This document shows, piece after piece, positions 1-64,000 of a DNA stretch of 64,000 bases. The DNA comes from Polaromonas sp. AET17H-212 (GTDB lineage: Bacteria > Pseudomonadota > Gammaproteobacteria > Burkholderiales > Burkholderiaceae_C), in assembly GCF_002379085.1 (NCBI RefSeq), contig NZ_NBZW01000002.1, forward strand, positions 186,001-250,000, read 5' to 3'. Every line of letters starts with the position of its first letter. Position 1 is the stretch's first letter. A program made the translations under genes and the position numbers. Under the pieces are notes generated by a model, which was given only the letters and a program-made list of their open reading frames with translations, made no database searches and had not been told where the DNA came from.

Positions 1-17
1 ACACTGGAGTTACGAGA

Positions 18-194
18 ATGAGAGTCAAATTTCTTTGGGGTATGGGGGCCTGCCCCCATGTAAGCGAAGCGAAGCTGAACCCGAATGGAGGTGCTGGCGC
101 TGTGACGTTTTCCGTCGCGGGCGCATTGGTCGCACCGGGTTGGCATGTGCCGCGCCTTGAAAAGCAAACGGCTGTTCACCAGGTGCGGGCATGA
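18..194 (+). CDS. small hypothetical protein (58 aa) of the integrative element
   Basis: I do not recognise this protein. The frame opens with an ATG at 18 placed 8 bases after a GGAG ribosome-binding site (6-9) and runs 58 codons to a TGA at 192-194 that overlaps the ATG of the next gene (ATGA at 191-194), the usual sign of translational coupling. The product is small and basic, rich in Gly, Ala and Val, with no clear domain. Bases 42-59 inside it form a perfect 8-bp stem with a 2-base loop (ATGGGGGC/GCCCCCAT). Position upstream of a replication initiator in a small mobile element suggests a phage- or plasmid-type accessory protein, but that is inference. Coding status rests on the start signal and the overlap only. 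Confidence 0.45.
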   Translation: MRVKFLWGMGACPHVSEAKLNPNGGAGAVTFSVAGALVAPGWHVPRLEKQTAVHQVRA

Positions 195-409
195 AGCAGA
201 AGCCGACCATACCTCTACCTGCTGGCCTCGCGCAGCCATACGTGATGGGGATCGCAGACAAGCTGTCTGATGATCCGATGCTTCGCCAGTTGCTCGGGTC
301 ACGCTTCAAAGTCATTGTCAATTACGACACTTCCGCCAAGCGTGTGACCTACTCGTTTCGCTCTCCTGAGGACAACGAACCAGACGACGCCGACGCTAAG
401 GCCGTGTGA
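191..409 (+). CDS. hypothetical protein (72 aa) upstream of rep
   Basis: A 72-residue soluble protein with an acidic tail (residues 58-72 rich in Glu and Asp) and no signal peptide or membrane segment. The ATG at 191 overlaps the stop of the preceding small gene, so the two are probably translated together. I recognise no family. In filamentous-phage-like elements, small regulatory or single-strand-binding proteins often sit just upstream of the replication initiator, which makes such a role possible but unproven. Confidence 0.55.
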   Translation: MKQKPTIPLPAGLAQPYVMGIADKLSDDPMLRQLLGSRFKVIVNYDTSAKRVTYSFRSPEDNEPDDADAKAV

Positions 410-576
410 ATTAGCAACACCGCCTTGACGGTGCATGAGCGGTTCGCATAGCATTGGGGTGCAAATAACGGGTCTGGCGTCCCGGTCACAAAAACGTCCG
501 CCGCGTCATTTCCTCGTTGGGTCTTAGTGCCTGAGGCCGGCAACAGCACCGAATGCTTTTGCGAATCCCTTCAACC

Positions 577-607
577 GGGTTCGCTGCTGCATTGCAAAAG
601 CGAACCC
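577..607. promoter_or_regulatory. hairpin upstream of the replication initiator
   Basis: Bases 577-585 (GGGTTCGCT) and 599-607 (AGCGAACCC) are perfect inverted repeats around a 13-base loop, 17 bases upstream of the rep start. An overlapping alternative pairing exists between GCTTTTGC (554-561) and GCAAAAGC (593-600), so the region can switch between two structures. The spacer 410-576 contains no gene I can support. A double-strand origin or a control element for rep is a reasonable guess; the sequence shows only the symmetry. Confidence 0.4.
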
Positions 608-624
608 AAGAATCTGGAGTTCGC

Positions 625-1764
625 ATGTTTGATTCAAATTCCCAAAATCCTGACAGTAGGCAAAGCTGCGCCATCGGCGGAGGGGGCCCGCTCTGCGGGG
701 ACTCCGCCGATGTGCAGCGCCTGCCCCGTGTAGTAACCACGGGGAGAAAGGTCAAGAAGCCGGTAGCTGTGGATGACGAAACCGGAGAGGCTGTTGAAAT
801 CTTCGCTACTGGTCGAGGCATCAGTGTTACTCGGCATCTGGCAACGGTAGAGTCAGTCTCAAAGTCCATGGCGCTTATCGACGCTGTTGCTTTTTCTGTC
901 GTGCCGCCTGACGAAAAATCGTATGTGTGGGTGCTGCAGGAGATGGCGCAGTTCCTCGACCTGGGCTCTGTTGAGCAACGCAAAGGCCTGTTCGGCTTTC
1001 AGCACTCGGCACGGTTTGGCGATGGCGCTGGAATGATTGCATGGGGCGGTGACAGCCAGCGAGGGCGCGTCTATTTCAGCCTCATGGGCAAGGGCTGCTC
1101 GATGCTCCAGGACTGGCCTGCATTCGCGGTATGGCTCGAAGCGCATAAGGCAGTTATCAAGCGCGCTGACGTTGCCTATGACGACATGGAGGGGGCGCTC
1201 GTCAGCATCGCGTGGGCTGTCGACCAGTATCGGGGGGAAGGCTTCAATGCTGGAGGCCGTAAACCGACGCATACGCTGTTTGGCGACTGGCTGGAGGGGG
1301 AGGCGTCCACCAAGGGTCGAACGCTCGGCATAGGCAACCGGAGCAGCGGCAAATATGCGCGCATCTACGAGAAAGGAAAGCAGCTCGGCGAAGCCTCCAG
1401 CCCATGGACGCGCATCGAGGTCGAGTGGCGTGCGCAGGACCGGTACATTCCTTACGATGTACTCACGCGTCCGGGTCACTATCTGGCGGGCGCTTATCCC
1501 TGCCTTGCCTTCCTCACCGAGGAGCAATCTGTCATCAAGACGATTGCCAAGGGTGGGCAGATCGCCTATGACACGGCAGTTGAAAACGCAAAGCGTCATT
1601 GCGGAAAAACCATCAACCTGATGCTTGACGTTCTCGGCGGTGATTTCGCGGGGGTTGTCGAGAGCCTGCGTCGTCCGGGCTATCCTGCGCGCATTGACGC
1701 CTACAGCTATCACGTCAAACAGAATCCGACGATGCTTGATCGGGAATTGGCGGTGACGTCATGA
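625..1764 (+). CDS. replication initiation factor, Rep_trans-type (filamentous phage/rolling-circle-like)
   Basis: Predicted to start replication of the mobile element, probably as a strand-nicking rolling-circle initiator. The core from about residue 85 (LIDAVAFSVV) through SARFGDGAGMIAWGGD, the KRADVAYDDMEG stretch, RTLGIGNRSSGKYARIYEKG and WTRIEVEWR follows the pattern of the Rep_trans/phage replication initiation factor family (RstA-like): an acidic metal-site stretch followed by a conserved Y-x-K-G segment and a strand with paired Glu. I chose ATG 625 because GGAG at 616-619 lies 5 bases upstream; the frame is open from 553, which would add 24 residues without a ribosome-binding site. 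The first 70 residues include a strong hairpin in the DNA (665-718) and are poorly conserved in appearance. Its stop overlaps the integrase start by ATGA, so the two form one operon. Confidence 0.8.
   Translation: MFDSNSQNPDSRQSCAIGGGGPLCGDSADVQRLPRVVTTGRKVKKPVAVDDETGEAVEIFATGRGISVTRHLATVESVSKSMALIDAVAFSVVPPDEKSYVWVLQEMAQFLDLGSVEQRKGLFGFQHSARFGDGAGMIAWGGDSQRGRVYFSLMGKGCSMLQDWPAFAVWLEAHKAVIKRADVAYDDMEGALVSIAWAVDQYRGEGFNAGGRKPTHTLFGDWLEGEASTKGRTLGIGNRSSGKYARIYEKGKQLGEASSPWTRIEVEWRAQDRYIPYDVLTRPGHYLAGAYPCLAFLTEEQSVIKTIAKGGQIAYDTAVENAKRHCGKTINLMLDVLGGDFAGVVESLRRPGYPARIDAYSYHVKQNPTMLDRELAVTS
665..718. other. strong inverted repeat inside the 5' part of rep
   Basis: ATCGGCGGAG (673-682) is exactly complementary to CTCCGCCGAT (702-711), extended by GCTGC (665-669) against GCAGC (714-718). 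The hairpin lies about 40 bases inside the rep reading frame. It could be the nick-site structure of a rolling-circle origin, or simply a translational control hairpin. No nick motif was identified. Confidence 0.4.
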
Positions 1765-2765
1765 CCCTCTACAAGCGGGAAAAATACTGGTGGGTCAAGT
1801 TCGCGCCGATCAAGGGTGAGCTAAAGCCGTTTTTCAAAAGCACCGGGACAGCCGTCAAGCGCGATGCGCAGAAGTACCACGACAAACTCATGGCCGAACG
1901 GTGGGAACAGGACAAGCTCGGGGTCAAGCCGTGCCACACATGGGACGAAGCTGCCGCCAAGTTCCTGGAGGAAACCAGCCACAAGCGCACGCATGAATGG
2001 GACAAGTCCATGCTGCGCTGGTTCCAACCCCTTCTAGGGGGGAAAGAGTTGGTTGACATCAACCGGGCGTTGCTCGATCAGGTCAGGGTGGTCAGAGGGA
2101 AGGGCGTCAGCACATCCACGGTCAATCGATACATGGCACTGGTGCGAACGATTCTTCGGAAGGCTTGCAACGAGTGGGAGTGGATAGATCGCGCTCCGAA
2201 GGTCGGTATGTTCCGCGACACGGAGGGCAGGATTCGCTCACTGTCACGCGATGAGTTCACCCGCCTGCTGGCTGAGCTGCCGCCACACCTTGCGGATATG
2301 GCTCAGTTTTCCGTTGCTACAGGGTTAAGACAGGCCAACGTGACGCGCTTGCAATGGAAGCAGATCAGCCTTGAGCGTCGTCATTTGTGGGTGGCAGGTA
2401 ACGACCACAAGAACGGCCGGCCGCATTCGGTGCCGTTGAATGAAGCTGCGTTAGATGTGTTGCAGCGGCGGCAGGGTGATCACCTAACGCACGTGTTCAC
2501 CTATGAGGGCAACCCTATTGCCCAGGTCAACACCAAGGCTTGGCGCAATGCGCTCCTACGCGCTGAGATTCACGATTTCCGGTGGCATGACCTGCGGCAT
2601 ACCTTTGCCACTTGGCACAGGGAGGCGGGCACACCTACTCATGAATTACAGCGGCTTGGCGGTTGGAAAACCCAGTCCATGGTTGAACGCTACGCACATG
2701 TGGCGCCTGAGGGACTGCAATATGCGGCTGGCAGACTTGATCGATTGTTTCAGGCGCAAACTTGA
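1761..2765 (+). CDS. tyrosine recombinase / integrase
   Basis: Site-specific recombinase expected to integrate and excise the element at the neighbouring tRNA-Thr gene. The 334-residue length is typical for phage-type integrases. An N-terminal arm/core-binding part covers roughly residues 1-155. The catalytic domain shows Arg190 (ATGLRQANVTRLQW), Lys217 in NDHKNGRPH, the His276-x-x-Arg279 box (WHDLRHTFATW), Trp302 (LGGWKTQ) and the nucleophile Tyr311 (ERYAHV), so the full R-K-H-R-W-Y set is present. It starts by ATGA overlap with rep. It points towards the tRNA gene 680 bases away. Only one end of the element is in the window, so its other attachment site is not visible. Confidence 0.93.
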   Translation: MTLYKREKYWWVKFAPIKGELKPFFKSTGTAVKRDAQKYHDKLMAERWEQDKLGVKPCHTWDEAAAKFLEETSHKRTHEWDKSMLRWFQPLLGGKELVDINRALLDQVRVVRGKGVSTSTVNRYMALVRTILRKACNEWEWIDRAPKVGMFRDTEGRIRSLSRDEFTRLLAELPPHLADMAQFSVATGLRQANVTRLQWKQISLERRHLWVAGNDHKNGRPHSVPLNEAALDVLQRRQGDHLTHVFTYEGNPIAQVNTKAWRNALLRAEIHDFRWHDLRHTFATWHREAGTPTHELQRLGGWKTQSMVERYAHVAPEGLQYAAGRLDRLFQAQT

Positions 2766-2821
2766 TCGCGCTAGCCGACTGCGAGAGTGAATGCTACATT
2801 CAGCAAAAACCGGGAGTGATG

Positions 2822-3340
2822 ATGGCTAAAAACAGCAACTATTTGGTCAGATTGGTAAAGCAAATATTCATTTTGATCTTTAGGGTGATCGCCGCCATCA
2901 TCGCTCCCAGTGACCCCAAAGAAGTCCAGCGTAAACGCCCTCGCACGGTTGAACCACCGACTGCAGGGGATGCCCCTTATGTCTGGCCTAAGTTGGATGA
3001 ATGTGAATTTGAAATCGTCGGCGAGTCGAACTACCAAAACGCGATAAAGCGGTTAGCAGGTGATCACGGAAGCAATTCATCCTCCGCAGAATTTCGCGCC
3101 ATGCTCATTCCTGAGGACAATCCACACGATCACTTGGCAGTGCGTGTCGACGGTGAGGGTGTCGGCACCGTAGGGTATATGGCGAAGGAGGACGCTCGCA
3201 GCTTTAGGCGTCGTCTTGCGGCAAAAAAATTGGGCGATTCGGTAACGCTCTGTTCGGCCGAAGTCACAGGAGGCGGCACTGCGAGAAATGGGAACAAGTT
3301 GTCCTATGGCGTTCGCTTGGCCATAAAGCCGTTTGAATAG
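2822..3340 (+). CDS. membrane-anchored HIRAN-domain protein
   Basis: The C-terminal ~110 residues (FEIVGESNYQNAIKRLAG ... LIPEDNPHDHLAVRV ... VGTVGYMAKEDARSF) match the pattern of HIRAN domains, which in known proteins bind DNA 3' ends or sit in replication/repair helicases. The N-terminus is different: residues about 6-30 (YLVRLVKQIFILIFRVIAAIIA) are hydrophobic with interspersed basic residues and look like a membrane anchor, followed by a basic linker. The chosen ATG at 2822 follows GGGAG (2812-2816) by 5 bases; an adjacent ATG lies at 2819, and a frame extending back to a TTG at 2762 lacks a start signal. Base composition is lower in GC than the chromosome. It is likely cargo or a maintenance gene of the integrative element; a role in element replication or defence is inference. 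Confidence 0.65.
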   Translation: MAKNSNYLVRLVKQIFILIFRVIAAIIAPSDPKEVQRKRPRTVEPPTAGDAPYVWPKLDECEFEIVGESNYQNAIKRLAGDHGSNSSSAEFRAMLIPEDNPHDHLAVRVDGEGVGTVGYMAKEDARSFRRRLAAKKLGDSVTLCSAEVTGGGTARNGNKLSYGVRLAIKPFE

Positions 3341-3404
3341 AACTGCTTGTCCAAATGGCGTTTAGCGCCAATAATGAATGTGGGTTACGCGTTGGTTACA
3401 TGAA

Positions 3405-3438
3405 GAAGCCCCCTAACCATGACAGCTAGGGGGCCTTC
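3405..3438. terminator. hairpin between the integrative element and tRNA-Thr
   Basis: GCCCCCTAA and the complementary GCTAGGGGGC face each other across an 8-base loop between the HIRAN gene and the 3' end of the leftward tRNA gene, with CTTC/GAAG flanks. It can end transcription from either side. It abuts the presumed attachment site. Confidence 0.6.
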
Positions 3439-3441
3439 ATT

Positions 3442-3517
3442 TGGTGCCGGAGAGATGAATCGAACACCCGACCTTCTCATTACGAATGAGCTGCTCTACC
3501 GACTGAGCTACACCGGC
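3442..3517 (-). tRNA. thrW-like: tRNA-Thr (anticodon CGT)
   Basis: On the minus strand the gene begins GCCGGTGTAGCTCAG and ends with the T-arm GGTGTTCGATTC and an encoded CCA (3442-3444). The acceptor stem GCCGGTG pairs with the 3' side, the D-arm is canonical, and the anticodon loop TTCGTAA presents CGT. Length is 76 bases including CCA. The integrase-bearing element ends a few dozen bases past its 3' end, the standard position for a tRNA used as attachment site. Confidence 0.95.
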
Positions 3518-3539
3518 GAATTCTGAATTACAGCCTTCG

Positions 3540-3545
3540 ATTATA
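3540..3545 (-). promoter_or_regulatory. -10 box of the tRNA-Thr promoter
   Basis: A perfect TATAAT on the minus strand lies 22 bases before the tRNA start. The expected -35 position (about 3562-3568) is not near consensus, so only the -10 is claimed. Confidence 0.5.
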
Positions 3546-3943
3546 GCCGGGCAGAATTCACTGGCTGATCGCTGGTGAGTCGTCCCGCTAACTGGCGCCG
3601 AAAATCCGGGCCGCCAGTCAGCAATCGCAAAACAGAACGTGCGCTGTGCAGGAAGCCGTGGTGTGCATGCGCCTGGAATTCGGTCTTCCCGCACGGAGCC
3701 TTTAGTGCCCGGAATTCAGAAGATCATGCATGCCGTCACCTGGCCGGCCTCATGAACCGCAGTGGCTTCCCCAAGCCCGCGGTTACGTCTGGTCGCATCA
3801 GCGGGTTATTCCCGGTATCACTCCGGGCGCTGTTGGTTATGCTGTTACATCAATGAGGTGAGGCGGGCTTGTTTCTTGCTAACGGGGTTCACGAGGCCAA
3901 TCTTTCCTTAATTCCATTCAGCAATCCTTCAGGAGAATTCCAG
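3546..3943. other. intergenic region between tRNA-Thr and the peptide transporter operon
   Basis: About 400 bases without a gene I can support. The short frames seen here lack start signals. The promoter of the rightward operon should lie in this stretch, but I see no convincing sigma-70 boxes. AGGAG at 3931-3935 is the ribosome-binding site of the next gene. Confidence 0.5.
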
Positions 3944-5545
3944 ATGCCCGTCAACTCCGCTGTCCGACCGAGCATGCGTCGCGGGGTGATGACCGCCGCA
4001 ATGGCCGCCATCACCGTATTGTCGAGCGGAGCTTATGCCCGCGACCTCGTTGTGGCGCTCAAGACCGAGCCGACCTCCATGGACCCGCAGTACCACGCCC
4101 TCACGCCCAACATCCAGCTGTCGCAAACGTTGTTCGATGGCCTGGTGTGTGCCGATGCTGACCTGGCCATCAAGCCCTGCCTGGCAGAGTCGTGGACGGC
4201 CAGTGGCAAGAGCTGGACTTTCAAGTTGCGGCCCAATGTGAAATTCTCGGATGGTTCGCCGCTCACCGCTGCAGACGTGGTCTTCACGCTGGACCGTGTG
4301 GCCAAGGTGCCCAACAGCCCTTCGTCATTCAAGGTGTACCTGCAAAAGGTGGAGAAGGTGGAGGCGGTTGATCCGCTCACGGTGCGCATCACCACGTCCG
4401 AGCCTTACCCGTTGCTGGCGATCAACATGGTGGGTCTGCCCATCATGTCGGCCAAGGCGGCGGCCGGCCCGGCGGCTGAAGGCAAGACCACCACCGAGCT
4501 GAATTCCGGCAGCGGTCTGGTGGGCGCAGGCCCCTACCGTTTTGTCTCCTGGAAGCGAGGCAGCGAAATCATCTTCGAACGCAACCCGCATTACTGGGGC
4601 CCGGCCCCCGCCTGGGACAAGGTGATTTATCGACCCATCAGCAATCCCGCCGCGCGTGTGGCGGCCTTGCTGGCCGGCGACGTGGACCTGGTCGAAGACC
4701 CGCCCACCGATGACCTTGAGCGCCTGCAAAAGGACCCCAAACTGACGGTGGAAACCAAGGCGTCCAACCGTGTGATCTACGTGGCGCTCGACCAGAACGG
4801 CGACAAGACGCCGGGTATCGAAGGCACCAACGGCAAGAATCCGCTGCTCGACAAGCGCGTGCGCGAAGCCCTGTCGCTGGCCATCGACCGGCAGGCCCTG
4901 GTGGCCCGCATCATGGGTGGTGTGGGCACGCCGGCCGCCCAGCTTCTGCCTTACCCGATGTTTGGCGCCAGCAAGAGCCTGGTGACGCCGGCCAAGGTCA
5001 ACACCGACAAGGCCAAGGCCCTGCTGAAGGATGCCGGCTACCCCAATGGCTTCACCATGGTGCTGGGCTCGCCGAACGGCCGCTACATCAACGACAGCAA
5101 GGTTGCGCAGACGCTGGCCTCCATGTGGACACGCGTGGGTGTCAAGACCACCATCGATTCCAACGCACCGGCCGTGTTCTTCAAGAACCGCGATGCCCAT
5201 GCCTACAGCGCCTACATGGCAGGGTGGGGCACGTCCACGGGTGAAATGTCCAACACGCTCAACTCCCTGCTGGTCACCCCCAACAAGGAAAAAGGGCAGG
5301 GCACCACCAACCGCAGCCGCTACTCCAACCCTGAAATGGACAAGCTGGTCGCCGAGTCGGCCAACCAGATGGACGATGCCCAGCGCGCCGCCACCCTGGC
5401 CAAGGCCAGTGAGGTCGCCATGGCCGACTTCGCCATGCTGCCCATTCACTTTGAGCATTCGGTGTGGGCCATGAAGAAGGGCATCAGTTTCAAGGGTCGT
5501 GCTGACCAGCAGACCATGGTGCAGTACGCCACCGTCGTCAAGTAA
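3944..5545 (+). CDS. dppA-like: peptide ABC transporter, periplasmic substrate-binding protein (SBP_bac_5 family)
   Basis: Binds peptides or related solutes in the periplasm and delivers them to the DppBC channel. The mature protein opens with RDLVVALKTEPTSMDPQYH, the typical start of family-5 binding proteins, and carries LAESWTASGKSWTFKLRPNVKFSDGSPLTAADV, the family signature region. A signal peptide covers about residues 1-32 (basic start, hydrophobic core, SGAYA cleavage). ATG 3944 is chosen because AGGAG (3931-3935) sits 8 bases upstream and the signal peptide begins there; the frame extends 25 codons further upstream without support. At 533 residues it is a normal length. First gene of a seven-gene operon. 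Substrate cannot be read from sequence; the downstream amidohydrolases suggest N-acylated amino acids or peptides. Confidence 0.93.
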   Translation: MPVNSAVRPSMRRGVMTAAMAAITVLSSGAYARDLVVALKTEPTSMDPQYHALTPNIQLSQTLFDGLVCADADLAIKPCLAESWTASGKSWTFKLRPNVKFSDGSPLTAADVVFTLDRVAKVPNSPSSFKVYLQKVEKVEAVDPLTVRITTSEPYPLLAINMVGLPIMSAKAAAGPAAEGKTTTELNSGSGLVGAGPYRFVSWKRGSEIIFERNPHYWGPAPAWDKVIYRPISNPAARVAALLAGDVDLVEDPPTDDLERLQKDPKLTVETKASNRVIYVALDQNGDKTPGIEGTNGKNPLLDKRVREALSLAIDRQALVARIMGGVGTPAAQLLPYPMFGASKSLVTPAKVNTDKAKALLKDAGYPNGFTMVLGSPNGRYINDSKVAQTLASMWTRVGVKTTIDSNAPAVFFKNRDAHAYSAYMAGWGTSTGEMSNTLNSLLVTPNKEKGQGTTNRSRYSNPEMDKLVAESANQMDDAQRAATLAKASEVAMADFAMLPIHFEHSVWAMKKGISFKGRADQQTMVQYATVVK

Positions 5546-5602
5546 GCCCCGGCTACCCCGCAACCCGCAAGCCCGCCGCCCCGGTGGCGGGCCATTCAAT
5601 CC

Positions 5603-6580
5603 ATGCTTGCTTTTATCATTCGCCGCCTGCTTCAGGCCCTGCTGGTCATGGCCGTGATGTCGGGCCTGGTTTTCGTCGGGCTTTATGTGGTGGGCGACCC
5701 GGTCTCCATGATGGCCAGCCCCGAAGCGACGGAGCTGGAGCGCGACGCCATCCGGGCCAACTTTGGCCTCGACAAACCCTTGCTGGAACAATATGCCATC
5801 TTCATGTCGCACGCCGTGCGGTTTGACTTTGGCAAGAGCTTCCTCACTGGGCAGTCGGCCATGGGCCTCATTCTGGAGCGCATGCCGGCCACACTGGAGC
5901 TGGCGGTGGTGGCGATGACGCTGGCCGGACTGGTGGGTGTGCCCCTGGGCATCTGGGCCGGCTTGCGCCCTGACGCACTGAGCACGCGTGGCATCATGAC
6001 CGGCTCGGTGCTGGGTTTTTCGCTGCCCAACTTCTGGGTGGGCCTGATGCTGATCATGGTATTTGCCGTGTACCTGGGCTGGGTGCCAGCCAGCGGCCGC
6101 GGCAAGACGGTCATGCTGGGCCCGCTCGACCTCAGCGTGCTGACGCTCGATGGTTGGAGTCGCCTCATCCTGCCGGCCTGCACCATCGCCATGGCCAAGG
6201 CGGCGCTGATCATCCGCGTCACCCGGGCCGCCACGCGCGAGGCGCTGCCCATGGACTACATCAAGTTTGCCCGTGCCAAGGGCCTGGCCTGGAGCCGCAT
6301 CCTGCGCGTGCACCTGCTCAAGAACATCCTGATTCCCATCGTCACCGTGTTCGGGCTGGAGTTTGGCCAGGTGGTGGCGTTTGCGGTGGTGACCGAAACC
6401 ATTTTTGCCTGGCCGGGCATGGGCAAGCTGCTGCTGGATTCCATCATCACGCTGGACCGGCCGGTGGTGGTGGCCTACCTGATCCTTATCGTCTTCTTCC
6501 TGGTCATGCTGAACCTCGTGACCGACATCCTTTATTCGGTGCTCGACCCGCGCGTGCGCCTGCAGGCAGCCAAGGCATGA
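5603..6580 (+). CDS. dppB-like: peptide ABC transporter permease (DppB-type)
   Basis: One of two inner-membrane permeases forming the import channel. The 325-residue protein has about six hydrophobic segments beginning right at the N-terminus (LAFIIRRLLQALLVMAVMSGLVFVGLYVV) and the cytoplasmic EAA loop EALPMDYIKFARAKGL, which contacts the ATPases. The segment DFGKSFLTGQ after the first periplasmic stretch is typical of DppB. It follows the binding-protein gene by 57 bases and overlaps the next permease gene by ATGA (6577-6580). Confidence 0.93.
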   Translation: MLAFIIRRLLQALLVMAVMSGLVFVGLYVVGDPVSMMASPEATELERDAIRANFGLDKPLLEQYAIFMSHAVRFDFGKSFLTGQSAMGLILERMPATLELAVVAMTLAGLVGVPLGIWAGLRPDALSTRGIMTGSVLGFSLPNFWVGLMLIMVFAVYLGWVPASGRGKTVMLGPLDLSVLTLDGWSRLILPACTIAMAKAALIIRVTRAATREALPMDYIKFARAKGLAWSRILRVHLLKNILIPIVTVFGLEFGQVVAFAVVTETIFAWPGMGKLLLDSIITLDRPVVVAYLILIVFFLVMLNLVTDILYSVLDPRVRLQAAKA

Positions 6581-7506
6581 CTACCCTGACGCCCCCCACC
6601 GTGGTGATTGACCCCACGCCGCTACCGCCCCCTGAAACGCCGTGGCAGCGCCTGCGCCGCGAGTTTTTTGCCAACAAGCTCGCGGTGATCGGCCTGGTGC
6701 TCCTGCTGCTTGCCATTGGGGTGGCCGTGTTCGCCCCGTGGATATCGCCGCAGAACCCGTACGACATCGGCAAGCTCGACATTTTTGATTCCAAGCTGCC
6801 ACCGGGCAGCAAGGACGCCGCCGGCACCATGACCTACTGGCTGGGCACCGACAGCCAGGCGCGCGACCTGCTCTCGGCCATTTTCTACGGCCTGCGCACC
6901 AGCCTGATGGTGGGCGGCATCTCGGTGGCTGCGGCGCTGGTCATTGGCAGCATCGTGGGGCTGGCGGCTGCATACTTTGGCGGCTGGGTGGATGCGCTGC
7001 TGATGCGCATCGTCGACATCCAGCTTTCTTTCCCCTCCATCCTGGTGGCGCTGATCCTGCTGGCCATCCTGGGCAAAGGGGTGGACAAGGTCATCCTCGC
7101 GCTGGTCATTGTGCAATGGGCCTACTTTGCACGCGCCGCACGTGGCGCGGCGCTGGTGGAGCGCGCCAAGGAGTATGTGGAGGCCGCGCAATGCATGGCG
7201 CTGGGTTCGCCGCGCATCCTGCTGCGCCACATGCTGCCCAACTGCCTGCCACCGCTGATCGTGATCGCCACCATCGATCTGGCCCACGCCATTGCGCTGG
7301 AATCCACGCTGTCGTTTCTGGGCGTGGGTGTGCCGGTGACCGAGCCTTCGCTGGGGATGCTGATTGCCAACGGTTTTGAGTTCATGCTCAGCGGCCACTA
7401 CTGGATTTCGTTCTTCCCGGGCATAGCACTGGCCTTGGCCATCGTCGGCATCAACCTGGTGGGCGACCATTTGCGCGACATCCTCAACCCGCACAACGCA
7501 CATTGA
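6577..7506 (+). CDS. dppC-like: peptide ABC transporter permease (DppC-type)
   Basis: Second channel-forming permease, 309 residues. It has the DppC features: an N-terminal OppC-type segment (PWQRLRREFFANKLAVIG), the YWLGTDSQARDLLS signature after the first membrane span, and the EAA loop EYVEAAQCMALGSPRIL. The ATG at 6577 overlaps the dppB-like stop; the reading frame itself is open much further upstream, inside dppB-like, but there it is only a shadow. Followed directly by the two ATPase genes. Confidence 0.93.
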   Translation: MTTLTPPTVVIDPTPLPPPETPWQRLRREFFANKLAVIGLVLLLLAIGVAVFAPWISPQNPYDIGKLDIFDSKLPPGSKDAAGTMTYWLGTDSQARDLLSAIFYGLRTSLMVGGISVAAALVIGSIVGLAAAYFGGWVDALLMRIVDIQLSFPSILVALILLAILGKGVDKVILALVIVQWAYFARAARGAALVERAKEYVEAAQCMALGSPRILLRHMLPNCLPPLIVIATIDLAHAIALESTLSFLGVGVPVTEPSLGMLIANGFEFMLSGHYWISFFPGIALALAIVGINLVGDHLRDILNPHNAH

Positions 7507-7520
7507 GCGCGCAGCCAACC

Positions 7521-8498
7521 ATGGACGATTCACGCAGCACACCGGTCTTGCAGATCAGCGGCCTGCAAACCCATTTTTTCACGCATGGCGGTGTGGTCAA
7601 GGCCGTGGACGGGGTTGATCTGCAGGTCAACGCCGGCGAAATTCTCGGGCTGGTCGGCGAGTCCGGCTCAGGCAAGAGCATCACCGGGTTTTCAATCATT
7701 GGCCTGATTGACCCGCCGGGCCGCATCGCGGGCGGGCACATCCGCTACCTGGGTGAAGATCTGGTGGGCGCTTCCGAGAAACGCCTGCAGCAGCTGCGCG
7801 GCAAGGAGATCGCCATGATCTTCCAGGACCCGATGATGACGCTCAACCCGGTGTTGCGGGTGGACACCCAGATGGTCGAGGCCATTCACGCGCATGAGAA
7901 AGTCAGCCCGGCCTCCGCCCGAGCGCGCGCTCAGGATGCGCTGGCCATGGTGGGCATCCCGTCGCCGGCCGAACGCCTGTTGTCCTACCCGCACCAGTTG
8001 TCGGGCGGCATGCGCCAGCGTGTGGCCATTGCAATTGCGCTGTTGAACCAGCCCAAGCTCATCATTGCCGACGAGCCCACCACCGCGCTCGACGTCACCA
8101 TTCAGGCGCAGATCCTGTATGAGGTGCAAAAGCTCTGCCGCGAAACCGGCACGGCCATGATCTGGATCACCCACGATCTGGCGGTGGTGTCCGGCCTGGC
8201 GGACCGCATCGCCGTCATGTATGCCGGCCGGATTGTGGAGAGCGGCGCCACGGCAGACGTGGTGCACCGTCCCTCGCACCCCTACACGCAAGGGCTGATC
8301 AACTCCATTCCCACGCGCGCCACGCACGGCAGCCTGTTGCGGCAGATTCCGGGCATGACGCCGTCGCTGCTGCAACTGCCGCAAGGCTGCGCCTTCAGGC
8401 CGCGCTGCGGTTACGCCACCGACCAGTGCCTGACCGTGCCGCAGCCCACCGAAGCCGCGCATCACAAGACCGTCCGCTGCTGGCACGCGCTTGCCTGA
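7521..8498 (+). CDS. dppD-like: peptide ABC transporter ATP-binding protein (DppD-type)
   Basis: Energises peptide import together with the next gene product. Visible motifs are Walker [10 protein letters not shown]-loop in [12 protein letters not shown], signature LSGGMRQRV, Walker [14 protein letters not shown] and H-switch WITHDLAVV. The C-terminal extension with the Cys-containing [14 protein letters not shown] is the oligopeptide-transporter C-terminal region that often binds a cofactor. Start is uncertain: ATG at 7521, or a TTG at 7503 that overlaps the stop of the permease gene (TTGA). Neither has a good ribosome-binding site; with TTG the protein is 331 instead of 325 residues. Confidence 0.93.
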
Positions 8499-8518
8499 AT
8501 GGCCTGAACGTCACCTGA

Positions 8519-9576
<1,058 letters not shown>

Positions 9577-9580
<4 letters not shown>

Positions 9581-10467
9581 CCCATCCTGTTCTGCCCAGC
9601 GTCCCCACCCCTTTTGAGCCCTACACCCTGCGCCTGCCCGAAGCCGGCGCCGTGCCACTGATCTGCGATTCACCGCACAGCGGCACGCTGTACCCCGACG
9701 ACTTCGGTTATGCCTTGCCTTTTGAAATCCTGCGCAAGGGTGAAGACACCGACGTGCATGTGTTGTGGGATGCGCTACCGTCGGTCGGTGCCACCCTGCT
9801 GGCCGCCAATTTTCCGCGCGCCTATGTGGACCCCAACCGCGACGTCGAAGACCTGGACGCTACCCTGCTCGACGCGCCCTGGCCTGCCCCCTTGGCCCCC
9901 GGTGAAAAAACCCGCCTGGGCATTGGCCTGATCTGGCGCGATGCGAGCAAGGGCGGGCAAGACCCCATCTACGCGCGCAAGCTCAGCGTCGCCGAGGTGC
10001 AAAACCGCATCAGCCGCTACCACCGGCCCTACCACGCAGCCATGCAGGCGCAGATTGAAGCGGCCTATGCGCGCTTTGGTGCTGTCTGGCACCTCAACCT
10101 GCATTCGATGCCTGCCAACTCGTACGAGAGCCTGCAGATCCAGAGCGATCACCCGCTGGCCGACGTGGTGCTGGGCGACCGTGACGGCACCACCGCCGCC
10201 CCCGAATTCACCGCCATGGTGGCCAACGCATTCCGCCAGCGCGGTTTCAGCGTCGCCATCAACGACCCGTTCAAGGGAGTAGCGCTGATCGCCCGACTGG
10301 GCCGGCCGGCCGAGCGTCGCCACAGCCTGCAGGTCGAACTGCACCGCGGCCTCTACATGGACGAAAAGACCCGAGCCCGCAGCGTGGACTTTGCCTCCCT
10401 GCAGAGCGCACTGGCGGACATTTCTGCTGAAATTGCCGCATACGTCCAAGCCCAGATCCCTTCCTGA
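9577..10467 (+). CDS. N-formylglutamate amidohydrolase family protein
   Basis: The family hydrolyses N-formyl-glutamate to formate and glutamate, or related N-acyl amino acids. The sequence shows the conserved opening VPLICDSPHSG, DTDVHVLWDALPSVGATLLAANFPRAYVDPNRD, and the central WHLNLHSMP, which hold the zinc and substrate residues. The 296-residue length is typical. It is not in a histidine-utilisation cluster; instead it overlaps the peptide transporter operon by ATGA, so its natural substrate is probably an imported N-formyl or N-acyl compound rather than a histidine-pathway intermediate. Confidence 0.88.
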
Positions 10468-10482
10468 CCAGAGAACCCCGCC

Positions 10483-11694
10483 ATGAGCCTGATCGCCGAA
10501 ATCGAAGCCACCCACGACGAGTTCACCGCGCTGCGTCGCGACATCCACGCGCATCCCGAGCTTGCCTTCCAGGAAAACCGCACGTCCGACGTCGTGGCTG
10601 AGCGGCTCGCGTCCTGGGGCATCGAGGTGCATCGCGGGCTGGGCCAGACCGGCGTGGTGGGGGTGCTGAAAGGTTCCCAAACCAAAGCCGGCAGCAAGCC
10701 GCGATCCATTGGCCTGCGTGCCGACATGGACGCGCTGCCCATGCCTGAGCACAATCGCTTTGCCCATGCTTCCAAAAACCCCGGCCGCATGCACGGCTGT
10801 GGCCACGACGGCCACACCGCCATGCTGCTGGGTGCCGCCAAGTACCTGGCCGCGCACCGCGACTTTGACGGCATCGTCAACTTCATCTTTCAGCCGGCAG
10901 AGGAGGGTGGCAATGCCGGCGCCAAGGCCATGATGGCCGATGGCCTGTTTGACAAGTTTCCTTGCGACGAGATTTACGGTATCCACAACATGCCGGGCTT
11001 TGACGTCGGCCACTTCGGTTTCCGCAAGGGACCGACCATGGCGTCGAGCAACCGCTTTGACATTTTTGTGCGTGGCACCGGCGGCCACGCTGCGCAGCCA
11101 CACAAGTCGGTGGACACCATCGTCATCGCGGCTGAAATGGTGGGCGTGCTGCAGACGCTCATCTCTCGCCACAAGAACCCGATTGACATTGCGGTGCTCA
11201 GCATCACGCAGATCCACGCGGGCGATGCGTACAACGTGCTGCCCGGCGAGACCGTGATCCGCGGCACCGTGCGCACCTTCAGTACCCAGGTGCTGGACGA
11301 GATCGAGTCCAACATGCGCCGTGTGGCCGAGATGCTGCCCCAGGTGCATGGCGGCAGCGGCGAGCTCAAGTTCCACCGCGCTTACCCGCCGCTCGTCAAC
11401 TGGGACGAGCAGACCGACTTTGCCATGAAGGTGGCGCAAGACGCGTTTGGCGCAGAGCACGTTGACGGCCACACGCCCCAGCACGGCGGCGCCGAGGACT
11501 TCTCTTTCTATCTGGAGAAAGTGCCGGGTTGCTACCTGTTCCTGGGCAATGGCGAAGGCGCGCACCGCGACGAAAAGTACATCGGCATGGGCCCCTGCGA
11601 GCTGCACAACCCCAACTATGACTTCAACGACGCGTTGCTGCCGATCGGGTCGAGTTATTGGGTGAAGCTTGCGAGCGCGTTTTTTGCGCGATAG
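10483..11694 (+). CDS. M20-family amidohydrolase (hippurate hydrolase / N-acyl-amino-acid deacylase type)
   Basis: Zinc metallohydrolase of the M20D branch that cleaves N-acyl or N-aroyl amino acids. Visible metal-site motifs are HAHPELAFQE, GLRADMDALPM, MHGCGHDGHTAMLLGAA with the Cys ligand, the Glu-Glu pair in QPAEEGG, and the C-terminal HGGAEDFSFYLEKVPG. The dimerisation domain lies around residues 185-300. At 403 residues it matches the family. It follows the previous gene by 15 bases and is the last gene of the operon. Exact substrate is not readable from sequence. Confidence 0.92.
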   Translation: MSLIAEIEATHDEFTALRRDIHAHPELAFQENRTSDVVAERLASWGIEVHRGLGQTGVVGVLKGSQTKAGSKPRSIGLRADMDALPMPEHNRFAHASKNPGRMHGCGHDGHTAMLLGAAKYLAAHRDFDGIVNFIFQPAEEGGNAGAKAMMADGLFDKFPCDEIYGIHNMPGFDVGHFGFRKGPTMASSNRFDIFVRGTGGHAAQPHKSVDTIVIAAEMVGVLQTLISRHKNPIDIAVLSITQIHAGDAYNVLPGETVIRGTVRTFSTQVLDEIESNMRRVAEMLPQVHGGSGELKFHRAYPPLVNWDEQTDFAMKVAQDAFGAEHVDGHTPQHGGAEDFSFYLEKVPGCYLFLGNGEGAHRDEKYIGMGPCELHNPNYDFNDALLPIGSSYWVKLASAFFAR

Positions 11695-11704
11695 GGCGTT
11701 GCCG

Positions 11705-11878
11705 GGCTAGGAGCCTGGGCTGCAGAAGGAGCGTCGGCTGCAAAGTGGCCGCGACGGTCCATTTTTCACCGGCTTTTTGCCCCATAGCTACGGCTATGGC
11801 GCTGCAAACCCGGCAAAAACTGGCCTCGCCGGGGCCACTTCTCGCTTCGACGCCTTCTGCCGCCCAGACTCCTAGCCT
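11705..11878. repeat. large imperfect palindrome between convergent genes
   Basis: The left arm (about 11705-11760, starting GGCTAGGAGCCTGGGCTGCA) is complementary, with scattered mismatches, to the right arm (about 11824-11878, ending CCCAGACTCCTAGCC). The centre carries a perfect smaller hairpin CCATAGC-TACG-GCTATGG. The whole can fold into one ~175-base stem. It lies between the ends of the M20 gene and the leftward fbp gene, so it may act as a two-way terminator, but it looks like a dispersed repeat element rather than a simple terminator. Confidence 0.7.
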
Positions 11879-11923
11879 TCATCAGGCCCGGCTGGACCCA
11901 ACGGCACGACGATAGGCTGGCAG

Positions 11924-12943
11924 CTAGGGCTTGCCCAGCTTCTCACCGTGGTAGCTGGTGACGCGCTCCACCTCGTTCTTCGAACCCAGGATCACACTCA
12001 CGCGTTCGTGCAGCTTGCCGGGCTGGATGTCCAGGATGCGCTGGTGGCCGTTGGTGGCGGCGCCGCCGGCCTGCTCGATCAGCCAGCTCATGGGGTTGGC
12101 CTCGTACATCAGGCGCAGCTTGCCGGCCTTTTCAGGCTCGCGTTTGTCCCAGGGGTACAGGAAGATGCCGCCGCGGCACAAAATGCGGTGCACGTCGGCC
12201 ACCATGGCGGCCACCCAGCGCATGTTGAAGTCCTTGCCGCGCGGGCCGTCCTTGCCGGCCAGCAGTTCGTCCACGTAGCGTTTCACCGGTGCGTCCCAGT
12301 GCCGCATGTTGCTCATGTTGATGGCGAACTCTTTGGTGTCTTCGGGGATACGCACGTTCTCTTCGATCAGCACGAACGAGCCCTGTTCGCGGTCCAGCGT
12401 GAACATGGCGACGCCGTCGCCCACCGTCAGCACCAGCGTGGTCTGCGGGCCGTAGATGCAGTAGCCCGCGGCCACCTGCTTGTTGCCGGCCTGCAGGAAG
12501 TCGGCTTCGTCCACGCCGCGGTCGTCCTCGGGCATTTTCAGCACGCTGAAGATGGTGCCGATGCTGACGTTGATGTCGATGTTGCTGGAGCCGTCGAGCG
12601 GGTCGAACAGCAGCAGGTATTCACCCTTGGGGTAGCGATTCGGCACCACGTAGATGGTGTCCATTTCCTCGGACGCCATGCCGGCGAGGTGGCCGCCCCA
12701 TTCGTTGGCCTCGATCAGCACCTCGTTGGCGATGATGTCGAGCTTTTTCTGCATCTCGCCCTGCACGTTTTCGCTCTCGGCACTGCCCATCGCGCTGCCC
12801 AGCGCGCCTTTGTTGACGGCCTGGCTGATGCTTTTGCAGGCGCGGGCGACCACTTCCAGCAGCAGGCGCAGCTGCGAGGGAATGTGGCCGTCGATGCGCT
12901 GCTGCTCGATCAGGTAACGCGTAAGAGATACTTTTGAAGACAT
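11924..12943 (-). CDS. fbp: fructose-1,6-bisphosphatase class 1
   Basis: Hydrolyses fructose-1,6-bisphosphate to fructose-6-phosphate in gluconeogenesis (and in the Calvin cycle where present). Diagnostic motifs are the metal-binding [20 protein letters not shown] and the downstream [19 protein letters not shown] with the substrate-binding Tyr and Glu. The 339-residue length is normal for the proteobacterial enzyme. A standard ATG start is used. It sits 82 bases downstream of pepN with a repeat in between, so it may be co-transcribed with pepN. Confidence 0.97.
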
Positions 12944-12961
12944 CGGGAAGCTCCTCGGTTG

Positions 12962-13015
12962 GTCATCCCGGACCTGATCCGGGATCCATGGATTGCGGAT
13001 CGAGTCCGCAATGAC
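12962..13015. repeat. double-hairpin intergenic repeat (GTCATCCCGGA type)
   Basis: Two hairpins sit back to back: CCCGGACCTGATCCGGG and TTGCGGATCGAGTCCGCAA, flanked by GTCAT and ATGAC. Sequences of this form recur in many proteobacterial genomes as dispersed intergenic repeats. Located between pepN and fbp; may limit read-through from pepN. Confidence 0.75.
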
Positions 13016-13025
13016 AGGTGGTTGG

Positions 13026-15719
13026 TTAGTCGGCCAGGGCGCGTGTGACGACCTCGTGCGTGTCCTTGCTCAGGTCGGTGCGGGCGGCGACGCGGGCAAT
13101 CGCTTCGCGCGCGGCGCTGCGGTAGGGCTCGGCCAGCTTGCTCCAGCGGTCCAGCGCGCGCGCCAGGCGGGCCGCCACCTGCGGGTTGATCACGTCGAGC
13201 TCGATCACGCGTTCGCTCCAGAACACGTAGCCCGCCGCATCGGTGCGGTGGAAGGCGGCCGGGTTGCCCTGGCAGTAGGTGCTGACGACGCTGCGCGCGC
13301 GGTTCGGGTTGCGCAGGCTGAAGTCGGCGTGTCTCATGAGCTGTTTCACGGCCGGCAGCACGTTGCCGCCGCGGTCCGGCGCGCTGGTCTGCAGGCTGAA
13401 CCATTTGTCGATGACCAGCGCCTCGTCCTTGAACATGGCATGGAAGCGCTGCAGCGCCTCGGCGGCCAGCGGGTGGCCGCTGGACACCAGGGCGGCCAGC
13501 GCGTTGAAGCGGTCGGTCATGTTGCCGGCGTCCTTGAAACGCTGGTAGGTCTTGCCGGGCCAGACGGCATCACCGCTGGCGACCGCGGCCAGGCACAGCT
13601 GCGTCAGCGCCATGCCGGCCAGGGCGCGGCGACCCGAGGACAGCGAGTCGGGCCTGTAGGCGCCGGTGTCGTGGTTGGCCGCGTACGCGGCTTCCCAGTC
13701 AGCCTGCAGCGCCGTGGCCAGCTGCAGGCGCATGGCTTCGCGCACCGCATGGATGCGCTGCGGATCGACCACGTCGAGCTGCTCGGCCATGTAGGTTTCC
13801 GACGGCAGGGTCAGCACCAGGTCCTTGAAGGCGGCGTCCAGCGCCGGGTCGCGCAGCACGCTGCGCATGGCATCGAGATAAGCATCATTCAGAGGCTCGG
13901 CGCCCACCGGATAAGCGGAAGCAGCTATTGATTTAATAGCGCTTCGCACCGCCAGGCGTTGCCCGGCCTCCCAGCGGTTGAAGGGGTCGCTGTCATGGGC
14001 CAGCAGGTGCAGCAGCTGGGCGTCGCGGTAGTCGAACTCCAGCACCACCGGCGCGCTGAAGCCGCGCAGGATGGACGGCACGGGCTCGACGTCCAGGTTG
14101 ACAAAACGCAGGGTCTCGCTGGCCCCGGTCAGCACAAAGGTGCGCGGGCCGGCCACGGCGGCAGGCTCGCCTTCCAGCTGCAGCGGCAGGTCGGCGCCGT
14201 CGGTGCCAAGCAGGCCCAGGCCCACCGGAATCACAAAGGGCTCCTTGGCCGACTGGCCAGGTGTGGGGGCGCAGCTTTGCGCCAGCGTCAAGGTGTAGCT
14301 GCGCGCGGCGGCGTCGTACACCCCTTCGGCATGCACGCGCGGCGTGCCGGCCTGGCTGTACCAGCGCTTGAACTGCGGCAGCAGGCGCGCCAGGTCGGAG
14401 GCCGGGTTGGCGTCGGCAATCGCCCGCGCAAAGTCGTCGCAGGTCACGGCCTGGCCGTCGTGGCGCTCGAAGTACAGCTTCATGCCCTTGGCGAATCCGT
14501 CGCGGCCCACCAGGGTCTGCATCATGCGGACCACTTCGGCGCCTTTTTCGTAAATGGTGACGGTGTAGAAGTTGCTGATCTCGATGTAGCTGTCGGGCCG
14601 CACCGGGTGCGACATCGGGCCGGCGTCTTCGGGGAACTGCGCGGTGCGCAGCACCCGCACGTCCTCGATGCGCTTGACGGCGCGGGCCGAGGCCTCGCCG
14701 CACAGGTCCTGGCTGAATTCCTGGTCGCGGAACACCGTCAGGCCTTCTTTCAGGCTCAGCTGGAACCAGTCGCGGCAGGTGATGCGGTTGCCGGTCCAGT
14801 TGTGGAAGTACTCGTGACCGACCACGCTTTCGATGTTCGAATAATCGGTGTCGGTCGCGGTGGCCTGGTTCGCCAGCACGTACTTGGTGTTGAAGATGTT
14901 CAGGCCCTTGTTTTCCATGGCGCCCATGTTGAAGTCGCTGGTGGCGACAATCATGAAACGCTCCAGGTCCAGCGACAGGCCGAAGCGCGCCTCGTCCCAC
15001 GCCACCGAATGCATCAGCGAGGTCATCGCGTGTTCGGTCTTGTCCAGGTCGCCCGGGCGCACATAAACCTGCAGCAGGTGGTCCACCCCGGCGCGCGAGG
15101 TGATGCGCTGCTCGCGCGCGACCAGCTGGCCGGCCACCAGCGCAAACAGGTAGGCGGGTTTCTTGTGCGGGTCCACCCACTTGGCAAAGTGGCGGCCGCC
15201 TTCAAGGTGGCCCTGCTCGACCAGGTTGCCGTTGGACAGCAGCACCGGGTACTTCGCTTTGTCGGCGCGCAAGGTAACGGTGTAGCTGGCCATCACGTCG
15301 GGACGGTCCAGGAAGTAGGTGATGCGGCGAAAGCCCTCGGCCTCGCACTGGGTGAAAAAGGAGTCGTTGCTGACGTACAGGCCCATCAGCTTGGTGTTTT
15401 TGGCCGGCGCGCAGGTGGTGAAAATTTCCAGCTCGAAGGGCTCGGGGCCCAGCGGCAGGTTTTCCAGCACCAGTTTGTCGCCGTCCATCTTGAACGAGGT
15501 GCCCTGGCCGTTGACCAGCACGCGCGCCAGGTTGAGTTCCTCGCCGTCGAGCTTCAGGGGCTGGGCCGGCACGTCGGCATTGCGCCGCAGCGTCATCTTG
15601 TTGAGCACACGTGTCTTGGCCGGGTCCAGGTCAAAACACAGGTCGACGGTGTCGATCCAGTAGGCGGGGGCAACGTAGTCTGCACGGTGGATGGCCGTGG
15701 CTTGTCCTTCACGCAGCAT
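13026..15719 (-). CDS. pepN: aminopeptidase N (M1 family)
   Basis: Cytoplasmic zinc aminopeptidase removing N-terminal residues from peptides. Motifs are GAMEN ([12 protein letters not shown], substrate N-terminus recognition), the zinc site [12 protein letters not shown] with the second Glu ligand in [14 protein letters not shown], and the catalytic Tyr region [13 protein letters not shown]. The 897-residue length and domain order (beta domain, thermolysin-like domain, C-terminal helical domain) match the E. coli PepN type. Odd feature: around residues 593-609 the coding DNA contains a copy of a dispersed palindromic repeat (13894-13942) translated as [16 protein letters not shown], which looks like an in-frame insertion. 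Confidence 0.97.
13894..13942. repeat. GCTAT...ATAGC dispersed repeat, copy inside pepN
   Basis: The core palindrome GCTATTgatttAATAGC (13924-13940) and the adjoining arm (on the minus strand AGCTGCTTCCGCTTATCCGG, then TGGGCGCCGAGCC) match the other copies of this family in the window, for example 30716-30763. It lies in frame within pepN without a stop. Confidence 0.65.
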
Positions 15720-15754
15720 GGTGGGTTCCTGAAAAGTGGGGGGAATGGGCTGAG

Positions 15755-15831
15755 TCGCCGCCGGGCCGCCCCAAGGCGACTGCGGCCCCCTCGGGGGGCA
15801 GAGAAGTACACGAAGTGACGAGCGTGGGGGT
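15755..15831. repeat. GGGCCGCCCC/GGGGGG...GCGTGGGGG intergenic repeat, copy 1
   Basis: Between pepN and prfB: a GC-rich hairpin (GCGGCCCCCTCGGGGGG) followed by the tail CACGAAGTGACGAGCGTGGGGG. Related copies in the window are at 26098-26184, 29441-29522 and 31431-31610. Probably a dispersed intergenic element. Confidence 0.55.
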
Positions 15832-15835
15832 CATG

Positions 15836-16940
15836 TCACACGCCCTGCTTGAGCGAAGCTTCGATGAACGGGTCGAGGTCGCCGTCGAGCACCTTCTGGG
15901 TGGCCGAGGTCTCGTAGTTGGTGCGCAGGTCCTTGATGCGGCTCTGGTCCAGCACGTAGCTGCGGATCTGGTGGCCCCAGCCCACGTCGGTCTTGGTGTC
16001 TTCCAGCTTCTGCTGGGCTTCCTGTTGCTTGCGCAGCTCGAAGTCGTACAGGCGCGAACGCAGGCGTTTCCAGGCCACGTCGCGGTTGCCGTGCTGCGAG
16101 CGGCCGTCCTGGCACTGCACCACGATGCCGGTTGGCAGGTGGGTCAGGCGCACCGCCGAGTCGGTCTTGTTGATGTGCTGGCCGCCGGCGCCCGAGGCGC
16201 GGAAGGTGTCAACCCGCACGTCGGACGGGTTGATCTCGATCTCGATCGAGTCGTCGATCTCGGGGTAGACAAACACCGAGGCAAACGAGGTGTGGCGCCC
16301 GCCCGAGGAGTCGAACGGCGACTTGCGCACCAGGCGGTGCACGCCGGTTTCGGTGCGCAACAGGCCGAAGGCGTATTCACCCTCGATCTTGATGGTCGCG
16401 CCCTTGATGCCGGCGGTGTCGCCCGCGGTTTCGTCCTCGATCTGGGTCTTGAAGCCCTTGCGCTCGGCGTACTTGAGGTACTGGCGCAGCAGCATGCTGG
16501 CCCAGTCGCAGGCTTCGGTGCCGCCGGCGCCGGCCTGGATGTCCAGGAAGGCGTTGAGCGGGTCGGCCGGGTTGTTGAACATCCGGCGGAATTCCATTTT
16601 CTCGACTTCCACCGCCACCTTGGCAGCGTCTTCTTCAATCGCCAGCATGCCGGCGTCGTCGCCTTCGGCCTTGGACATCTCGAAGAGTTCGGTGTTGTCG
16701 GCCAGCTCGGAGCTCAGACGGTCGATCACATGGACCACGTCCTCCAGGGACTTCTTTTCCCGGCCGAGTTCCTGCGCGCGCTTGGGGTTGTCCCAGACTT
16801 TCGGGTCTTCCAGCGCGGCGTTGACTTCGCTTAATTTACGTTCTTTGGCAGGGTAGTCAAAGATACCCCCGAAGCTCGTTGACCCGGTTGCTCAGGTCTG
16901 CGAGTTGGTTGCCGATGATATTGATGTGTTCTGCGTCCAT
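15836..16940 (-). CDS. prfB: peptide chain release factor 2, with programmed +1 frameshift
   Basis: RF2 ends translation at UGA and UAA. The gene starts at ATG 16940, reads 27 codons ([13 protein letters not shown]...RGYL) and meets an in-frame TGA at 16859-16857. Shifting +1 at CTT-TGA-C continues with [19 protein letters not shown] and 340 residues, giving 367 in total, the usual RF2 length. The codon-recognition tripeptide SPF is in [12 protein letters not shown] and the peptidyl-transferase motif in [16 protein letters not shown] tool that does not model the shift would call a truncated gene starting at 16738. Autoregulation through RF2 level follows from the known family mechanism. Confidence 0.97.
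16856..16871 (-). promoter_or_regulatory. RF2 programmed frameshift site
   Basis: On the minus strand the sequence is CGGGGGTATCTTTGAC: the Shine-Dalgarno-like GGGGG, the spacer TAT, the slippery CTT and the UGA-C context. It is nearly identical to the classical E. coli site. When RF2 is scarce, ribosomes shift +1 and make full-length RF2. Confidence 0.95.
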
Positions 16941-17071
16941 GGGAAAGTCCTGTCCTGGTGTCTGCTGGTGTCTGGGGTTCAATCCGGCATTTTCTCACGC
17001 TCCGGACCGCGGGAACGCAAAAAAAGGCCATGCCCGGCGGAACCCCCGTGGCTGCGCCGGCCGGCCCGGGA

Positions 17072-18289
17072 TCAGGCCGCCGGCGGGGCCGGGGGCGTCA
17101 GGGGCAGGGTGACGGTGAACACGGCGCCCTCGCCCTGGCGGCTTTCCACGCTGATGCTGCCGCCGTGCGCCTGCACGAGCTGGCGGGTGATGAACAGGCC
17201 CAGGCCGAGCCCGCCGGTGCCGTCGTCGCTGGCGATGCGCGAGAACTGCTCGAAAATGCGCTGCTGGTCGGGCGCCGAAATGCCGCGGCCGTGGTCGCGC
17301 ACGGAAATGCACGCACCTTCGGGCAGCAGGCGCAGGCTGACCGCCACCGGTTTGCCCTCGCCATAACGCAGCGCGTTGGTCAGCAGATTGATGACCACCT
17401 GTTCGATCCTGAACTCGTCCCACAGGGCCGTCACCGGCTGACCGGCATCGAGGGTGATGGGGCTGCCGGCGGCCGCGGCCTGGTGGGCGAGGTTCTCCAC
17501 CACACGGGCCAGCAGGGCCGACAGTTCCATGGGCACGGGCCGGATGGACAGCTGCTTGCTGTTGATGCGCGAGGCATCCATCATGTCGTCGATCAGGCGC
17601 ATCATGGCCTCGACCTGGCGCCGGTCACGCGCCACCATGGCGTGCAGATAGGGCACATCGAAAATGTCCGTGCGGCCCCGGTCCAGCTGCATCTTGCGCA
17701 ATTGCGAGTCCAGGTACAGCGTGTTGAGCGGTGTGCGCAGCTCGTGGGTGGCCATGGAGATGAAGTCGTCGCGCGTGCGCACGGCGGCCTGCAGCTCGCC
17801 CTGCGTGGCCGTCAGTTGCTGCATCAGCAGCGCCTGCTCCTTGCGGCTTTTCTCCAGCGCCTCGACCTGTCGGCGGGTTTCCATGCGCTGGTTGTACAGG
17901 TCCACAAAAACGTTGACCTTGCTGCGGACGGCTTCCACGTCCAGCGGCTTGTAGAGAAAGTCCACCGCGCCGGTTTCGTAGCCGGTGAAGGCGTAGTTCT
18001 GTTCCTTGCCGGCGGCGGTGACAAAAATAATGGGGATCTGCCGGGTTTTTTCGGTGCCGCGCATCAGCTGGGCCAGCTCAAAGCCGCTCATGCCCGGCAT
18101 CTGCACGTCCAGGAGCGCCAGTGCAAACTCGTGTTCGAGCAGCAGGTCCAGCGCTTCCTCGCCGGAGCTGGCCTGGAAAATTTCCCGGCCGTCCCGGCGA
18201 ATCAGTGCATTGAGCGCCAGCAGGTTGCCGGGCAGATCGTCAACGATCAGGACTTTCGCAGCGTCAGGTGTTCGCATGGTTGTGGTCAA
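17072..18289 (-). CDS. receiver-histidine kinase hybrid
   Basis: An N-terminal receiver domain (residues ~12-130: VLIVDDLPGNLLAL, phospho-acceptor Asp in LALLDVQMPGMSG, Lys in YKPLD) is followed by a coiled linker (~135-175), a HisKA domain with phospho-His in ISMATHELRTPLNTL, and an HATPase_c domain (N-box VVINLLTNALRYGEG, DHGRGI, GTGGLGLGLF). The order receiver-then-kinase suggests that phosphorylation of the receiver controls the kinase. No membrane segment, so it acts in the cytoplasm. Last gene of a four-gene operon; its start overlaps the end of the CheB gene by 26 bases. No DNA-binding output domain is encoded nearby. Confidence 0.93.
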   Translation of the reverse strand: MTTTMRTPDAAKVLIVDDLPGNLLALNALIRRDGREIFQASSGEEALDLLLEHEFALALLDVQMPGMSGFELAQLMRGTEKTRQIPIIFVTAAGKEQNYAFTGYETGAVDFLYKPLDVEAVRSKVNVFVDLYNQRMETRRQVEALEKSRKEQALLMQQLTATQGELQAAVRTRDDFISMATHELRTPLNTLYLDSQLRKMQLDRGRTDIFDVPYLHAMVARDRRQVEAMMRLIDDMMDASRINSKQLSIRPVPMELSALLARVVENLAHQAAAAGSPITLDAGQPVTALWDEFRIEQVVINLLTNALRYGEGKPVAVSLRLLPEGACISVRDHGRGISAPDQQRIFEQFSRIASDDGTGGLGLGLFITRQLVQAHGGSISVESRQGEGAVFTVTLPLTPPAPPAA

Positions 18290-18869
18290 GTTGGATGAGC
18301 AGTTGCCGGATGCGGTCCAGCGTGAGAATCAGGTTGGGTTTGAGCTTGCGGATGGCCGCTTGCGGCATGGTGGCGACCTGGGCTTCCGCCGGGTCCTGCA
18401 CCGCGGTCAGGCCACCGCGCTGCTTGATGCGGGCCAGGCCCGCCGCGCCGTCAAAATTGGCACCGGTGAGCAGCACGCCCGCCAGGCCGGCGCCATAAGC
18501 GTCGGCGGCGGACTCCATCAGCACGTCGATCGATGGCCGCGAATAGTTGACGGGTTCTTCGCAGCTGAGTGAAAAAGTCCGGTCCGCCTCGATGGACAGG
18601 TGGTAGCCGGACCCGGCGAAATACAGGGTGGACGGGGCGATGGTTTCCTTGTCGGCGGCCTCGCGCACGGACATGCCCAGCCGCTGCTGGAAGACGTCTG
18701 CCAGCCGGCTGTCACGCTCTTGCGGCAGATGCAGCACGGCAATGATGGGCAGCGAAAAGTGCTCCGGCAGCCCTGACAGCAGGGCCAGCAAGGCGTGCAC
18801 CCCGCCGGCGGAGGCGCCAATCACCACGGCCTCGACGGCATGCCTTGCTGCGACCTGCTGGATATCCAT
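18264..18869 (-). CDS. cheB-like: CheB-type protein-glutamate methylesterase (catalytic domain only)
   Basis: The 201-residue protein is a CheB methylesterase domain without the usual N-terminal receiver. The active-site Ser is in VVIGASAGGVHALLALL, the His in VLHLPQERDSRL, and the Asp in the LTGANFDGAAGLARI region, where canonical CheB reads MGxDG; here it is ANFDG. It would remove methyl groups placed by the adjacent CheR. It starts 8 bases after the CheR stop. Lack of the receiver means it is not directly phospho-controlled and is more likely controlled through the neighbouring kinases. Confidence 0.9.
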   Translation of the reverse strand: MDIQQVAARHAVEAVVIGASAGGVHALLALLSGLPEHFSLPIIAVLHLPQERDSRLADVFQQRLGMSVREAADKETIAPSTLYFAGSGYHLSIEADRTFSLSCEEPVNYSRPSIDVLMESAADAYGAGLAGVLLTGANFDGAAGLARIKQRGGLTAVQDPAEAQVATMPQAAIRKLKPNLILTLDRIRQLLIQLDHNHANT

Positions 18870-18877
18870 GAGATTGC

Positions 18878-19759
18878 TCAGACTTCCAGCTTGCGGAAAA
18901 TCCGCTCGGGCCGGTCCAGCGGCTCAAAACGCGCGGCATAGGTCGAGAAGTCGATGCTTTCCTTGCTGCCCAGACCCATGAAGCCGCGGCGGCTCAGCGA
19001 TTCGTGAAACAGGCCCAGCGCGCGGTCCTGCAGCTTCTTGTTGAAATAAATCAGCACGTTGCGGCAGAGCACGAGCTGGGTTTCCGAAAACACGCTGTCC
19101 GTGGCCAGGCTGTGGTCGGCAAAGGTGATGTTGTCGCGCAGGGACTTGTCGAAAATCGCGGCGTCGTAAGCGGCCGTGTAGTAGTCGGAAAACGCTTGCT
19201 GACCGCCGGCCGCCTGATAGTTGGCGGTGTGGCCCTGGATGCTGGCCAGCGAAAATATGCCCTGGCGCGCCTTGGCCAGCGACTGGGGATTGATGTCGGT
19301 CGCATAAATCAGCGAGCGGTCGAGCAGGCCTTCCTCCTTGAGCAGGATGGCCAGCGAATACACCTCCTCGCCGGTGCTGCAGCCTGCGATCCAGATTTTC
19401 AGCGAAGGATAGGTGCGCAGCACGGGCACGACCTGCTGGCGCAGGGCCAGGAAAAACGACGGATCGCGAAACATCTCGCTGACGGGAATGGTCAGGTACT
19501 GCAGCAGCTGCATGAAGACGGCGGGGTCCTGCGCAGCGGCCGCCTGCAGGGCCGGGATCGTCGGGTAGCCGAGTTGTGCGAGCGCCTTGTGCACCCGCCT
19601 TTTTTGCGACGCCCCCGCGTAGTCGCGGAAATCGTAGCTGTACTGGCTGTAGATGGCCTGCATCAGGCGTTGCAGGTCGGCTTCCGGATGGTCATTGGCG
19701 GCATCACTGCCGGGGGCGCTCCCGGGGGCGGGCAAGTGGGCGTCAGGCTTTTTGGGCAT
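18878..19759 (-). CDS. cheR-like: CheR-type protein-glutamate O-methyltransferase
   Basis: SAM-dependent methyltransferase of the CheR family, 293 residues. The N-terminal helical part holds YSYDFRDYAGASQKRRVHKAL; the SAM-binding part shows the GCSTGEEVYSLAILL motif, IYATDINPQSLAKAR and VLCRNVLIYFNKKLQ. Methylates glutamates on a partner, classically a chemoreceptor; none is in the operon, so the coiled-coil hybrid kinase next door is the likely partner. Its start is immediately adjacent to the stop of that kinase gene (19760). Confidence 0.93.
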   Translation of the reverse strand: MPKKPDAHLPAPGSAPGSDAANDHPEADLQRLMQAIYSQYSYDFRDYAGASQKRRVHKALAQLGYPTIPALQAAAAQDPAVFMQLLQYLTIPVSEMFRDPSFFLALRQQVVPVLRTYPSLKIWIAGCSTGEEVYSLAILLKEEGLLDRSLIYATDINPQSLAKARQGIFSLASIQGHTANYQAAGGQQAFSDYYTAAYDAAIFDKSLRDNITFADHSLATDSVFSETQLVLCRNVLIYFNKKLQDRALGLFHESLSRRGFMGLGSKESIDFSTYAARFEPLDRPERIFRKLEV

Positions 19760-23233
<3,474 letters not shown>

Positions 23234-23344
23234 GAATCTTCCCCGCGCCAAGCGCAATAAAGCTCCCATTGTCCTACAAAGCGGGTTCTTCTTGTGTTCG
23301 TTACCGAACTTAAGCCTTGCCGCGCGCCTTTTTACGCACCGGCG

Positions 23345-24259
23345 CTAGCCGAGAAAGCCTTCGAACAGGCGGGCCAGTTGCTCTGGCTGGTCGTGGTGCA
23401 GCATGTGACCGGCGTCCCCAATGACGGCGGTGCGCACCTGCGGCACGGACTGCAGGCGCTCGTGGTATTGGGCCAGCGTGTATTTGCCTTCCCACCATTT
23501 GCCCAGGGAATCGTCGGAGGCTTCGATGGCCAGCGTGGGGGCGCTGATGCGCTGGTAAATCTCCAGCACCTCGTCGACCCGGTAGAGCTGGGCATTGGTG
23601 ATCTTGTGGGCCGCGTCGCCCAGGATACGCCACTGGCCCTGGGCGTCGGGCGCGGCCCAGTGCCGGGCCAGCCAGTCGGCCTTGTCCTGGCTCAACCGGG
23701 GGTTGGTCCGCATCAGGCGCCGGGCCACGCCGTCCACGTCGTTGTAGGGCTTGAGCGCCATCTCGCCCCGGTGCAGGCTTTTGAGCTCGTCCATCCATTT
23801 GGCAAAACGGGCAGGCGCCTGGCTGGGCCGGGTCGCGGGCATGCCGAAGCCTTCGAGGTTGACCAGCCTGCGGATGCGTTCGGGCCGCACGCCGGCGTAG
23901 AGCATGGCCACATTGCCGCCCATGCTGTGGCCGACCAGGTCCACCGGCTGGCCGGGCGCATAGTGGTCGAGCAGGAAATCGAGGTCGGCGAGGTAATCGG
24001 GGAACCAGAAATTGTCGGCTCCCAGCGTGCCGGTCCGGCCGTAACCGCGCCAGTCGGGCGCCAGGATGGTCCGGCCCTGCACAAAGGCGTCGGCCAGGGC
24101 GTCGACAACAAACTGGTAGGACGCGGCCACGTCCATCCAGCCATGCACCAGCACCAGCGGCGGCAGGCTGCTTTGGGCCTCACCCCAGTGAAGCACGTGG
24201 TAGTTGATGCCGCGTATAGGGACATACTCGCTACGGGAAAGACGTTTTTCTTTGTACAT
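23345..24259 (-). CDS. alpha/beta hydrolase
   Basis: A 304-residue alpha/beta-hydrolase fold enzyme. The nucleophile elbow is GHSMGG (VDLVGHSMGGNVAML), the oxyanion segment HGW in LVLVHGWMDVAASY, the acid Asp probably in LAIEASDDSLGKWW, and the catalytic His in GDAGHMLHHDQPEQLARLF. No signal peptide, so cytoplasmic. Substrate is unknown. It is divergent from the acyl-CoA synthetase gene with only 26 bases between the two starts, so they likely share a control region. Confidence 0.9.
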   Translation of the reverse strand: MYKEKRLSRSEYVPIRGINYHVLHWGEAQSSLPPLVLVHGWMDVAASYQFVVDALADAFVQGRTILAPDWRGYGRTGTLGADNFWFPDYLADLDFLLDHYAPGQPVDLVGHSMGGNVAMLYAGVRPERIRRLVNLEGFGMPATRPSQAPARFAKWMDELKSLHRGEMALKPYNDVDGVARRLMRTNPRLSQDKADWLARHWAAPDAQGQWRILGDAAHKITNAQLYRVDEVLEIYQRISAPTLAIEASDDSLGKWWEGKYTLAQYHERLQSVPQVRTAVIGDAGHMLHHDQPEQLARLFEGFLG

Positions 24260-24285
24260 TGATGCCCATCATAAGGAGACCCGAT

Positions 24286-26052
24286 TTGAAGCGCAGTCAA
24301 GACAGGGACATGGCCGCCGTGCGCCAGCCCGACCATTACGCCGCCCTGCACAGCAGCTTTCGCTGGCAGGTGGACGACTACTTCAACATCGCCGACGTCT
24401 GCTGCCGGCGCTGGGCGACCGGCGGTGCCAAAGGCGCTCCCAAAAGAGTAGCTATCCGCGCCCACCAGACGGGGGCTGCAACCACTTTTTATACCTATGG
24501 CCAGCTGCAGCAGGCCGCCGACGCGCTGAGCCATGTGCTGGTGCAGCTGGGCGTGCAGCGCGGCGATCGGGTCGCCATTGTGATGCCGCAGCGTTTCGAG
24601 ACCGCCGTGGCCTACATGGCGGTGTTCCAGATGGGTGCGGTGGCCATGCCGCTGTCCATGCTGTTCGGCCCCGAGGCGCTCGAGTACCGCCTGCAGGACA
24701 GCGACGCGGTGCTGGCCATCTGTGATGAAAACTCGATCACCAGCGTCAACACCATCCGCAGCCGCTGCCCGGCCTTGCGCACCGTGGTGGCCGCCGGCGC
24801 GGCGGCCGGGCAGGGCGACATCGACTACGAACCCGCCCTGGCAGCGCAACAGCGCGCCTTCACCGCGGTGAAAACCAAAGCCGACGACGCGGCCATCCTG
24901 ATCTACACCAGCGGCACGACCGGCCCGCCCAAGGGCGCGCTGCTGGCGCACCGCGCGCTGATCGGCAATCTGCCGGGGTTTGTCTGCAGCCAGAACTGGT
25001 TTGGGTTTGACGGCAAGACCAATGCCGGCTCCGAGGCGGTGTTCTGGAGTCCGGCCGACTGGGCGTGGACGGGTGGGTTGATGGATGCGCTGCTGCCGAC
25101 GCTGTATTTCGGCCGGCCCATCGTCGCCTTCAACGGCCGCTTCAGCCCCGAGCTGGCCTTCACGCTGATGGCGCAGCAGGGTGTGACGCACACCTTTCTG
25201 TTTCCGACCGCGCTGAAAGCCATGATGAAGGCCTACCCGCACCCGCGCCGGCAGTTCAAACTGAAGCTGCAGGCGATGATGAGCGCGGGCGAAGCGGTCG
25301 GCGACGCGGTGTTTGCCTACTGCCGCGACGAGCTCGGTGTCCTCGTCAACGAGATGTTCGGGCAGACCGAGATCAATTACGTGGTCGGCAACTGCTCGGC
25401 CCTGTGGCCGGCCAAGCCGGGCAGCATGGGCAAAGGCTACCCGGGCCACCGCGTGGCGGTGATTGACGACGACGGCAATGAATGCCCGGTCGGCGTGCCC
25501 GGCGACGTGTCGGTCAACCGCTATGACGTCCATGGCGATCCCGACCCGATCTTCTTTCTCGGCTACTGGAAAAAGGAGGCCGCCACGCAGGCCAAGTTCA
25601 GCGGTGACTGGTGCCGCACCGGCGACCTGGCCACCCGCGACGAGGACGGTTACCTCTGGTACGAAGGCCGGGCCGACGACGTGTTCAAGGCGGCCGGTTA
25701 CCGCATCGGCCCCGGCGAGATCGAGAACTGCCTGGTCAAGCACCCGGCCGTGGCCAATGCCGCGGTGGTGCCCAAGCCCGACCGCGAACGCGGCGCCGTG
25801 GTCAAGGCCTTCATCGTGCTTGCTCCTGATTTTGTAGCTGCTCGCGCATATCAGGCGGGGGCGGAGGGGCAATTTGATCGCAAGCTGACGGCCGAGTTGC
25901 AGGCCCACGTCAAGGGCCTGCTGGCGCCCTACGAGTACCCCAAGGAGATCGAGTTCATTGATGCGCTGCCGATGACGACCACCGGCAAGGTGCAGCGGCG
26001 TGTGCTCAGGCTGCAGGAAGAAGAACGTTTCCGCGCGCTCGCATCGTCCTGA
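24286..26052 (+). CDS. AMP-binding acyl-CoA synthetase
   Basis: Activates a carboxylic acid with ATP and CoA. Motifs are the P-loop-like IYTSGTTGPPKGALLAHRAL, the adenylation region MFGQTEINYVVG, the hinge YLWYEGRADDVFKAAGYRIGPGEIE and the C-terminal catalytic Lys in MTTTGKVQRRVLR. AAGYR-type hinges and overall layout resemble acetyl/medium-chain acyl-CoA synthetases; the substrate is not certain. I chose a TTG start at 24286 because AAGGAG (24273-24278) lies 7 bases upstream; ATG at 24310 has no such site. Two in-frame copies of a dispersed repeat appear in the coding DNA (24449-24495 and 25826-25880), the second making FVAARAYQAGAEGQF in a surface region of the C-terminal domain. Confidence 0.92.
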   Translation: MKRSQDRDMAAVRQPDHYAALHSSFRWQVDDYFNIADVCCRRWATGGAKGAPKRVAIRAHQTGAATTFYTYGQLQQAADALSHVLVQLGVQRGDRVAIVMPQRFETAVAYMAVFQMGAVAMPLSMLFGPEALEYRLQDSDAVLAICDENSITSVNTIRSRCPALRTVVAAGAAAGQGDIDYEPALAAQQRAFTAVKTKADDAAILIYTSGTTGPPKGALLAHRALIGNLPGFVCSQNWFGFDGKTNAGSEAVFWSPADWAWTGGLMDALLPTLYFGRPIVAFNGRFSPELAFTLMAQQGVTHTFLFPTALKAMMKAYPHPRRQFKLKLQAMMSAGEAVGDAVFAYCRDELGVLVNEMFGQTEINYVVGNCSALWPAKPGSMGKGYPGHRVAVIDDDGNECPVGVPGDVSVNRYDVHGDPDPIFFLGYWKKEAATQAKFSGDWCRTGDLATRDEDGYLWYEGRADDVFKAAGYRIGPGEIENCLVKHPAVANAAVVPKPDRERGAVVKAFIVLAPDFVAARAYQAGAEGQFDRKLTAELQAHVKGLLAPYEYPKEIEFIDALPMTTTGKVQRRVLRLQEEERFRALASS

Positions 26053-26054
26053 CC

Positions 26055-26083
26055 AAAAAAAGCACCCCGCAGGGGGCTTTTTT
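26055..26083. terminator. rho-independent terminator after the acyl-CoA synthetase gene
   Basis: AAAAAAGCACCCC-GCA-GGGGGCTTTTTT forms an A-tract/T-tract hairpin three bases after the stop codon. It works in either direction. Confidence 0.85.
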
Positions 26084-26097
26084 CTTGACCAGCAGGG

Positions 26098-26184
26098 GCC
26101 GCAGGTCCGGCTCCGCCGGCCTGCAGGCGCCGTCCCCCCTGGAAGGGGAAAAGGCGCTACACGCAGTGAGCGCCGATAGGGGTG
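26098..26184. repeat. GC-rich intergenic repeat, copy 2
   Basis: GGCCGCAGGTCCGGCTCCGC followed by a CCCCCCTGGAAGGGG hairpin and the tail TACACGCAGTGAGCG. It shares its parts and order with the copies at 15755-15831 and 31431-31610. It lies just before the end of the leftward kinase gene. Confidence 0.5.
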
Positions 26185-26188
26185 AGTC

Positions 26189-27310
26189 TCAGCCCCGCGG
26201 CAGGGTGACGGTAAACGACGTGCCGGCGGTGGCATCCGACGTCACGGCGATGCTTCCGCCATGCGCGCGAACGATTTCCTGGCAGATGAACAGGCCCAGG
26301 CCCAGCCCGGTCGGCTCCCGTTGCTCGGCCTTGGCAGGAAGCAGGCCGCGAACCCGCGGTTTGAAGATTTGCTGCTGCTCCTTCAGGGGTATCGGTGTGC
26401 CCAGGTTGTGGACTGAAAAAATCACCTGGTCCTGCTGCTCCCACAGGCGAACCGTGATGGGCTCGCCGCGCGCACCGTAGGAAATGGCATTGGCCAGCAG
26501 GTTGGACAGCAGCTGTCCCATGCGGCCTTCATCCCAGGTGCCGCTGAAATCTCCCGTGCTCTCCAGATGCAGAACGGCTTTCGGATTGCGTACGCGGGTT
26601 TCTTCCAGGATTTTTCCAAACTGGGTGACCAGGTTGCCCGGCCCGGGCTTGATCGGCATCAGGCCCTCGGACTGGGCGCGCGTGAAATCAACCACATGCT
26701 CGATCACGCTGTTGATACGCACAACGCTGTTGATGATGGCGTCCGCCGCAGGGGCCGCCAGCTGGCCTGAGCGCACCAGGTACTGCGCCGACATGGAAAT
26801 CGTGCCCAGCGGGTTGCGGATGTCGTGACCCAGGATGCCGATGAACAGCTCGGTGGATTGGCGGGTCTGGTCGGTGTAGCGGGCGACCGATTCGGCAATC
26901 GCCTGGTCCATGGCTTCATGGAAGCGGACCAGATCAAGCATGTCCCGGGGCTGCTCCCGGCCGCCGCCTGCGGCCATCCACAGCCGGACCACGCTGACCC
27001 GCAAAGCCCGGTACTCGGTGATCATCGCGTCGATGGCAAAGCCTGAGACCATGCGGGTGTCGGCATGGATCTCGGCAGCCGACTCCAGCTCGTCCGAGGG
27101 GCCCTTGCCCGCTTCCGGGGACCTGCCGGGATTCTCGGCAGCCGGCGGACGGTCGAGTTCGTCGGCAATCGCTGCCAGGATTTCGCCGGCGTGATCGCGC
27201 AAGGCCGCCGGGTCCATCATGCTGCCGTCGTGCACCACGGTGGCGGCAAAGGCGTCCCAGGCAGCAAGAATGTCCGGCGCATTGGTGCGCAGGTGGGTGG
27301 AAAGTCGCAT
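26189..27310 (-). CDS. sensor histidine kinase (soluble)
   Basis: A 373-residue kinase. The first ~150 residues are helical and acidic (TNAPDILAAWDAFAATV ... MVSGFAIDAMITEYRALR) and resemble RsbR-type N-terminal sensory domains. HisKA carries the phospho-His in GILGHDIRNPLGTISM and HATPase_c shows LLSNLLANAISYGARGE, VHNLGTPI and TGLGLGLFICQEIV. No membrane span is visible, so it senses a cytoplasmic signal or a partner. No response regulator is adjacent. Confidence 0.9.
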   Translation of the reverse strand: MRLSTHLRTNAPDILAAWDAFAATVVHDGSMMDPAALRDHAGEILAAIADELDRPPAAENPGRSPEAGKGPSDELESAAEIHADTRMVSGFAIDAMITEYRALRVSVVRLWMAAGGGREQPRDMLDLVRFHEAMDQAIAESVARYTDQTRQSTELFIGILGHDIRNPLGTISMSAQYLVRSGQLAAPAADAIINSVVRINSVIEHVVDFTRAQSEGLMPIKPGPGNLVTQFGKILEETRVRNPKAVLHLESTGDFSGTWDEGRMGQLLSNLLANAISYGARGEPITVRLWEQQDQVIFSVHNLGTPIPLKEQQQIFKPRVRGLLPAKAEQREPTGLGLGLFICQEIVRAHGGSIAVTSDATAGTSFTVTLPRG

Positions 27311-27368
27311 GGGAAGCCTTTGCTGAAAAAGAGGCAGGATCGGCGTGCGCCTGACCGGCAGAAACGAA

Positions 27369-27396
27369 AAAACCCTCCGGTGGCCCGGAGGGTTTT
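27369..27396. terminator. rho-independent terminator between ompA-like gene and kinase gene
   Basis: AAAACCCTCCGG-TGGC-CCGGAGGGTTTT is a perfect stem with A/T flanks, 110 bases past the end of the leftward OmpA-family gene. It should separate that transcript from the kinase gene. Confidence 0.85.
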
Positions 27397-27506
27397 GTCA
27401 TCAGTGTCCCCAGGACCTTGTGCCGGCGGTCGGTCCGCGCACTGCGGTGTCAACCGCGGTCAGCGCCGGTTCGCACCGGGGGTGTCCTGGAGGCGCCGCT
27501 TTGTGA

Positions 27507-28166
27507 TCAGCGGGCGGTGGCCTGCACAGGCTCGGCCACATAGATCTCGACGCGGCGGTTCTTGGCACGGCCTTCGTTGGTGTTGTTGTCGGCGATTGGC
27601 TCGCGCGAACCGCGGCCGTCGGTGGCGATGCGGTTGCCTGCAACGCCACGGGCCACCAGGTAGTTGCGCGTGCTGTTGGCGCGGTCGATGGACAGCGGGT
27701 TGTTGATGGCATCGCTGCCAGTGCTGTCGGTGTGGCCGATGATGGTCACCGTGGTCACCGGGTTCTGGTTCAGGCTGGAGGCGAACTGGTTCAGGATCGG
27801 TGCGAAGGTGGAGTTCACATCAGAGCGGCCCGTTGCAAACGAGATGTCCGAAGGGATGTCCAGCTTGAGGCGGTTGTCGGCGGTCTGGCTCACAGCCACG
27901 CCGGTGCCGGCCGTGGCTTTTTCCATGGCGGCTTTCTGGTCCTGCATGCGCTTGGACCAGAGGTAACCGCCGCCTGCACCAACAGCGCCACCGAGCACTG
28001 CGCCCTGGGCCGCACCTTTGGAGCCACCGGTGGCGGCGCCAATCACAGCACCAGCGACGGCGCCGATGCCGGCACCTTTGGCCGTGCCCTGCTGGGTTTC
28101 GCTCATGTTGGCGCAACCGCTCAGGAAGAGGGCAGCACAGGTCAGGGAAGTGAGTACGAGTTTCAT
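27507..28166 (-). CDS. OmpA-family lipoprotein with glycine-zipper segment
   Basis: A 219-residue outer-membrane lipoprotein. The signal sequence [18 protein letters not shown] ends in the lipobox LSGC. Next is a glycine-rich zipper (~residues 30-65, [17 protein letters not shown]), then a linker and an OmpA C-terminal peptidoglycan-binding domain with [21 protein letters not shown] and [26 protein letters not shown]. The ATG at 28166 follows AGGAG by 7 bases; 11 further upstream codons are not used. Terminated by the hairpin at 27369-27396. Probably helps tether outer membrane and cell wall. Confidence 0.94.
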
Positions 28167-28371
28167 GGAAGGCTCCTGGGAAGTTGTTGCGAAACGCAAG
28201 GGTTAAAGCTTTTGTGCATCGATGGTAGCGCGGCAAAAATCAGGAATTTGTAAGCCAATCACCCGAGTTCGTGCCCTCCTGCAACAGCAGCGGTGAACCT
28301 TTAAACTAGGACCCGTCCCGGGCGCGCCACCCGCTGCGCCCCTTTTATCGCGAAGTCCTTACCCCTGATCC

Positions 28372-29436
28372 ATGAACAAAATCCAACTCGGCAGCAGCGA
28401 CCTGCAGGTGACCCCCGTTTGCCTGGGCACCATGACTTTCGGCGAACAGGTCGACGAAACCACGGCCCATGCGATTCTTGACCGTTCCCTGGCGCGCGGC
28501 GTCAATTTTCTCGACGCGGCGGAAATGTATTCGGTGCCGGCCCGCGCCGAAACCTTCGGCGCCACCGAAACCATCATCGGCAACTGGTTGGCCCGGCGCC
28601 CGGGCGCGCGGGACCAACTGGTGGTGGCCACCAAGGTCGCCGGCCCGGCGCGCGGCATGCCCTGGATACGCAACGGCAGCCCCGACCTGACGCCGCAGGA
28701 CATCGTGCAGGCCTGCCACGACAGCTTGAAGCGCCTGCAAACCGATGTCATCGACCTGTACCAGATCCACTGGCCGGCGCGCAATGTGCCGGCGTTCGGC
28801 ATGGTGTATTTCGACCCGGCCAACGACAAGGCGGTCAGCTCGATTCACCAGCAACTCGAAGCGCTGGGCGGCCTGGTGAAAGCCGGCAAGGTGCGCGCCA
28901 TCGGCCTGTCCAACGAAACCCCCTATGGCGTGCATGAGTTTGTGCGGCTGGCGGAGCAGCACGGCCTGCCCAAGGTGGCGACGGTGCAGAACCCGTTCTG
29001 CCTGATCAACCGCACGGTGGAAAACGGGCTCGACGAAACCATGCACCGGCTCGGCGTGTCGCTGCTGGCCTATTCGCCGCTGGGTTTTGGCCTGCTGACC
29101 GGCAAGTACGACATGAGTGGCACCGCCGGCCCGTCCGCGCCAGCTGCCGCGCGCATCGCGAAATACGAGTCGGTGCGCAAGCAGCGCTGGGGCCGGCCGG
29201 AAGCGCTGGCCGCCGCGCGCCGCTACAACGCGCTGGCCCGCGAACACGGCCTCACGCCGACGCAGTTGGCACTGGCGTTTTGCTACACCAAGTGGCAGGT
29301 GGCCAGCACCATCATCGGCGTGACCTCGGTGGCCCAGCTCGACGAAGACCTCGATGCCTGGGGCACGACCCTGTCCCCCGAATTGCTGGCCGCCATCGAC
29401 GCGATCCGCTGGGAGCTGCGCGACCCGGCGCAGTAA
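28372..29436 (+). CDS. tas-like: aldo/keto reductase (Tas-like)
   Basis: NADPH-dependent aldo/keto reductase of the Tas/potassium-channel-beta type, 354 residues. The catalytic Asp and Tyr appear in FLDAAEMYSVP, the Lys in VVATKVAGP and the His in YQIHWPARNVP; the NADPH-binding end shows YSPLGFGLLTGKY and TIIGVTSVAQLDEDLDAW. Substrate unknown. Starts with ATG 28372; the following ybaK gene begins about 100 bases downstream after a repeat element. Confidence 0.93.
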   Translation: MNKIQLGSSDLQVTPVCLGTMTFGEQVDETTAHAILDRSLARGVNFLDAAEMYSVPARAETFGATETIIGNWLARRPGARDQLVVATKVAGPARGMPWIRNGSPDLTPQDIVQACHDSLKRLQTDVIDLYQIHWPARNVPAFGMVYFDPANDKAVSSIHQQLEALGGLVKAGKVRAIGLSNETPYGVHEFVRLAEQHGLPKVATVQNPFCLINRTVENGLDETMHRLGVSLLAYSPLGFGLLTGKYDMSGTAGPSAPAAARIAKYESVRKQRWGRPEALAAARRYNALAREHGLTPTQLALAFCYTKWQVASTIIGVTSVAQLDEDLDAWGTTLSPELLAAIDAIRWELRDPAQ

Positions 29437-29440
29437 ATAT

Positions 29441-29522
29441 GATTTCCCCCCGAAGCGCCTTGGGCGCCTCCCCCCAGGGGGCGCCATCTGCGGCCCGGCA
29501 AAGCCGGTTCCGCGCTGGCACT
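29441..29522. repeat. GC-rich intergenic repeat, copy 3 (inverted relative to copy 4)
   Basis: Its minus strand contains GCGGAACCGGCTTTGCCGGG followed by CCGCAG, matching 31440-31475 on the plus strand with one change. GCGCCTTGGGCGC and CCCCCCAGGGGGC hairpins complete it. It sits directly upstream of ybaK and leaves that frame open, so a longer false N-terminus is possible. Confidence 0.55.
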
Positions 29523-29539
29523 TGAACGGAAGCGCCGAG

Positions 29540-30031
29540 GTGAGCAAAAAGGCCCACGTTTCGGAGACGCCTGCGACGCAAATGCTCAAGGCGAACAAGG
29601 TGGCGTTCACCGAACACCCCTACGAGTACCTCGAGCACGGCGGCGCGCAGCACAGCGCGCAGGTGCTGGGGTTTGATCCCTTCACCGTGGTCAAGACCCT
29701 GGTGATGCAGGACCAGGACGCGAAACCGCTGCTGGTGCTGATGCATGGCAACCGCAAGGTGTCGACCAAAAACCTGGCGCGCCAGATTGGCGCCAAGTCG
29801 GTCGAACCCTGCCAGCCCGAGGTGGCGAACCGCCACAGCGGCTACCTGGTGGGCGGCACCTCGCCGTTCGGCACGCGCAAGGCCATGCCGGTGTATATCG
29901 AGGAAAGCATCCTGGCCTTGCCTAAAATCGCCATCAACGGCGGCCGGCGCGGTTACCTGGTCGGCATCGCGCCGCAGGTGTGTGTGGACCTGCTGGGTGC
30001 AAAATCGGTCCACTGCGCGCTTGCTGATTGA
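29540..30031 (+). CDS. ybaK: Cys-tRNA(Pro)/Cys-tRNA(Cys) deacylase YbaK family
   Basis: Hydrolyses mischarged Cys-tRNA(Pro). The 163-residue protein has the YbaK/ProX editing fold with the conserved Lys/Gly segments LVMQDQDAKPLLVLMHGNRKVSTKNLARQ and SPFGTRKAMPVYIEESI. GTG 29540 is chosen because VSKKAHVSETPATQ matches the usual N-terminus of the family; ATG 29582 would cut it and the frame further upstream runs through a repeat element. plsY follows 36 bases later. Confidence 0.9.
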   Translation: MSKKAHVSETPATQMLKANKVAFTEHPYEYLEHGGAQHSAQVLGFDPFTVVKTLVMQDQDAKPLLVLMHGNRKVSTKNLARQIGAKSVEPCQPEVANRHSGYLVGGTSPFGTRKAMPVYIEESILALPKIAINGGRRGYLVGIAPQVCVDLLGAKSVHCALAD

Positions 30032-30067
30032 AGATAAAGCTACAACAACAATACTGGAGGGAACACC

Positions 30068-30700
30068 ATGGACTACGCTTATTCCGCCCTGGCCGTGCTG
30101 GCGGCCTACCTGATCGGCTCGCTGTCGTTCGCGGTCATCGTCAGCCGGCTGATGGGCCTGAACGACCCGCGCAGCTACGGCAGCAAGAACCCCGGCGCCA
30201 CCAATGTGCTGCGCTCGGGCAACAAGGCGGCGGCCGTGCTCACGCTGTTGCTCGACGGCCTCAAGGGCTGGCTGCCGATGGCGCTGGTCATGTGGTTCGG
30301 CAAGGACTACGGCATGCGCGAAGGCACGCTGGCGGCGGTCGGCCTGGCGGCCTTCATCGGCCATCTTTACCCGGTGTTTTTCGGCTTCCAGGGCGGCAAG
30401 GGGGTGGCGACGGCGGCCGGGGTGCTGTTTGGCGTGCACTGGGTGCTGGGCCTGGCGACACTGGCCACCTGGGTCATCGTGGCGTTCTTCTCGCGTTATT
30501 CGTCGCTGGCGGCCATGGCCTGCGCCATTTTTGCGCCCTGGTACTACCTGATCGGCGACCGCTCGTTCTGGTATGTCGACAAGATGGTCGCGCTGGCCAT
30601 TGTGGCCATGAGCGCCTTCCTGATTTTTCGGCACCGGGAAAACATCAACAAGCTGCTCAAGGGCACGGAATCGAAGCTGGGTGCGAAGAAAAAGGGCTGA
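30068..30700 (+). CDS. plsY: glycerol-3-phosphate acyltransferase PlsY
   Basis: Inner-membrane enzyme transferring acyl groups from acyl-phosphate to glycerol-3-phosphate, the first step of phospholipid synthesis. The 210-residue protein has several membrane spans and the three PlsY motifs: [27 protein letters not shown] and [21 protein letters not shown]. The start ATG has a GGAGG site a few bases upstream. Typical length for the family. Confidence 0.96.
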
Positions 30701-30715
30701 CCTGGATTGCCGGTT

Positions 30716-30763
30716 GCTATCAATCAGATAGCTGCTTGCGCTTGTTTGGTGCTGGTTGCAGCC
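30716..30763. repeat. GCTAT...ATAGC dispersed repeat, intergenic copy
   Basis: GCTATcaatcagATAGC followed by the arm TGCTTGCGCTTGTTTGGTGC and ending GCAGCC. It is the clearest full copy of the family and lies between the convergent plsY and retropepsin genes. Confidence 0.7.
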
Positions 30764-30773
30764 TGTTTTGTTT

Positions 30774-31430
30774 CTAGAATCGCTTGACCAGCGTCATCTG
30801 GTCGTTTTCACGGATCATCTGGAAGCGCGTCAGGAAGCTGTTGCCCAGCAGCATGTAGGGCATGGGCTGGGGTGACACCACCGCATCGATGTCGTAGACC
30901 TCGACATCGCCGACCCGCACGGAACCGAGTTTGACGCGAAAGCCCTGCGTCACGCCGTTGGCGGTGCTCATCTGTACCGGCTGGCCGCCTTTGTAATTGA
31001 TGCCGGCGCGCTCGGCATCGGCGGCGCTCATGGCCACGCCGGTTGCGCCGGTGTCCACCATGAACTGGACGGCCCGGCCGTTGATCTGGCCCGGGGTGAA
31101 GAAATGACCGCCGGTGCCGGCGGTCAGCACGATGCGCGTGCCCTTGCCGGCGCCCGTGCCTCCGCCCGCACCCACGCTGACCGGCGCATCGCCGACGCGC
31201 ACGGTGTGGCGCTTGCCCGAGAGTTCCAGCACGGCCTGGTCGCCGGCGGTGGAGACCACCTTCACGCCCTGGTGGGATTCGCCGGGTGCCACCGACTTCG
31301 GTGCGCCGCCATTGACGATCAACAGCGCCTTGCTGCCCAGCATGCCGGCCAGCGCGACGCTCTGCGCGTGTGCCATGCTGCTAAAGGCCGCCAGCGCGAT
31401 GAGCAAGAAGGTGAGGTGTCCCCATCCCAT
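30774..31430 (-). CDS. exported retropepsin-like aspartic protease
   Basis: A 218-residue protein with a signal peptide (residues 1-22, MGWGHLTFLLIALAAFSSMAHA). The C-terminal half is a single-lobe pepsin-like domain with the active site MVDTGATGVAMSAADAERAGI and the closing YMLLGNSFLTRF motif, as in the clan AA/TIGR02281 family; the active enzyme would be a dimer. ATG 31430 is chosen at the signal peptide; the frame runs on upstream through a repeat (31431-31610) and the extra 60 residues there are Ser/Gly/Pro-rich noise. Substrate unknown. Confidence 0.87.
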   Translation of the reverse strand: MGWGHLTFLLIALAAFSSMAHAQSVALAGMLGSKALLIVNGGAPKSVAPGESHQGVKVVSTAGDQAVLELSGKRHTVRVGDAPVSVGAGGGTGAGKGTRIVLTAGTGGHFFTPGQINGRAVQFMVDTGATGVAMSAADAERAGINYKGGQPVQMSTANGVTQGFRVKLGSVRVGDVEVYDIDAVVSPQPMPYMLLGNSFLTRFQMIRENDQMTLVKRF

Positions 31431-31610
31431 GCCAGCCGGGGCCGCGGAACCGGCTTCGCCGGGCCGCAGGCGCAGCGCCCCCGAGGGGCTGGAGCCTGCG
31501 GCTCCAAAGCTGCTTGAGCAGCTTTGGACAGGCGACAGAAGCGAAGCCTCTGGCGAGCTGCGGCCTGCAAGGCCTCGCGAACCACACGCAGTGGGGAGCG
31601 TGGGGGCCAC
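31431..31610. repeat. GC-rich intergenic repeat, copy 4 (longest)
   Basis: Contains GCGGAACCGGCTTCGCCGGG, the hairpin GGAGCC-TGC-GGCTCC (31490-31504), a perfect 11-bp palindrome CCAAAGCTGCT-TG-AGCAGCTTTGG (31504-31527) and the tail CACACGCAGTGGGGAGCGTG. It fills the whole space between yajQ and the retropepsin gene. Confidence 0.6.
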
Positions 31611-31612
31611 GC

Positions 31613-32098
31613 CTAGTCCCTGAAGTTGTTGAAGCTCAGCGGCATGTCGGGCAGGTCCGCCTTGATCATGGCCATGGCCTCCTGCAGGTCGTCGCGGTTT
31701 TTCCCGGTCACCCGCACGGCGTCACCCTGGATGGAGGCTTGCACCTTGACCTTGCTGCCCTTGATCAGTTGCGAGATTTTCTTGGCCTGCTCGGCCTCGA
31801 TGCCGTTGCGCACCTTGATGACCTGCTTGACCTTGTCGCCGCCGATTTTCTCGACCTTGCCGGCGTCGAAAAAGCGCACGTCCACACCGCTTTTGGTGGC
31901 CTTGTTGCGCAGGATGTCGGTGATCTGGTCGATCTGGAAGTCGCTGTCGCCGATCAGCGTGATTTCCTTCTCCTTGAGCTCGATTGCTGCCGCCGTGCCC
32001 TTGAAGTCGAAACGCGTGCCGATTTCCTTGGCGGTGTTTTCGACCGAGTTTTTGACCTTGACCAGATCGGCTTCGAGAACGGTGTCAAAAGAGGGCAT
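31613..32098 (-). CDS. yajQ: YajQ family nucleotide-binding protein
   Basis: A 161-residue protein with the two-domain YajQ fold; [22 protein letters not shown] and [21 protein letters not shown] are family hallmarks. Members bind cyclic di-GMP or nucleic acids and act in virulence or phage-related regulation in some species; the role here is not known. Cytoplasmic. Divergent from murB, with 56 bases between starts. Confidence 0.95.
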
Positions 32099-32154
32099 GG
32101 TTTTCCGGCTTCCGGGGTTGCGTTGCAGGGATGTCGGGGTGCGACAATCCCGTG

Positions 32155-33216
32155 ATGTTAGTCGAGAAAAACGTTCCCCTCCAGTTTTCCAATACCTTTG
32201 GCATCGTGGCCAAGGCCCTCACGCTGGTGCGTATCGCCAGTGAAGAGGACGTGGCCGACGTGCTGGCCGATCCGGTGCTGCAGGCGGCCCCCAAGTTCGT
32301 GCTGGGCGGGGGCAGCAACATCGTCATCACCGGCGACGTCAAATCCGTCGTGCTCAAGGTGGAGATCATGGGCAGGAAGCTGGTGGACGAAACCGCCAAA
32401 GCCTGGATCGTCGAGGCCGGCGCCGGCGAGAACTGGCACGAGGTGGTGGGCTGGACCCTGCACAGCGGCTATCCGGGCCTGGAAAACCTCGCCATGATCC
32501 CCGGCACCGTGGGCGGCTCGCCGGTACAGAACATCGGTGCCTACGGCGTGGAGCTGCAGGACCGTTTCGATTCGCTGGACGCCATCGATCTGGGCACCGG
32601 CCAACGTTTCACGCTGAATGCGGCGCAATGCGCATTTGGCTACCGCGACTCGGTCTTCAAACACAGCAGCACCGGCCCGAACGGGCGCCCGGGCCTGGGG
32701 CTGGCCGGCAAGGCCCTGATCACGCGCGTGCGTTTTGCGCTGCCCAAGGCCTGGAAGCCGGTGCTGGGGTATGCCGACATCGAGAAAAAGATGGCGCAGT
32801 CTGCGATCACCCAGCCCGATGCGCTGCAGATTTATGAGTGGATTTGCGAGATCCGCAAGGCCAAGCTGCCCGATCCCAAGGTCATCGGCAATGCCGGCAG
32901 CTTCTTCAAGAATCCGACCGTGACGCCCGAGCAGTGCGCCGACATCATCCAGCGCGAGCCCAAGATCGTCCACTACCACCTGGACGACGGCTCGGTCAAA
33001 CTTGCCGCCGGCTGGCTGATCGACGCCTGCGGCTGGAAAGGCAAAAGCATCGGCAACGCCGGCGTATACGACCGCCAGGCGCTGGTGCTGGTCAACCGCG
33101 GCGGCAGCACCAACCCGGTGACCGGCGGCGAGGTCATGACCCTGGCCAAGGCCATCCAGACCAGCGTCTACGAACGGTTCGGCATCCTGCTGGAGCCGGA
33201 ACCGGTGGTGGTGTAG
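32155..33216 (+). CDS. murB: UDP-N-acetylenolpyruvoylglucosamine reductase
   Basis: FAD- and NADPH-dependent enzyme that makes UDP-N-acetylmuramate for peptidoglycan. FAD-binding segments are [15 protein letters not shown] and [23 protein letters not shown]; the catalytic Ser lies in [12 protein letters not shown] and the Glu near the C-terminus. With 353 residues and the Y-containing insertion it is the E. coli-type (type I). ATG 32155 gives [17 protein letters not shown], the usual start; eight more codons upstream are open but unsupported. Confidence 0.96.
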
Positions 33217-33232
33217 CCGGCCCGGTGATCTG

Positions 33233-33366
33233 GCTATGCTATGTTATTAATAGCTGTTAGCCTAGATGGGACGAGGGTTGTAGCCATTTTTAATTCAAAA
33301 AATCGGCCGGGTTCATGTGCAATCGCTATTTTTTTTGATAGCTGCTCACGCGCGGCGGACGGGAGT
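33233..33366. repeat. two adjacent copies of the GCTAT...ATAGC repeat
   Basis: Copy one (33233-33294) has a degenerate core GCTATgttattAATAGC and the arm ending GACGAGGGTTGTAGCC. Copy two (33325-33366) has GCTATtttttttgATAGC and the arm TGCTCACGCGCGGCGGACGG. The whole stretch from the murB stop to 33503 holds no gene I can support. Confidence 0.6.
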
Positions 33367-33503
33367 TTCGGGCACTCTTGATCTCTGAAAACGGGCAAAA
33401 ATCCAGGCTGAAACGGATTTTCGAGCCCCGTGGAAGCACTGGCCGTTCCCCGTCAGCCCTGCGCTACAGTCAGAGCACAACAAAATGCGAAGGGGAGAGG
33501 GTC

Positions 33504-33557
33504 ATGCTTATCAAATCAGCCGACGACAAGTCCAGGCGCCTGGCTTTGCTGCAATAG
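33504..33557 (+). pseudogene. 17-codon stub, possible 5' remnant of a NERD-domain gene
   Basis: A well-placed ribosome-binding site (GGGGAGAGGG, 33492-33501) is followed by ATG and 17 codons (MLIKSADDKSRRLALLQ) ending in TAG. The first nine residues, MLIKSADDK, are what I recall as the start of nuclease-related-domain (NERD) proteins in Burkholderiales. The rest of such a gene is absent; a two-gene insert begins 16 bases later. Could instead be a genuine leader peptide for the downstream genes. Confidence 0.4.
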
Positions 33558-33573
33558 ATGATGAGGGCGCATC

Positions 33574-34929
33574 GTGGTGGATAAAAAGAAGGTAGAAAAG
33601 CCACCCTACTCAGGGTACTTTTTAACGTTTGAATCAGGACGCATCAAAAAAATAGCGGAGAGTCTCTACTACCCAGGGGAGGCCTCCGAGTCTTTCTCCG
33701 CGATGGACTGGGTATTTGAACGCCGCGAAATCGCTTTCTTGTCATTCACGCCCAGCGAATACAACATTGATGCTGTCGTGCTTATGGAGCGGATGCATGG
33801 TTCTGGTGGTACAGGTAAGCTGAAGATGCGTATGTGGGCACCCATATTCTTGGCGAAGGCAGTACGACCAGATGAAATTTCTGATGTTTTCCCAGCTGCT
33901 GAAAGAATGTGTACTGCCGGAACCTTTAAGCGAATTCCTTCCGCCGAATGGCCAAAAGTCATTGAGGCGGTTAAGCGCCAACGCCCCAATTTGGCGGACC
34001 GTTTAGATGCGTTGGTAAAGTTGCGAGAGGAAAAGAATCGTCTAACTGGAAACGATGCAAAAGTTTTACGGCTGACAGAGCAACGTGATGCCATTGGGTT
34101 GACACTGGATATCGCGTCACTGGACAGAAAGACTATCTTGCGCGAAGCCCACTTTGAGGCTGTCCAAAGTGCCAAGTCTGTTTTGGATCTCTTAGATGCA
34201 GAGCCGCTGCATGAACAGGACATCGTTCGAAAAGATCAGCTTGCCTTTAAAGGACTTCTAACCGACGACGGCATGCGCAGCGCTCGATTCTCAGGGATTG
34301 GAGCAAGGGAAGTTCGAGTTCACGTATATGACAAGAAGCCATTGGAAACGGTTCTTGGGATCGATCTTCTGATCTTCATGGCTGACTACAAGTCGTATCT
34401 TTTGTTGCAGTACAAGTGCATGGAGCCAAAGAGTGATGGCGAAGGAAAGACATGGTCATATCTGGTCGATCCACAGCTGCACAAACAACTTAATGCGATG
34501 GATGATGCTGTTGATGCAATTCAACGTTTGCCCATACCAGTGTCAGCCTCTATGCTGGACTGGCGCATGAGTGAAGAAGCTTTTTATTTCAAGTTTTGTG
34601 AAACAACAAGTCCTGATTCTCGCGATGACGCGTTGATTTCGGGTCTCACCCTCAGTCATTCGCATCTGAAGCGTTTTCTGCAACTGCCAGATTCGCTTGT
34701 TAAGCCGACCGGACAACGGGTAGGTTATGCAAATTGCGCACGATATTTGAATAACTCGCAGTTTGTTGAACTAGCGCGTGAGGGCTGGATTGGCTGCGAT
34801 GCGCGAGGCTACACCCTTATTTCTCAAGTGATTGAAGAAGGCCAACGCGCTGGACGAGCAGCTATGTTCGCTGTTATCGAGGGCAGCGGAGCTAAAACGG
34901 CTCAAGAGAGAAGACGGTTTGTGAAATAG
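33574..34929 (+). CDS. unknown 451-residue protein with a possible PD-(D/E)XK-like core
   Basis: I do not recognise a named family. The N-terminal ~150 residues (FLTFESGRIKKIAESLYYPGE, MDWVFERREIAFLS) look globular; ~150-215 is charged and helical; the centre reads VLGIDLLIFMADYKSYLLLQYKCMEP, with Asp followed about 16 residues later by Q-x-K, the spacing of some PD-(D/E)XK nuclease cores; the C-terminus has a helical repeat of GYANCARYLNNSQFVELAREGWIG type. GTG start at 33574 with GAGGG 6 bases upstream. GC content is clearly lower than in neighbouring genes, indicating transfer. It sits 3 bases before the next gene, so the two form an operon. Function is unknown; a nuclease or defence role is inference. 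Confidence 0.8.
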   Translation: MVDKKKVEKPPYSGYFLTFESGRIKKIAESLYYPGEASESFSAMDWVFERREIAFLSFTPSEYNIDAVVLMERMHGSGGTGKLKMRMWAPIFLAKAVRPDEISDVFPAAERMCTAGTFKRIPSAEWPKVIEAVKRQRPNLADRLDALVKLREEKNRLTGNDAKVLRLTEQRDAIGLTLDIASLDRKTILREAHFEAVQSAKSVLDLLDAEPLHEQDIVRKDQLAFKGLLTDDGMRSARFSGIGAREVRVHVYDKKPLETVLGIDLLIFMADYKSYLLLQYKCMEPKSDGEGKTWSYLVDPQLHKQLNAMDDAVDAIQRLPIPVSASMLDWRMSEEAFYFKFCETTSPDSRDDALISGLTLSHSHLKRFLQLPDSLVKPTGQRVGYANCARYLNNSQFVELAREGWIGCDARGYTLISQVIEEGQRAGRAAMFAVIEGSGAKTAQERRRFVK

Positions 34930-34932
34930 ACC

Positions 34933-35910
34933 ATGAGCGACATCAAACTCTTCCGCCTGTCTGGTGGCACCGCCACCGAACTGCAAGGCAACGCGTCTGA
35001 CCTGGAAAAGCCTCTGCAAACGCTGATTGAGGCCAACTTGCAGCCGCTGCTCAATATCCGCTTCATTGCCAGTGAGCACTCCACCGGCAAAACGCACGGT
35101 GGTCGTATTGACTCGCTAGGCTTGGACGAAAACCATTGCCCAGTCATCCTTGAGTACAAGCGCTCGGTGGGTGAGAACGTAATCAACCAGGGTTTGTTTT
35201 ACCTGGATTGGCTGATGGACCACAAGGCGGAATTCAAGTTGCTGGTGCTGGACAAGCTGGGCGCTACAGCGGCTGACGCCATTGACTGGAGCGCGCCGCG
35301 GGTGGTGTGTATAGCGGCGGACTTCACTAAGTACGATGGTCACGCGGTGCAGCAGATTGGCCGCAACATCGAGCTAATCCGCTACCGGCGCTTTGGTGAC
35401 GATCTGCTGCTTTTGGAGTCGGTAAACGCGGGCAATGACTCAAATGGCAAGGCCAGCCTGGCAAAGTTTGCTAAGGCCGGCGCCAGCAACGCGGGTAGTG
35501 CCGTGACCACTCCAACAGATCCAACAGGTGCTAAGGGCACGGGGCCCGACAAGTCGTTTGCAGAGATATTGGCCAACCTGCCAGAACCCATGCAGTTGCT
35601 ATTGGCTTCCCTCGAGGATTACACCTTCTCCTTGGGCGATGACGTGCAACGCAAAGAACTGCGGCTGTATGCAGCCTTCAAACGTTTGAAGAACTTTGCA
35701 ACCGTCGTACTACACCGCAAGAATTGCCTGCTGCTTTATCTGCACGTAGACCCAGCAACCGCACTCCCGGTCTTAACCAACGCTCGTGATGTAACCAACA
35801 TTGGCCACTGGGGCACGGGTAACCTGGAAGTACCGCTCACATCCCAGGCTGATTTGGATGCGGTCAAGCCATGGATTGCTCTAGCGTATGAGGGGCGTAA
35901 CCCTGGTTGA
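34933..35910 (+). CDS. DUF5655-type protein with NucS/DUF91-like nuclease domain
   Basis: The N-terminal half (residues ~1-150) has a restriction-endonuclease-like core: GGRIDSLGLDENHCPVILEYKRS, i.e. Asp followed by Glu-x-Lys, as in PD-(D/E)XK enzymes and the DUF91/NucS group. A flexible Ala/Thr/Pro-rich linker (~190-215) leads to a C-terminal DUF5655 domain (SLEDYTFSLGDDVQRKELRLYAAFKRLKNFATVVLHRKNCLLLYL). 325 residues, ATG start 3 bases after the preceding stop. Such proteins recur in accessory regions; biochemical role is not established to my knowledge. Composition is also lower in GC than the flanks. Confidence 0.82.
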   Translation: MSDIKLFRLSGGTATELQGNASDLEKPLQTLIEANLQPLLNIRFIASEHSTGKTHGGRIDSLGLDENHCPVILEYKRSVGENVINQGLFYLDWLMDHKAEFKLLVLDKLGATAADAIDWSAPRVVCIAADFTKYDGHAVQQIGRNIELIRYRRFGDDLLLLESVNAGNDSNGKASLAKFAKAGASNAGSAVTTPTDPTGAKGTGPDKSFAEILANLPEPMQLLLASLEDYTFSLGDDVQRKELRLYAAFKRLKNFATVVLHRKNCLLLYLHVDPATALPVLTNARDVTNIGHWGTGNLEVPLTSQADLDAVKPWIALAYEGRNPG

Positions 35911-35931
35911 CCTTGAGTAGCCAAACTGAAA

Positions 35932-35969
35932 GACAAAGCCCGCCAAGTTTTCACTCGGCGGGCTTTGTC
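35932..35969. terminator. bidirectional terminator
   Basis: GACAAAGCCCGCC and GGCGGGCTTTGTC pair perfectly around AAGTTTTCACTC, between the rightward DUF5655 gene and the leftward argG. A/T tracts on both sides let it serve both genes. Confidence 0.88.
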
Positions 35970-35989
35970 TATGGGGCTTCAACCGGGGC

Positions 35990-37339
<1,350 letters not shown>

Positions 37340-37390
37340 TTATGGAATCAGCGCAAGCTGCTATGAAATTAAGAGTAATTCGCCTGCGGA

Positions 37391-37708
37391 TCAGCCGAAG
37401 TGGCAGATGTAGTGATAGGCCTCGCCGACACGGATGTCGAAGGACGAGTTGCCCGGCACGCTGAATTTCTCACCTGCGCCGGACTTCACCCAGGCGTCGC
37501 TGCCGGCGAGTTTGTACTCGCAGGAGCCGGCCACACATTCCATGATCTCGGGCGCGCCGGTCTTGAAGGTCAGTGTCGAAGGCAGCACCACGCCGACGGA
37601 TTTTTTGGTGCCATCGGGGAAGGTGATGCCATGGCTCACGCACTTGCCGTCGAAATAGACATTGGCCTGGGTGGTGACGCTGATGTTGTCGATTTTTTCT
37701 GTAGTCAT
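37391..37708 (-). CDS. ppnP: pyrimidine/purine nucleoside phosphorylase
   Basis: Small cupin-fold enzyme (105 residues) that phosphorolyses nucleosides. Family signatures are NVYFDGKCVSHGITFPDGTKKSVGVVLP, ETGAPEIMECV-type region (TFKTGAPEIMECVAGSCEYKL) and the C-terminal FSVPGNSSFDIRVGEAYHYICHF. Formerly DUF1255/YaiE. Complete length. Confidence 0.93.
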   Translation of the reverse strand: MTTEKIDNISVTTQANVYFDGKCVSHGITFPDGTKKSVGVVLPSTLTFKTGAPEIMECVAGSCEYKLAGSDAWVKSGAGEKFSVPGNSSFDIRVGEAYHYICHFG

Positions 37709-37880
37709 GGTGATTTGAAATGGGGGCGGGGAAAACGTCCGGCTGCCGGGCTGGGATGCAAAGCTTCTGATTTTAGGTCACCCGGACCTCCGGCATGCGG
37801 CAGGACGGTCTTGACGGGGCAAGGGCCCTGAATCCGTTCGGCCATTTCAGGCGTATCACGAATGCAGGACAATCAGGTCC

Positions 37881-38456
37881 ATGAAAGCAGAAAGCCCGGA
37901 TACCCAATTGATCGCGCTCATCGACCGCGTCGCACTGGCCGACGAATCGGCGCTCAGGGAGCTGTATGAACTGACCTCTTCCAAGCTGTATGGCGTGGCC
38001 GTGCGTGTGGTCAGCAATCGAAGCTGGGCCGAGGACGTGCTGCAGGAGGCCTTCATCAACATCTGGCGCATTGCGGGCGACTACAAGGCGACGCTGTCGC
38101 CGCCCATGGCCTGGCTCTGCCTGATCGTGCGCAGCCGGGGGCTGGACTTTCTGCGGCGCCGCAACTCCGACCGGGCCGATGCGGTGCAGGAGCTCGACGA
38201 TGTGATGTCCGACACGCTGGAGGGCGACTCCGCCAACCCGATGGACACCGCGCTGGCGGGCGAGCAGGCCTGGGCCCTGCACCAGTGCCTGAGCCAGCTG
38301 GGCAACAAGCAGCGCGAGGTGGTGAGCCTGGCCTACCTGCGCGATTTGAGCCATGGCGAGCTGGCCGAGCAGCTCAAGCTGCCGCTGGGCACCGTGAAGA
38401 CCTGGATACGCCGCGGCCTGGAGCAGTTGCGCGGCTGCATGGCCCGGTTTGCTTGA
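37881..38456 (+). CDS. ECF-type RNA polymerase sigma factor (SigK-like)
   Basis: 191 residues. Region 2 is in ALRELYELTSSKLYGVAVRVVSNRSWAEDVLQEAFINIW (core binding and -10 recognition); region 4 is in LGNKQREVVSLAYLRDLSHGELAEQLKLPLGTVKTWIRRGLEQL (-35 recognition HTH). It is followed after 87 bases by its probable anti-sigma factor, so it is likely held inactive until an envelope or oxidative signal is sensed. Target promoters are not visible. Confidence 0.93.
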   Translation: MKAESPDTQLIALIDRVALADESALRELYELTSSKLYGVAVRVVSNRSWAEDVLQEAFINIWRIAGDYKATLSPPMAWLCLIVRSRGLDFLRRRNSDRADAVQELDDVMSDTLEGDSANPMDTALAGEQAWALHQCLSQLGNKQREVVSLAYLRDLSHGELAEQLKLPLGTVKTWIRRGLEQLRGCMARFA

Positions 38457-38543
38457 GATGAAGCCGATGTTTGTTTTGTTTGATCTGTTTGCTCTGTTTG
38501 TTCCTGCTGCGTTGCGGCGGGAAACTTCTGAAGAAGGTGGCGT

Positions 38544-39323
38544 ATGAACCTGACCCGCAATCCCGCGCTGATCGATCAGCTGGCGGCCAGTTATGCGCTG
38601 GGCACCTTGCGTGGCGGTGCACGGCGCCGGTTCGAGGAACTGGCGCGCACCCATGCCTCCGTGCGCGCCGCCGCGCTGATCTGGCAAGGGCGCATGGCGT
38701 CGGTCACCGAACTGCAGGCGCAGGAGGCGCCCAGCCCGGCAGTCTGGAAGCGGATTGAAAACCTCATCCAGGCGGACAAGCAGGCCCGGGCCATGCAGGC
38801 TGCGCGGCAGGCGCCCGCGGGCCGCGCCAGCGCGGGCTGGTGGGCCAGCCTGGGCCTGTGGCGCGGGGCTTCGGCCGCCGGTGCCATGGCCGCCGTGGCT
38901 GCCGTGGTGGTGGGCGTGAACCTGAACACCCAGCTCAATGGCCAGGTGAAGGAACTCAGCGCCAAACTGGCCGCCACGCCTGAAATCCAGTACGTTGCCG
39001 TGCTGGCGGATGACAAAGCGGCGCCCTCGGTGCTGGTGACCTACGACCCCAAACACAGCCTGCTGCAGCTCAAACATGTGGGCCAGTTCCACCCCGGGCC
39101 CGACAAGTCCCTGCAGCTGTGGGCGCTGCCCCCCTCGGGCGGCCCCAAGTCGCTGGGTGTGCTGGGTGACGGCACGGTGGTTCGCCTTCCCGCGCGCAGC
39201 GGCGAGGTCAGCCAGGTGCCGGCGCTGGCCATCAGCCTGGAGCCCAGGGGCGGCGTTCCGGCGGGCAGCGGGCCGAGCGGGCCGGTGCTGTTCAAGGGTG
39301 CGCTGCTCCAGACCACGCTGTAA
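38544..39323 (+). CDS. anti-sigma factor, RskA-like
   Basis: 259-residue membrane protein. The cytoplasmic N-terminus (residues 1-75, LIDQLAASYALGTLRGGARRRFEELARTH) matches the anti-sigma K domain; one membrane span is at about 110-135 (AAGAMAAVAAVVVGVNLN); the periplasmic part (~140-259) has the RskA C-terminal type with DPKHSLLQLKHVG and LQLWALPPSGGPKSLGVL. Pairs with the ECF sigma factor directly upstream. A strong terminator follows. Confidence 0.92.
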   Translation: MNLTRNPALIDQLAASYALGTLRGGARRRFEELARTHASVRAAALIWQGRMASVTELQAQEAPSPAVWKRIENLIQADKQARAMQAARQAPAGRASAGWWASLGLWRGASAAGAMAAVAAVVVGVNLNTQLNGQVKELSAKLAATPEIQYVAVLADDKAAPSVLVTYDPKHSLLQLKHVGQFHPGPDKSLQLWALPPSGGPKSLGVLGDGTVVRLPARSGEVSQVPALAISLEPRGGVPAGSGPSGPVLFKGALLQTTL

Positions 39324-39355
39324 AGCCGGAAGCGCTTCAGGCCGCAGCGGCCGGC

Positions 39356-39389
39356 AACAAAAAAGGGGCTTGCAAGCCCCTTTTTTGTT
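39356..39389. terminator. rho-independent terminator after the anti-sigma gene
   Basis: AACAAAAAAGGGGCTT and AAGCCCCTTTTTTGTT pair perfectly with a 2-base centre. It ends the sigma/anti-sigma operon just before the MITE-like element. Confidence 0.92.
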
Positions 39390-39399
39390 TGACTGGCTT

Positions 39400-39666
39400 A
39401 GGGCCTGTTCCCACTATTTATGCAAGATGCGTTGCGAGTCAAAAAGGCCATGCGTGAGGCGCAAAATGCAGCCGGGCTGAAGCCCGGCAAGGCTTTGCAA
39501 CGCTGCGCATGGCCTTTTTGGCCGCAACCCGGAGGGAACGTGGTGAAAACAACGCCACTCTGCGTTGCACTCCTACGCCAGACGCCCGGTCTGGCGGTCG
39601 TCGCGCGCCTTGATTGGCGCTGTTTTCACCACGTTCGCACTTGTATAAATAGTGGGAACAGGCCCT
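39400..39666. mobile_element. MITE-like element with 22-bp perfect terminal inverted repeats
   Basis: The ends 39400-39421 (AGGGCCTGTTCCCACTAT...) and 39645-39666 are exact inverted repeats; the symmetry continues by one T/A pair outside, so the element is bounded by TA on both sides, as expected for a TA target duplication. The 267-bp interior has further inverted repeats: GCCGGGC/GCCCGGC near 39471-39489, AAAAGGCCATGCG (39439-39451) against CGCATGGCCTTTT (39506-39518), CGCCAGACGCCCGGTCTGGCG near 39574-39594, and AACGTGGTGAAAACA against TGTTTTCACCACGTT. It encodes no transposase. The right end supplies the stop codon of the neighbouring leftward gene. Confidence 0.82.
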
Positions 39667-40396
39667 AGCGCCAGTGGCGGTGCCCGTAGCCGCCGCGGCT
39701 GTAGCCGAAATTGAGCGACACGCCCACCGGCGGGTAGTAGGGCCGCGGGTAATAACCGGGGTAAGCGACCACCGCCGGCTGCACATAAACCGGCTGGGCA
39801 TACACCGGTTGGGCATAAACAGGTTGGGCATAGACAGGCTGGGCGTAGATCGGCTGCGAATACACCGGCTGGGCGGGCTGGGCATAACCGGGCTGAACAC
39901 CGGCCTGTGGCGCGGGCATCGCGCCCACCGGCGTGACCTGCAGCCGCACATACAGGCCGGGGTCACTGGGCATCTGCACGGTGTGCTGCTTGTCGGCGTA
40001 TTCGTAGACCACGTTGTAGTGCGTGGTGCGGTTTTCGTAGGACATCTGGGTGCCGCACTGCTGCACGTTCTGCACCTGGCTGCGGTTGCCTTCGATGTTG
40101 TTGCCGACCATGGCGCCGCCGACCAGGCCAATCATGGTCGCCAAGGCGCGCCCGCCGCCGTCGCCAATGGCATTGCCCATCGCGCCACCGGCCAGGGCGC
40201 CCATCACGGCGCCGGCGCCCGAGGGCGGGGCTTCGGTGACCATGGGCTGGACGGAGCAGACCTGGCGCGGCACGCTGACCTGCTGGACCACCGGGGTGCT
40301 GGAGATCACGCGTGCCAGGATGTCCATGGCCGAGGCGTTGACGGCAAACAGGCCGGAGGCTGCGGCAACTGCCGATAAAACAAGTGTTTTTTTCAT
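39665..40396 (-). CDS. exported glycine-zipper 2TM protein with tandem YAQPV repeats
   Basis: 243 residues. A signal peptide (1-23, MKKTLVLSAVAAASGLFAVNASA) leads to a glycine zipper (~60-100, GAVMGALAGGAMGNAIGDGGG ... IGLVGGAMVGNNIEG), a short beta domain (NRTTHYNVVYEYADKQHTV), then a low-complexity tail with at least five YAQPV-type units (15-base DNA repeats around 39790-39880) and a Tyr/Gly-rich end. Likely an outer-membrane or periplasmic structural protein. Its TAG stop (39667-39665) consists of the terminal bases of the adjacent MITE-like element, so the native C-terminus may have been changed by that insertion. Confidence 0.85.
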   Translation of the reverse strand: MKKTLVLSAVAAASGLFAVNASAMDILARVISSTPVVQQVSVPRQVCSVQPMVTEAPPSGAGAVMGALAGGAMGNAIGDGGGRALATMIGLVGGAMVGNNIEGNRSQVQNVQQCGTQMSYENRTTHYNVVYEYADKQHTVQMPSDPGLYVRLQVTPVGAMPAPQAGVQPGYAQPAQPVYSQPIYAQPVYAQPVYAQPVYAQPVYVQPAVVAYPGYYPRPYYPPVGVSLNFGYSRGGYGHRHWR

Positions 40397-40540
40397 GGTG
40401 CAAATCCCTTTTCAGCCGGCTGGAAGAGGCCGCCCGGGGAGGCCAAAATAACGGCTATCAGTTTAATGATTCAGAGTGGATTTGGTGCACACAAGTTCAG
40501 TAAAGCCCTGTAAAGCTGCCCCGGCCGCTTCAACGCCGTT

Positions 40541-40885
40541 TCAACGCCGTGCCGACCAGCTTTTTTCGTCAAAACCGACCGTGATCTGCCCACCCCAGTC
40601 CACCACCGGCCGCTTGATGACGCTGGGCTGCGCCAGCATCAGGGCCTGGGCGCTGGTTGCGTCCACCGTGGCGGCCTGCAAGGGCAGGTCCAGCTTGCGC
40701 CAGGTCGTGCCCTGGCGGTTGAGGAGTTTTTCCCAGCCCACCGCTTGCTCCCAGGCGGCCAGCCGGTCTGCCGGCACGCCGTGTTTTTTGAAGTCATGAA
40801 AAGTGTGGGCAACATCGTGCGCGGCCAGCCAGGCGCGGGCTTTTTTGACAGTGTCGCAGTTGGGGATGCCGTAAACAGTGATCAT
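40541..40885 (-). CDS. ArsC/Spx-family protein (YffB-like)
   Basis: 114-residue thioredoxin-fold protein. MITVYGIPNCDTVKKARAWL carries the single active-site Cys (Cys10), followed by FHDFKKHGVPADRL and VIKRPVVDWGGQITVGFDEKSW, the typical YffB/ArsC-like C-terminus. It may reduce a thiol or arsenate-like substrate, but the YffB group has no firmly assigned reaction. Starts at ATG 40885; a longer upstream frame runs into the unrelated folC region and is not used. Confidence 0.93.
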   Translation of the reverse strand: MITVYGIPNCDTVKKARAWLAAHDVAHTFHDFKKHGVPADRLAAWEQAVGWEKLLNRQGTTWRKLDLPLQAATVDATSAQALMLAQPSVIKRPVVDWGGQITVGFDEKSWSARR

Positions 40886-40945
40886 GTGCGGATTTTCGCA
40901 TGGTTTGGCATCAAATGGGCCTTGACCCCTTGCAGCGAGGGCGTC

Positions 40946-40998
40946 GATAGCTATTGATTTGATAGCTGTACAACCCCATCTTGCGTACGGGCGGGGCG
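40946..40998. repeat. GCTAT...ATAGC dispersed repeat upstream of folC
   Basis: AGCTATtgatttgATAGCT (40949-40967) is a perfect palindrome with a short loop, followed by an arm ending ACGGGCGGGGC. It lies between the divergent YffB-like and folC genes and could affect either promoter. Confidence 0.65.
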
Positions 40999-41044
40999 GC
41001 GGCACCACGGGACGCGGCGCGGCAGCGGCGACAATACGGCTTCC

Positions 41045-42370
41045 ATGGACAAGCCCAACACCCTCGACGACTGGCTCGCTTACTGCGAGCGCCTGCACCC
41101 CCACGCCATTGACCTCGGACTGGACCGCGTCCGCCGCGTGGCTGAACGCATGGCGCTGCGTTTTGACTGCCCGGTCATCACCGTGGCCGGCACCAATGGC
41201 AAGGGGTCGAGCTGCGCCATGCTCGAGGCCATCCTGGGGCAGGCCGGCTACCGCACCGGGGTCTACACCTCGCCGCACCTGGTGCATTTCGAGGAGCGCT
41301 GCCGCATCCGCGGCGAGATGGCCCGCGCCGACCAGCTGCTGCCGCATTTCGAGCGGGTCGAGGCCCTGCGCGGCGACATTTCACTGACGTATTTCGAGTT
41401 CACCATGCTCGCCATCTTCAGCCTGATGGCTGCGTCCGGCCTGGACGTGGTCATTCTCGAAGTCGGGGTCGGCGGTCGGCTCGACTCGGTCAACATCATT
41501 GATGCCGACTGCGCATTGATCACCAGCATCGACATCGACCACACCGAGCTGCTGGGCAAGGACAGGGAAAGCATCGGTCTTGAAAAAGCCGGCATCATGC
41601 GCGCCGGCAAACCCGTGGTGGTGGGCGACCCGGTGCCGCCGCAAAGCGTGCTGGACCACGCCGCCGAAGTGGGCGCCGACCTGTGGCGCCTGGGCCAGGA
41701 CTTCAACTTTTCCGGTGACAAGCAGCAGTGGGCCTGGGCCGGCCGCGGGCGGCGTTACGCCGGCCTGGCCTACCCGGCGCTGCGCGGCGCCAACCAGCTG
41801 GTCAATGCCTCGGGCGTGCTGGCCGCGCTGACGGCCCTGCGCGACCGCCTGCCGGTGACCGCGCAGGCGGTGCGCAACGGGCTCGGCATGGTCGAACTGC
41901 CGGGGCGCTTCCAGATCATTTCCGGCCAGCCGACGCTGGTGCTGGACGTCGCGCACAACCCGCACGCGGTAGCGGCGCTCACGGAGAACCTCGACGCCAT
42001 GGGTTTTTACCCCTGCACCCACGGCGTGTTCGGCGCCATGGCCGACAAGGACCTGGCGCAGATGCTCAAGCGGGTGGGGCCGCTGGTCGACCGCTGGTAT
42101 TTCACCGATCTGCCGACCGCCCGCGCCGCCAGGGCCGGGGATTTGCTGGCCACGTGGCAGGCGCTGAACACCCGCCAGGATGCCCGTGCCAGCGTGCATG
42201 CCGACCCGGTGCAAGCCCTGCAGGCCGCCGTCGCTGCCGCAGACCCCGCTGATAGAATTGTGGTCTTCGGATCGTTCTATACGGTGGGGGGTGTTTTGAA
42301 GGACGGCCTGCCGCGTCTTTTCGCTCCGCACGCTGCGCCTGAGCGCCACGCTTCATCAACCGATACCTAA
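41045..42370 (+). CDS. folC: bifunctional dihydrofolate/folylpolyglutamate synthase
   Basis: Adds glutamate to dihydropteroate and to tetrahydrofolates. The Mur-ligase-type ATP loop is VITVAGTNGKGSSCAMLEAIL; SLTYFEFTMLAIFSLMAASGLDVVILEVGVGGRLDSVN and the ITSIDIDHTELLGKD segment hold the magnesium and substrate residues; the C-terminal domain has VLDVAHNPHAVAAL. 441 residues, complete. First gene of the folC-dedD-cvpA-purF-metZ-gltX run. Confidence 0.96.
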   Translation: MDKPNTLDDWLAYCERLHPHAIDLGLDRVRRVAERMALRFDCPVITVAGTNGKGSSCAMLEAILGQAGYRTGVYTSPHLVHFEERCRIRGEMARADQLLPHFERVEALRGDISLTYFEFTMLAIFSLMAASGLDVVILEVGVGGRLDSVNIIDADCALITSIDIDHTELLGKDRESIGLEKAGIMRAGKPVVVGDPVPPQSVLDHAAEVGADLWRLGQDFNFSGDKQQWAWAGRGRRYAGLAYPALRGANQLVNASGVLAALTALRDRLPVTAQAVRNGLGMVELPGRFQIISGQPTLVLDVAHNPHAVAALTENLDAMGFYPCTHGVFGAMADKDLAQMLKRVGPLVDRWYFTDLPTARAARAGDLLATWQALNTRQDARASVHADPVQALQAAVAAADPADRIVVFGSFYTVGGVLKDGLPRLFAPHAAPERHASSTDT

Positions 42371-42392
42371 CGTAACGGATACCGTCATCGCC

Positions 42393-43172
42393 ATGCCGTT
42401 TTTCAACTTTCGCCGGGGCCAAGCCTCTGCTGCAGCCGGGTCTGCCGCCCAGACCGAGAGCGTGGAAGTGATGCGCAAACGTGCCAAGCACCGCCTCATC
42501 GGTGCGGTGGTGCTGGTGCTGGCCGGGGTGATCGGTTTCCCCCTGTTGTTCGACACCCAGCCGCGCCCGGTGGCGGTTGATATTCCGATCGAGATCCCTG
42601 CCAAGAGCGGCGGCAAGCCGCTGGTGATGCCGGTGCCGGCCACCACACCGGCCGTTGCAGCCAGTCCCGCACCTGCAGTCAGCGACAAGGTCGCCACGCC
42701 GTCCAGCCTCTCGCCCCGCGAAGAAATCATCGCGGAAAAAAAGGCCGAGGCGCCCGCTGAACCTGCGCAAACTGCTATCAAAAAAGAAGCAAAACACGAA
42801 CCGAAACCGGAGCTGAAGCCAGAACCCAAACCAGAGCCCAAGGTCGCGGCCAAAACGCCCGCAACGGCGCCTGCCGGCGACGAGGGCGCCCGTGCCAAGG
42901 CCCTGCTCGACGGCAAGGCGACCGCCGCCAAGGCCGAGGCGGAAGGCCGCTTGGTGGTGCAGGTGGGCGCTTTCGCCGATGCCGACAAGGCCCGCGAAGT
43001 GCGCCAGAAACTGGAAAGGGCGGGGCTCAAGACCTACACCCAGGTGGCCGACACCAAGGACGGCAAGCGCATCCGCGTGCGGGTCGGGCCATTTGCCAGC
43101 AAGGCCGATGCCGACAAGGCCGCCAGCAAGATCAAAAGCCTTGATTTGCCGGCCGCCGTCCTGACCTTGTAG
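42393..43172 (+). CDS. dedD: SPOR-domain inner-membrane protein (DedD-like)
   Basis: 259 residues. A cytoplasmic start, one membrane span (~34-52, HRLIGAVVLVLAGVIGFPLLF), a long Pro/Lys/Glu/Ala-rich periplasmic linker with EPKPELKPEPKPEPK units, and a C-terminal SPOR domain (~185-259, RLVVQVGAFADADKAREVRQ). SPOR domains bind denuded septal peptidoglycan, so the protein should act at cell division. The linker contains a partial GCTATC repeat at about 42773-42790. Overlaps neither neighbour. Confidence 0.92.
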   Translation: MPFFNFRRGQASAAAGSAAQTESVEVMRKRAKHRLIGAVVLVLAGVIGFPLLFDTQPRPVAVDIPIEIPAKSGGKPLVMPVPATTPAVAASPAPAVSDKVATPSSLSPREEIIAEKKAEAPAEPAQTAIKKEAKHEPKPELKPEPKPEPKVAAKTPATAPAGDEGARAKALLDGKATAAKAEAEGRLVVQVGAFADADKAREVRQKLERAGLKTYTQVADTKDGKRIRVRVGPFASKADADKAASKIKSLDLPAAVLTL

Positions 43173-43183
43173 GTTTGTGTCGC

Positions 43184-43669
43184 GTGCTGGCTGTTGCGGA
43201 CTGGGCGTTTCTGGGGGTGTTGGTGGTGTCGCTGATCATCGGCGCGTGGCGGGGGCTGGTGTACGAGATCCTCTCCGTCCTCGGCTGGGCGCTGTCGTTT
43301 TACATCGCGCAATGGTTTGCGCCAGAGGTCGCTGCCGTGCTGCCGCTGCAGAGTGCATCCGATCCGGTGCGTTTCGCCGCGGCCTTTGTACTGATTTTCA
43401 TTGTGTCCGTGTTTTTGGCGGGCCTGCTGGCGGTGTTGTTCAAGAAACTGGTGGAGGCCATCGGCCTGCGGCCGGTGGACCGGACCCTGGGGGCGGCTTT
43501 TGGCCTGGTGCGCGGGGTGATCCTGCTGCTGGCGGTCACGGTGGTTGTCAACATGACCGCCTTCAAGGCCAGCGCCTGGTGGCAGGAGTCCGTTGGCGCC
43601 GGGGTGCTGACGGCGGCGGTCCAGGGCCTGAAGCCGGTGTTGCCCGAACAGTTTGCAAAGTACCTTTAA
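43184..43669 (+). CDS. cvpA: CvpA family membrane protein
   Basis: About 161 residues with four membrane spans: DWAFLGVLVVSLIIGAWRGLVYEILSVLGW is the family hallmark start. In other bacteria CvpA is needed for colicin V production or envelope integrity, and it is commonly next to purF as here. Start is uncertain: GTG 43184, or TTG 43175 three residues further upstream; neither has a strong ribosome-binding site. Confidence 0.9.
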   Translation: MLAVADWAFLGVLVVSLIIGAWRGLVYEILSVLGWALSFYIAQWFAPEVAAVLPLQSASDPVRFAAAFVLIFIVSVFLAGLLAVLFKKLVEAIGLRPVDRTLGAAFGLVRGVILLLAVTVVVNMTAFKASAWWQESVGAGVLTAAVQGLKPVLPEQFAKYL

Positions 43670-43697
43670 TGATTGGCGAATTGATGAACGGAAATCT

Positions 43698-45215
43698 ATG
43701 TGCGGAATAGTTGGCGTTGTCAGTAAGGCCCCGGTGAACCAGCTGATTTACGACGGTCTGCTTCTGCTGCAGCACCGCGGTCAGGATGCGGCCGGGATAG
43801 TCACGCAGCAGGGACGCAAGTTCTTCATGCACAAGGCCAAGGGCATGGTGCGCGACGTCTTTCGCACGCGCAACATGCGCGCGCTGCCGGGCAACGTGGG
43901 CCTGGGGCAGGTGCGTTACCCGACGGCCGGCAACGCCTTCAGCGAAGACGAGGCCCAGCCGTTTTACGTCAACGCACCGTTTGGCCTGGTGCTCTCGCAC
44001 AACGGCAACCTGACCAATGCGGCCGAACTCAAGGCGGAGCTGTTCAACACCGACCACCGCCACATCAACACCGACAGCGACTCCGAAGTGCTGCTCAACG
44101 TGCTGGCGCATGAGCTGGAAAAAACCACGCGCGGCCTGCCGCTGACACCCGCCGACGTGTTTGCAGCCGTGCGCGGCGTGCACAAACGCATCAAGGGCTC
44201 GTATGCCGTCGTGGCGCTGATTGCCGGCCACGGCCTGCTGGCTTTTCGCGACCCCTTCGGCATTCGCCCGCTGTGCATCGGCCATGGCCAGAACGACAGC
44301 GGCAACACCGTCATGGTGGCCAGCGAGTCGGTGGCCCTGGAAGGCACGGCCCACCAGTTCGAGCGCGACATTGCGCCGGGCGAGGCGGTGTTTGTCGACA
44401 TGGACGGCAAGGTCCACGCCGAGCAGTGTGCCGAGCACCCGCAACTCATGCCCTGCATTTTTGAATTCGTCTACCTGGCGCGGCCCGACTCGGTGCTCGA
44501 CGGCATTTCGGTCTACCAGGCGCGCCTGAACCTCGGCGAGACGCTGGCCAAACGTGTGGTGTCCACCGTGCCGCCCAACGAAATCGACGTGATCATTCCG
44601 ATCCCCGAGTCGAGCCGCCCGAGCGCTACGCAGCTCGCACACCTGCTGGGAATTCCCTACCGCGAAGGCTTCGTGAAGAACCGTTATGTGGGCCGCACCT
44701 TCATCATGCCGGGCCAGGGCGTGCGCAAAAAATCCGTGCGGCAAAAGCTCAATGTGATCGCCAGCGAGTTCAAGGGCCGCAACGTGCTGCTGGTCGATGA
44801 CTCCATCGTGCGCGGCACCACCTCCAGAGAGATCGTGCAGATGGCGCGTGACGCCGGCGCGAAGAAGGTCTACCTGGCCAGCGCCGCGCCGCCGGTGCGT
44901 TACCCCAACGTCTACGGCATCGACATGCCGACCGCGGCCGAACTGGTGGCGCATGACCGCACGGTCGAGGAAATCCGCCTCGCCATTGGCTGCGATGCGC
45001 TGATTTACCAGGACGTCGATGGCATGAAACGCGCCATCGGCTCGCTCAATGGCAAGCTCGACGGTTTTGACGCCTCGTGTTTTGACGGCGTCTACATCAC
45101 CGGCGACATCACGCCCGAGAGCATTGCCAAAATGAACGCGCAGCGCGTTGACAGCAGCGAAGAGGGCGATGTCGATGTCTCGCGCCTGGCGCTGCCCAAT
45201 CCGCAGGAAGCCTGA
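43698..45215 (+). CDS. purF: amidophosphoribosyltransferase
   Basis: First committed enzyme of purine synthesis, making phosphoribosylamine from PRPP and glutamine. It begins MCGIVGVVSKAPVNQLIYDGLLLLQHRGQDAAGI, where Cys2 becomes the N-terminal nucleophile; the PRPP-binding motif is VLLVDDSIVRGTTSREI. ATG 43698 is required so that the nucleophile is at position 2; 15 extra codons upstream are not used. 505 residues. Confidence 0.97.
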   Translation: MCGIVGVVSKAPVNQLIYDGLLLLQHRGQDAAGIVTQQGRKFFMHKAKGMVRDVFRTRNMRALPGNVGLGQVRYPTAGNAFSEDEAQPFYVNAPFGLVLSHNGNLTNAAELKAELFNTDHRHINTDSDSEVLLNVLAHELEKTTRGLPLTPADVFAAVRGVHKRIKGSYAVVALIAGHGLLAFRDPFGIRPLCIGHGQNDSGNTVMVASESVALEGTAHQFERDIAPGEAVFVDMDGKVHAEQCAEHPQLMPCIFEFVYLARPDSVLDGISVYQARLNLGETLAKRVVSTVPPNEIDVIIPIPESSRPSATQLAHLLGIPYREGFVKNRYVGRTFIMPGQGVRKKSVRQKLNVIASEFKGRNVLLVDDSIVRGTTSREIVQMARDAGAKKVYLASAAPPVRYPNVYGIDMPTAAELVAHDRTVEEIRLAIGCDALIYQDVDGMKRAIGSLNGKLDGFDASCFDGVYITGDITPESIAKMNAQRVDSSEEGDVDVSRLALPNPQEA

Positions 45216-45217
45216 GC

Positions 45218-46432
45218 ATGGCCGGCAAACCACTGCCCGACAACCTGCACCGCGACACGCTGGCCGTGCGCGTGGCGCTGGAATCCAGCCAATACGGCGA
45301 ACACTCCGAAGCGCTCTACCTGACCAGCGGGTTCGTGCAGCCCGACGCCGAAACCGCGGCCCGGCGCTTTGCCGGCACGGAAGACGGCTACACCTACGGC
45401 CGCACGTCCAACCCCACTGTCAGCAGCTTCGAGCGCCGGCTGGCCGCGCTGGAAGGCACGGAAGCCGCCATAGGCGCGTCGACCGGCATGGGTGCGATCC
45501 TCATGATGTGCATGGGCCTGCTCAAGGCCGGCGACCACGTTGTTTGTTCGCGCTCGATGTTCGGCTCGACGCTGACACTCATCGGCCGCGAATTCGGCAA
45601 GTTCGGCGTCGAGACCACCTTTGTCTCGCAAACCGATGTGGCCGAATGGAAGGCAGCGATCAAGCCCAGCACCAAGCTGCTGTTCGCCGAAACGCCGACC
45701 AACCCGCTGACCGACGTTTGCGACATTGCCGCCCTCGCCGATCTCGCGCACGGCGCCGGTGCGCTGCTGGCGGTCGACAACTGCTTCTGCACGCCGGCCT
45801 TGCAGCGGCCGGCTGAACTGGGCGCCGACCTGGTGATCCACTCCGGCACCAAATACCTCGATGGCCAGGGCCGCGTGATGGCCGGGGCGATCTGCGGCCC
45901 TTCGAAGCTGATCGTCGATGTGTTTGGCCCGGTCGTGCGCACCGCCGGCATGACGCTGTCGCCCTTCAATGCCTGGGTCGTGCTCAAGGGGCTCGAAACA
46001 CTGGGCATCCGCATGCAGGCGCAGTGCGCCAATGCGCTGGCGGTGGCGCGCTGGCTGGAAGCGCAGCCCGGCGTGGCGCGCGTTTATTACCCGGGTCTGG
46101 CCTCCCATCCGCAGCACGACCTGGCCATGCGCCAGCAGTCGGGGCAGGGCGGGGCGGTGGTGTCGTTCGACGTTGTGGGGAACGACCCCGACACCGCGCG
46201 CATCAATGCTTTCCATGTCATCAACAGCACCCGCGTGCTGAGCATCGCCACCAACCTCGGCGACACCAAGACCATCATCACCCATCCCGGCACCACCTCG
46301 CACGGGCGTCTGACCGAAGCCCAGCGGCAGGCCGCCGGCATCGGCCAGGGCCTGATACGCGTGGCGGTGGGCCTGGAGCATATTGAAGACATCAAGGCCG
46401 ACCTGCTGCGCGGCCTGGGCACCCTGACATGA
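45218..46432 (+). CDS. metZ: O-succinylhomoserine sulfhydrylase
   Basis: PLP enzyme of the Cys/Met metabolism family making homocysteine from O-succinylhomoserine and sulfide. PLP Lys is in [43 protein letters not shown] and [12 protein letters not shown] are typical. Location after purF in betaproteobacteria supports MetZ rather than MetB. 404 residues; starts 2 bases after the purF stop and overlaps the gltX start by ATGA. Confidence 0.94.
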
Positions 46433-47832
46433 CACCAAAAACAAGAACGCGGTTTGCGCCTTCACCGACAGGTTTCATCCACCTCGGCAACATCCGCTCG
46501 GCGCTTTACCCCTGGGCGTTTGCGCGCGCCACCGGCGGCGACTTCATCCTGCGCATTGAAGACACCGATGTCGAGCGCTCCTCGCAGGCCGCGGTGGACG
46601 TGATCATTGAAAGCATGCGCTGGCTGGGCCTGGACTACGACGAAGGCCCTTATTACCAGATGCAGCGCATGGACCGCTACAAGGCCGTGCTGGCCGAGCT
46701 GCAGGCCGCCGGCCATGTGTATCCCTGCTACATGAGCATGGCCGAACTCGATGCCCTGCGTGAAAAGCAGATGGCCGAAAAGCAGAAACCGCGCTACGAC
46801 GGCACCTGGCGGCCCGAGCCCGGCAAGACCCTGCCGCCGGCTCCCGCAGGCGTGTTGCCCGTGTTGCGTTTCAAAAACCCGCAGGACGGCGCCGTGGTCT
46901 GGGACGACAAGGTCAAGGGCCGCATCGAGATCAGCAACGACGAGCTCGACGACCTGGTGATCGCGCGGCCCGACGGCACGCCGACCTACAACTTCTGCGT
47001 GGTCGTCGACGATCTCGACATGGCGATCACCCATGTGATCCGCGGCGACGACCACATCAACAACACGCCGCGCCAGATCAACATCTTCCGTGCCTTGGGC
47101 AAGGACGTGCCGGTGTATGCCCACCTGCCGACCGTGCTCAACGAGCAGGGCGAAAAAATGAGCAAGCGCCACGGCGCCAAGGCGGTCACGCAGTACGCCG
47201 AAGAAGGCTATCTGCCCGATGCCATGGTCAACTACCTGGCGCGCCTGGGCTGGAGCCATGGCGACGATGAAATCTTCAGCCGCGAACAGTTCCTGCAATG
47301 GTTCAACCTAGATCACCTCGGCAAGAGCGCGGCACAGTTCGACGAAGCCAAGCTGCGCTGGGTCAACGCCCAGCACATGAAGGCCCTGGCCGATGACAGG
47401 CTCGCGGAACTGGTGTTGCCCTTCCTTAATGAGCATGCGCTCGCTGGTCTCGACGCAGGCCGGCGCGTGGCCGCCTGCGCCTTGCTGAAAGACCGTTGCA
47501 GCACGCTGGTGGAACTGGCCGACTGGATGGGCGTGCTGGTCAGCCATGAGCCGGTCAGCGCGGAAGACATCCAGGCCCATGTGCCGGCCGATGTGGCGCC
47601 GGCCGTGTACCAACTCGCCGAGTTGCTGGCCAGCTGCGAGTGGAGCAAGCCGGCGATCGCGGCCGCCATCAAGCAGGTGCTGCTGGACACGGGCCTGAAG
47701 ATGCCGCAGCTGGCCATGCCGGTGCGGGTATTGGTGGCCGGCCGCCAGCAAACACCGTCGCTCGATGCTTTTTTGTCGTTGATGGACAGGGAAAACGTGA
47801 TTGCGCGTCTCGTCCACTTGAAAAGGCTCTGA
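46429..47832 (+). CDS. gltX: glutamyl-tRNA synthetase
   Basis: Charges tRNA-Glu. The class I motifs are [19 protein letters not shown] (HIGH-type, here HLGN) and [14 protein letters not shown] (KMSKS-type). The N-terminal catalytic domain, stem-contact fold and C-terminal anticodon-binding helices fit the 467-residue length. Overlaps metZ by ATGA. Its 3' end contains the promoter of a tRNA operon that includes tRNA-Glu, its own substrate. Confidence 0.96.
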
Positions 47833-47847
47833 TTTTCGGGCTATAAT
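47818..47847 (+). promoter_or_regulatory. strong sigma-70 promoter of the tRNA operon
   Basis: TTGAAA (47818-47823) and TATAAT (47842-47847) are separated by 18 bases. The -35 box is inside the last codons of gltX. Transcription would start around 47854, about 30 bases before tRNA-Ala. Confidence 0.8.
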
Positions 47848-47882
47848 TCAAGGCTCGACGATTGCAAGGAAACTTGCAACAG

Positions 47883-47958
<76 letters not shown>

Positions 47959-48049
47959 TTAAATGGTCGAAAAGTTTTTTTGAGTAGAGTTTTTTTTGCA
48001 GGTCTTTGTGTAAAAACAAAAAACCTGCTGACGGAAGTTCCAAGGTTTA

Positions 48050-48125
48050 GACCCTATCGTCTAGAGGCCTAGGACACCACCCTTTCACGGTGGCTACAGG
48101 GGTTCGAATCCCCTTAGGGTCGCCA
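48050..48125 (+). tRNA. gltT-like: tRNA-Glu (anticodon TTC)
   Basis: Starts GACCCTATCGTCTAGAGGCC; anticodon arm CCACC-CTTTCAC-GGTGG with TTC; T-arm AGGGGTTCGAATCCCCT; 3' TAGGGTCGCCA. 76 bases with encoded CCA. Second gene of the tRNA operon. Confidence 0.96.
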
Positions 48126-48130
48126 AAATT

Positions 48131-48217
48131 CTTCACAGCGATGTGAAGCACAAGGCACAAGTTGATAACAAGCCTGCGCAAGCAGGTGACTTGGCTCGCA
48201 AGAGCGAAAGTTGTCAC
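48131..48217 (+). other. highly structured spacer with three GNRA-loop hairpins
   Basis: Between tRNA-Glu and tRNA-Asp there are CTTCACA-GCGA-TGTGAAG (48131-48148), CCTGC-GCAA-GCAGG (48173-48186) and GCTC-GCAA-GAGC (48194-48205), the last enclosed by GTGAC (48186-48190) and GTCAC (48213-48217). All three loops are GNRA tetraloops. This is more structure than processing alone needs. Confidence 0.65.
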
Positions 48218-48222
48218 TACCA

Positions 48223-48299
48223 GGAGTGGTAGTTCAGTTGGTTAGAATACCGGCCTGTCACGCCGGGGGTCGCGGGTTCGAGTCCCGTCCACTCCGCCA
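48223..48299 (+). tRNA. aspT-like: tRNA-Asp (anticodon GTC)
   Basis: Starts GGAGTGGTAGTTCAGTTGG; anticodon loop in CCGGCCTGTCACGCCGG shows GTC; T-arm CGGGTTCGAGTCCCG; ends with CCA. 77 bases. Last gene of the operon; the mobile region begins after its terminator. Confidence 0.96.
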
Positions 48300-48307
48300 A
48301 TAAAATC

Positions 48308-48342
48308 AACGGGTTACAGCAGTTTTGCTGTAACCCGTTTTT
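48308..48342 (+). terminator. terminator of the tRNA operon
   Basis: AACGGGTTACAGCA and TGCTGTAACCCGTT pair around a short TTT loop region, followed by a T-run. Located 9 bases after tRNA-Asp. Confidence 0.92.
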
Positions 48343-48392
48343 CTTTGTCTTCGCCATGGGAACGCTTATGGGAACACTTGAACTTGGCTTAA

Positions 48393-48658
48393 GTGTTTGA
48401 TGTTCATCGGTGCCCTGAGTCTGCCGTCACGCGACGCTCGCGTTTTGATTGCGTGATCCGTTCAATCCTTCGAGTCAACGAGTGGACGATGCTCCTGGGC
48501 ATGCCTCACCCGAAGGTGTCTGTCATCCGGAATTACAAGCTCCGCGAGATTTCGCTGGAGCGTTTGATGCAAGCCGTTCTTGCTCTGAACCCGTAGGTTG
48601 AGATTATCGTCAAGCCCTGTCGCAGGGGTGGCAGCGGTTCGATCCGGGTTGCAGTGTG
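48393..48658 (+). pseudogene. remnant of an XRE/HTH_37-type antitoxin gene
   Basis: The frame around 48440-48658 reads IRSILRVNEWTMLLGMPHPK, KVSVIRNYKLREISLERLMQ and then a TAG at 48594, where homologous antitoxin-like regulators continue; the same frame resumes after the stop with VEIIVKPCRR. So an XRE-family HigA-like regulator has been broken by a stop, and its N-terminal part does not look intact. No matching toxin gene is adjacent. It marks the left edge of the accessory region. Sequence 48343-48392 holds two ATGGGAAC(G/A)CTT direct repeats of unknown meaning. Confidence 0.55.
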
Positions 48659-48707
48659 AGAAGATGCGGGAAGAGCACATGAATCCGATATTGAGAGAGG
48701 TGGAGAT

Positions 48708-49682
48708 ATGTCACGAGCAGACCTCATAGTCAGTCTCGTCAAAGCAGGGAGCCAAGGCGATCAACAGTTGCTGCGCACGACAGTTGAAGCGATGGCTGCG
48801 GAAGAGCGTGCCAAACATCATCATCAGCTCGCAGACAAACTCGAACAGAACTTGCGGGCCGTTAATGGACGGCCGCGCACGCCTGAGGTCGTCCGCTCGT
48901 TCGATGGTGGGCACGGCGGCTTGCTGTATGAGGTGGAGCCGCGCCGCGCTCTCGAAGCGCTGTTCCTGGATGCCGCGTCGCTTGCGGCATGCCGCGAGCT
49001 GGTGGAAGAGCAACATCGCAAGGACATCCTTCGTTCATATGGCCTGGAGCCAAGGCACCGCGTTCTGTTGTCCGGCCCGCCGGGCAACGGTAAGACTTCT
49101 CTTGCCGAAGCGATAGCTGCTCAGTTGCTCGTCCCTCTCTTTGTCGTACGGTATGAGGCGGTTATCGGCAGCTTTCTGGGCGAGACCAGCGGGCGACTGA
49201 AGAAGCTGTTCGACTTCGTTCGTACGCATCAATGCGTTCTTTTTTTCGACGAATTCGATACGCTCGGCAAGGAGCGTGGTGATGTCCATGAAACCGGTGA
49301 GATCAAGCGTGTTGTCAGTTCGCTATTGCTGCAGATCGATGCCCTGCCCAGCCATGTCGTGGTGGTGACCGCGACCAATCATGCCGAACTGCTGGACCGG
49401 GCAGTGTGGCGCCGGTTCCAGTTGCGGCTTTCGCTGCCGGCACCGACGCTCGCGCAGAAGGAAGAATGGTTCACGCGCTTTCAGGCCCGTCTGGAAGGAC
49501 CGCTCGGCTTCTCGCCAAAGACCCTGGCCACCAAGATTCAAGCCTCCAGTTTTTCGGACCTGGAGCAGTTTTGCGAGGATATTCAGCGGCGCTATGTGCT
49601 GTCGCTCCCTGATGCGAATCTGAAGCGCATCGTGGCGGAAAGGCTCAAGCAATGGCAGGCTCGATTCACCATTAGCCAATAA
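48708..49682 (+). CDS. AAA+ ATPase, partner of a subtilisin-like protease
   Basis: 324-residue AAA+ ATPase. Residues 1-60 are helical and charged; the ATPase module follows with Walker A GPPGNGKTS (123-131), Walker B VLFFDEFD (Asp181, Glu182), sensor 1 Asn224 in VTATNHAELLD and paired arginines in VWRRF (235-236) as an Arg finger. Similar to classical-clade AAA ATPases that remodel proteins. The following S8 protease gene starts 27 bases later in the same direction, so the pair is an operon; the ATPase may regulate or feed the protease. Start ATG 48708 has an AGAGG-type site upstream. No comparable named system comes to mind. Confidence 0.88.
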   Translation: MSRADLIVSLVKAGSQGDQQLLRTTVEAMAAEERAKHHHQLADKLEQNLRAVNGRPRTPEVVRSFDGGHGGLLYEVEPRRALEALFLDAASLAACRELVEEQHRKDILRSYGLEPRHRVLLSGPPGNGKTSLAEAIAAQLLVPLFVVRYEAVIGSFLGETSGRLKKLFDFVRTHQCVLFFDEFDTLGKERGDVHETGEIKRVVSSLLLQIDALPSHVVVVTATNHAELLDRAVWRRFQLRLSLPAPTLAQKEEWFTRFQARLEGPLGFSPKTLATKIQASSFSDLEQFCEDIQRRYVLSLPDANLKRIVAERLKQWQARFTISQ

Positions 49683-49709
49683 CAAGCGACAACAAGGGAT
49701 GATCAACGG

Positions 49710-52307
49710 ATGGCAACAGGAAATTTCCCACTTCTATTTTTTCCCGAACCTACACCCGCTGATCGAAACCTCCTCCCAGGCGGAGGAGGCAAGGTGCATA
49801 TTCCGGATATTGCACGCCAGCGTTCTCGCATCGCCCCACAGCTCGCAGTGCTGCAACAGGCTTTCGATGCACAGCGCCTGAAGCTGCAGCAGACGGCGCC
49901 GATGGAGAACCCAGAACTGATCCTGGTTCTGGAAGTTGCGAGCACGGTGGAGGACTTCGCCAAGGCCGTTGCCAAGATACCTGGACTGGAATGGCTTATT
50001 GAATGGGCCGAAGACCAGATTGCACCGGATGATGATTTTTTCATCCGAGGCAAGGAAGAAAAGCCTTTCTCGGGGCGCTTGTTTCTGTTGGGAAGCAACC
50101 AGGAGGCGCTCACACAGTTGCTGGCGCTCTGGACCCGTTACCAGAATGACCCCGCCGCTCAGTTCGAGCGCGGACTGAACAAGTTCCGCAACCTGTTTGG
50201 ACAGTTACGCAACATTCGCCATTGGAGCGTGGCGGACCGTATCGATGTTGACGTTCGCCAGTATTGGCAGGATTGTATCGACGATGGCCTGCAGGTCATC
50301 CGGTTCGAGATCGAGGCATGGTATTTCGTCTCGCAGCAGAAGAACGACAAATCCCGCGAGGAAATAGAAACCCTGGTCCAAGGGCTCGGCGGACAGGTTC
50401 TGCGCCGTGCGCTCATTGGAGAGATCGGCTACCACGGGTTTCTTGTGGAAATGCCCGCGCAAGCCGTTGCCGGCGTGATGGCGGGTGAGACACCTGAGTT
50501 GGTGTTGTCTGACCGCATCATGTTCTTCCGGCCCAAAGCGCAATCTATCACCGATGGCGTCAACGAGGCCGATGTACTTTCTCAAGCTCCCGCGGCTGGG
50601 GCCTCGGACCAACTGCCGGTGGTGGCACTGCTCGACGGGTTGCCCTTGCAGAACCACGCGCAGCTACAAGGACGGCTGTTGGTGGATGACCCAGATGGTT
50701 GGGAGGGAAACTACGCGGCCAAGGACCGGGTACACGGCACTGCGATGGCTTCTCTAATCCTGCACGGTGAGTTGGATGGTCCTGCTGAACCTCTGCGACG
50801 CCGCCTCTATGTGCGCCCGGTCCTGCGTCCTGATCCCAATGACAACTTCAACGCCCGCCGGCGCGAGCATACGCCGGACGACGTATTGTTGATCGACTTG
50901 ATCCACCGAGCCGTCAAGCGGATTTGCGAAGGGGAGGGCCAGGAGCCCGCGGCGGCACCGTCGGTGCGTGTCATCAACTTGTCGATTGGCGACGAAGCGC
51001 GCTTGTTCGAACGCCAGATGTCGCCATGGGCGCGCCTGCTGGATTGGCTGTCGTTCCGGTATTCTGTACTGTTCATCGTCAGCGTGGGCAACGACATGCG
51101 GGCGCTCAGCCTCAATACGCCGAGCCACACCTTGGATGGACTGACTGCCGAGCAGCGATCTGCGCTGGCATTCACGGCGATGACCACCGAACACGTGGAG
51201 CGGCGCCTGCTGGCTCCCGCGGAGGCGCTGAATGTGCTGACCGTCGGTGCCTTGCACGCTGACCAAGCAAATCCGCCCGTGGTGCCCGGACGGTTCGACC
51301 TCTTCGCGGCCGGCGGGCTCAGTCCGCTGTCGCGCGTCGGCCATGGTTTTCGTCGAGCCATCAAACCGGACATCCTGATGCCGGGAGGACGTGTGCTTTA
51401 TCGCGCCAGGATGCAGCCCGATCCGACTGCCAGCGTGCTGGAGGTCGTCACGGCAGGGGTGGCACCTGGTCATCGCGTGGCGGTGCCGCCGCTACAAGGG
51501 GAAACACTGGCCGCGACTGCATATACCCGAGGCACCAGCAACGCCGCTGCTCTTGCCAGTCGTGCGGCCGTGCAAGCCTATGACATGCTCGAATTGTTGC
51601 GTGCCGAGGTGGAAGACGCACCGGGAGCCATGTATGACGCAGTGCTGCTCAAAGCGTTGTTGGTTCATGGCGCGCAGTGGGGTGACTGGCCGCAGCGGCT
51701 CTTGGCCGAGCACCCGGAAATCGCGGCGATCACTCATGGAGTGGCGAGGCATGCAGCCGAGAAGGACCTGGTGACGCGATGGTTGGGGTACGGCCCCGTC
51801 GATGTCGAACGAGCCATTACCTGTGCGGCCGAGCGAGCAACGCTGCTCGGTGTGGGAGAGTTGGGTGCAGATGAGGCCTTTGTGTTTTCTGCACCGCTGC
51901 CGCCGACATTGGCCGGCAAGATTGCATGGCGCCGTTTGACCGTGACGTTGGCATGGATGGCGCCAATCAATTGTTCCCACCAGGGGTACCGCCGTGCCAA
52001 GCTCTGGATGACGCCGCCGCAGGATCAACTTCGGATCAAACGAGCCAATAGCGTGCATGACAAGGCGGCGCTACGTGGCTCCGTGCAGCATGAGATCCTT
52101 GAAGGTACGGATGCAGTGGCATTCGTCGATGGCAACCGGTTCCAGTGTAAGGTGAACTGCGCCGCTGACGCGGGTGAGTTGACGGGCAAAGTTCGATTCG
52201 CGGTCTGCGTATCCCTGGAGGTCGCAGTCGGTTCGGGTATTCCTGTGTACCAAGAAATACGCGACAGAATCAAACCGCCGGTCATCATTCAGCCAGTTGC
52301 TGGCTGA
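49710..52307 (+). CDS. S8-family (subtilisin-like) serine protease with novel N-terminal domain
   Basis: 865 residues, no signal peptide, so it should act in the cytoplasm. The catalytic triad is complete: Asp309 (VVALLDGLP), His342 (DRVHGTAMASLI) and Ser610 (YTRGTSNAAALAS), with the oxyanion Asn461 (SVGNDM) and KPDILMPGG before the Ser. Residues 1-300 form a large domain with no family I recognise, and 640-865 a C-terminal region with beta-rich character. Intracellular subtilases usually need control; here the AAA+ ATPase encoded just upstream is the obvious candidate. A perfect hairpin overlaps the stop codon. A protein-degrading defence or conflict role is inference. Confidence 0.88.
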   Translation: MATGNFPLLFFPEPTPADRNLLPGGGGKVHIPDIARQRSRIAPQLAVLQQAFDAQRLKLQQTAPMENPELILVLEVASTVEDFAKAVAKIPGLEWLIEWAEDQIAPDDDFFIRGKEEKPFSGRLFLLGSNQEALTQLLALWTRYQNDPAAQFERGLNKFRNLFGQLRNIRHWSVADRIDVDVRQYWQDCIDDGLQVIRFEIEAWYFVSQQKNDKSREEIETLVQGLGGQVLRRALIGEIGYHGFLVEMPAQAVAGVMAGETPELVLSDRIMFFRPKAQSITDGVNEADVLSQAPAAGASDQLPVVALLDGLPLQNHAQLQGRLLVDDPDGWEGNYAAKDRVHGTAMASLILHGELDGPAEPLRRRLYVRPVLRPDPNDNFNARRREHTPDDVLLIDLIHRAVKRICEGEGQEPAAAPSVRVINLSIGDEARLFERQMSPWARLLDWLSFRYSVLFIVSVGNDMRALSLNTPSHTLDGLTAEQRSALAFTAMTTEHVERRLLAPAEALNVLTVGALHADQANPPVVPGRFDLFAAGGLSPLSRVGHGFRRAIKPDILMPGGRVLYRARMQPDPTASVLEVVTAGVAPGHRVAVPPLQGETLAATAYTRGTSNAAALASRAAVQAYDMLELLRAEVEDAPGAMYDAVLLKALLVHGAQWGDWPQRLLAEHPEIAAITHGVARHAAEKDLVTRWLGYGPVDVERAITCAAERATLLGVGELGADEAFVFSAPLPPTLAGKIAWRRLTVTLAWMAPINCSHQGYRRAKLWMTPPQDQLRIKRANSVHDKAALRGSVQHEILEGTDAVAFVDGNRFQCKVNCAADAGELTGKVRFAVCVSLEVAVGSGIPVYQEIRDRIKPPVIIQPVAG

Positions 52308-52309
52308 AT
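52287..52309. terminator. hairpin overlapping the end of the protease gene
   Basis: ATTCAGCCAG-TTG-CTGGCTGAAT is a perfect 10-bp stem covering the last codons and the stop. There is no T-run after it, so it may be an mRNA-stability or weak terminator structure between convergent operons. Confidence 0.5.
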
Positions 52310-52436
52310 TCGGTACGCGTTTCGTCGCCGTCAACAGAATCGCTGAGGCCACCAAAGGCATATGATGTGTGGTGACGATGACAATCGACCGTTGCCCGTC
52401 AATCGGACAATGACTGCCACAAAGCAGCGAAGTGAA

Positions 52437-52670
52437 TCAGTGCTTCTTGTCTTTTGGCGGGTTCGGGTCGTTCCCGTAGCTGTCACTATCCCGAATTGTT
52501 CCGTCACGGCGGTGGATGACAACCTCAACGTGCTCTCGTTTGGCTTGGTCGCGTGCACGTTCAATCGCTTCTTTTTGTGTGTTGACGACTACGCCTGCGC
52601 GCCCCGCTCCTTCTTTCTTTGTGGCCCAGCCATCTTCATGGGGAACCACATGGACATCCTTTTTGGTCAT
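52437..52670 (-). CDS. DUF2188 domain protein
   Basis: 77 residues: TKKDVHVVPHEDGWATKKEG followed by AGVVVNTQKEAIERARDQAKRE and VEVVIHRRDGTIRDSDSYGNDP is the DUF2188 pattern. Function of the family is unknown. ATG 52670 follows an AAAGGA site by about 9 bases. Third gene of a leftward operon with the XRE-ImmA/IrrE protein. Confidence 0.88.
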   Translation of the reverse strand: MTKKDVHVVPHEDGWATKKEGAGRAGVVVNTQKEAIERARDQAKREHVEVVIHRRDGTIRDSDSYGNDPNPPKDKKH

Positions 52671-52684
52671 TCTTGAAATTCCTT

Positions 52685-53794
52685 TTATGAGCTCACGACG
52701 TGAAGTTGAGGTGGCTTTCTTGTTCGAGCACTTCCATTGCCACCGCCACCGCTGAGCCCCGTGAGCGCGAGCCCAAACACAAGTTGATCCAGCTCTTCTA
52801 CGGGAACACACAACTCGCCCGCGATATCACCTCTCGAAATGCTTTCATCCCGCAACGCGGCAAAAACCTTCTGAAGCACTTGCGAGGTTTCCCGTTGCCC
52901 TTCATCGGGCTCACTCTTGCGATAGCCCCGCGATGACAGCTCGATATACAGCGACTGGTAGTGCCAATCGCTGAGTACGCCGATTGAGTGCAGCCTGTAT
53001 GTCAAGGCTGCCACCGAAACACTCCAGATTTTTTTGAGCTTGATCAGATGGTCGATGGTGGCCATCCGAGGTGCATAGGCGAGCACGCTTGCCCTAGGCA
53101 TCAGAAATGCAGAGGCAAAGGCGTTGGCTTCACGTTCGGCTTCGCGACCTTGTGGTGATCCATGGCGATGTAAGACCAGGTGCCCAAGTTCATGCGCGGC
53201 ATCGAACCGGCTGTGCTCTGCAGACTTCTTTGTGTTCAGGAACACAAATGGCGTTCTCTGACGCCACATAGAAAAAGCATCGACCTCGGCCGCATCTACA
53301 GACAGCGAGAAAACCCGGACCCCCTTCGCTTCGAGCAGGTGGATCATGTTTTTGATCGGTAGCTCGCCAAGCGCCCATTGCTGCCGCAATGCATGTGCGG
53401 CGGCTTCGGGGTTGCCCTCGCGGCTCAGATCCGGCAGATCTGGGGATGGCAGCTCGAAGCGAGCCTCGATCCATGCGTTGAGCATCAGCGCAATGGCGCC
53501 AGCACCCAGCGCCGTATCCCGCTGCCCAGCGGTCATCTTCGACAGCGCCCGAAAACTGGCGATATCGGGTGTAGGTTCGTCCAAATCATCTCCAAAGAAG
53601 AATGCTTGGGGGAACTTCAATACCGATGCCAAGCTGGCCATTCGACTGTCATCAGGTCCAAACTCGCCTTTTTCATAGGCTGAAACCGAACGTGGCTCTA
53701 CGCCAACCGCAGTTGCCAATTTAATCATTGTCAGCCCGCGGCGTTTGCGCGCTAAAGTGAGCCGAGACGGGTTGAAAAGTCGGCTAGCAATCAT
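52685..53794 (-). CDS. XRE regulator fused to ImmA/IrrE-type metallopeptidase
   Basis: 369 residues. The N-terminal HTH (NPSRLTLARKRRGLTMIKLATAVGVEPRSVSAYEKGE) binds DNA; the C-terminal ImmA/IrrE domain has the zinc motif HELGHLVLH and the downstream EREANAFASAFLMP with the third ligand. Such proteins cleave or release repressors when triggered, as in ICE and phage induction. ATGA overlap with the upstream gene shows coupling. ATG 53794 is chosen; longer upstream frame lies in the other gene. Probably controls its own operon, whose promoter contains a palindrome (54494-54505). Confidence 0.92.
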   Translation of the reverse strand: MIASRLFNPSRLTLARKRRGLTMIKLATAVGVEPRSVSAYEKGEFGPDDSRMASLASVLKFPQAFFFGDDLDEPTPDIASFRALSKMTAGQRDTALGAGAIALMLNAWIEARFELPSPDLPDLSREGNPEAAAHALRQQWALGELPIKNMIHLLEAKGVRVFSLSVDAAEVDAFSMWRQRTPFVFLNTKKSAEHSRFDAAHELGHLVLHRHGSPQGREAEREANAFASAFLMPRASVLAYAPRMATIDHLIKLKKIWSVSVAALTYRLHSIGVLSDWHYQSLYIELSSRGYRKSEPDEGQRETSQVLQKVFAALRDESISRGDIAGELCVPVEELDQLVFGLALTGLSGGGGNGSARTRKPPQLHVVSS

Positions 53795-54447
53795 GCTCGA
53801 CGCTTGACGTCGACCGAGATGTCCGGCAGCGACGGCTGTGGCGGCGTGATTTCCACGATCTCGGAGTCGGTCGGGATTGCCTTCAAAATGATTCGCTCGC
53901 GCCATCCGTCCACACGGCCATCTGAACCCATTGACGTCGGCAACGACAGTTCGCACCGGACTTCGCCACGCGCACGGTGGACAAGAAGAATCCAGGTCAT
54001 CCGCTGCTCATCCGTGTTTTCAGGGCGCGCAGGCGACGAGGCGGGCACAGAGTCGAAAACGTAGGGAAGCTCCAACTGCATCTGATTTGAAGTGACAGCC
54101 TCAATAGTGCTCGGCCCTTTGGAAGACTTTGTTGTGGGAGCGGCGTCAGGGCGACCCGTTGCATCGTCGCCGGTCGCTACGACAATTGCCATGGTTCCCG
54201 TTGGATTGATGACCAGCGAATAGTTGTTCTCGTCACAGCGCTCCCATTCAGGCAGCAAGTACTCCCGCAGTCCTCGGACCATGGCCGCCCAGGCGCTAAA
54301 ACCTGGGTAGAGAGGAGGATCGTTCGGCGTGCATGACGCAAAGGCGAGGTATCCACGGCGCACGATCTCTGCCAGCTTGCTTTCTTCGAGTCCGAGTTGA
54401 GTCAGCCGACCGTCAATGTCTCCGGCGTCTGCGTAAATCTGCGTCAT
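53791..54447 (-). CDS. hypothetical protein (218 aa) coupled to the XRE-ImmA/IrrE gene
   Basis: I do not recognise this family. No signal peptide or membrane span; the first 110 residues (EIVRRGYLAFASCTPNDPPLYPGFSAWAAM...) are globular, the middle is Thr/Ser/Pro-rich, and the end is beta-like (MTWILLVHRARGEVRCELSLP). It is the first gene of the leftward operon and ends in ATGA overlap with the regulator-protease gene, which suggests it is a partner, perhaps the substrate or sensor. An AAAGG site precedes ATG 54447. Confidence 0.75.
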   Translation of the reverse strand: MTQIYADAGDIDGRLTQLGLEESKLAEIVRRGYLAFASCTPNDPPLYPGFSAWAAMVRGLREYLLPEWERCDENNYSLVINPTGTMAIVVATGDDATGRPDAAPTTKSSKGPSTIEAVTSNQMQLELPYVFDSVPASSPARPENTDEQRMTWILLVHRARGEVRCELSLPTSMGSDGRVDGWRERIILKAIPTDSEIVEITPPQPSLPDISVDVKRRA

Positions 54448-54487
54448 GTTTAGTTGCCTTTCTGCCCAGTGGGCTTAACTTCCGGTT

Positions 54488-54516
54488 TTTATACCTTAAA
54501 TAAGGAGGTAAAACAA
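54488..54516 (-). promoter_or_regulatory. promoter with built-in operator for the XRE-ImmA operon
   Basis: On the minus strand TTGTTT (54516-54511) and TATAAA (54493-54488) are 17 bases apart. The spacer holds CCTTA-AA-TAAGG (54494-54505), flanked by TACCT and AGGTA. A palindrome between the -35 and -10 is the classical place for a repressor, most likely the XRE domain protein of the same operon. Confidence 0.7.
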
Positions 54517-54903
54517 GAAGTTTCGACTTGACGAAGGCAAAAATCATGTCATACGACCGGACCTCATGGCGAGCTTTGTCGATGCTAGTGCGTCCCGGTA
54601 CGGTCTGCCGGCAGGCTCTGCGGGTTACACCCCGAGTCAGGCTGCGCCTGTCTCGGCCCTTCGGCTTCGATCCTTCACGCCTCCGGCCCGGTGGGCCTGC
54701 GCGCTGCGCTTGCCGTGATGCAGTAGTGGGGGGTGTGGGGCTGGCTTGCTGTTCCCTTCACCGTACCACGGCGTTCTCGCTGTCAAGGTCTGCGCGCACC
54801 TTGTGCGCTTGCGTCCTGGCGGCCGTCTTTGAACCTGTGACAACTGCGCTGCGCCGTGTTTCTGCCGGTCTCGGGCAATCCCGCCCGATGCACGGAGCTG
54901 ACC
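54517..54903 (+). other. GC-rich leader region before radC
   Basis: Almost 390 bases without a supportable gene. The part 54650-54720 (CGGCCCTTCGGCTTCG and CCTGCGCGCTGCGCTTGC) is repeated in diverged form near 57275-57320 and belongs to the backbone spacer sequences of this element. A GGAG at 54894-54897 serves the next gene. Confidence 0.4.
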
Positions 54904-55434
54904 ATGTCGCACGATCTCTTTTCCTCTTTCGCTTCCTTCGATTCTTCCAATTCTTCTGTCCTTCTCGTTCGTGACGTTGCGGGCGACTATCGGCAAGTCG
55001 ATGCCGACGAGGTGCTGCAGGCGGCGCAGCAGGTGCTGCTGGGCCGGGTGCGGGGCAGTGACGTGCTGGCCTCGCCGCAGGCGGTGCGCGACTTCCTGCG
55101 GGTCAAGCTGGGGACGCTGGAGCATGAGGTGTTCGCGGTGGTTCATCTGGATACGCAGAACCGCGTCATCGAATACGTCGAGATGTTTCGCGGTACGGTG
55201 AGCCAGACATCGGTCTATCCCCGCGAGGTGGTCAGGGAATCCATGATGCGCAACTCGGCCGCCTTGCTACTGGTGCACAACCACCCGAGCGGTTCAACCC
55301 AGCCGTCGCGGGCCGACGAGATGCTGACGCAGACGCTCAAGACTGCACTGGCGCTGGTGGACGTACGGGTGCTGGATCACCTGATTGTGGCGGGCAACGA
55401 CATCCTGTCGATGGCGGAGCGCGGGCTGATGTGA
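54904..55434 (+). CDS. radC-like: RadC-like JAB/MPN-domain protein
   Basis: 176 residues. The JAB metalloprotease-type motif H-N-H-P-x(7)-D-x(2) is visible as LLLVHNHPSGSTQPSRADEML, preceded by EVFAVVHLDTQNRVI. Short RadC versions like this are carried by integrative conjugative elements and plasmids; despite the name a repair role is not proven. ATG 54904 follows CGGAGCTGACC. Part of the backbone of a Tn4371-like element. Confidence 0.93.
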   Translation: MSHDLFSSFASFDSSNSSVLLVRDVAGDYRQVDADEVLQAAQQVLLGRVRGSDVLASPQAVRDFLRVKLGTLEHEVFAVVHLDTQNRVIEYVEMFRGTVSQTSVYPREVVRESMMRNSAALLLVHNHPSGSTQPSRADEMLTQTLKTALALVDVRVLDHLIVAGNDILSMAERGLM

Positions 55435-56011
55435 CCCAGGGGGCACCGCCCCCTTTTTGCTTCGCCCTTGGTGTTGGGGAAAGGCTGCGCGCTGGGCTTG
55501 CCTCCAGGGGGCGGCCTTCGGCCCACCCCGCCGCGCTGGCTTTGCGCCCCAGGATACCGCCGAACAGGCGGTGCCTGATCGGCCAGTGCACGTTGTTCAT
55601 TTCACGCTATGCGCTCTGTGTACCACCAGCCAGGCGTGACTACGGCACGCGGGGCGCTCGCCGCGCGGCGTGGGTTCGGCGCCCAAGGTCGCAGACTTGG
55701 CCGTTGACCGGTCATCCGTCTTGCCCCTACTTCATCACTGATCCCGCGACCGTAGCCCGCGGTGCCTGGCCGTCAAGGCGCGCAGGGCCGTGTCCTCGCC
55801 TGCGGCTGCGGGCCGCACCAACCCTGCGCTTGTTCCCCTGACAGCCATTCCCCGCCGGCCCGGTTATTCGCGGGCGATGAACTCAGGAAAGACGGCGGTA
55901 ACGGCGACCAGCCCAGGTCACTGCGCCGAACCCACCGAAGCCACACCGGGCTCCGAATCTTGGAATCCGGTCAGCTTTGATACCACAGCTTGTAACCACT
56001 GGAGAAATACC
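55435..56011 (+). other. intergenic region with backbone repeat
   Basis: About 575 bases with no gene I can support. It holds the first copy of a 28-base repeat (55557-55584). GGAGAAATACC before 56012 is the ribosome-binding site of the next gene. Small frames through it are GC-rich shadows. Confidence 0.4.
55557..55584 (+). repeat. 28-base direct repeat, copy 1
   Basis: Its end GGTGCCTGATCGGCC and start CCGCCGAACAGGC recur at 57376-57403 with two mismatches. The two copies flank the DUF932-DUF736 stretch, 1.8 kb apart. Confidence 0.6.
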
Positions 56012-56346
56012 ATGCAACTCAGTTCCCGTTTCGCAAATGCGACCCCTCTCTTACGCGCCGATCATCCGCTATCGGATGAGCAGATTTACCGGGTCGCCCC
56101 GTCCATCTATGCGGAGGCCAAGCACCAGAGCCGATCCGAGCGCTACACCTACATCCCGACCGGGGAGGTGTTGGGTGCCTTGCGCAAAGAAGGTTTTCAG
56201 CCGTTCATGGTGTGCCAGACGCGTGTACGCGATACCGGCAAGCGCGAGTACACCAAGCACATGCTGCGATTGCGCCACTCCAACCAGATCAACGGTGCAG
56301 AGGCCAACGAAATCATCTTGTTGAACTCGCACGACGGCATGCGTCC
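56012..56346 (+). pseudogene. truncated DUF932 gene
   Basis: The first ~110 residues (LRADHPLSDEQIYRVAPSIYAE, YTYIPTGEVLGALRKEGFQPF, MLRLRHSNQINGAEANEIILLNSHDG) match the DUF932 N-terminal half, which is normally followed by about 150 more residues of SSYQ-type. After NSHDG the frame turns into unrelated Arg/Pro-rich sequence to a stop at 56599, so the domain's C-terminal half has been lost, probably by deletion. The start (ATG 56012) and ribosome-binding site are intact. The remaining stretch to 56617 is spacer. Confidence 0.75.
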
Positions 56347-56617
56347 TTTAAAGGCAGGATCGCACCCACAGCGGCCTTGTATTTGTCGTGAATCCTGGCG
56401 CGGGCACGGCTTCGCCTCGGGCTTGTTCGCTGCAACCGTCCGGCCCAAACAATTTCCCCGTCGCTGCGCGCCTTCCTCGCGAAACAAATTCTTTGGGCCT
56501 ACCGGTCCTTCACTGCGTTGCGGCCGCCTTGCGGTGCAGCGCGCCCGGACCCGCGCCCATCGGATCACGCCAAGGCCGCAATGGTTGCGACCTGGTTAAC
56601 TTCTAAAGGACTTCATC

Positions 56618-56926
56618 ATGGCCAACATCGGCAATTTCACCGCACAAGGCAACAGCTTCTCCGGCACGGTTCGCACCCTGACGCTCAACGTCAAGGTCAA
56701 AATCGTTCCCAACACCAAGGAAAGCGAGAACGCCCCGGACTACCGCATCGTCGCCGGCACTTTCGAGATCGGTGCGGCATGGAAGAAACTCAGCAAGGCG
56801 GAGCAGCGGCCCTACCTGTCGGCGACCCTGGATGATCCGTCGTTCCCGGCGACCATCTACGCCCGACTGGTTGAAGCCGAGGACGGTACGCACAACCTGA
56901 TCTGGTCGCGCAGCAAGGGCGACTGA
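56618..56926 (+). CDS. DUF736 family protein
   Basis: 102 residues: ANIGNFTAQGNSFSGTVRTL, RIVAGTFEIGAAWKKLSKAEQRPYLSATLDDPSFPATIYARL are the DUF736 pattern. These small beta-rich proteins are constant members of Tn4371-like and related elements; function unknown. Followed directly by a terminator hairpin. Confidence 0.93.
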   Translation: MANIGNFTAQGNSFSGTVRTLTLNVKVKIVPNTKESENAPDYRIVAGTFEIGAAWKKLSKAEQRPYLSATLDDPSFPATIYARLVEAEDGTHNLIWSRSKGD

Positions 56927-56937
56927 GCGTCGCCCTG

Positions 56938-56964
56938 ACGCCCCGCCCTGTGGCGGGGCGTTTT
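56938..56964 (+). terminator. terminator after the DUF736 gene
   Basis: ACGCCCCGCC-CTGT-GGCGGGGCGT followed by TTTT is a perfect 10-bp stem with a U-tract, 12 bases after the stop. Confidence 0.88.
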
Positions 56965-57045
56965 AGCCAACCCCGGCAAGTGAGTGGCCCGCCATGTGTC
57001 GCGGGTATTTTTTACGTTTGACCTGTTCTGCTGATTGACGGGTTT

Positions 57046-57208
57046 GCGGATGTACGGATTGACGCAGACAAGCAAATCCGGATTTCTGCATGAGCACAAA
57101 GTCGCTTTTACGGATGTACGGTTCTGTGGGTTTACGCAGATGCGTGAAGGTGGTTTCGTGTTTCTGAGGCTTTGAGTAAAGACGCATTGCAGGTTCCACG
57201 GATGTCCG
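57046..57208 (+). repeat. iteron-like CGGATGTACGG repeats
   Basis: CGGATGTACGG occurs at 57047-57057 and 57111-57121, with a related CGGATGTCCG at 57199-57208, and ATTGACG-type words between them. The surrounding 56965-57650 has no gene. The copies are too widely spaced for a standard iteron array; a binding site for RepA or a transfer origin is possible but unsupported. Confidence 0.4.
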
Positions 57209-57375
57209 AGCGTCCCCCGGCGATGCCGGGTCGCGCTGTCGTGCTGCGCATCGAGCCACCGATGGCGTCTCGCCCCTTTGGGCTTCCATCCCTGACGCCT
57301 GCGCGCTTCGCTTGCACTTCAGGGGACCGGCTGCCAGCCCGTCCCCGCCGCGCGATGCTTGGCGCCCCTCCAAGT

Positions 57376-57403
57376 CCGCAGAACAGACGGTGCCTGATCG
57401 GCC
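57376..57403 (+). repeat. 28-base direct repeat, copy 2
   Basis: Matches 55557-55584 at 26 of 28 positions. It lies upstream of the ATPase cargo gene, in the spacer 56965-57680. Confidence 0.6.
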
Positions 57404-57680
57404 GGTAGAGCAGCCACGCCGTCGCGCCGATTCCGCCGACATTTCGCAGTTCTTCTCATAGGCTGTTGGCGGCCATTCCCCGCCTTCGGTCCTATGACTG
57501 CAACCTGTCTGCTTCATGATGCGCCTCGGTGACCGAGACCGCTGGATTTGACGGCGTCATCCCCCCAAGCAATCGAGAACCTAAATCGATCCGATAGGCC
57601 CCGGTCAGTCATGCAAAATGCAGGTATGTACAACAGCGCGCGCCTAGCCATTGGGGCGCCATGCACAGGGAGTAATCAAC

Positions 57681-59846
57681 TTGAAGCTGATCAGTCTTGA
57701 CCTCGAGAACTGCTACGGAGTGCGCAAGTTGCAGACGAGCCTGGATTTTTCAAAGTCCAGCGCGATCTCGGTGTACGCGCCGAACGGGTCGATGAAGAGT
57801 TCGTTGGCACAAACCTTTCAGGACGTGGCCGACGACAAAGACTCCAGGGACCGTATTTTCCCGGATCGCAAGACCAAGCGCTTGATCCTGGACGAGAACG
57901 GCAAAGACCTCCCGAAAGGAAGCGTGCTAGTGGTGCGTCCGTATGACGAAGTTTTTGGAAACACCACGCAAATATCTACCCTGCTCGTCAATCCGGACCT
58001 GCGCAAGGAATACGAGACACTTTACGCGGACATCGATACCGCGAAGGCTGCCTTCTTGAAAGGGCTGAAGGATCAGTCTGGCTCGAAGAGGAATCTGGAG
58101 AAGGAACTCTCGGCGACATTCACCGCAAGTGAAGATCAGTTCTATGTCGCATTGAATCGGATCAAGGGTGAACTGGCTTCGCAAACCGAGGTGCCGTTCG
58201 CGGCGGTACCCTACGACACCGTAATGGATGAGAAGGTGCTGGCCTTCCTCGATACCAAGGACTTCAGGACGTCCATTGACGCCTATGTCAAGAAATATAA
58301 CGAATTGTTGGCAGCGTCAAAGTATTTCAAGAAGGGCACCTTCAACTTCTACAACGCCTCGACCATCGCCAAACAGTTGGCCGACAATGGGTTCTTCAAA
58401 GCGAAGCACACGGTGAGCCTGAATGCAGAAACGCCGCTGGAAATCAAGTCCGAGAAGGATTTGGAGGCGCTGATCAACAAGGAGAAAGAGGCGATCTCCA
58501 ATGACGCAGATCTGCGGAAAAAATTCGCGGATATCGAGAAGCAGATCCAGAAGAACGTCACCCTGCGCGATTTCGAGAACTATCTGCAAAACCATGAGGA
58601 GCTCTTGGCAGAGTTCGCAAATATTCCGGCGTTCAAGGAAAAGCTCTGGAAGTCGTACATCCGGAATTGCTACGACCTGTACATCGCGTTGTTGGAAAAA
58701 TATCAGGCTGCGGAGGCGCGCCGCAAGGAGATCCAGGAGCAGGCCAGTAAGGAGCGCACCCTGTGGGAGCTAGTAATTGACATCTTCAACCAACGCTTCT
58801 TCGTTCCCTTCAAGCTCGTGCCTGCTAATAAGATCGAGGTCATGCTTGGCCAGCAGGACATCCTGACCCTCGGCTTCATTTTTGAGGACGGCGCCGAAAA
58901 GGCGTCGGTGGGCCGCGATACCCTGATGCAAGCCCTCAGCACCGGTGAGAAGAAGGCGTTCTACGTGCTGAACATCTTGTTTGAGATCGAGGTGCGTCGC
59001 AAGGCCAAGGTCGATACGCTGATCGTGGTCGACGATATCGCGGACTCGTTCGACTACAAGAACAAGTACGCCATCATCCAATACCTGATGGACATCTCCG
59101 TGGACGATTGCTTCAAGCAGCTGATTCTCACGCACAACTTCGATTTCTACCGCACGCTGGAGAGCCGACTCGTCAACCGTAGTAGTTGCTTCATGGTTTC
59201 GAAAGGGAGCACAGGGGTTCAGTTGGAGAAGGCAATTGGCGTAAAAAACGTGTTCGTGCGGGACTGGAAGAATGCGTTCTACACCGACACCAAGAAGAAG
59301 GTCGCCTGCGTTCCGTTCATGCGCAACCTAATCGAGTACACGAAAGGCGAAGGCGACGCGGATTTCCTCCAGCTCACGTCACTGCTGCACTGGAAGCCTG
59401 ACTCTGCAAAGATCACGATCGGGGACTTGGACGTCATCTACAGCAGGCTTTTCTCTGACAACGGCAAATCACCGGACGGCACTATCGCTGTGATGAACCT
59501 CATCGAAGGCGAAGCGAGCAATTGCCTCAAGGCGCCGGACGGGATTAACTTCGAGAACAAGGTGGTTTTGTCCATCGCAACCCGACTTGCAGCCGAGCGG
59601 TTCATGGTGAAGAAGATCAGCGACGATGCATGGGTGGCCTCGATCACCGCGAATCAGACACCAGCTTTGCTGCAGCGCTTCAAGAACAACTTTTCGACAG
59701 AGACTGCATCCATCTCCGCGCTACAGCGCGTCGTGCTTATGACACCGGAGAACATCCACCTGAATTCCTTCATGTACGAGCCGATCCTCGACATGTCCGA
59801 TAGCCATTTGCGTAGGCTGTACGAGGACGTCCTATCGCTTGCTTAG
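57681..59846 (+). CDS. SMC/ABC-type ATPase with atypical Walker A loop (candidate defence gene)
   Basis: 721 residues. The P-loop reads VYAPNGSMKSSLAQTF (residues 31-46): APNGSMKSS has Met where the usual GxxGxGKS has Gly. The rest of an ABC-type head is present: signature LSTGEKKA (419-426), Walker B TLIVVDDIADSFD (Asp451, Asp452 in place of the usual Asp-Glu) and H-switch His485 (ILTHNFDF). Residues ~110-380 between the halves are helical, coiled-coil-like. This layout resembles AAA_13/RloC-type anti-phage ATPases, but no HNH or other nuclease motif is visible in the last ~230 residues. TTG 57681 is chosen because GGGAG (57668-57672) lies 8 bases upstream. It sits between backbone genes with slightly different codon use, as cargo. 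Confidence 0.82.
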   Translation: MKLISLDLENCYGVRKLQTSLDFSKSSAISVYAPNGSMKSSLAQTFQDVADDKDSRDRIFPDRKTKRLILDENGKDLPKGSVLVVRPYDEVFGNTTQISTLLVNPDLRKEYETLYADIDTAKAAFLKGLKDQSGSKRNLEKELSATFTASEDQFYVALNRIKGELASQTEVPFAAVPYDTVMDEKVLAFLDTKDFRTSIDAYVKKYNELLAASKYFKKGTFNFYNASTIAKQLADNGFFKAKHTVSLNAETPLEIKSEKDLEALINKEKEAISNDADLRKKFADIEKQIQKNVTLRDFENYLQNHEELLAEFANIPAFKEKLWKSYIRNCYDLYIALLEKYQAAEARRKEIQEQASKERTLWELVIDIFNQRFFVPFKLVPANKIEVMLGQQDILTLGFIFEDGAEKASVGRDTLMQALSTGEKKAFYVLNILFEIEVRRKAKVDTLIVVDDIADSFDYKNKYAIIQYLMDISVDDCFKQLILTHNFDFYRTLESRLVNRSSCFMVSKGSTGVQLEKAIGVKNVFVRDWKNAFYTDTKKKVACVPFMRNLIEYTKGEGDADFLQLTSLLHWKPDSAKITIGDLDVIYSRLFSDNGKSPDGTIAVMNLIEGEASNCLKAPDGINFENKVVLSIATRLAAERFMVKKISDDAWVASITANQTPALLQRFKNNFSTETASISALQRVVLMTPENIHLNSFMYEPILDMSDSHLRRLYEDVLSLA

Positions 59847-59883
59847 TCTTCCGATAGTGTTCCTTCGTCCCCGCCAGTCGTCG

Positions 59884-59973
59884 ATGGTGGAGCGGGATCT
59901 GCGCTTCACAGCCGACAAGCCGATCAGCGCCTATGCACGGGAAGCCCGGATGGTGGGGCGCATCGTGGCGTAA
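59884..59973 (+). pseudogene. 29-codon remnant of an unknown gene
   Basis: An open frame MVERDLRFTADKPISAYARE continues nine more residues to a TAA at 59971. It lacks a ribosome-binding site and looks like the preserved 3' end of a longer gene. The cargo ATPase may have replaced the rest. I cannot name the family. Confidence 0.35.
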
Positions 59974-59985
59974 GCGCCGCGGGCA

Positions 59986-60294
59986 TCAACCGTCGGCTGG
60001 CGGTTGATGCCATTCCGCCGGAAGCCTGGCTTCCGTCTCCAGCATCAGTTCACCTGCACTGCGGCCCAATGCCCGCGCGATCTTTAAAATCATGGCCAAC
60101 GTAGGCATATGCTCGCCACGTTCGATCTTGCCCAGGTGGGAGCGCTCGATGCCCGCCATGTAAGCCAGCGTTTCCTGGGCGATGCCGTCTTCGGTTCTGG
60201 TGGCGCGCACCGCAGCCCCGAACGCCAGAGCGGGCGCGGACTCAAAGGTCGTTGCGCCGGTTGGCCTTCCTCGCTGAATGACACGCTTCTGCAT
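59986..60294 (-). CDS. XRE-family transcriptional regulator
   Basis: 102 residues with one HTH_3 domain (GAAVRATRTEDGIAQETLAYMAGIERSHLGKIERGEHMPTL). This regulator, transcribed away from the DUF2958 gene, is a constant part of Tn4371-like elements and probably represses its own and the divergent promoter; an inverted repeat lies just upstream (60310-60329). Confidence 0.93.
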   Translation of the reverse strand: MQKRVIQRGRPTGATTFESAPALAFGAAVRATRTEDGIAQETLAYMAGIERSHLGKIERGEHMPTLAMILKIARALGRSAGELMLETEARLPAEWHQPPADG

Positions 60295-60309
60295 GGACAG
60301 GAGCGTCGC

Positions 60310-60329
60310 GGTTTAGAACAATTTAAACC
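60310..60329. promoter_or_regulatory. probable operator in the XRE/DUF2958 divergent region
   Basis: GGTTTA (60310-60315) and TAAACC (60324-60329) are inverted repeats with an 8-base centre, 15 bases before the XRE start. It suits a dimeric HTH repressor. No clear sigma-70 boxes could be assigned for either direction. Confidence 0.5.
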
Positions 60330-60437
60330 ACGTTATATTTAACTCTTTTGCCTTGAACGCAAACTGCGACTAAAGTTGAAGCTGTTCAGGGCGGTTCCAA
60401 AACAGTAAATTTCTGTAAACGATCCCACGGATGCGCC

Positions 60438-60779
60438 ATGACCTTCCTCACTGAGTTGCAGCGCGCGCAAATGCTGGCCAACGGCGCAGCCCGTGCGCGT
60501 GGCGAAGCCATCGATCCTTTTCCCGTCGTCAAGCTCTACACACTGGACGCCGGTGCCGTCTGGCTGCTGGTGAGCCTGGATGCGGATGGTGACCAGGCCT
60601 ACGGACTGTGCGATGCTGGCACCGGATTTCCAGAGCTGGGCACGGTGAGCCTGTCCGCCTTGGCGGGCGTACGCGGCCCGCGCGGCCTGCGTATCGTGGC
60701 CGATCCGCATTTCAAGGCCAGGCAAGCGCTGTCGGCCTATGCCGCTGATGCGGCACGGGATGGGTCGATTCACGATTGA
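60438..60779 (+). CDS. DUF2958 family protein
   Basis: 113 residues: FLTELQRAQMLANGAARARG, DPFPVVKLYTLDAGAVWLLVSLDADGDQAYGLCDAGTGFPELG is the DUF2958 pattern. Function unknown; common in integrative conjugative elements next to the genes found here. Confidence 0.93.
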   Translation: MTFLTELQRAQMLANGAARARGEAIDPFPVVKLYTLDAGAVWLLVSLDADGDQAYGLCDAGTGFPELGTVSLSALAGVRGPRGLRIVADPHFKARQALSAYAADAARDGSIHD

Positions 60780-60910
60780 CGGGTGTTGCCGCCATGGCCA
60801 TCCAGATGGAGCGTTGGCAACAACCTTTGGTAACAGTCAGCTGTCTTGATGACGACCGGTTGCCCTACCATCCGCGGCAGGTTTCTGGAAGCGCCAAGGG
60901 AGTAAAAACA

Positions 60911-61105
60911 ATGACGATCCGAATCGATGCCGCTGACTGTCCCGCGCCCTGGCGCGCTGCGGCAGCCTACCTCTACACCTTGGACCTGGACGATCCTGCG
61001 CTCGCATGGGAGTACCTGCGCCGCAACCCTGCTTACCGTGCCAGCTGGCTCGGTAAGCGCCACCGGGCCGAGGCGGCCCGATGGGGGTTGAAGTATTGCC
61101 GATGA
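60911..61105 (+). CDS. DUF6499 (transcriptional-regulator-like) protein
   Basis: 64 residues: DAADCPAPWRAAAAYLYTLDLDDPALAWEYLRRNPAYRASW matches the DUF6499 domain. ATG 60911 is chosen because GGGAG lies 7 bases upstream; the frame is open back to 60776. In many elements this domain is fused to, or overlaps, the DUF2285 protein that follows; here the homologous continuation is in another frame (see the DUF2285 entry). Confidence 0.85.
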   Translation: MTIRIDAADCPAPWRAAAAYLYTLDLDDPALAWEYLRRNPAYRASWLGKRHRAEAARWGLKYCR

Positions 61106-61160
61106 TCCTGACCTGGATGCACGCCATGCGCATCCACTTTGGGCCGTTGGTACTGCTGAA

Positions 61161-61709
61161 TTGCTCCACGCACGCGCCACGGGCAAGCACGATACCTCGG
61201 TAGCCAGGACATTCAGCGCCTGGCAGATTCCTGGTCGTAAGCGCATGGCGCATGCGGGCACGGAGTTGGTTCTCGTGGCGGTGCATGGTCCGCACTGCTT
61301 GCGTGCCTCGCTGTCCCCTGAATTGGAAGACGGCACGGCTTGCGGTTTGATGGTGCCGCTCGACCCGTCCCCGCGCGCACGGCTGCCCGAGTACCAGGCA
61401 CAGGCGCGTGTATTTCATGGCGAAGTTCCCCGACCCCTGCCTCGACCAGCGGGCCGCGCGGCGCTGCTGCATTTGCGCGCCCTGCAGGCGCTCGATGGGT
61501 GGCGGGCCGGTGCACGCCATCGCGACATTGCCGGGGCACTGTTCGGCGCTGACGCCGTGCGCAAGCGCTGGACAGCAGATGGCGAACTTCGTGCGCAGAT
61601 TCGCCACCTCCTGAGTCGGGCCGAGGGTTTGATGCGTGGCGGTTATCTGGCCTTGGCCGGGGTACGCCAGCAGCACACTGGCGCCCCCGGAGACGAACCG
61701 GCGCACTGA
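61161..61709 (+). CDS. DUF2285 family protein, start uncertain
   Basis: The frame gives TSVARTFSAWQIPGRKRMAHAGTELVLVAVHGP and the C-terminal AGARHRDIAGALFGADAVRKRWTADGELRAQIRHLLSRAEGLMRGGY, the DUF2285 helix-turn-helix-like pattern. The first usable start is TTG 61161, with no ribosome-binding site, yet recognisable sequence continues upstream in the same frame (DDPDLDARHAHPLW, 61101-61142) to a stop at 61089. So either a rare start near 61095 is used, the upstream DUF6499 gene is joined by a +1 frameshift, or a base has been lost. Confidence 0.75.
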   Translation: MLHARATGKHDTSVARTFSAWQIPGRKRMAHAGTELVLVAVHGPHCLRASLSPELEDGTACGLMVPLDPSPRARLPEYQAQARVFHGEVPRPLPRPAGRAALLHLRALQALDGWRAGARHRDIAGALFGADAVRKRWTADGELRAQIRHLLSRAEGLMRGGYLALAGVRQQHTGAPGDEPAH

Positions 61710-61801
61710 ATATCTCCCTTCGCAGTTGGCCTGGCTTTTCTGAGACTCCCTCCATCTGGCGGCATTTCGCTGCCAGGCGATGACCGTCGATGGAGTCCTT
61801 C

Positions 61802-62089
61802 ATGGCAACTGCGAATTCCCTGCCTTTGCGTCCTTTACCTGCGGCTGCGCAGCCGTCTGCTGCAGCACCCGGTAACCCTGAGTTTCTGACGAACGATGAG
61901 GCCGCAGCCTTTCTGCGCCTTTCGCCCCGCACGCTGGAGAAGCAGCGCGTTCTGGGTGGCGGCCCCCGTTACCGGAAGTTTGGCGCACGCGTGCTCTACG
62001 CGGCCGAGGACCTGCGTGCCTGGGCCAACAGCCGGGCCTATGACATGACCTCCGATCCCGGCTGCCCGCAGCGGGCTTCTGTTCGCTGA
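61802..62089 (+). CDS. AlpA/MerR-like helix-turn-helix protein
   Basis: 95 residues: FLTNDEAAAFLRLSPRTLEKQRVLGGGPRYRKFGARVLYAAEDLRAWANSR is the DNA-binding HTH_17 domain that often controls excision or replication genes of mobile elements. GGAG (61793-61796) sits 5 bases before ATG 61802; an earlier ATG at 61790 is less well placed. It precedes repA. Confidence 0.92.
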   Translation: MATANSLPLRPLPAAAQPSAAAPGNPEFLTNDEAAAFLRLSPRTLEKQRVLGGGPRYRKFGARVLYAAEDLRAWANSRAYDMTSDPGCPQRASVR

Positions 62090-62130
62090 TCCGGTGTCCG
62101 ATTCACGAACGCGCGAATCGATGGGGCGTC

Positions 62131-63123
62131 ATGGTTAAACCCTTGACTGACCGCGACCAGCTGATGCTGTTCCGGGCACTGCCGGGCGGCGACATGGCCC
62201 CGCGCGATGCGCAGGATCTGATGGCCTACCCGTTCTTCTCGCTGGCCAAGTCCCGCAGGGTGGTGCCGATCTGCTTCGAAGCAGGGAGCGTGTCGCTGAC
62301 GGTCGAAGGCGTGCCGGAACACGGTATAGCGACCATCTGGGATGCCGACGTGTTGATCTGGGCGGCCAGCCAACTCGTGCAGGCGCGGGACCGGGGTTTG
62401 CGCACTTCGCGCCTGATGGCCGCAACGCCGCATGAAATCCTGACCTTCGTGCAGCGCGGCACCGGTTTCAAGGACTACCTGATGCTCAAGGCGGCGCTGG
62501 ACCGGCTGCAGTCCACCACGGTGGCCACGTCCATCCGCCAGCCTGCGGGGCGGCGCATGCACCGCTTCTCCTGGATCAACGAATGGAAGGAACTGCCCGG
62601 TGCCCGGGGCCGGTCCTACGGCATTGAGTTGATTCTGGCGGATTGGTTCTATGCCGGTGTGATGGACGATGCCTTGGTCCTGACCCTGGACCCGGCGTAC
62701 TTCCGGCTCACTGGGGGCATTGAGCGCTGGCTGTATCGCGTAGTGCGCAAGCACGGTGGCCGGCAGGCGGAGGGTTGGCGCTTCAATCTGCGCCACCTGC
62801 ACCTGAAGTCGGGCAGCTTGCAGCGCTATGCCGACTTCGCAGTTCAGTTGCGACGGCTGGTGCACCGGCAGTCACTGCCAGGTTACTGGCTCTCCCTTGA
62901 GCACGTGGGCGGCGCGGACTGGCTCCGATTCCGTTGCTGGTCGCACCCACCGCAACCCGACTTATCCACAGGCGCTGGTGACAAGTCGGTGGACAAGCTG
63001 TGTCCGGACTCGGGAATCACCCGCACGGCATTCGGGGAATCGCCCGCAAACGACACGGGTAATCACACGTGCGCATCGGCCGCCAGCCCACGCCCAGCAA
63101 CGGTTTCGGGCCTCCTTAACTAA
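62131..63123 (+). CDS. repA: RepA replication initiator protein
   Basis: 330 residues. The start RDQLMLFRALPGGDMAPRDAQDLMAYPFFSLAKSRR, then RFSWINEWKELPGARGRSYGIELILADWFYAGVMDDALVLTLDPAYFRLTGGIERWLYRVVRKHGG matches the replication initiator found with parA in Tn4371-like ICEs and IncP-related plasmids. It probably lets the excised element replicate briefly. parA follows 20 bases later. Confidence 0.92.
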   Translation: MVKPLTDRDQLMLFRALPGGDMAPRDAQDLMAYPFFSLAKSRRVVPICFEAGSVSLTVEGVPEHGIATIWDADVLIWAASQLVQARDRGLRTSRLMAATPHEILTFVQRGTGFKDYLMLKAALDRLQSTTVATSIRQPAGRRMHRFSWINEWKELPGARGRSYGIELILADWFYAGVMDDALVLTLDPAYFRLTGGIERWLYRVVRKHGGRQAEGWRFNLRHLHLKSGSLQRYADFAVQLRRLVHRQSLPGYWLSLEHVGGADWLRFRCWSHPPQPDLSTGAGDKSVDKLCPDSGITRTAFGESPANDTGNHTCASAASPRPATVSGLLN

Positions 63124-63142
63124 TCTAACTAAAGACATAACT

Positions 63143-63889
63143 ATGGATAAAAGAGGAAACACCGCTGCCCAAAAAACGGGCAGTGCTTCATCCAGCACCG
63201 ATGAAAACCGTTTATCAGAAGCAAAAACCAAAGCGGAAACCAAGCCCGGCAAGGTGATCGCGCTGCTCAACCAGAAGGGCGGGGCAGGCAAGACCACGCT
63301 GGCCACGCACCTCGCGGGGGAGTTCGCTTTCGCGGGAAGCTGCGTGACACTGCTGGATGCCGATCCGCAGGGCTCCGCCCTGGACTGGGCGCAGCGACGT
63401 GCGCAAAGCGGCCATGGTCGCCTGTACGGTGTGTTTGGCCTGGCACGGGACTCTCTGCACCAGGAAGCACCGCAGATTGCCTTGCAGGCGGATTTCGTCG
63501 TGATTGACGGCCCACCCCGGGTCGCGGCACTCGCGCGCTCCGCGCTGCTGGCCGCAGACCTGGTGCTGATTCCGGTACAGCCCAGCGCCTATGACGTCTG
63601 GGCCAGCCATGAGATGGTGCAGCTGATCACCGAAGCGCGGGTGTTTCGGCCGCAGCTGCGCACGGCCTTTGTGATCAACCGGCGCGTTGTGGGAACGGTG
63701 ATTGGGCGCGAGGCGCGTGCGGCGCTCGCCGATCAGCCGTTTCCTGCGCTGCAAGTGGAAGTCTCACAACGCATCGTGTTTGCCGACAGCGTTGCCGCGG
63801 GTCGACTGGCGTTCGAGGTGGCACCGCACTGCGCAGCCGCGCGCGAGATCGCGGCGCTGGCGCAAGCGGTGCGGGAGATGCTGTTATGA
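63143..63889 (+). CDS. parA: ParA-family partition ATPase
   Basis: 248 residues. The deviant Walker A motif LLNQKGGAGKTTLATHLAGE, LLDADPQGSALDW and FVVIDGPPRVAALARSALLAADLVLIPVQPS are ParA/MinD-type. The N-terminal ~35 residues are Lys/Ser-rich and may bind DNA. Helps stabilise the element in its host. Overlaps the next gene by ATGA. Confidence 0.95.
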   Translation: MDKRGNTAAQKTGSASSSTDENRLSEAKTKAETKPGKVIALLNQKGGAGKTTLATHLAGEFAFAGSCVTLLDADPQGSALDWAQRRAQSGHGRLYGVFGLARDSLHQEAPQIALQADFVVIDGPPRVAALARSALLAADLVLIPVQPSAYDVWASHEMVQLITEARVFRPQLRTAFVINRRVVGTVIGREARAALADQPFPALQVEVSQRIVFADSVAAGRLAFEVAPHCAAAREIAALAQAVREMLL

Positions 63890-64000
63890 CAAAACCACAG
63901 TCGTCCAATTCGCAGCGGCGTGCACCGATTGGTCGCAGGCCAGGTGCCGATCCGGCAGCAGCCTGGGTCCAGAAGGTTGACGCGGTGATAGCGACCGCAA
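63886..64000 (+). CDS. unknown protein after parA, cut by the window end
   Basis: ATG 63886 overlaps the parA stop (ATGA). The visible 38 codons (MTKPQSSNSQRRAPIGRRPG, then ADPAAAWVQKVDAVIA) are basic and Gln/Ser/Arg-rich. In Tn4371-like elements a small protein of unknown function or ParB-like partner follows parA. Only the start is seen. Confidence 0.6.
   Translation, partial: MTKPQSSNSQRRAPIGRRPGADPAAAWVQKVDAVIATA

What the first reader, a model, noticed from the sequence alone, without database searches (positions are those of the whole stretch)
48708..52307. AAA+ ATPase and intracellular subtilisin operon: candidate undescribed defence or conflict system
A AAA+ ATPase (Walker A 123-131, Walker B Asp181-Glu182) and a non-secreted 865-residue S8 protease with a complete Asp309-His342-Ser610 triad are encoded 27 bases apart on a mobile region. 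The protease has a ~300-residue N-terminal domain I cannot assign. An ATPase-gated cytoplasmic protease would fit a trigger-and-kill or substrate-unfolding mechanism. I know of no characterised system that matches this pair exactly; a defence role is inferred from the setting.
Basis: partly seen in the sequence, partly recalled or inferred. Interest (0 to 1): 0.82.

Follow-up and report, generated by a model that had tools for sequence, protein, structure and literature searches.

The report
IetAS protease toxin-antitoxin and defence pair
A bacterial mobile DNA island carries a known kind of two-gene weapon, an ATPase thought to keep a cell-damaging protease in check; the pair itself is not new, but some of its distant relatives sit inside larger anti-virus gene clusters in a way that is worth testing.

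Summary
The claim that no characterised system matches is wrong: both proteins match PADLOC's IetA and IetS full length (E 5e-153 and 0). AAA-ATPase/subtilase pairs are known antitoxin-toxin systems (PMC5006074, PMC6755753, PMC8562856) and are named anti-phage in NCBIfam. This copy is a divergent subtype, below NCBIfam's cut-offs. IetA lies upstream of IetS in 77 of 80 relatives; three are cut by contig ends. The pair sits in a tRNA-Asp island with conjugation genes and defence candidates, and has moved between genera. New here: the N-terminal domain is predicted as two ferredoxin-like modules, the second in prodomain position; the upstream HTH gene of close relatives is decayed; in related clades IetAS is embedded in a BREX-related operon (8 loci) or between type III mod and res genes (5 loci). 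Verdict: known kind, modest interest.

The parts
48223..48299 (+). tRNA-Asp gene, left attachment site of the island
   Evidence: ARAGORN; bases 48255-48300 recur exactly at own-genome contig C2:350957-351002, beside an integrase gene
48491..48659 (+). decayed remnant of an HTH_37 (XRE-type) regulator gene that is intact 45-48 nt upstream of ietA in seven close relatives
   Evidence: blastn homology from about 48491 and an in-frame stop; HTH_37 E 1.2e-19 in L037 and 5.2e-19 in L033
48708..49682 (+). ietA, AAA+ ATPase, 324 aa; Walker A 123-131, pore-loop-1 motif F156-L157-G158, Walker B 181-182, R235-R236
   Evidence: PADLOC IetA E 5.3e-153, residues 1-321; Pfam AAA; residue conservation
49710..52307 (+). 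ietS, S8 (subtilisin-type) protease, 865 aa, no signal peptide seen by eye
   Evidence: PADLOC IetS E 0, residues 1-860; Pfam Peptidase_S8
49905..50225 (+). [quoted passage not shown]
   Evidence: AlphaFold2 model of residues 1-298, mean pLDDT 84.1
50286..50537 (+). IetS residues 193-276: predicted second ferredoxin-like module, in prodomain position directly before the protease domain
   Evidence: the N-terminal model matches POIA1 (1v5i_B, probability 0.97, E 0.041) and ribosomal protein S6 (the output does not say which module matches)
50538..50615 (+). IetS residues 277-302: poorly conserved linker between prodomain-like module and protease (low pLDDT for 279-298)
50619..51674 (+). IetS residues 304-655: S8 catalytic domain with D309, H342, N461, S610
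52437..52811 (-). DUF2188 protein (PADLOC candidate PDC-S16), neighbour
52685..54447 (-). RmrA-like HTH-M78 protein (52685-53956) and RmrT-like protein (53791-54447), neighbouring defence-associated pair
57651..59846 (+). PDC-S46, SMC/RecF-like ATPase, neighbouring defence candidate
   Evidence: PADLOC E 3.1e-275

Best explanation
The pair is an IetAS module of a divergent subtype carried by an integrative element at tRNA-Asp. IetS is a cytoplasmic subtilase that damages the cell when it is free to act; IetA is the AAA+ partner that keeps it harmless. Step 1 (neutralisation shown for relatives, inferred here): the AAA-first operon supplies enough IetA to hold IetS in check. Step 2 (inferred from the predicted fold): IetS is made with two ferredoxin-like modules ahead of its protease domain, the second placed like a subtilisin prodomain, so it is held partly latent, and IetA, a threading-type AAA+ ring by its pore-loop motif, acts on IetS to keep it so. 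Step 3 (inferred): phage infection, or loss of the element, upsets IetA or its supply; IetS is released, cleaves cytoplasmic proteins and stops the infected or element-free cell. The same wiring would give abortive phage defence and stabilise the island.
For: Full-length family matches. Gene pair, order and strand conserved in 77 of 80 loci, the remaining 3 cut by contig ends; IetA and IetS distances correlate, r 0.888, 0 of 999 permutations as high (host relatedness not removed). Catalytic and Walker residues invariant in 73 of 73. Among 80 loci IetS is interrupted or shortened beside an intact IetA in three (L062, L087, and L094 at its C-terminus), and no IetA away from a contig end is, as toxin-antitoxin logic predicts, but the numbers are tiny and these are draft contigs. 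Tested relatives: SgiT toxic, neutralised by SgiA (PMC5006074, section 4); in syn3A the antitoxin knockout alone is lethal and the pair knockout viable (PMC6755753, passages); the same mycoplasma pair and homologues in other species confirmed (PMC8562856, passages). Prodomain-like fold. Pore-loop aromatic F/Y at IetA 156 in 72 of 73, then L-G in 73 of 73. Defence link: NCBIfam names, a review table listing ietAS among systems escaped through changes in functional phage proteins (PMC10286901, passage), defence neighbours and restriction-modification neighbours of some relatives.
Against: No activity of this copy or its subtype has been tested. It scores far below NCBIfam's cut-offs (216.7 of 510 bits; 76.4 of 900), so transfer from tested members is long-range. 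In SGI1 the operon gave no post-segregational killing from its own promoter, which weighs against a simple maintenance role. The prodomain match is weak (E 0.041, ferredoxin-like folds are common), and IetS relatives are toxic when expressed alone, so the N-terminal modules do not by themselves silence the enzyme. The joined IetA-IetS model gave no interface score. The window copy has lost the HTH gene of its close relatives, so its regulation may be impaired.
Confidence: 0.65

Rival explanations
1. Two-part AAA+ protease machine: IetA recognises and unfolds specific (phage) proteins and threads them into IetS, as FtsH, Clp and the proteasome do; IetA is an activator rather than an antitoxin.
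For: The listed best structural matches of the joined model are AAA+ motors such as FtsH, PAN, p97 and spastin; pore-loop-1 aromatic kept in 72 of 73 and Leu-Gly in 73 of 73; correlated divergence.
Against: In the two tested systems (SGI1; the M. mycoides pair, two papers) the ATPase suppresses toxicity of the protease and is not needed for it.
Confidence: 0.2
2. Island-stability module only: the pair keeps the integrative element in the cell and phage protection is incidental.
For: Position at the tRNA-Asp end of an element; tRNA 3' ends face the pair in most tRNA-bearing relatives; the SGI1 relative is described as a maintenance system; 80 of 72,556 plasmid records carry an IetS relative.
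Against: Defence neighbours here, restriction-modification operon partners in related clades, anti-phage naming of the family; no post-segregational killing from the native SGI1 promoter.
Confidence: 0.12
3. Chromosomal housekeeping protease pair, not a conflict system.
For: None found beyond intact reading frames.
Against: Sparse: 10 of 299 genomes of the same family, own included, in 10 of 141 genera; horizontal transfer, 96% identity over 7.5 kb against 76% for the flanking chromosome in another genus.
Confidence: 0.02

Closest known systems
IetAS (IetA/IetS; NCBIfam IteA/IteS), incl. pTiC58 ietAS and SGI1 sgiAT
   Same: AAA-ATPase and subtilase genes as a pair; here and in 77 of 80 relatives the ATPase gene comes first; same catalytic and Walker residues; mobile setting; PADLOC profiles match full length
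   Different: Divergent subtype: below NCBIfam equivalog cut-offs; 25-29% identity in aligned parts to the IetS of a second IetAS group in the same bacterial family, L009-L011, which also falls below those cut-offs; HTH_37 gene upstream in its own clade, decayed here. Identity to the pTiC58 and SGI1 proteins was not measured
Mycoplasma A132/T133 (_0132/_0133) AAA-ATPase/subtilisin-like toxin-antitoxin
   Same: Same gene order and roles
   Different: Chromosomal, 353 and 757 aa; identity to the window not measured here
Subtilisin with I9 prodomain (recalled) and the inhibitor POIA1
   Same: Ferredoxin-like module directly before an S8 domain in the predicted model
   Different: Weak structural match, two modules instead of one, no signal peptide seen, presumably cytoplasmic
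Type-3 BREX-related (BR) systems of PMC12839542
   Same: Eight relatives of the pair lie inside an operon with DUF499 ATPase, PglZ-like protein, DUF1156-type N6 methylase and a 170-aa protein; three extended loci continue with a 922-928 aa protein, of which the one scanned is an SNF2 helicase
   Different: None of these genes was found beside the window pair; the paper's main text does not mention subtilisin, subtilase or IetS

Membership tests
IetAS (PADLOC sense) | AAA+ ATPase gene directly upstream of an S8 protease gene on one strand | tested here: met
   27-base gap; 77 of 80 relatives likewise
IetAS (PADLOC sense) | full-length match of both proteins to IetA and IetS profiles | tested here: met
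   E 5.3e-153 (1-321 of 324) and E 0 (1-860 of 865)
IetAS (PADLOC sense) | intact Walker A/B and Asp-His-Ser triad | tested here: met
IetAS (PADLOC sense) | protease toxic alone, ATPase neutralises | not testable with these tools
   shown for SgiAT and mycoplasma relatives only
IetAS (PADLOC sense) | anti-phage activity | not testable with these tools
   family naming only
NCBIfam equivalogs IteA (NF042959) and IteS (NF042956) | score above curated cut-off | tested here: not met
   216.7 of 510 and 76.4 of 900 bits; so not filed as an IteA/IteS equivalog
AAA+ compartmental protease (FtsH/Clp type) | ATPase threads substrates into the protease | not testable with these tools
   pore-loop motif present; no complex score obtained
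Type-3 BREX-related system | DUF499 ATPase, N6 methylase, PglZ and helicase in the locus | tested here: not met
   not among the window neighbours scanned and no PglZ match at E 0.001 in the own genome; met in large part for eight other loci

The most novel reading that the evidence does not exclude
In the wider subtype, IetAS is a movable proteolytic effector cassette that has been built into DNA-modification defence systems: between the PglZ-like and methylase genes of a BREX-related operon (8 loci, one clade) and between mod and res of type III restriction (5 loci, one clade). There DNA sensing by the host system, not antitoxin decay, would release the protease. The stand-alone copy in the window would be the same cassette in its simplest form.
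Probability: 0.45. Interest if true: 0.65.

Novelty: new member of a known kind. Interest (0 to 1): 0.36.

Why it matters
The pair extends a known family whose mechanism is still called unknown (PMC11878078, passage). Three things make that question testable: a predicted prodomain-like latch in IetS, a conserved threading motif in IetA, and natural operons in which IetAS is wired to DNA-modification systems, which suggests protease effectors inside BREX-like defence.

Tried and rejected
Housekeeping protease: rejected by sparse distribution and transfer. Undescribed system: rejected. Phage cargo: 0 of 50,697 phage records by tblastn and one locus among 38 pattern-matching stretches of the viral contigs, so phages do not look like the main carrier. 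Solved relatives of IetS by sequence: none up to E 0.01.

Neighbours: PADLOC scans of 69 upstream and 69 downstream proteins list only the 25 commonest of 60 and of 158 families. The largest groups were type III methylases upstream (3) and, downstream, HmaB-like methylases (8), type III Res (4), type IIG (2) and type I methylases (2); how many neighbours had no match is not told by the output. The choice was mechanical: the nearest frame of 120+ aa on each side, 138 proteins from 75 of 80 loci.

tRNA adjacency: 7 of 65 loci have a tRNA within 1.5 kb upstream, where 2.5 are expected from the same loci's more distant stretches; 2 loci among 68 have one (3 tRNAs) within 1.5 kb downstream. The orientation bias, counted by me from the listing, is clearer: 3' end towards the pair in 15 of 16 loci with an upstream tRNA and in 3 of 4 with a downstream one.

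The joined model did not resolve an interface; VIA-align was not available. The tree was the quick method, its outgroup rows are long and it warns of long branches meeting, so only small starred clades are used. The hhalign test of the PglZ-like protein is moderate (probability 66.9, E 5.3e-5), and Pfam gives no PglZ match for it up to E 1. Of the 11 rows in the BREX-related clade, L077 shows only pieces of DUF499 and PglZ-like genes, and in L069 and L083 none of the partner genes was found in the DNA held, so the linkage there is not shown to be general. In the nine-row clade with the five type III loci, L095 has only fragments of res and L098, L104 and L105 showed neither gene in the DNA held; distant mod/res matches also occur near L110, and a mod match near L039.
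Full report
Observation. Walker A is GPPGNGKTS at 123-131, Walker B ends in Asp181-Glu182, and Asp309, His342 and Ser610 are correct. Pfam gives AAA (E 2.3e-29) and Peptidase_S8 (E 1.4e-17, residues 304-655). The S8 family is found once in this genome.

Identity. PADLOC names the proteins IetA (E 5.3e-153, residues 1-321) and IetS (E 0, residues 1-860). NCBIfam's equivalog models for the anti-phage ATPase and peptidase also match, but far below their cut-offs: 216.7 of 510 bits and 76.4 of 900 bits. The IetAS pairs of a second group in the same bacterial family fall below as well (249.6 bits for L009 IetA; 131.8, 131.0 and 116.5 bits for the IetS of L009, L010 and L011), so those models are narrow. 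I file the pair as IetAS in the broad, PADLOC sense and as a divergent subtype, not as the NCBIfam equivalog.

What is known of the family. SGI1 sgiAT: the subtilase is toxic in E. coli and the AAA-ATPase neutralises it; the operon gave no post-segregational killing from its own promoter (PMC5006074, section 4 read, and passages). Mycoplasma: deleting the ATPase alone is lethal and deleting the pair is not (PMC6755753, passages); the same pair and homologues in other mycoplasmas were confirmed as toxin-antitoxin systems (PMC8562856, passages). These papers cite the pTiC58 work of Yamamoto 2009, which is not held. One paper calls the anti-phage mechanism of IetAS unknown (PMC11878078, passages), and a review table lists ietAS among systems that phages escape through changes in functional proteins (PMC10286901, one passage). 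That Gao et al. 2020 tested IetAS against phages is my recollection, not a call.

Relatives. Of 299 genomes of the same family 10 have an IetS match at E 1e-20, the own genome included, in 10 of 141 genera; all 10 loci hold an IetA-like frame. A pattern-based scan of the genome collection (one genome for each of 84,980 species) gave 107 relatives among 172 stretches, of which the best 80 were kept. In 77 of the 80 an IetA frame lies upstream on the same strand; L093, L111 and L112 lack it because the contig ends there. The triad residues and the oxyanion Asn were found in 79 of 80; the exception is L062, whose best piece ends before the Ser. The key residues are invariant in the 73 full-length pairs, window included. 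IetA and IetS distance matrices correlate at r 0.888, 0 of 999 permutations as high, which shows joint inheritance but does not separate it from host relatedness. IetS relatives occur in 80 of 72,556 plasmid records, 62 of them with 80% or more of the query in one place, in 0 of 50,697 phage records, and in one viral contig.

Setting. Bases 48255-48300, the 3' end of tRNA-Asp, recur exactly at own-genome C2:350957-351002, beside an integrase gene at about C2:349.3-350.7 kb. Between them lie a relaxase-type protein (DUF3363 with a MobA/VirD2 match), T4SS coupling protein, TrbE-, TrbL- and TrbI-type proteins, a RepA-type replication initiator and a ParA-type ATPase. The stretch also contains flagellar- or type III secretion-type export genes, including the genome's only FHIPEP (FlhA-type) gene, so I do not claim that all 117 kb move as one unit. 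In another genus (G044, L031/L037) the same element sits beyond the same tRNA cluster: 96% identity over window 48491-55988, against 76% for the chromosome left of it. There two further frames, one a 781-aa protein with weak HSDR_N and STAND matches, lie between tRNA and HTH gene; in the window they are missing. Neighbours in the window are RmrA/RmrT-like genes, PDC-S16 and PDC-S46.

The lost third gene. Seven close relatives (L033-L038, L041) have an HTH_37-type gene ending 45-48 nt before ietA (two of them scanned with Pfam; the other six match L037's at 4e-44 or better, and L039 has a weaker one). In the window only its 3' part remains, with a stop in frame. The pair here probably lacks its usual regulator. 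In the tree the window is sister to L037 within the clade of these seven.

The N-terminal domain. [quoted passage not shown] Foldseek against PDB gives no strong whole-chain match (3 hits at E 0.001 or better, TM about 0.2), but single ferredoxin-like domains match at probability 0.9 or more: ribosomal protein S6, and POIA1, an inhibitor crystallised with subtilisin BPN' (1v5i_B, probability 0.97, E 0.041). The second module stands where subtilisin prodomains stand (recalled), and the linker 277-302 is the least conserved stretch (on average 0.22 of rows share the window's residue, against 0.55 in 303-660). I read this as a prodomain-like latch; the fold is supported, the function is inference.

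The ATPase. The 50 listed matches of the joined model are AAA+ proteins, among them FtsH, proteasomal ATPases, p97 and spastin. Position 156 is Phe or Tyr in 72 of 73 and is followed by invariant Leu-Gly, the aromatic pore-loop pattern of threading AAA+ enzymes (motif recalled; counts). So IetA probably forms a threading ring; whether its client is IetS or something else is open. The joined model of both chains (pLDDT 72.1, pTM 0.65) is not evidence for a complex.

Related clades. In eight loci (L068, L072, L074, L085, L090, L096, L100, L106) the pair lies in the order DUF499 ATPase, PglZ-like, IetA, IetS, N6 methylase, 170-aa protein (DUF499 cut by the contig end in L090). They fall in one starred clade of 11 rows; of the other three, L077 has pieces of two partner genes, L069 and L083 none in the DNA held. 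The three loci that I extended continue with a 922-928 aa protein; the one scanned is an SNF2 helicase with a weak RapA_C match. The methylase has an N6_N4_Mtase match and a sub-threshold DUF1156 match; the PglZ-like assignment rests on SDHG and HGG motifs (recalled as PglZ-type; sequences) and on hhalign at probability 66.9, while Pfam shows no match. This fits the gene set of the Type-3 BREX-related systems of PMC12839542 (passages), whose main text has no occurrence of subtilisin, subtilase or IetS. A search for papers with three of DUF499, DUF1156, PglZ, subtilisin, peptidase S8 returned that paper alone; supplements could not be read. L045 carries DUF499 and PglZ-like genes nearby on the other strand. 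In five other loci (L081, L092, L097, L103, L108) a type III mod gene lies just upstream and res downstream; all five fall in one starred clade of nine rows.

Judgement. A correct observation of a known kind of system, in a subtype that databases already cover. The surprise lies outside the window, in the embedding of the cassette in modification-based defence operons.

Noticed in passing
L116:2274-16248, L117:4498-18478, L118:8904-19100; also L072, L085, L090, L096, L100: IetAS embedded in a BREX-related operon: DUF499 ATPase, PglZ-like, IetA, IetS, N6 methylase, 170-aa protein, then a 922-928 aa protein in the three extended loci (SNF2 helicase in the one scanned).
   Followed up: partly
L081, L092, L097, L103, L108: IetAS between type III restriction-modification mod and res genes.
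   Followed up: partly
L033:8666-11464 and L038:8756-11518: MmeI-like type IIG restriction enzyme directly downstream of ietS in L033; L038's neighbour is 69% identical to it.
   Followed up: no
own genome C2:288001-348000 (L027-L029): Flagellar- or type III secretion-type export genes and GGDEF/EAL signalling genes, with the genome's only FHIPEP gene, lie between the tRNA-Asp attachment repeats; FHIPEP is patchy in the genus (13 of 31 genomes, several of them incomplete).
   Followed up: partly
L031:12216-14561: 781-aa protein with weak HSDR_N and STAND matches beside tRNA-Asp in the related genus, missing from the window: a possible defence gene.
   Followed up: no
L062, L087, L094: Interrupted or shortened ietS beside intact ietA; described only.
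   Followed up: no
80 genome loci: tRNA 3' ends face the ietAS pair in 15 of 16 loci with an upstream tRNA and 3 of 4 with a downstream one, at many different tRNA genes.
   Followed up: partly
window 57651-59846: PDC-S46, an SMC/RecF-like 731-aa candidate defence ATPase.
   Followed up: no
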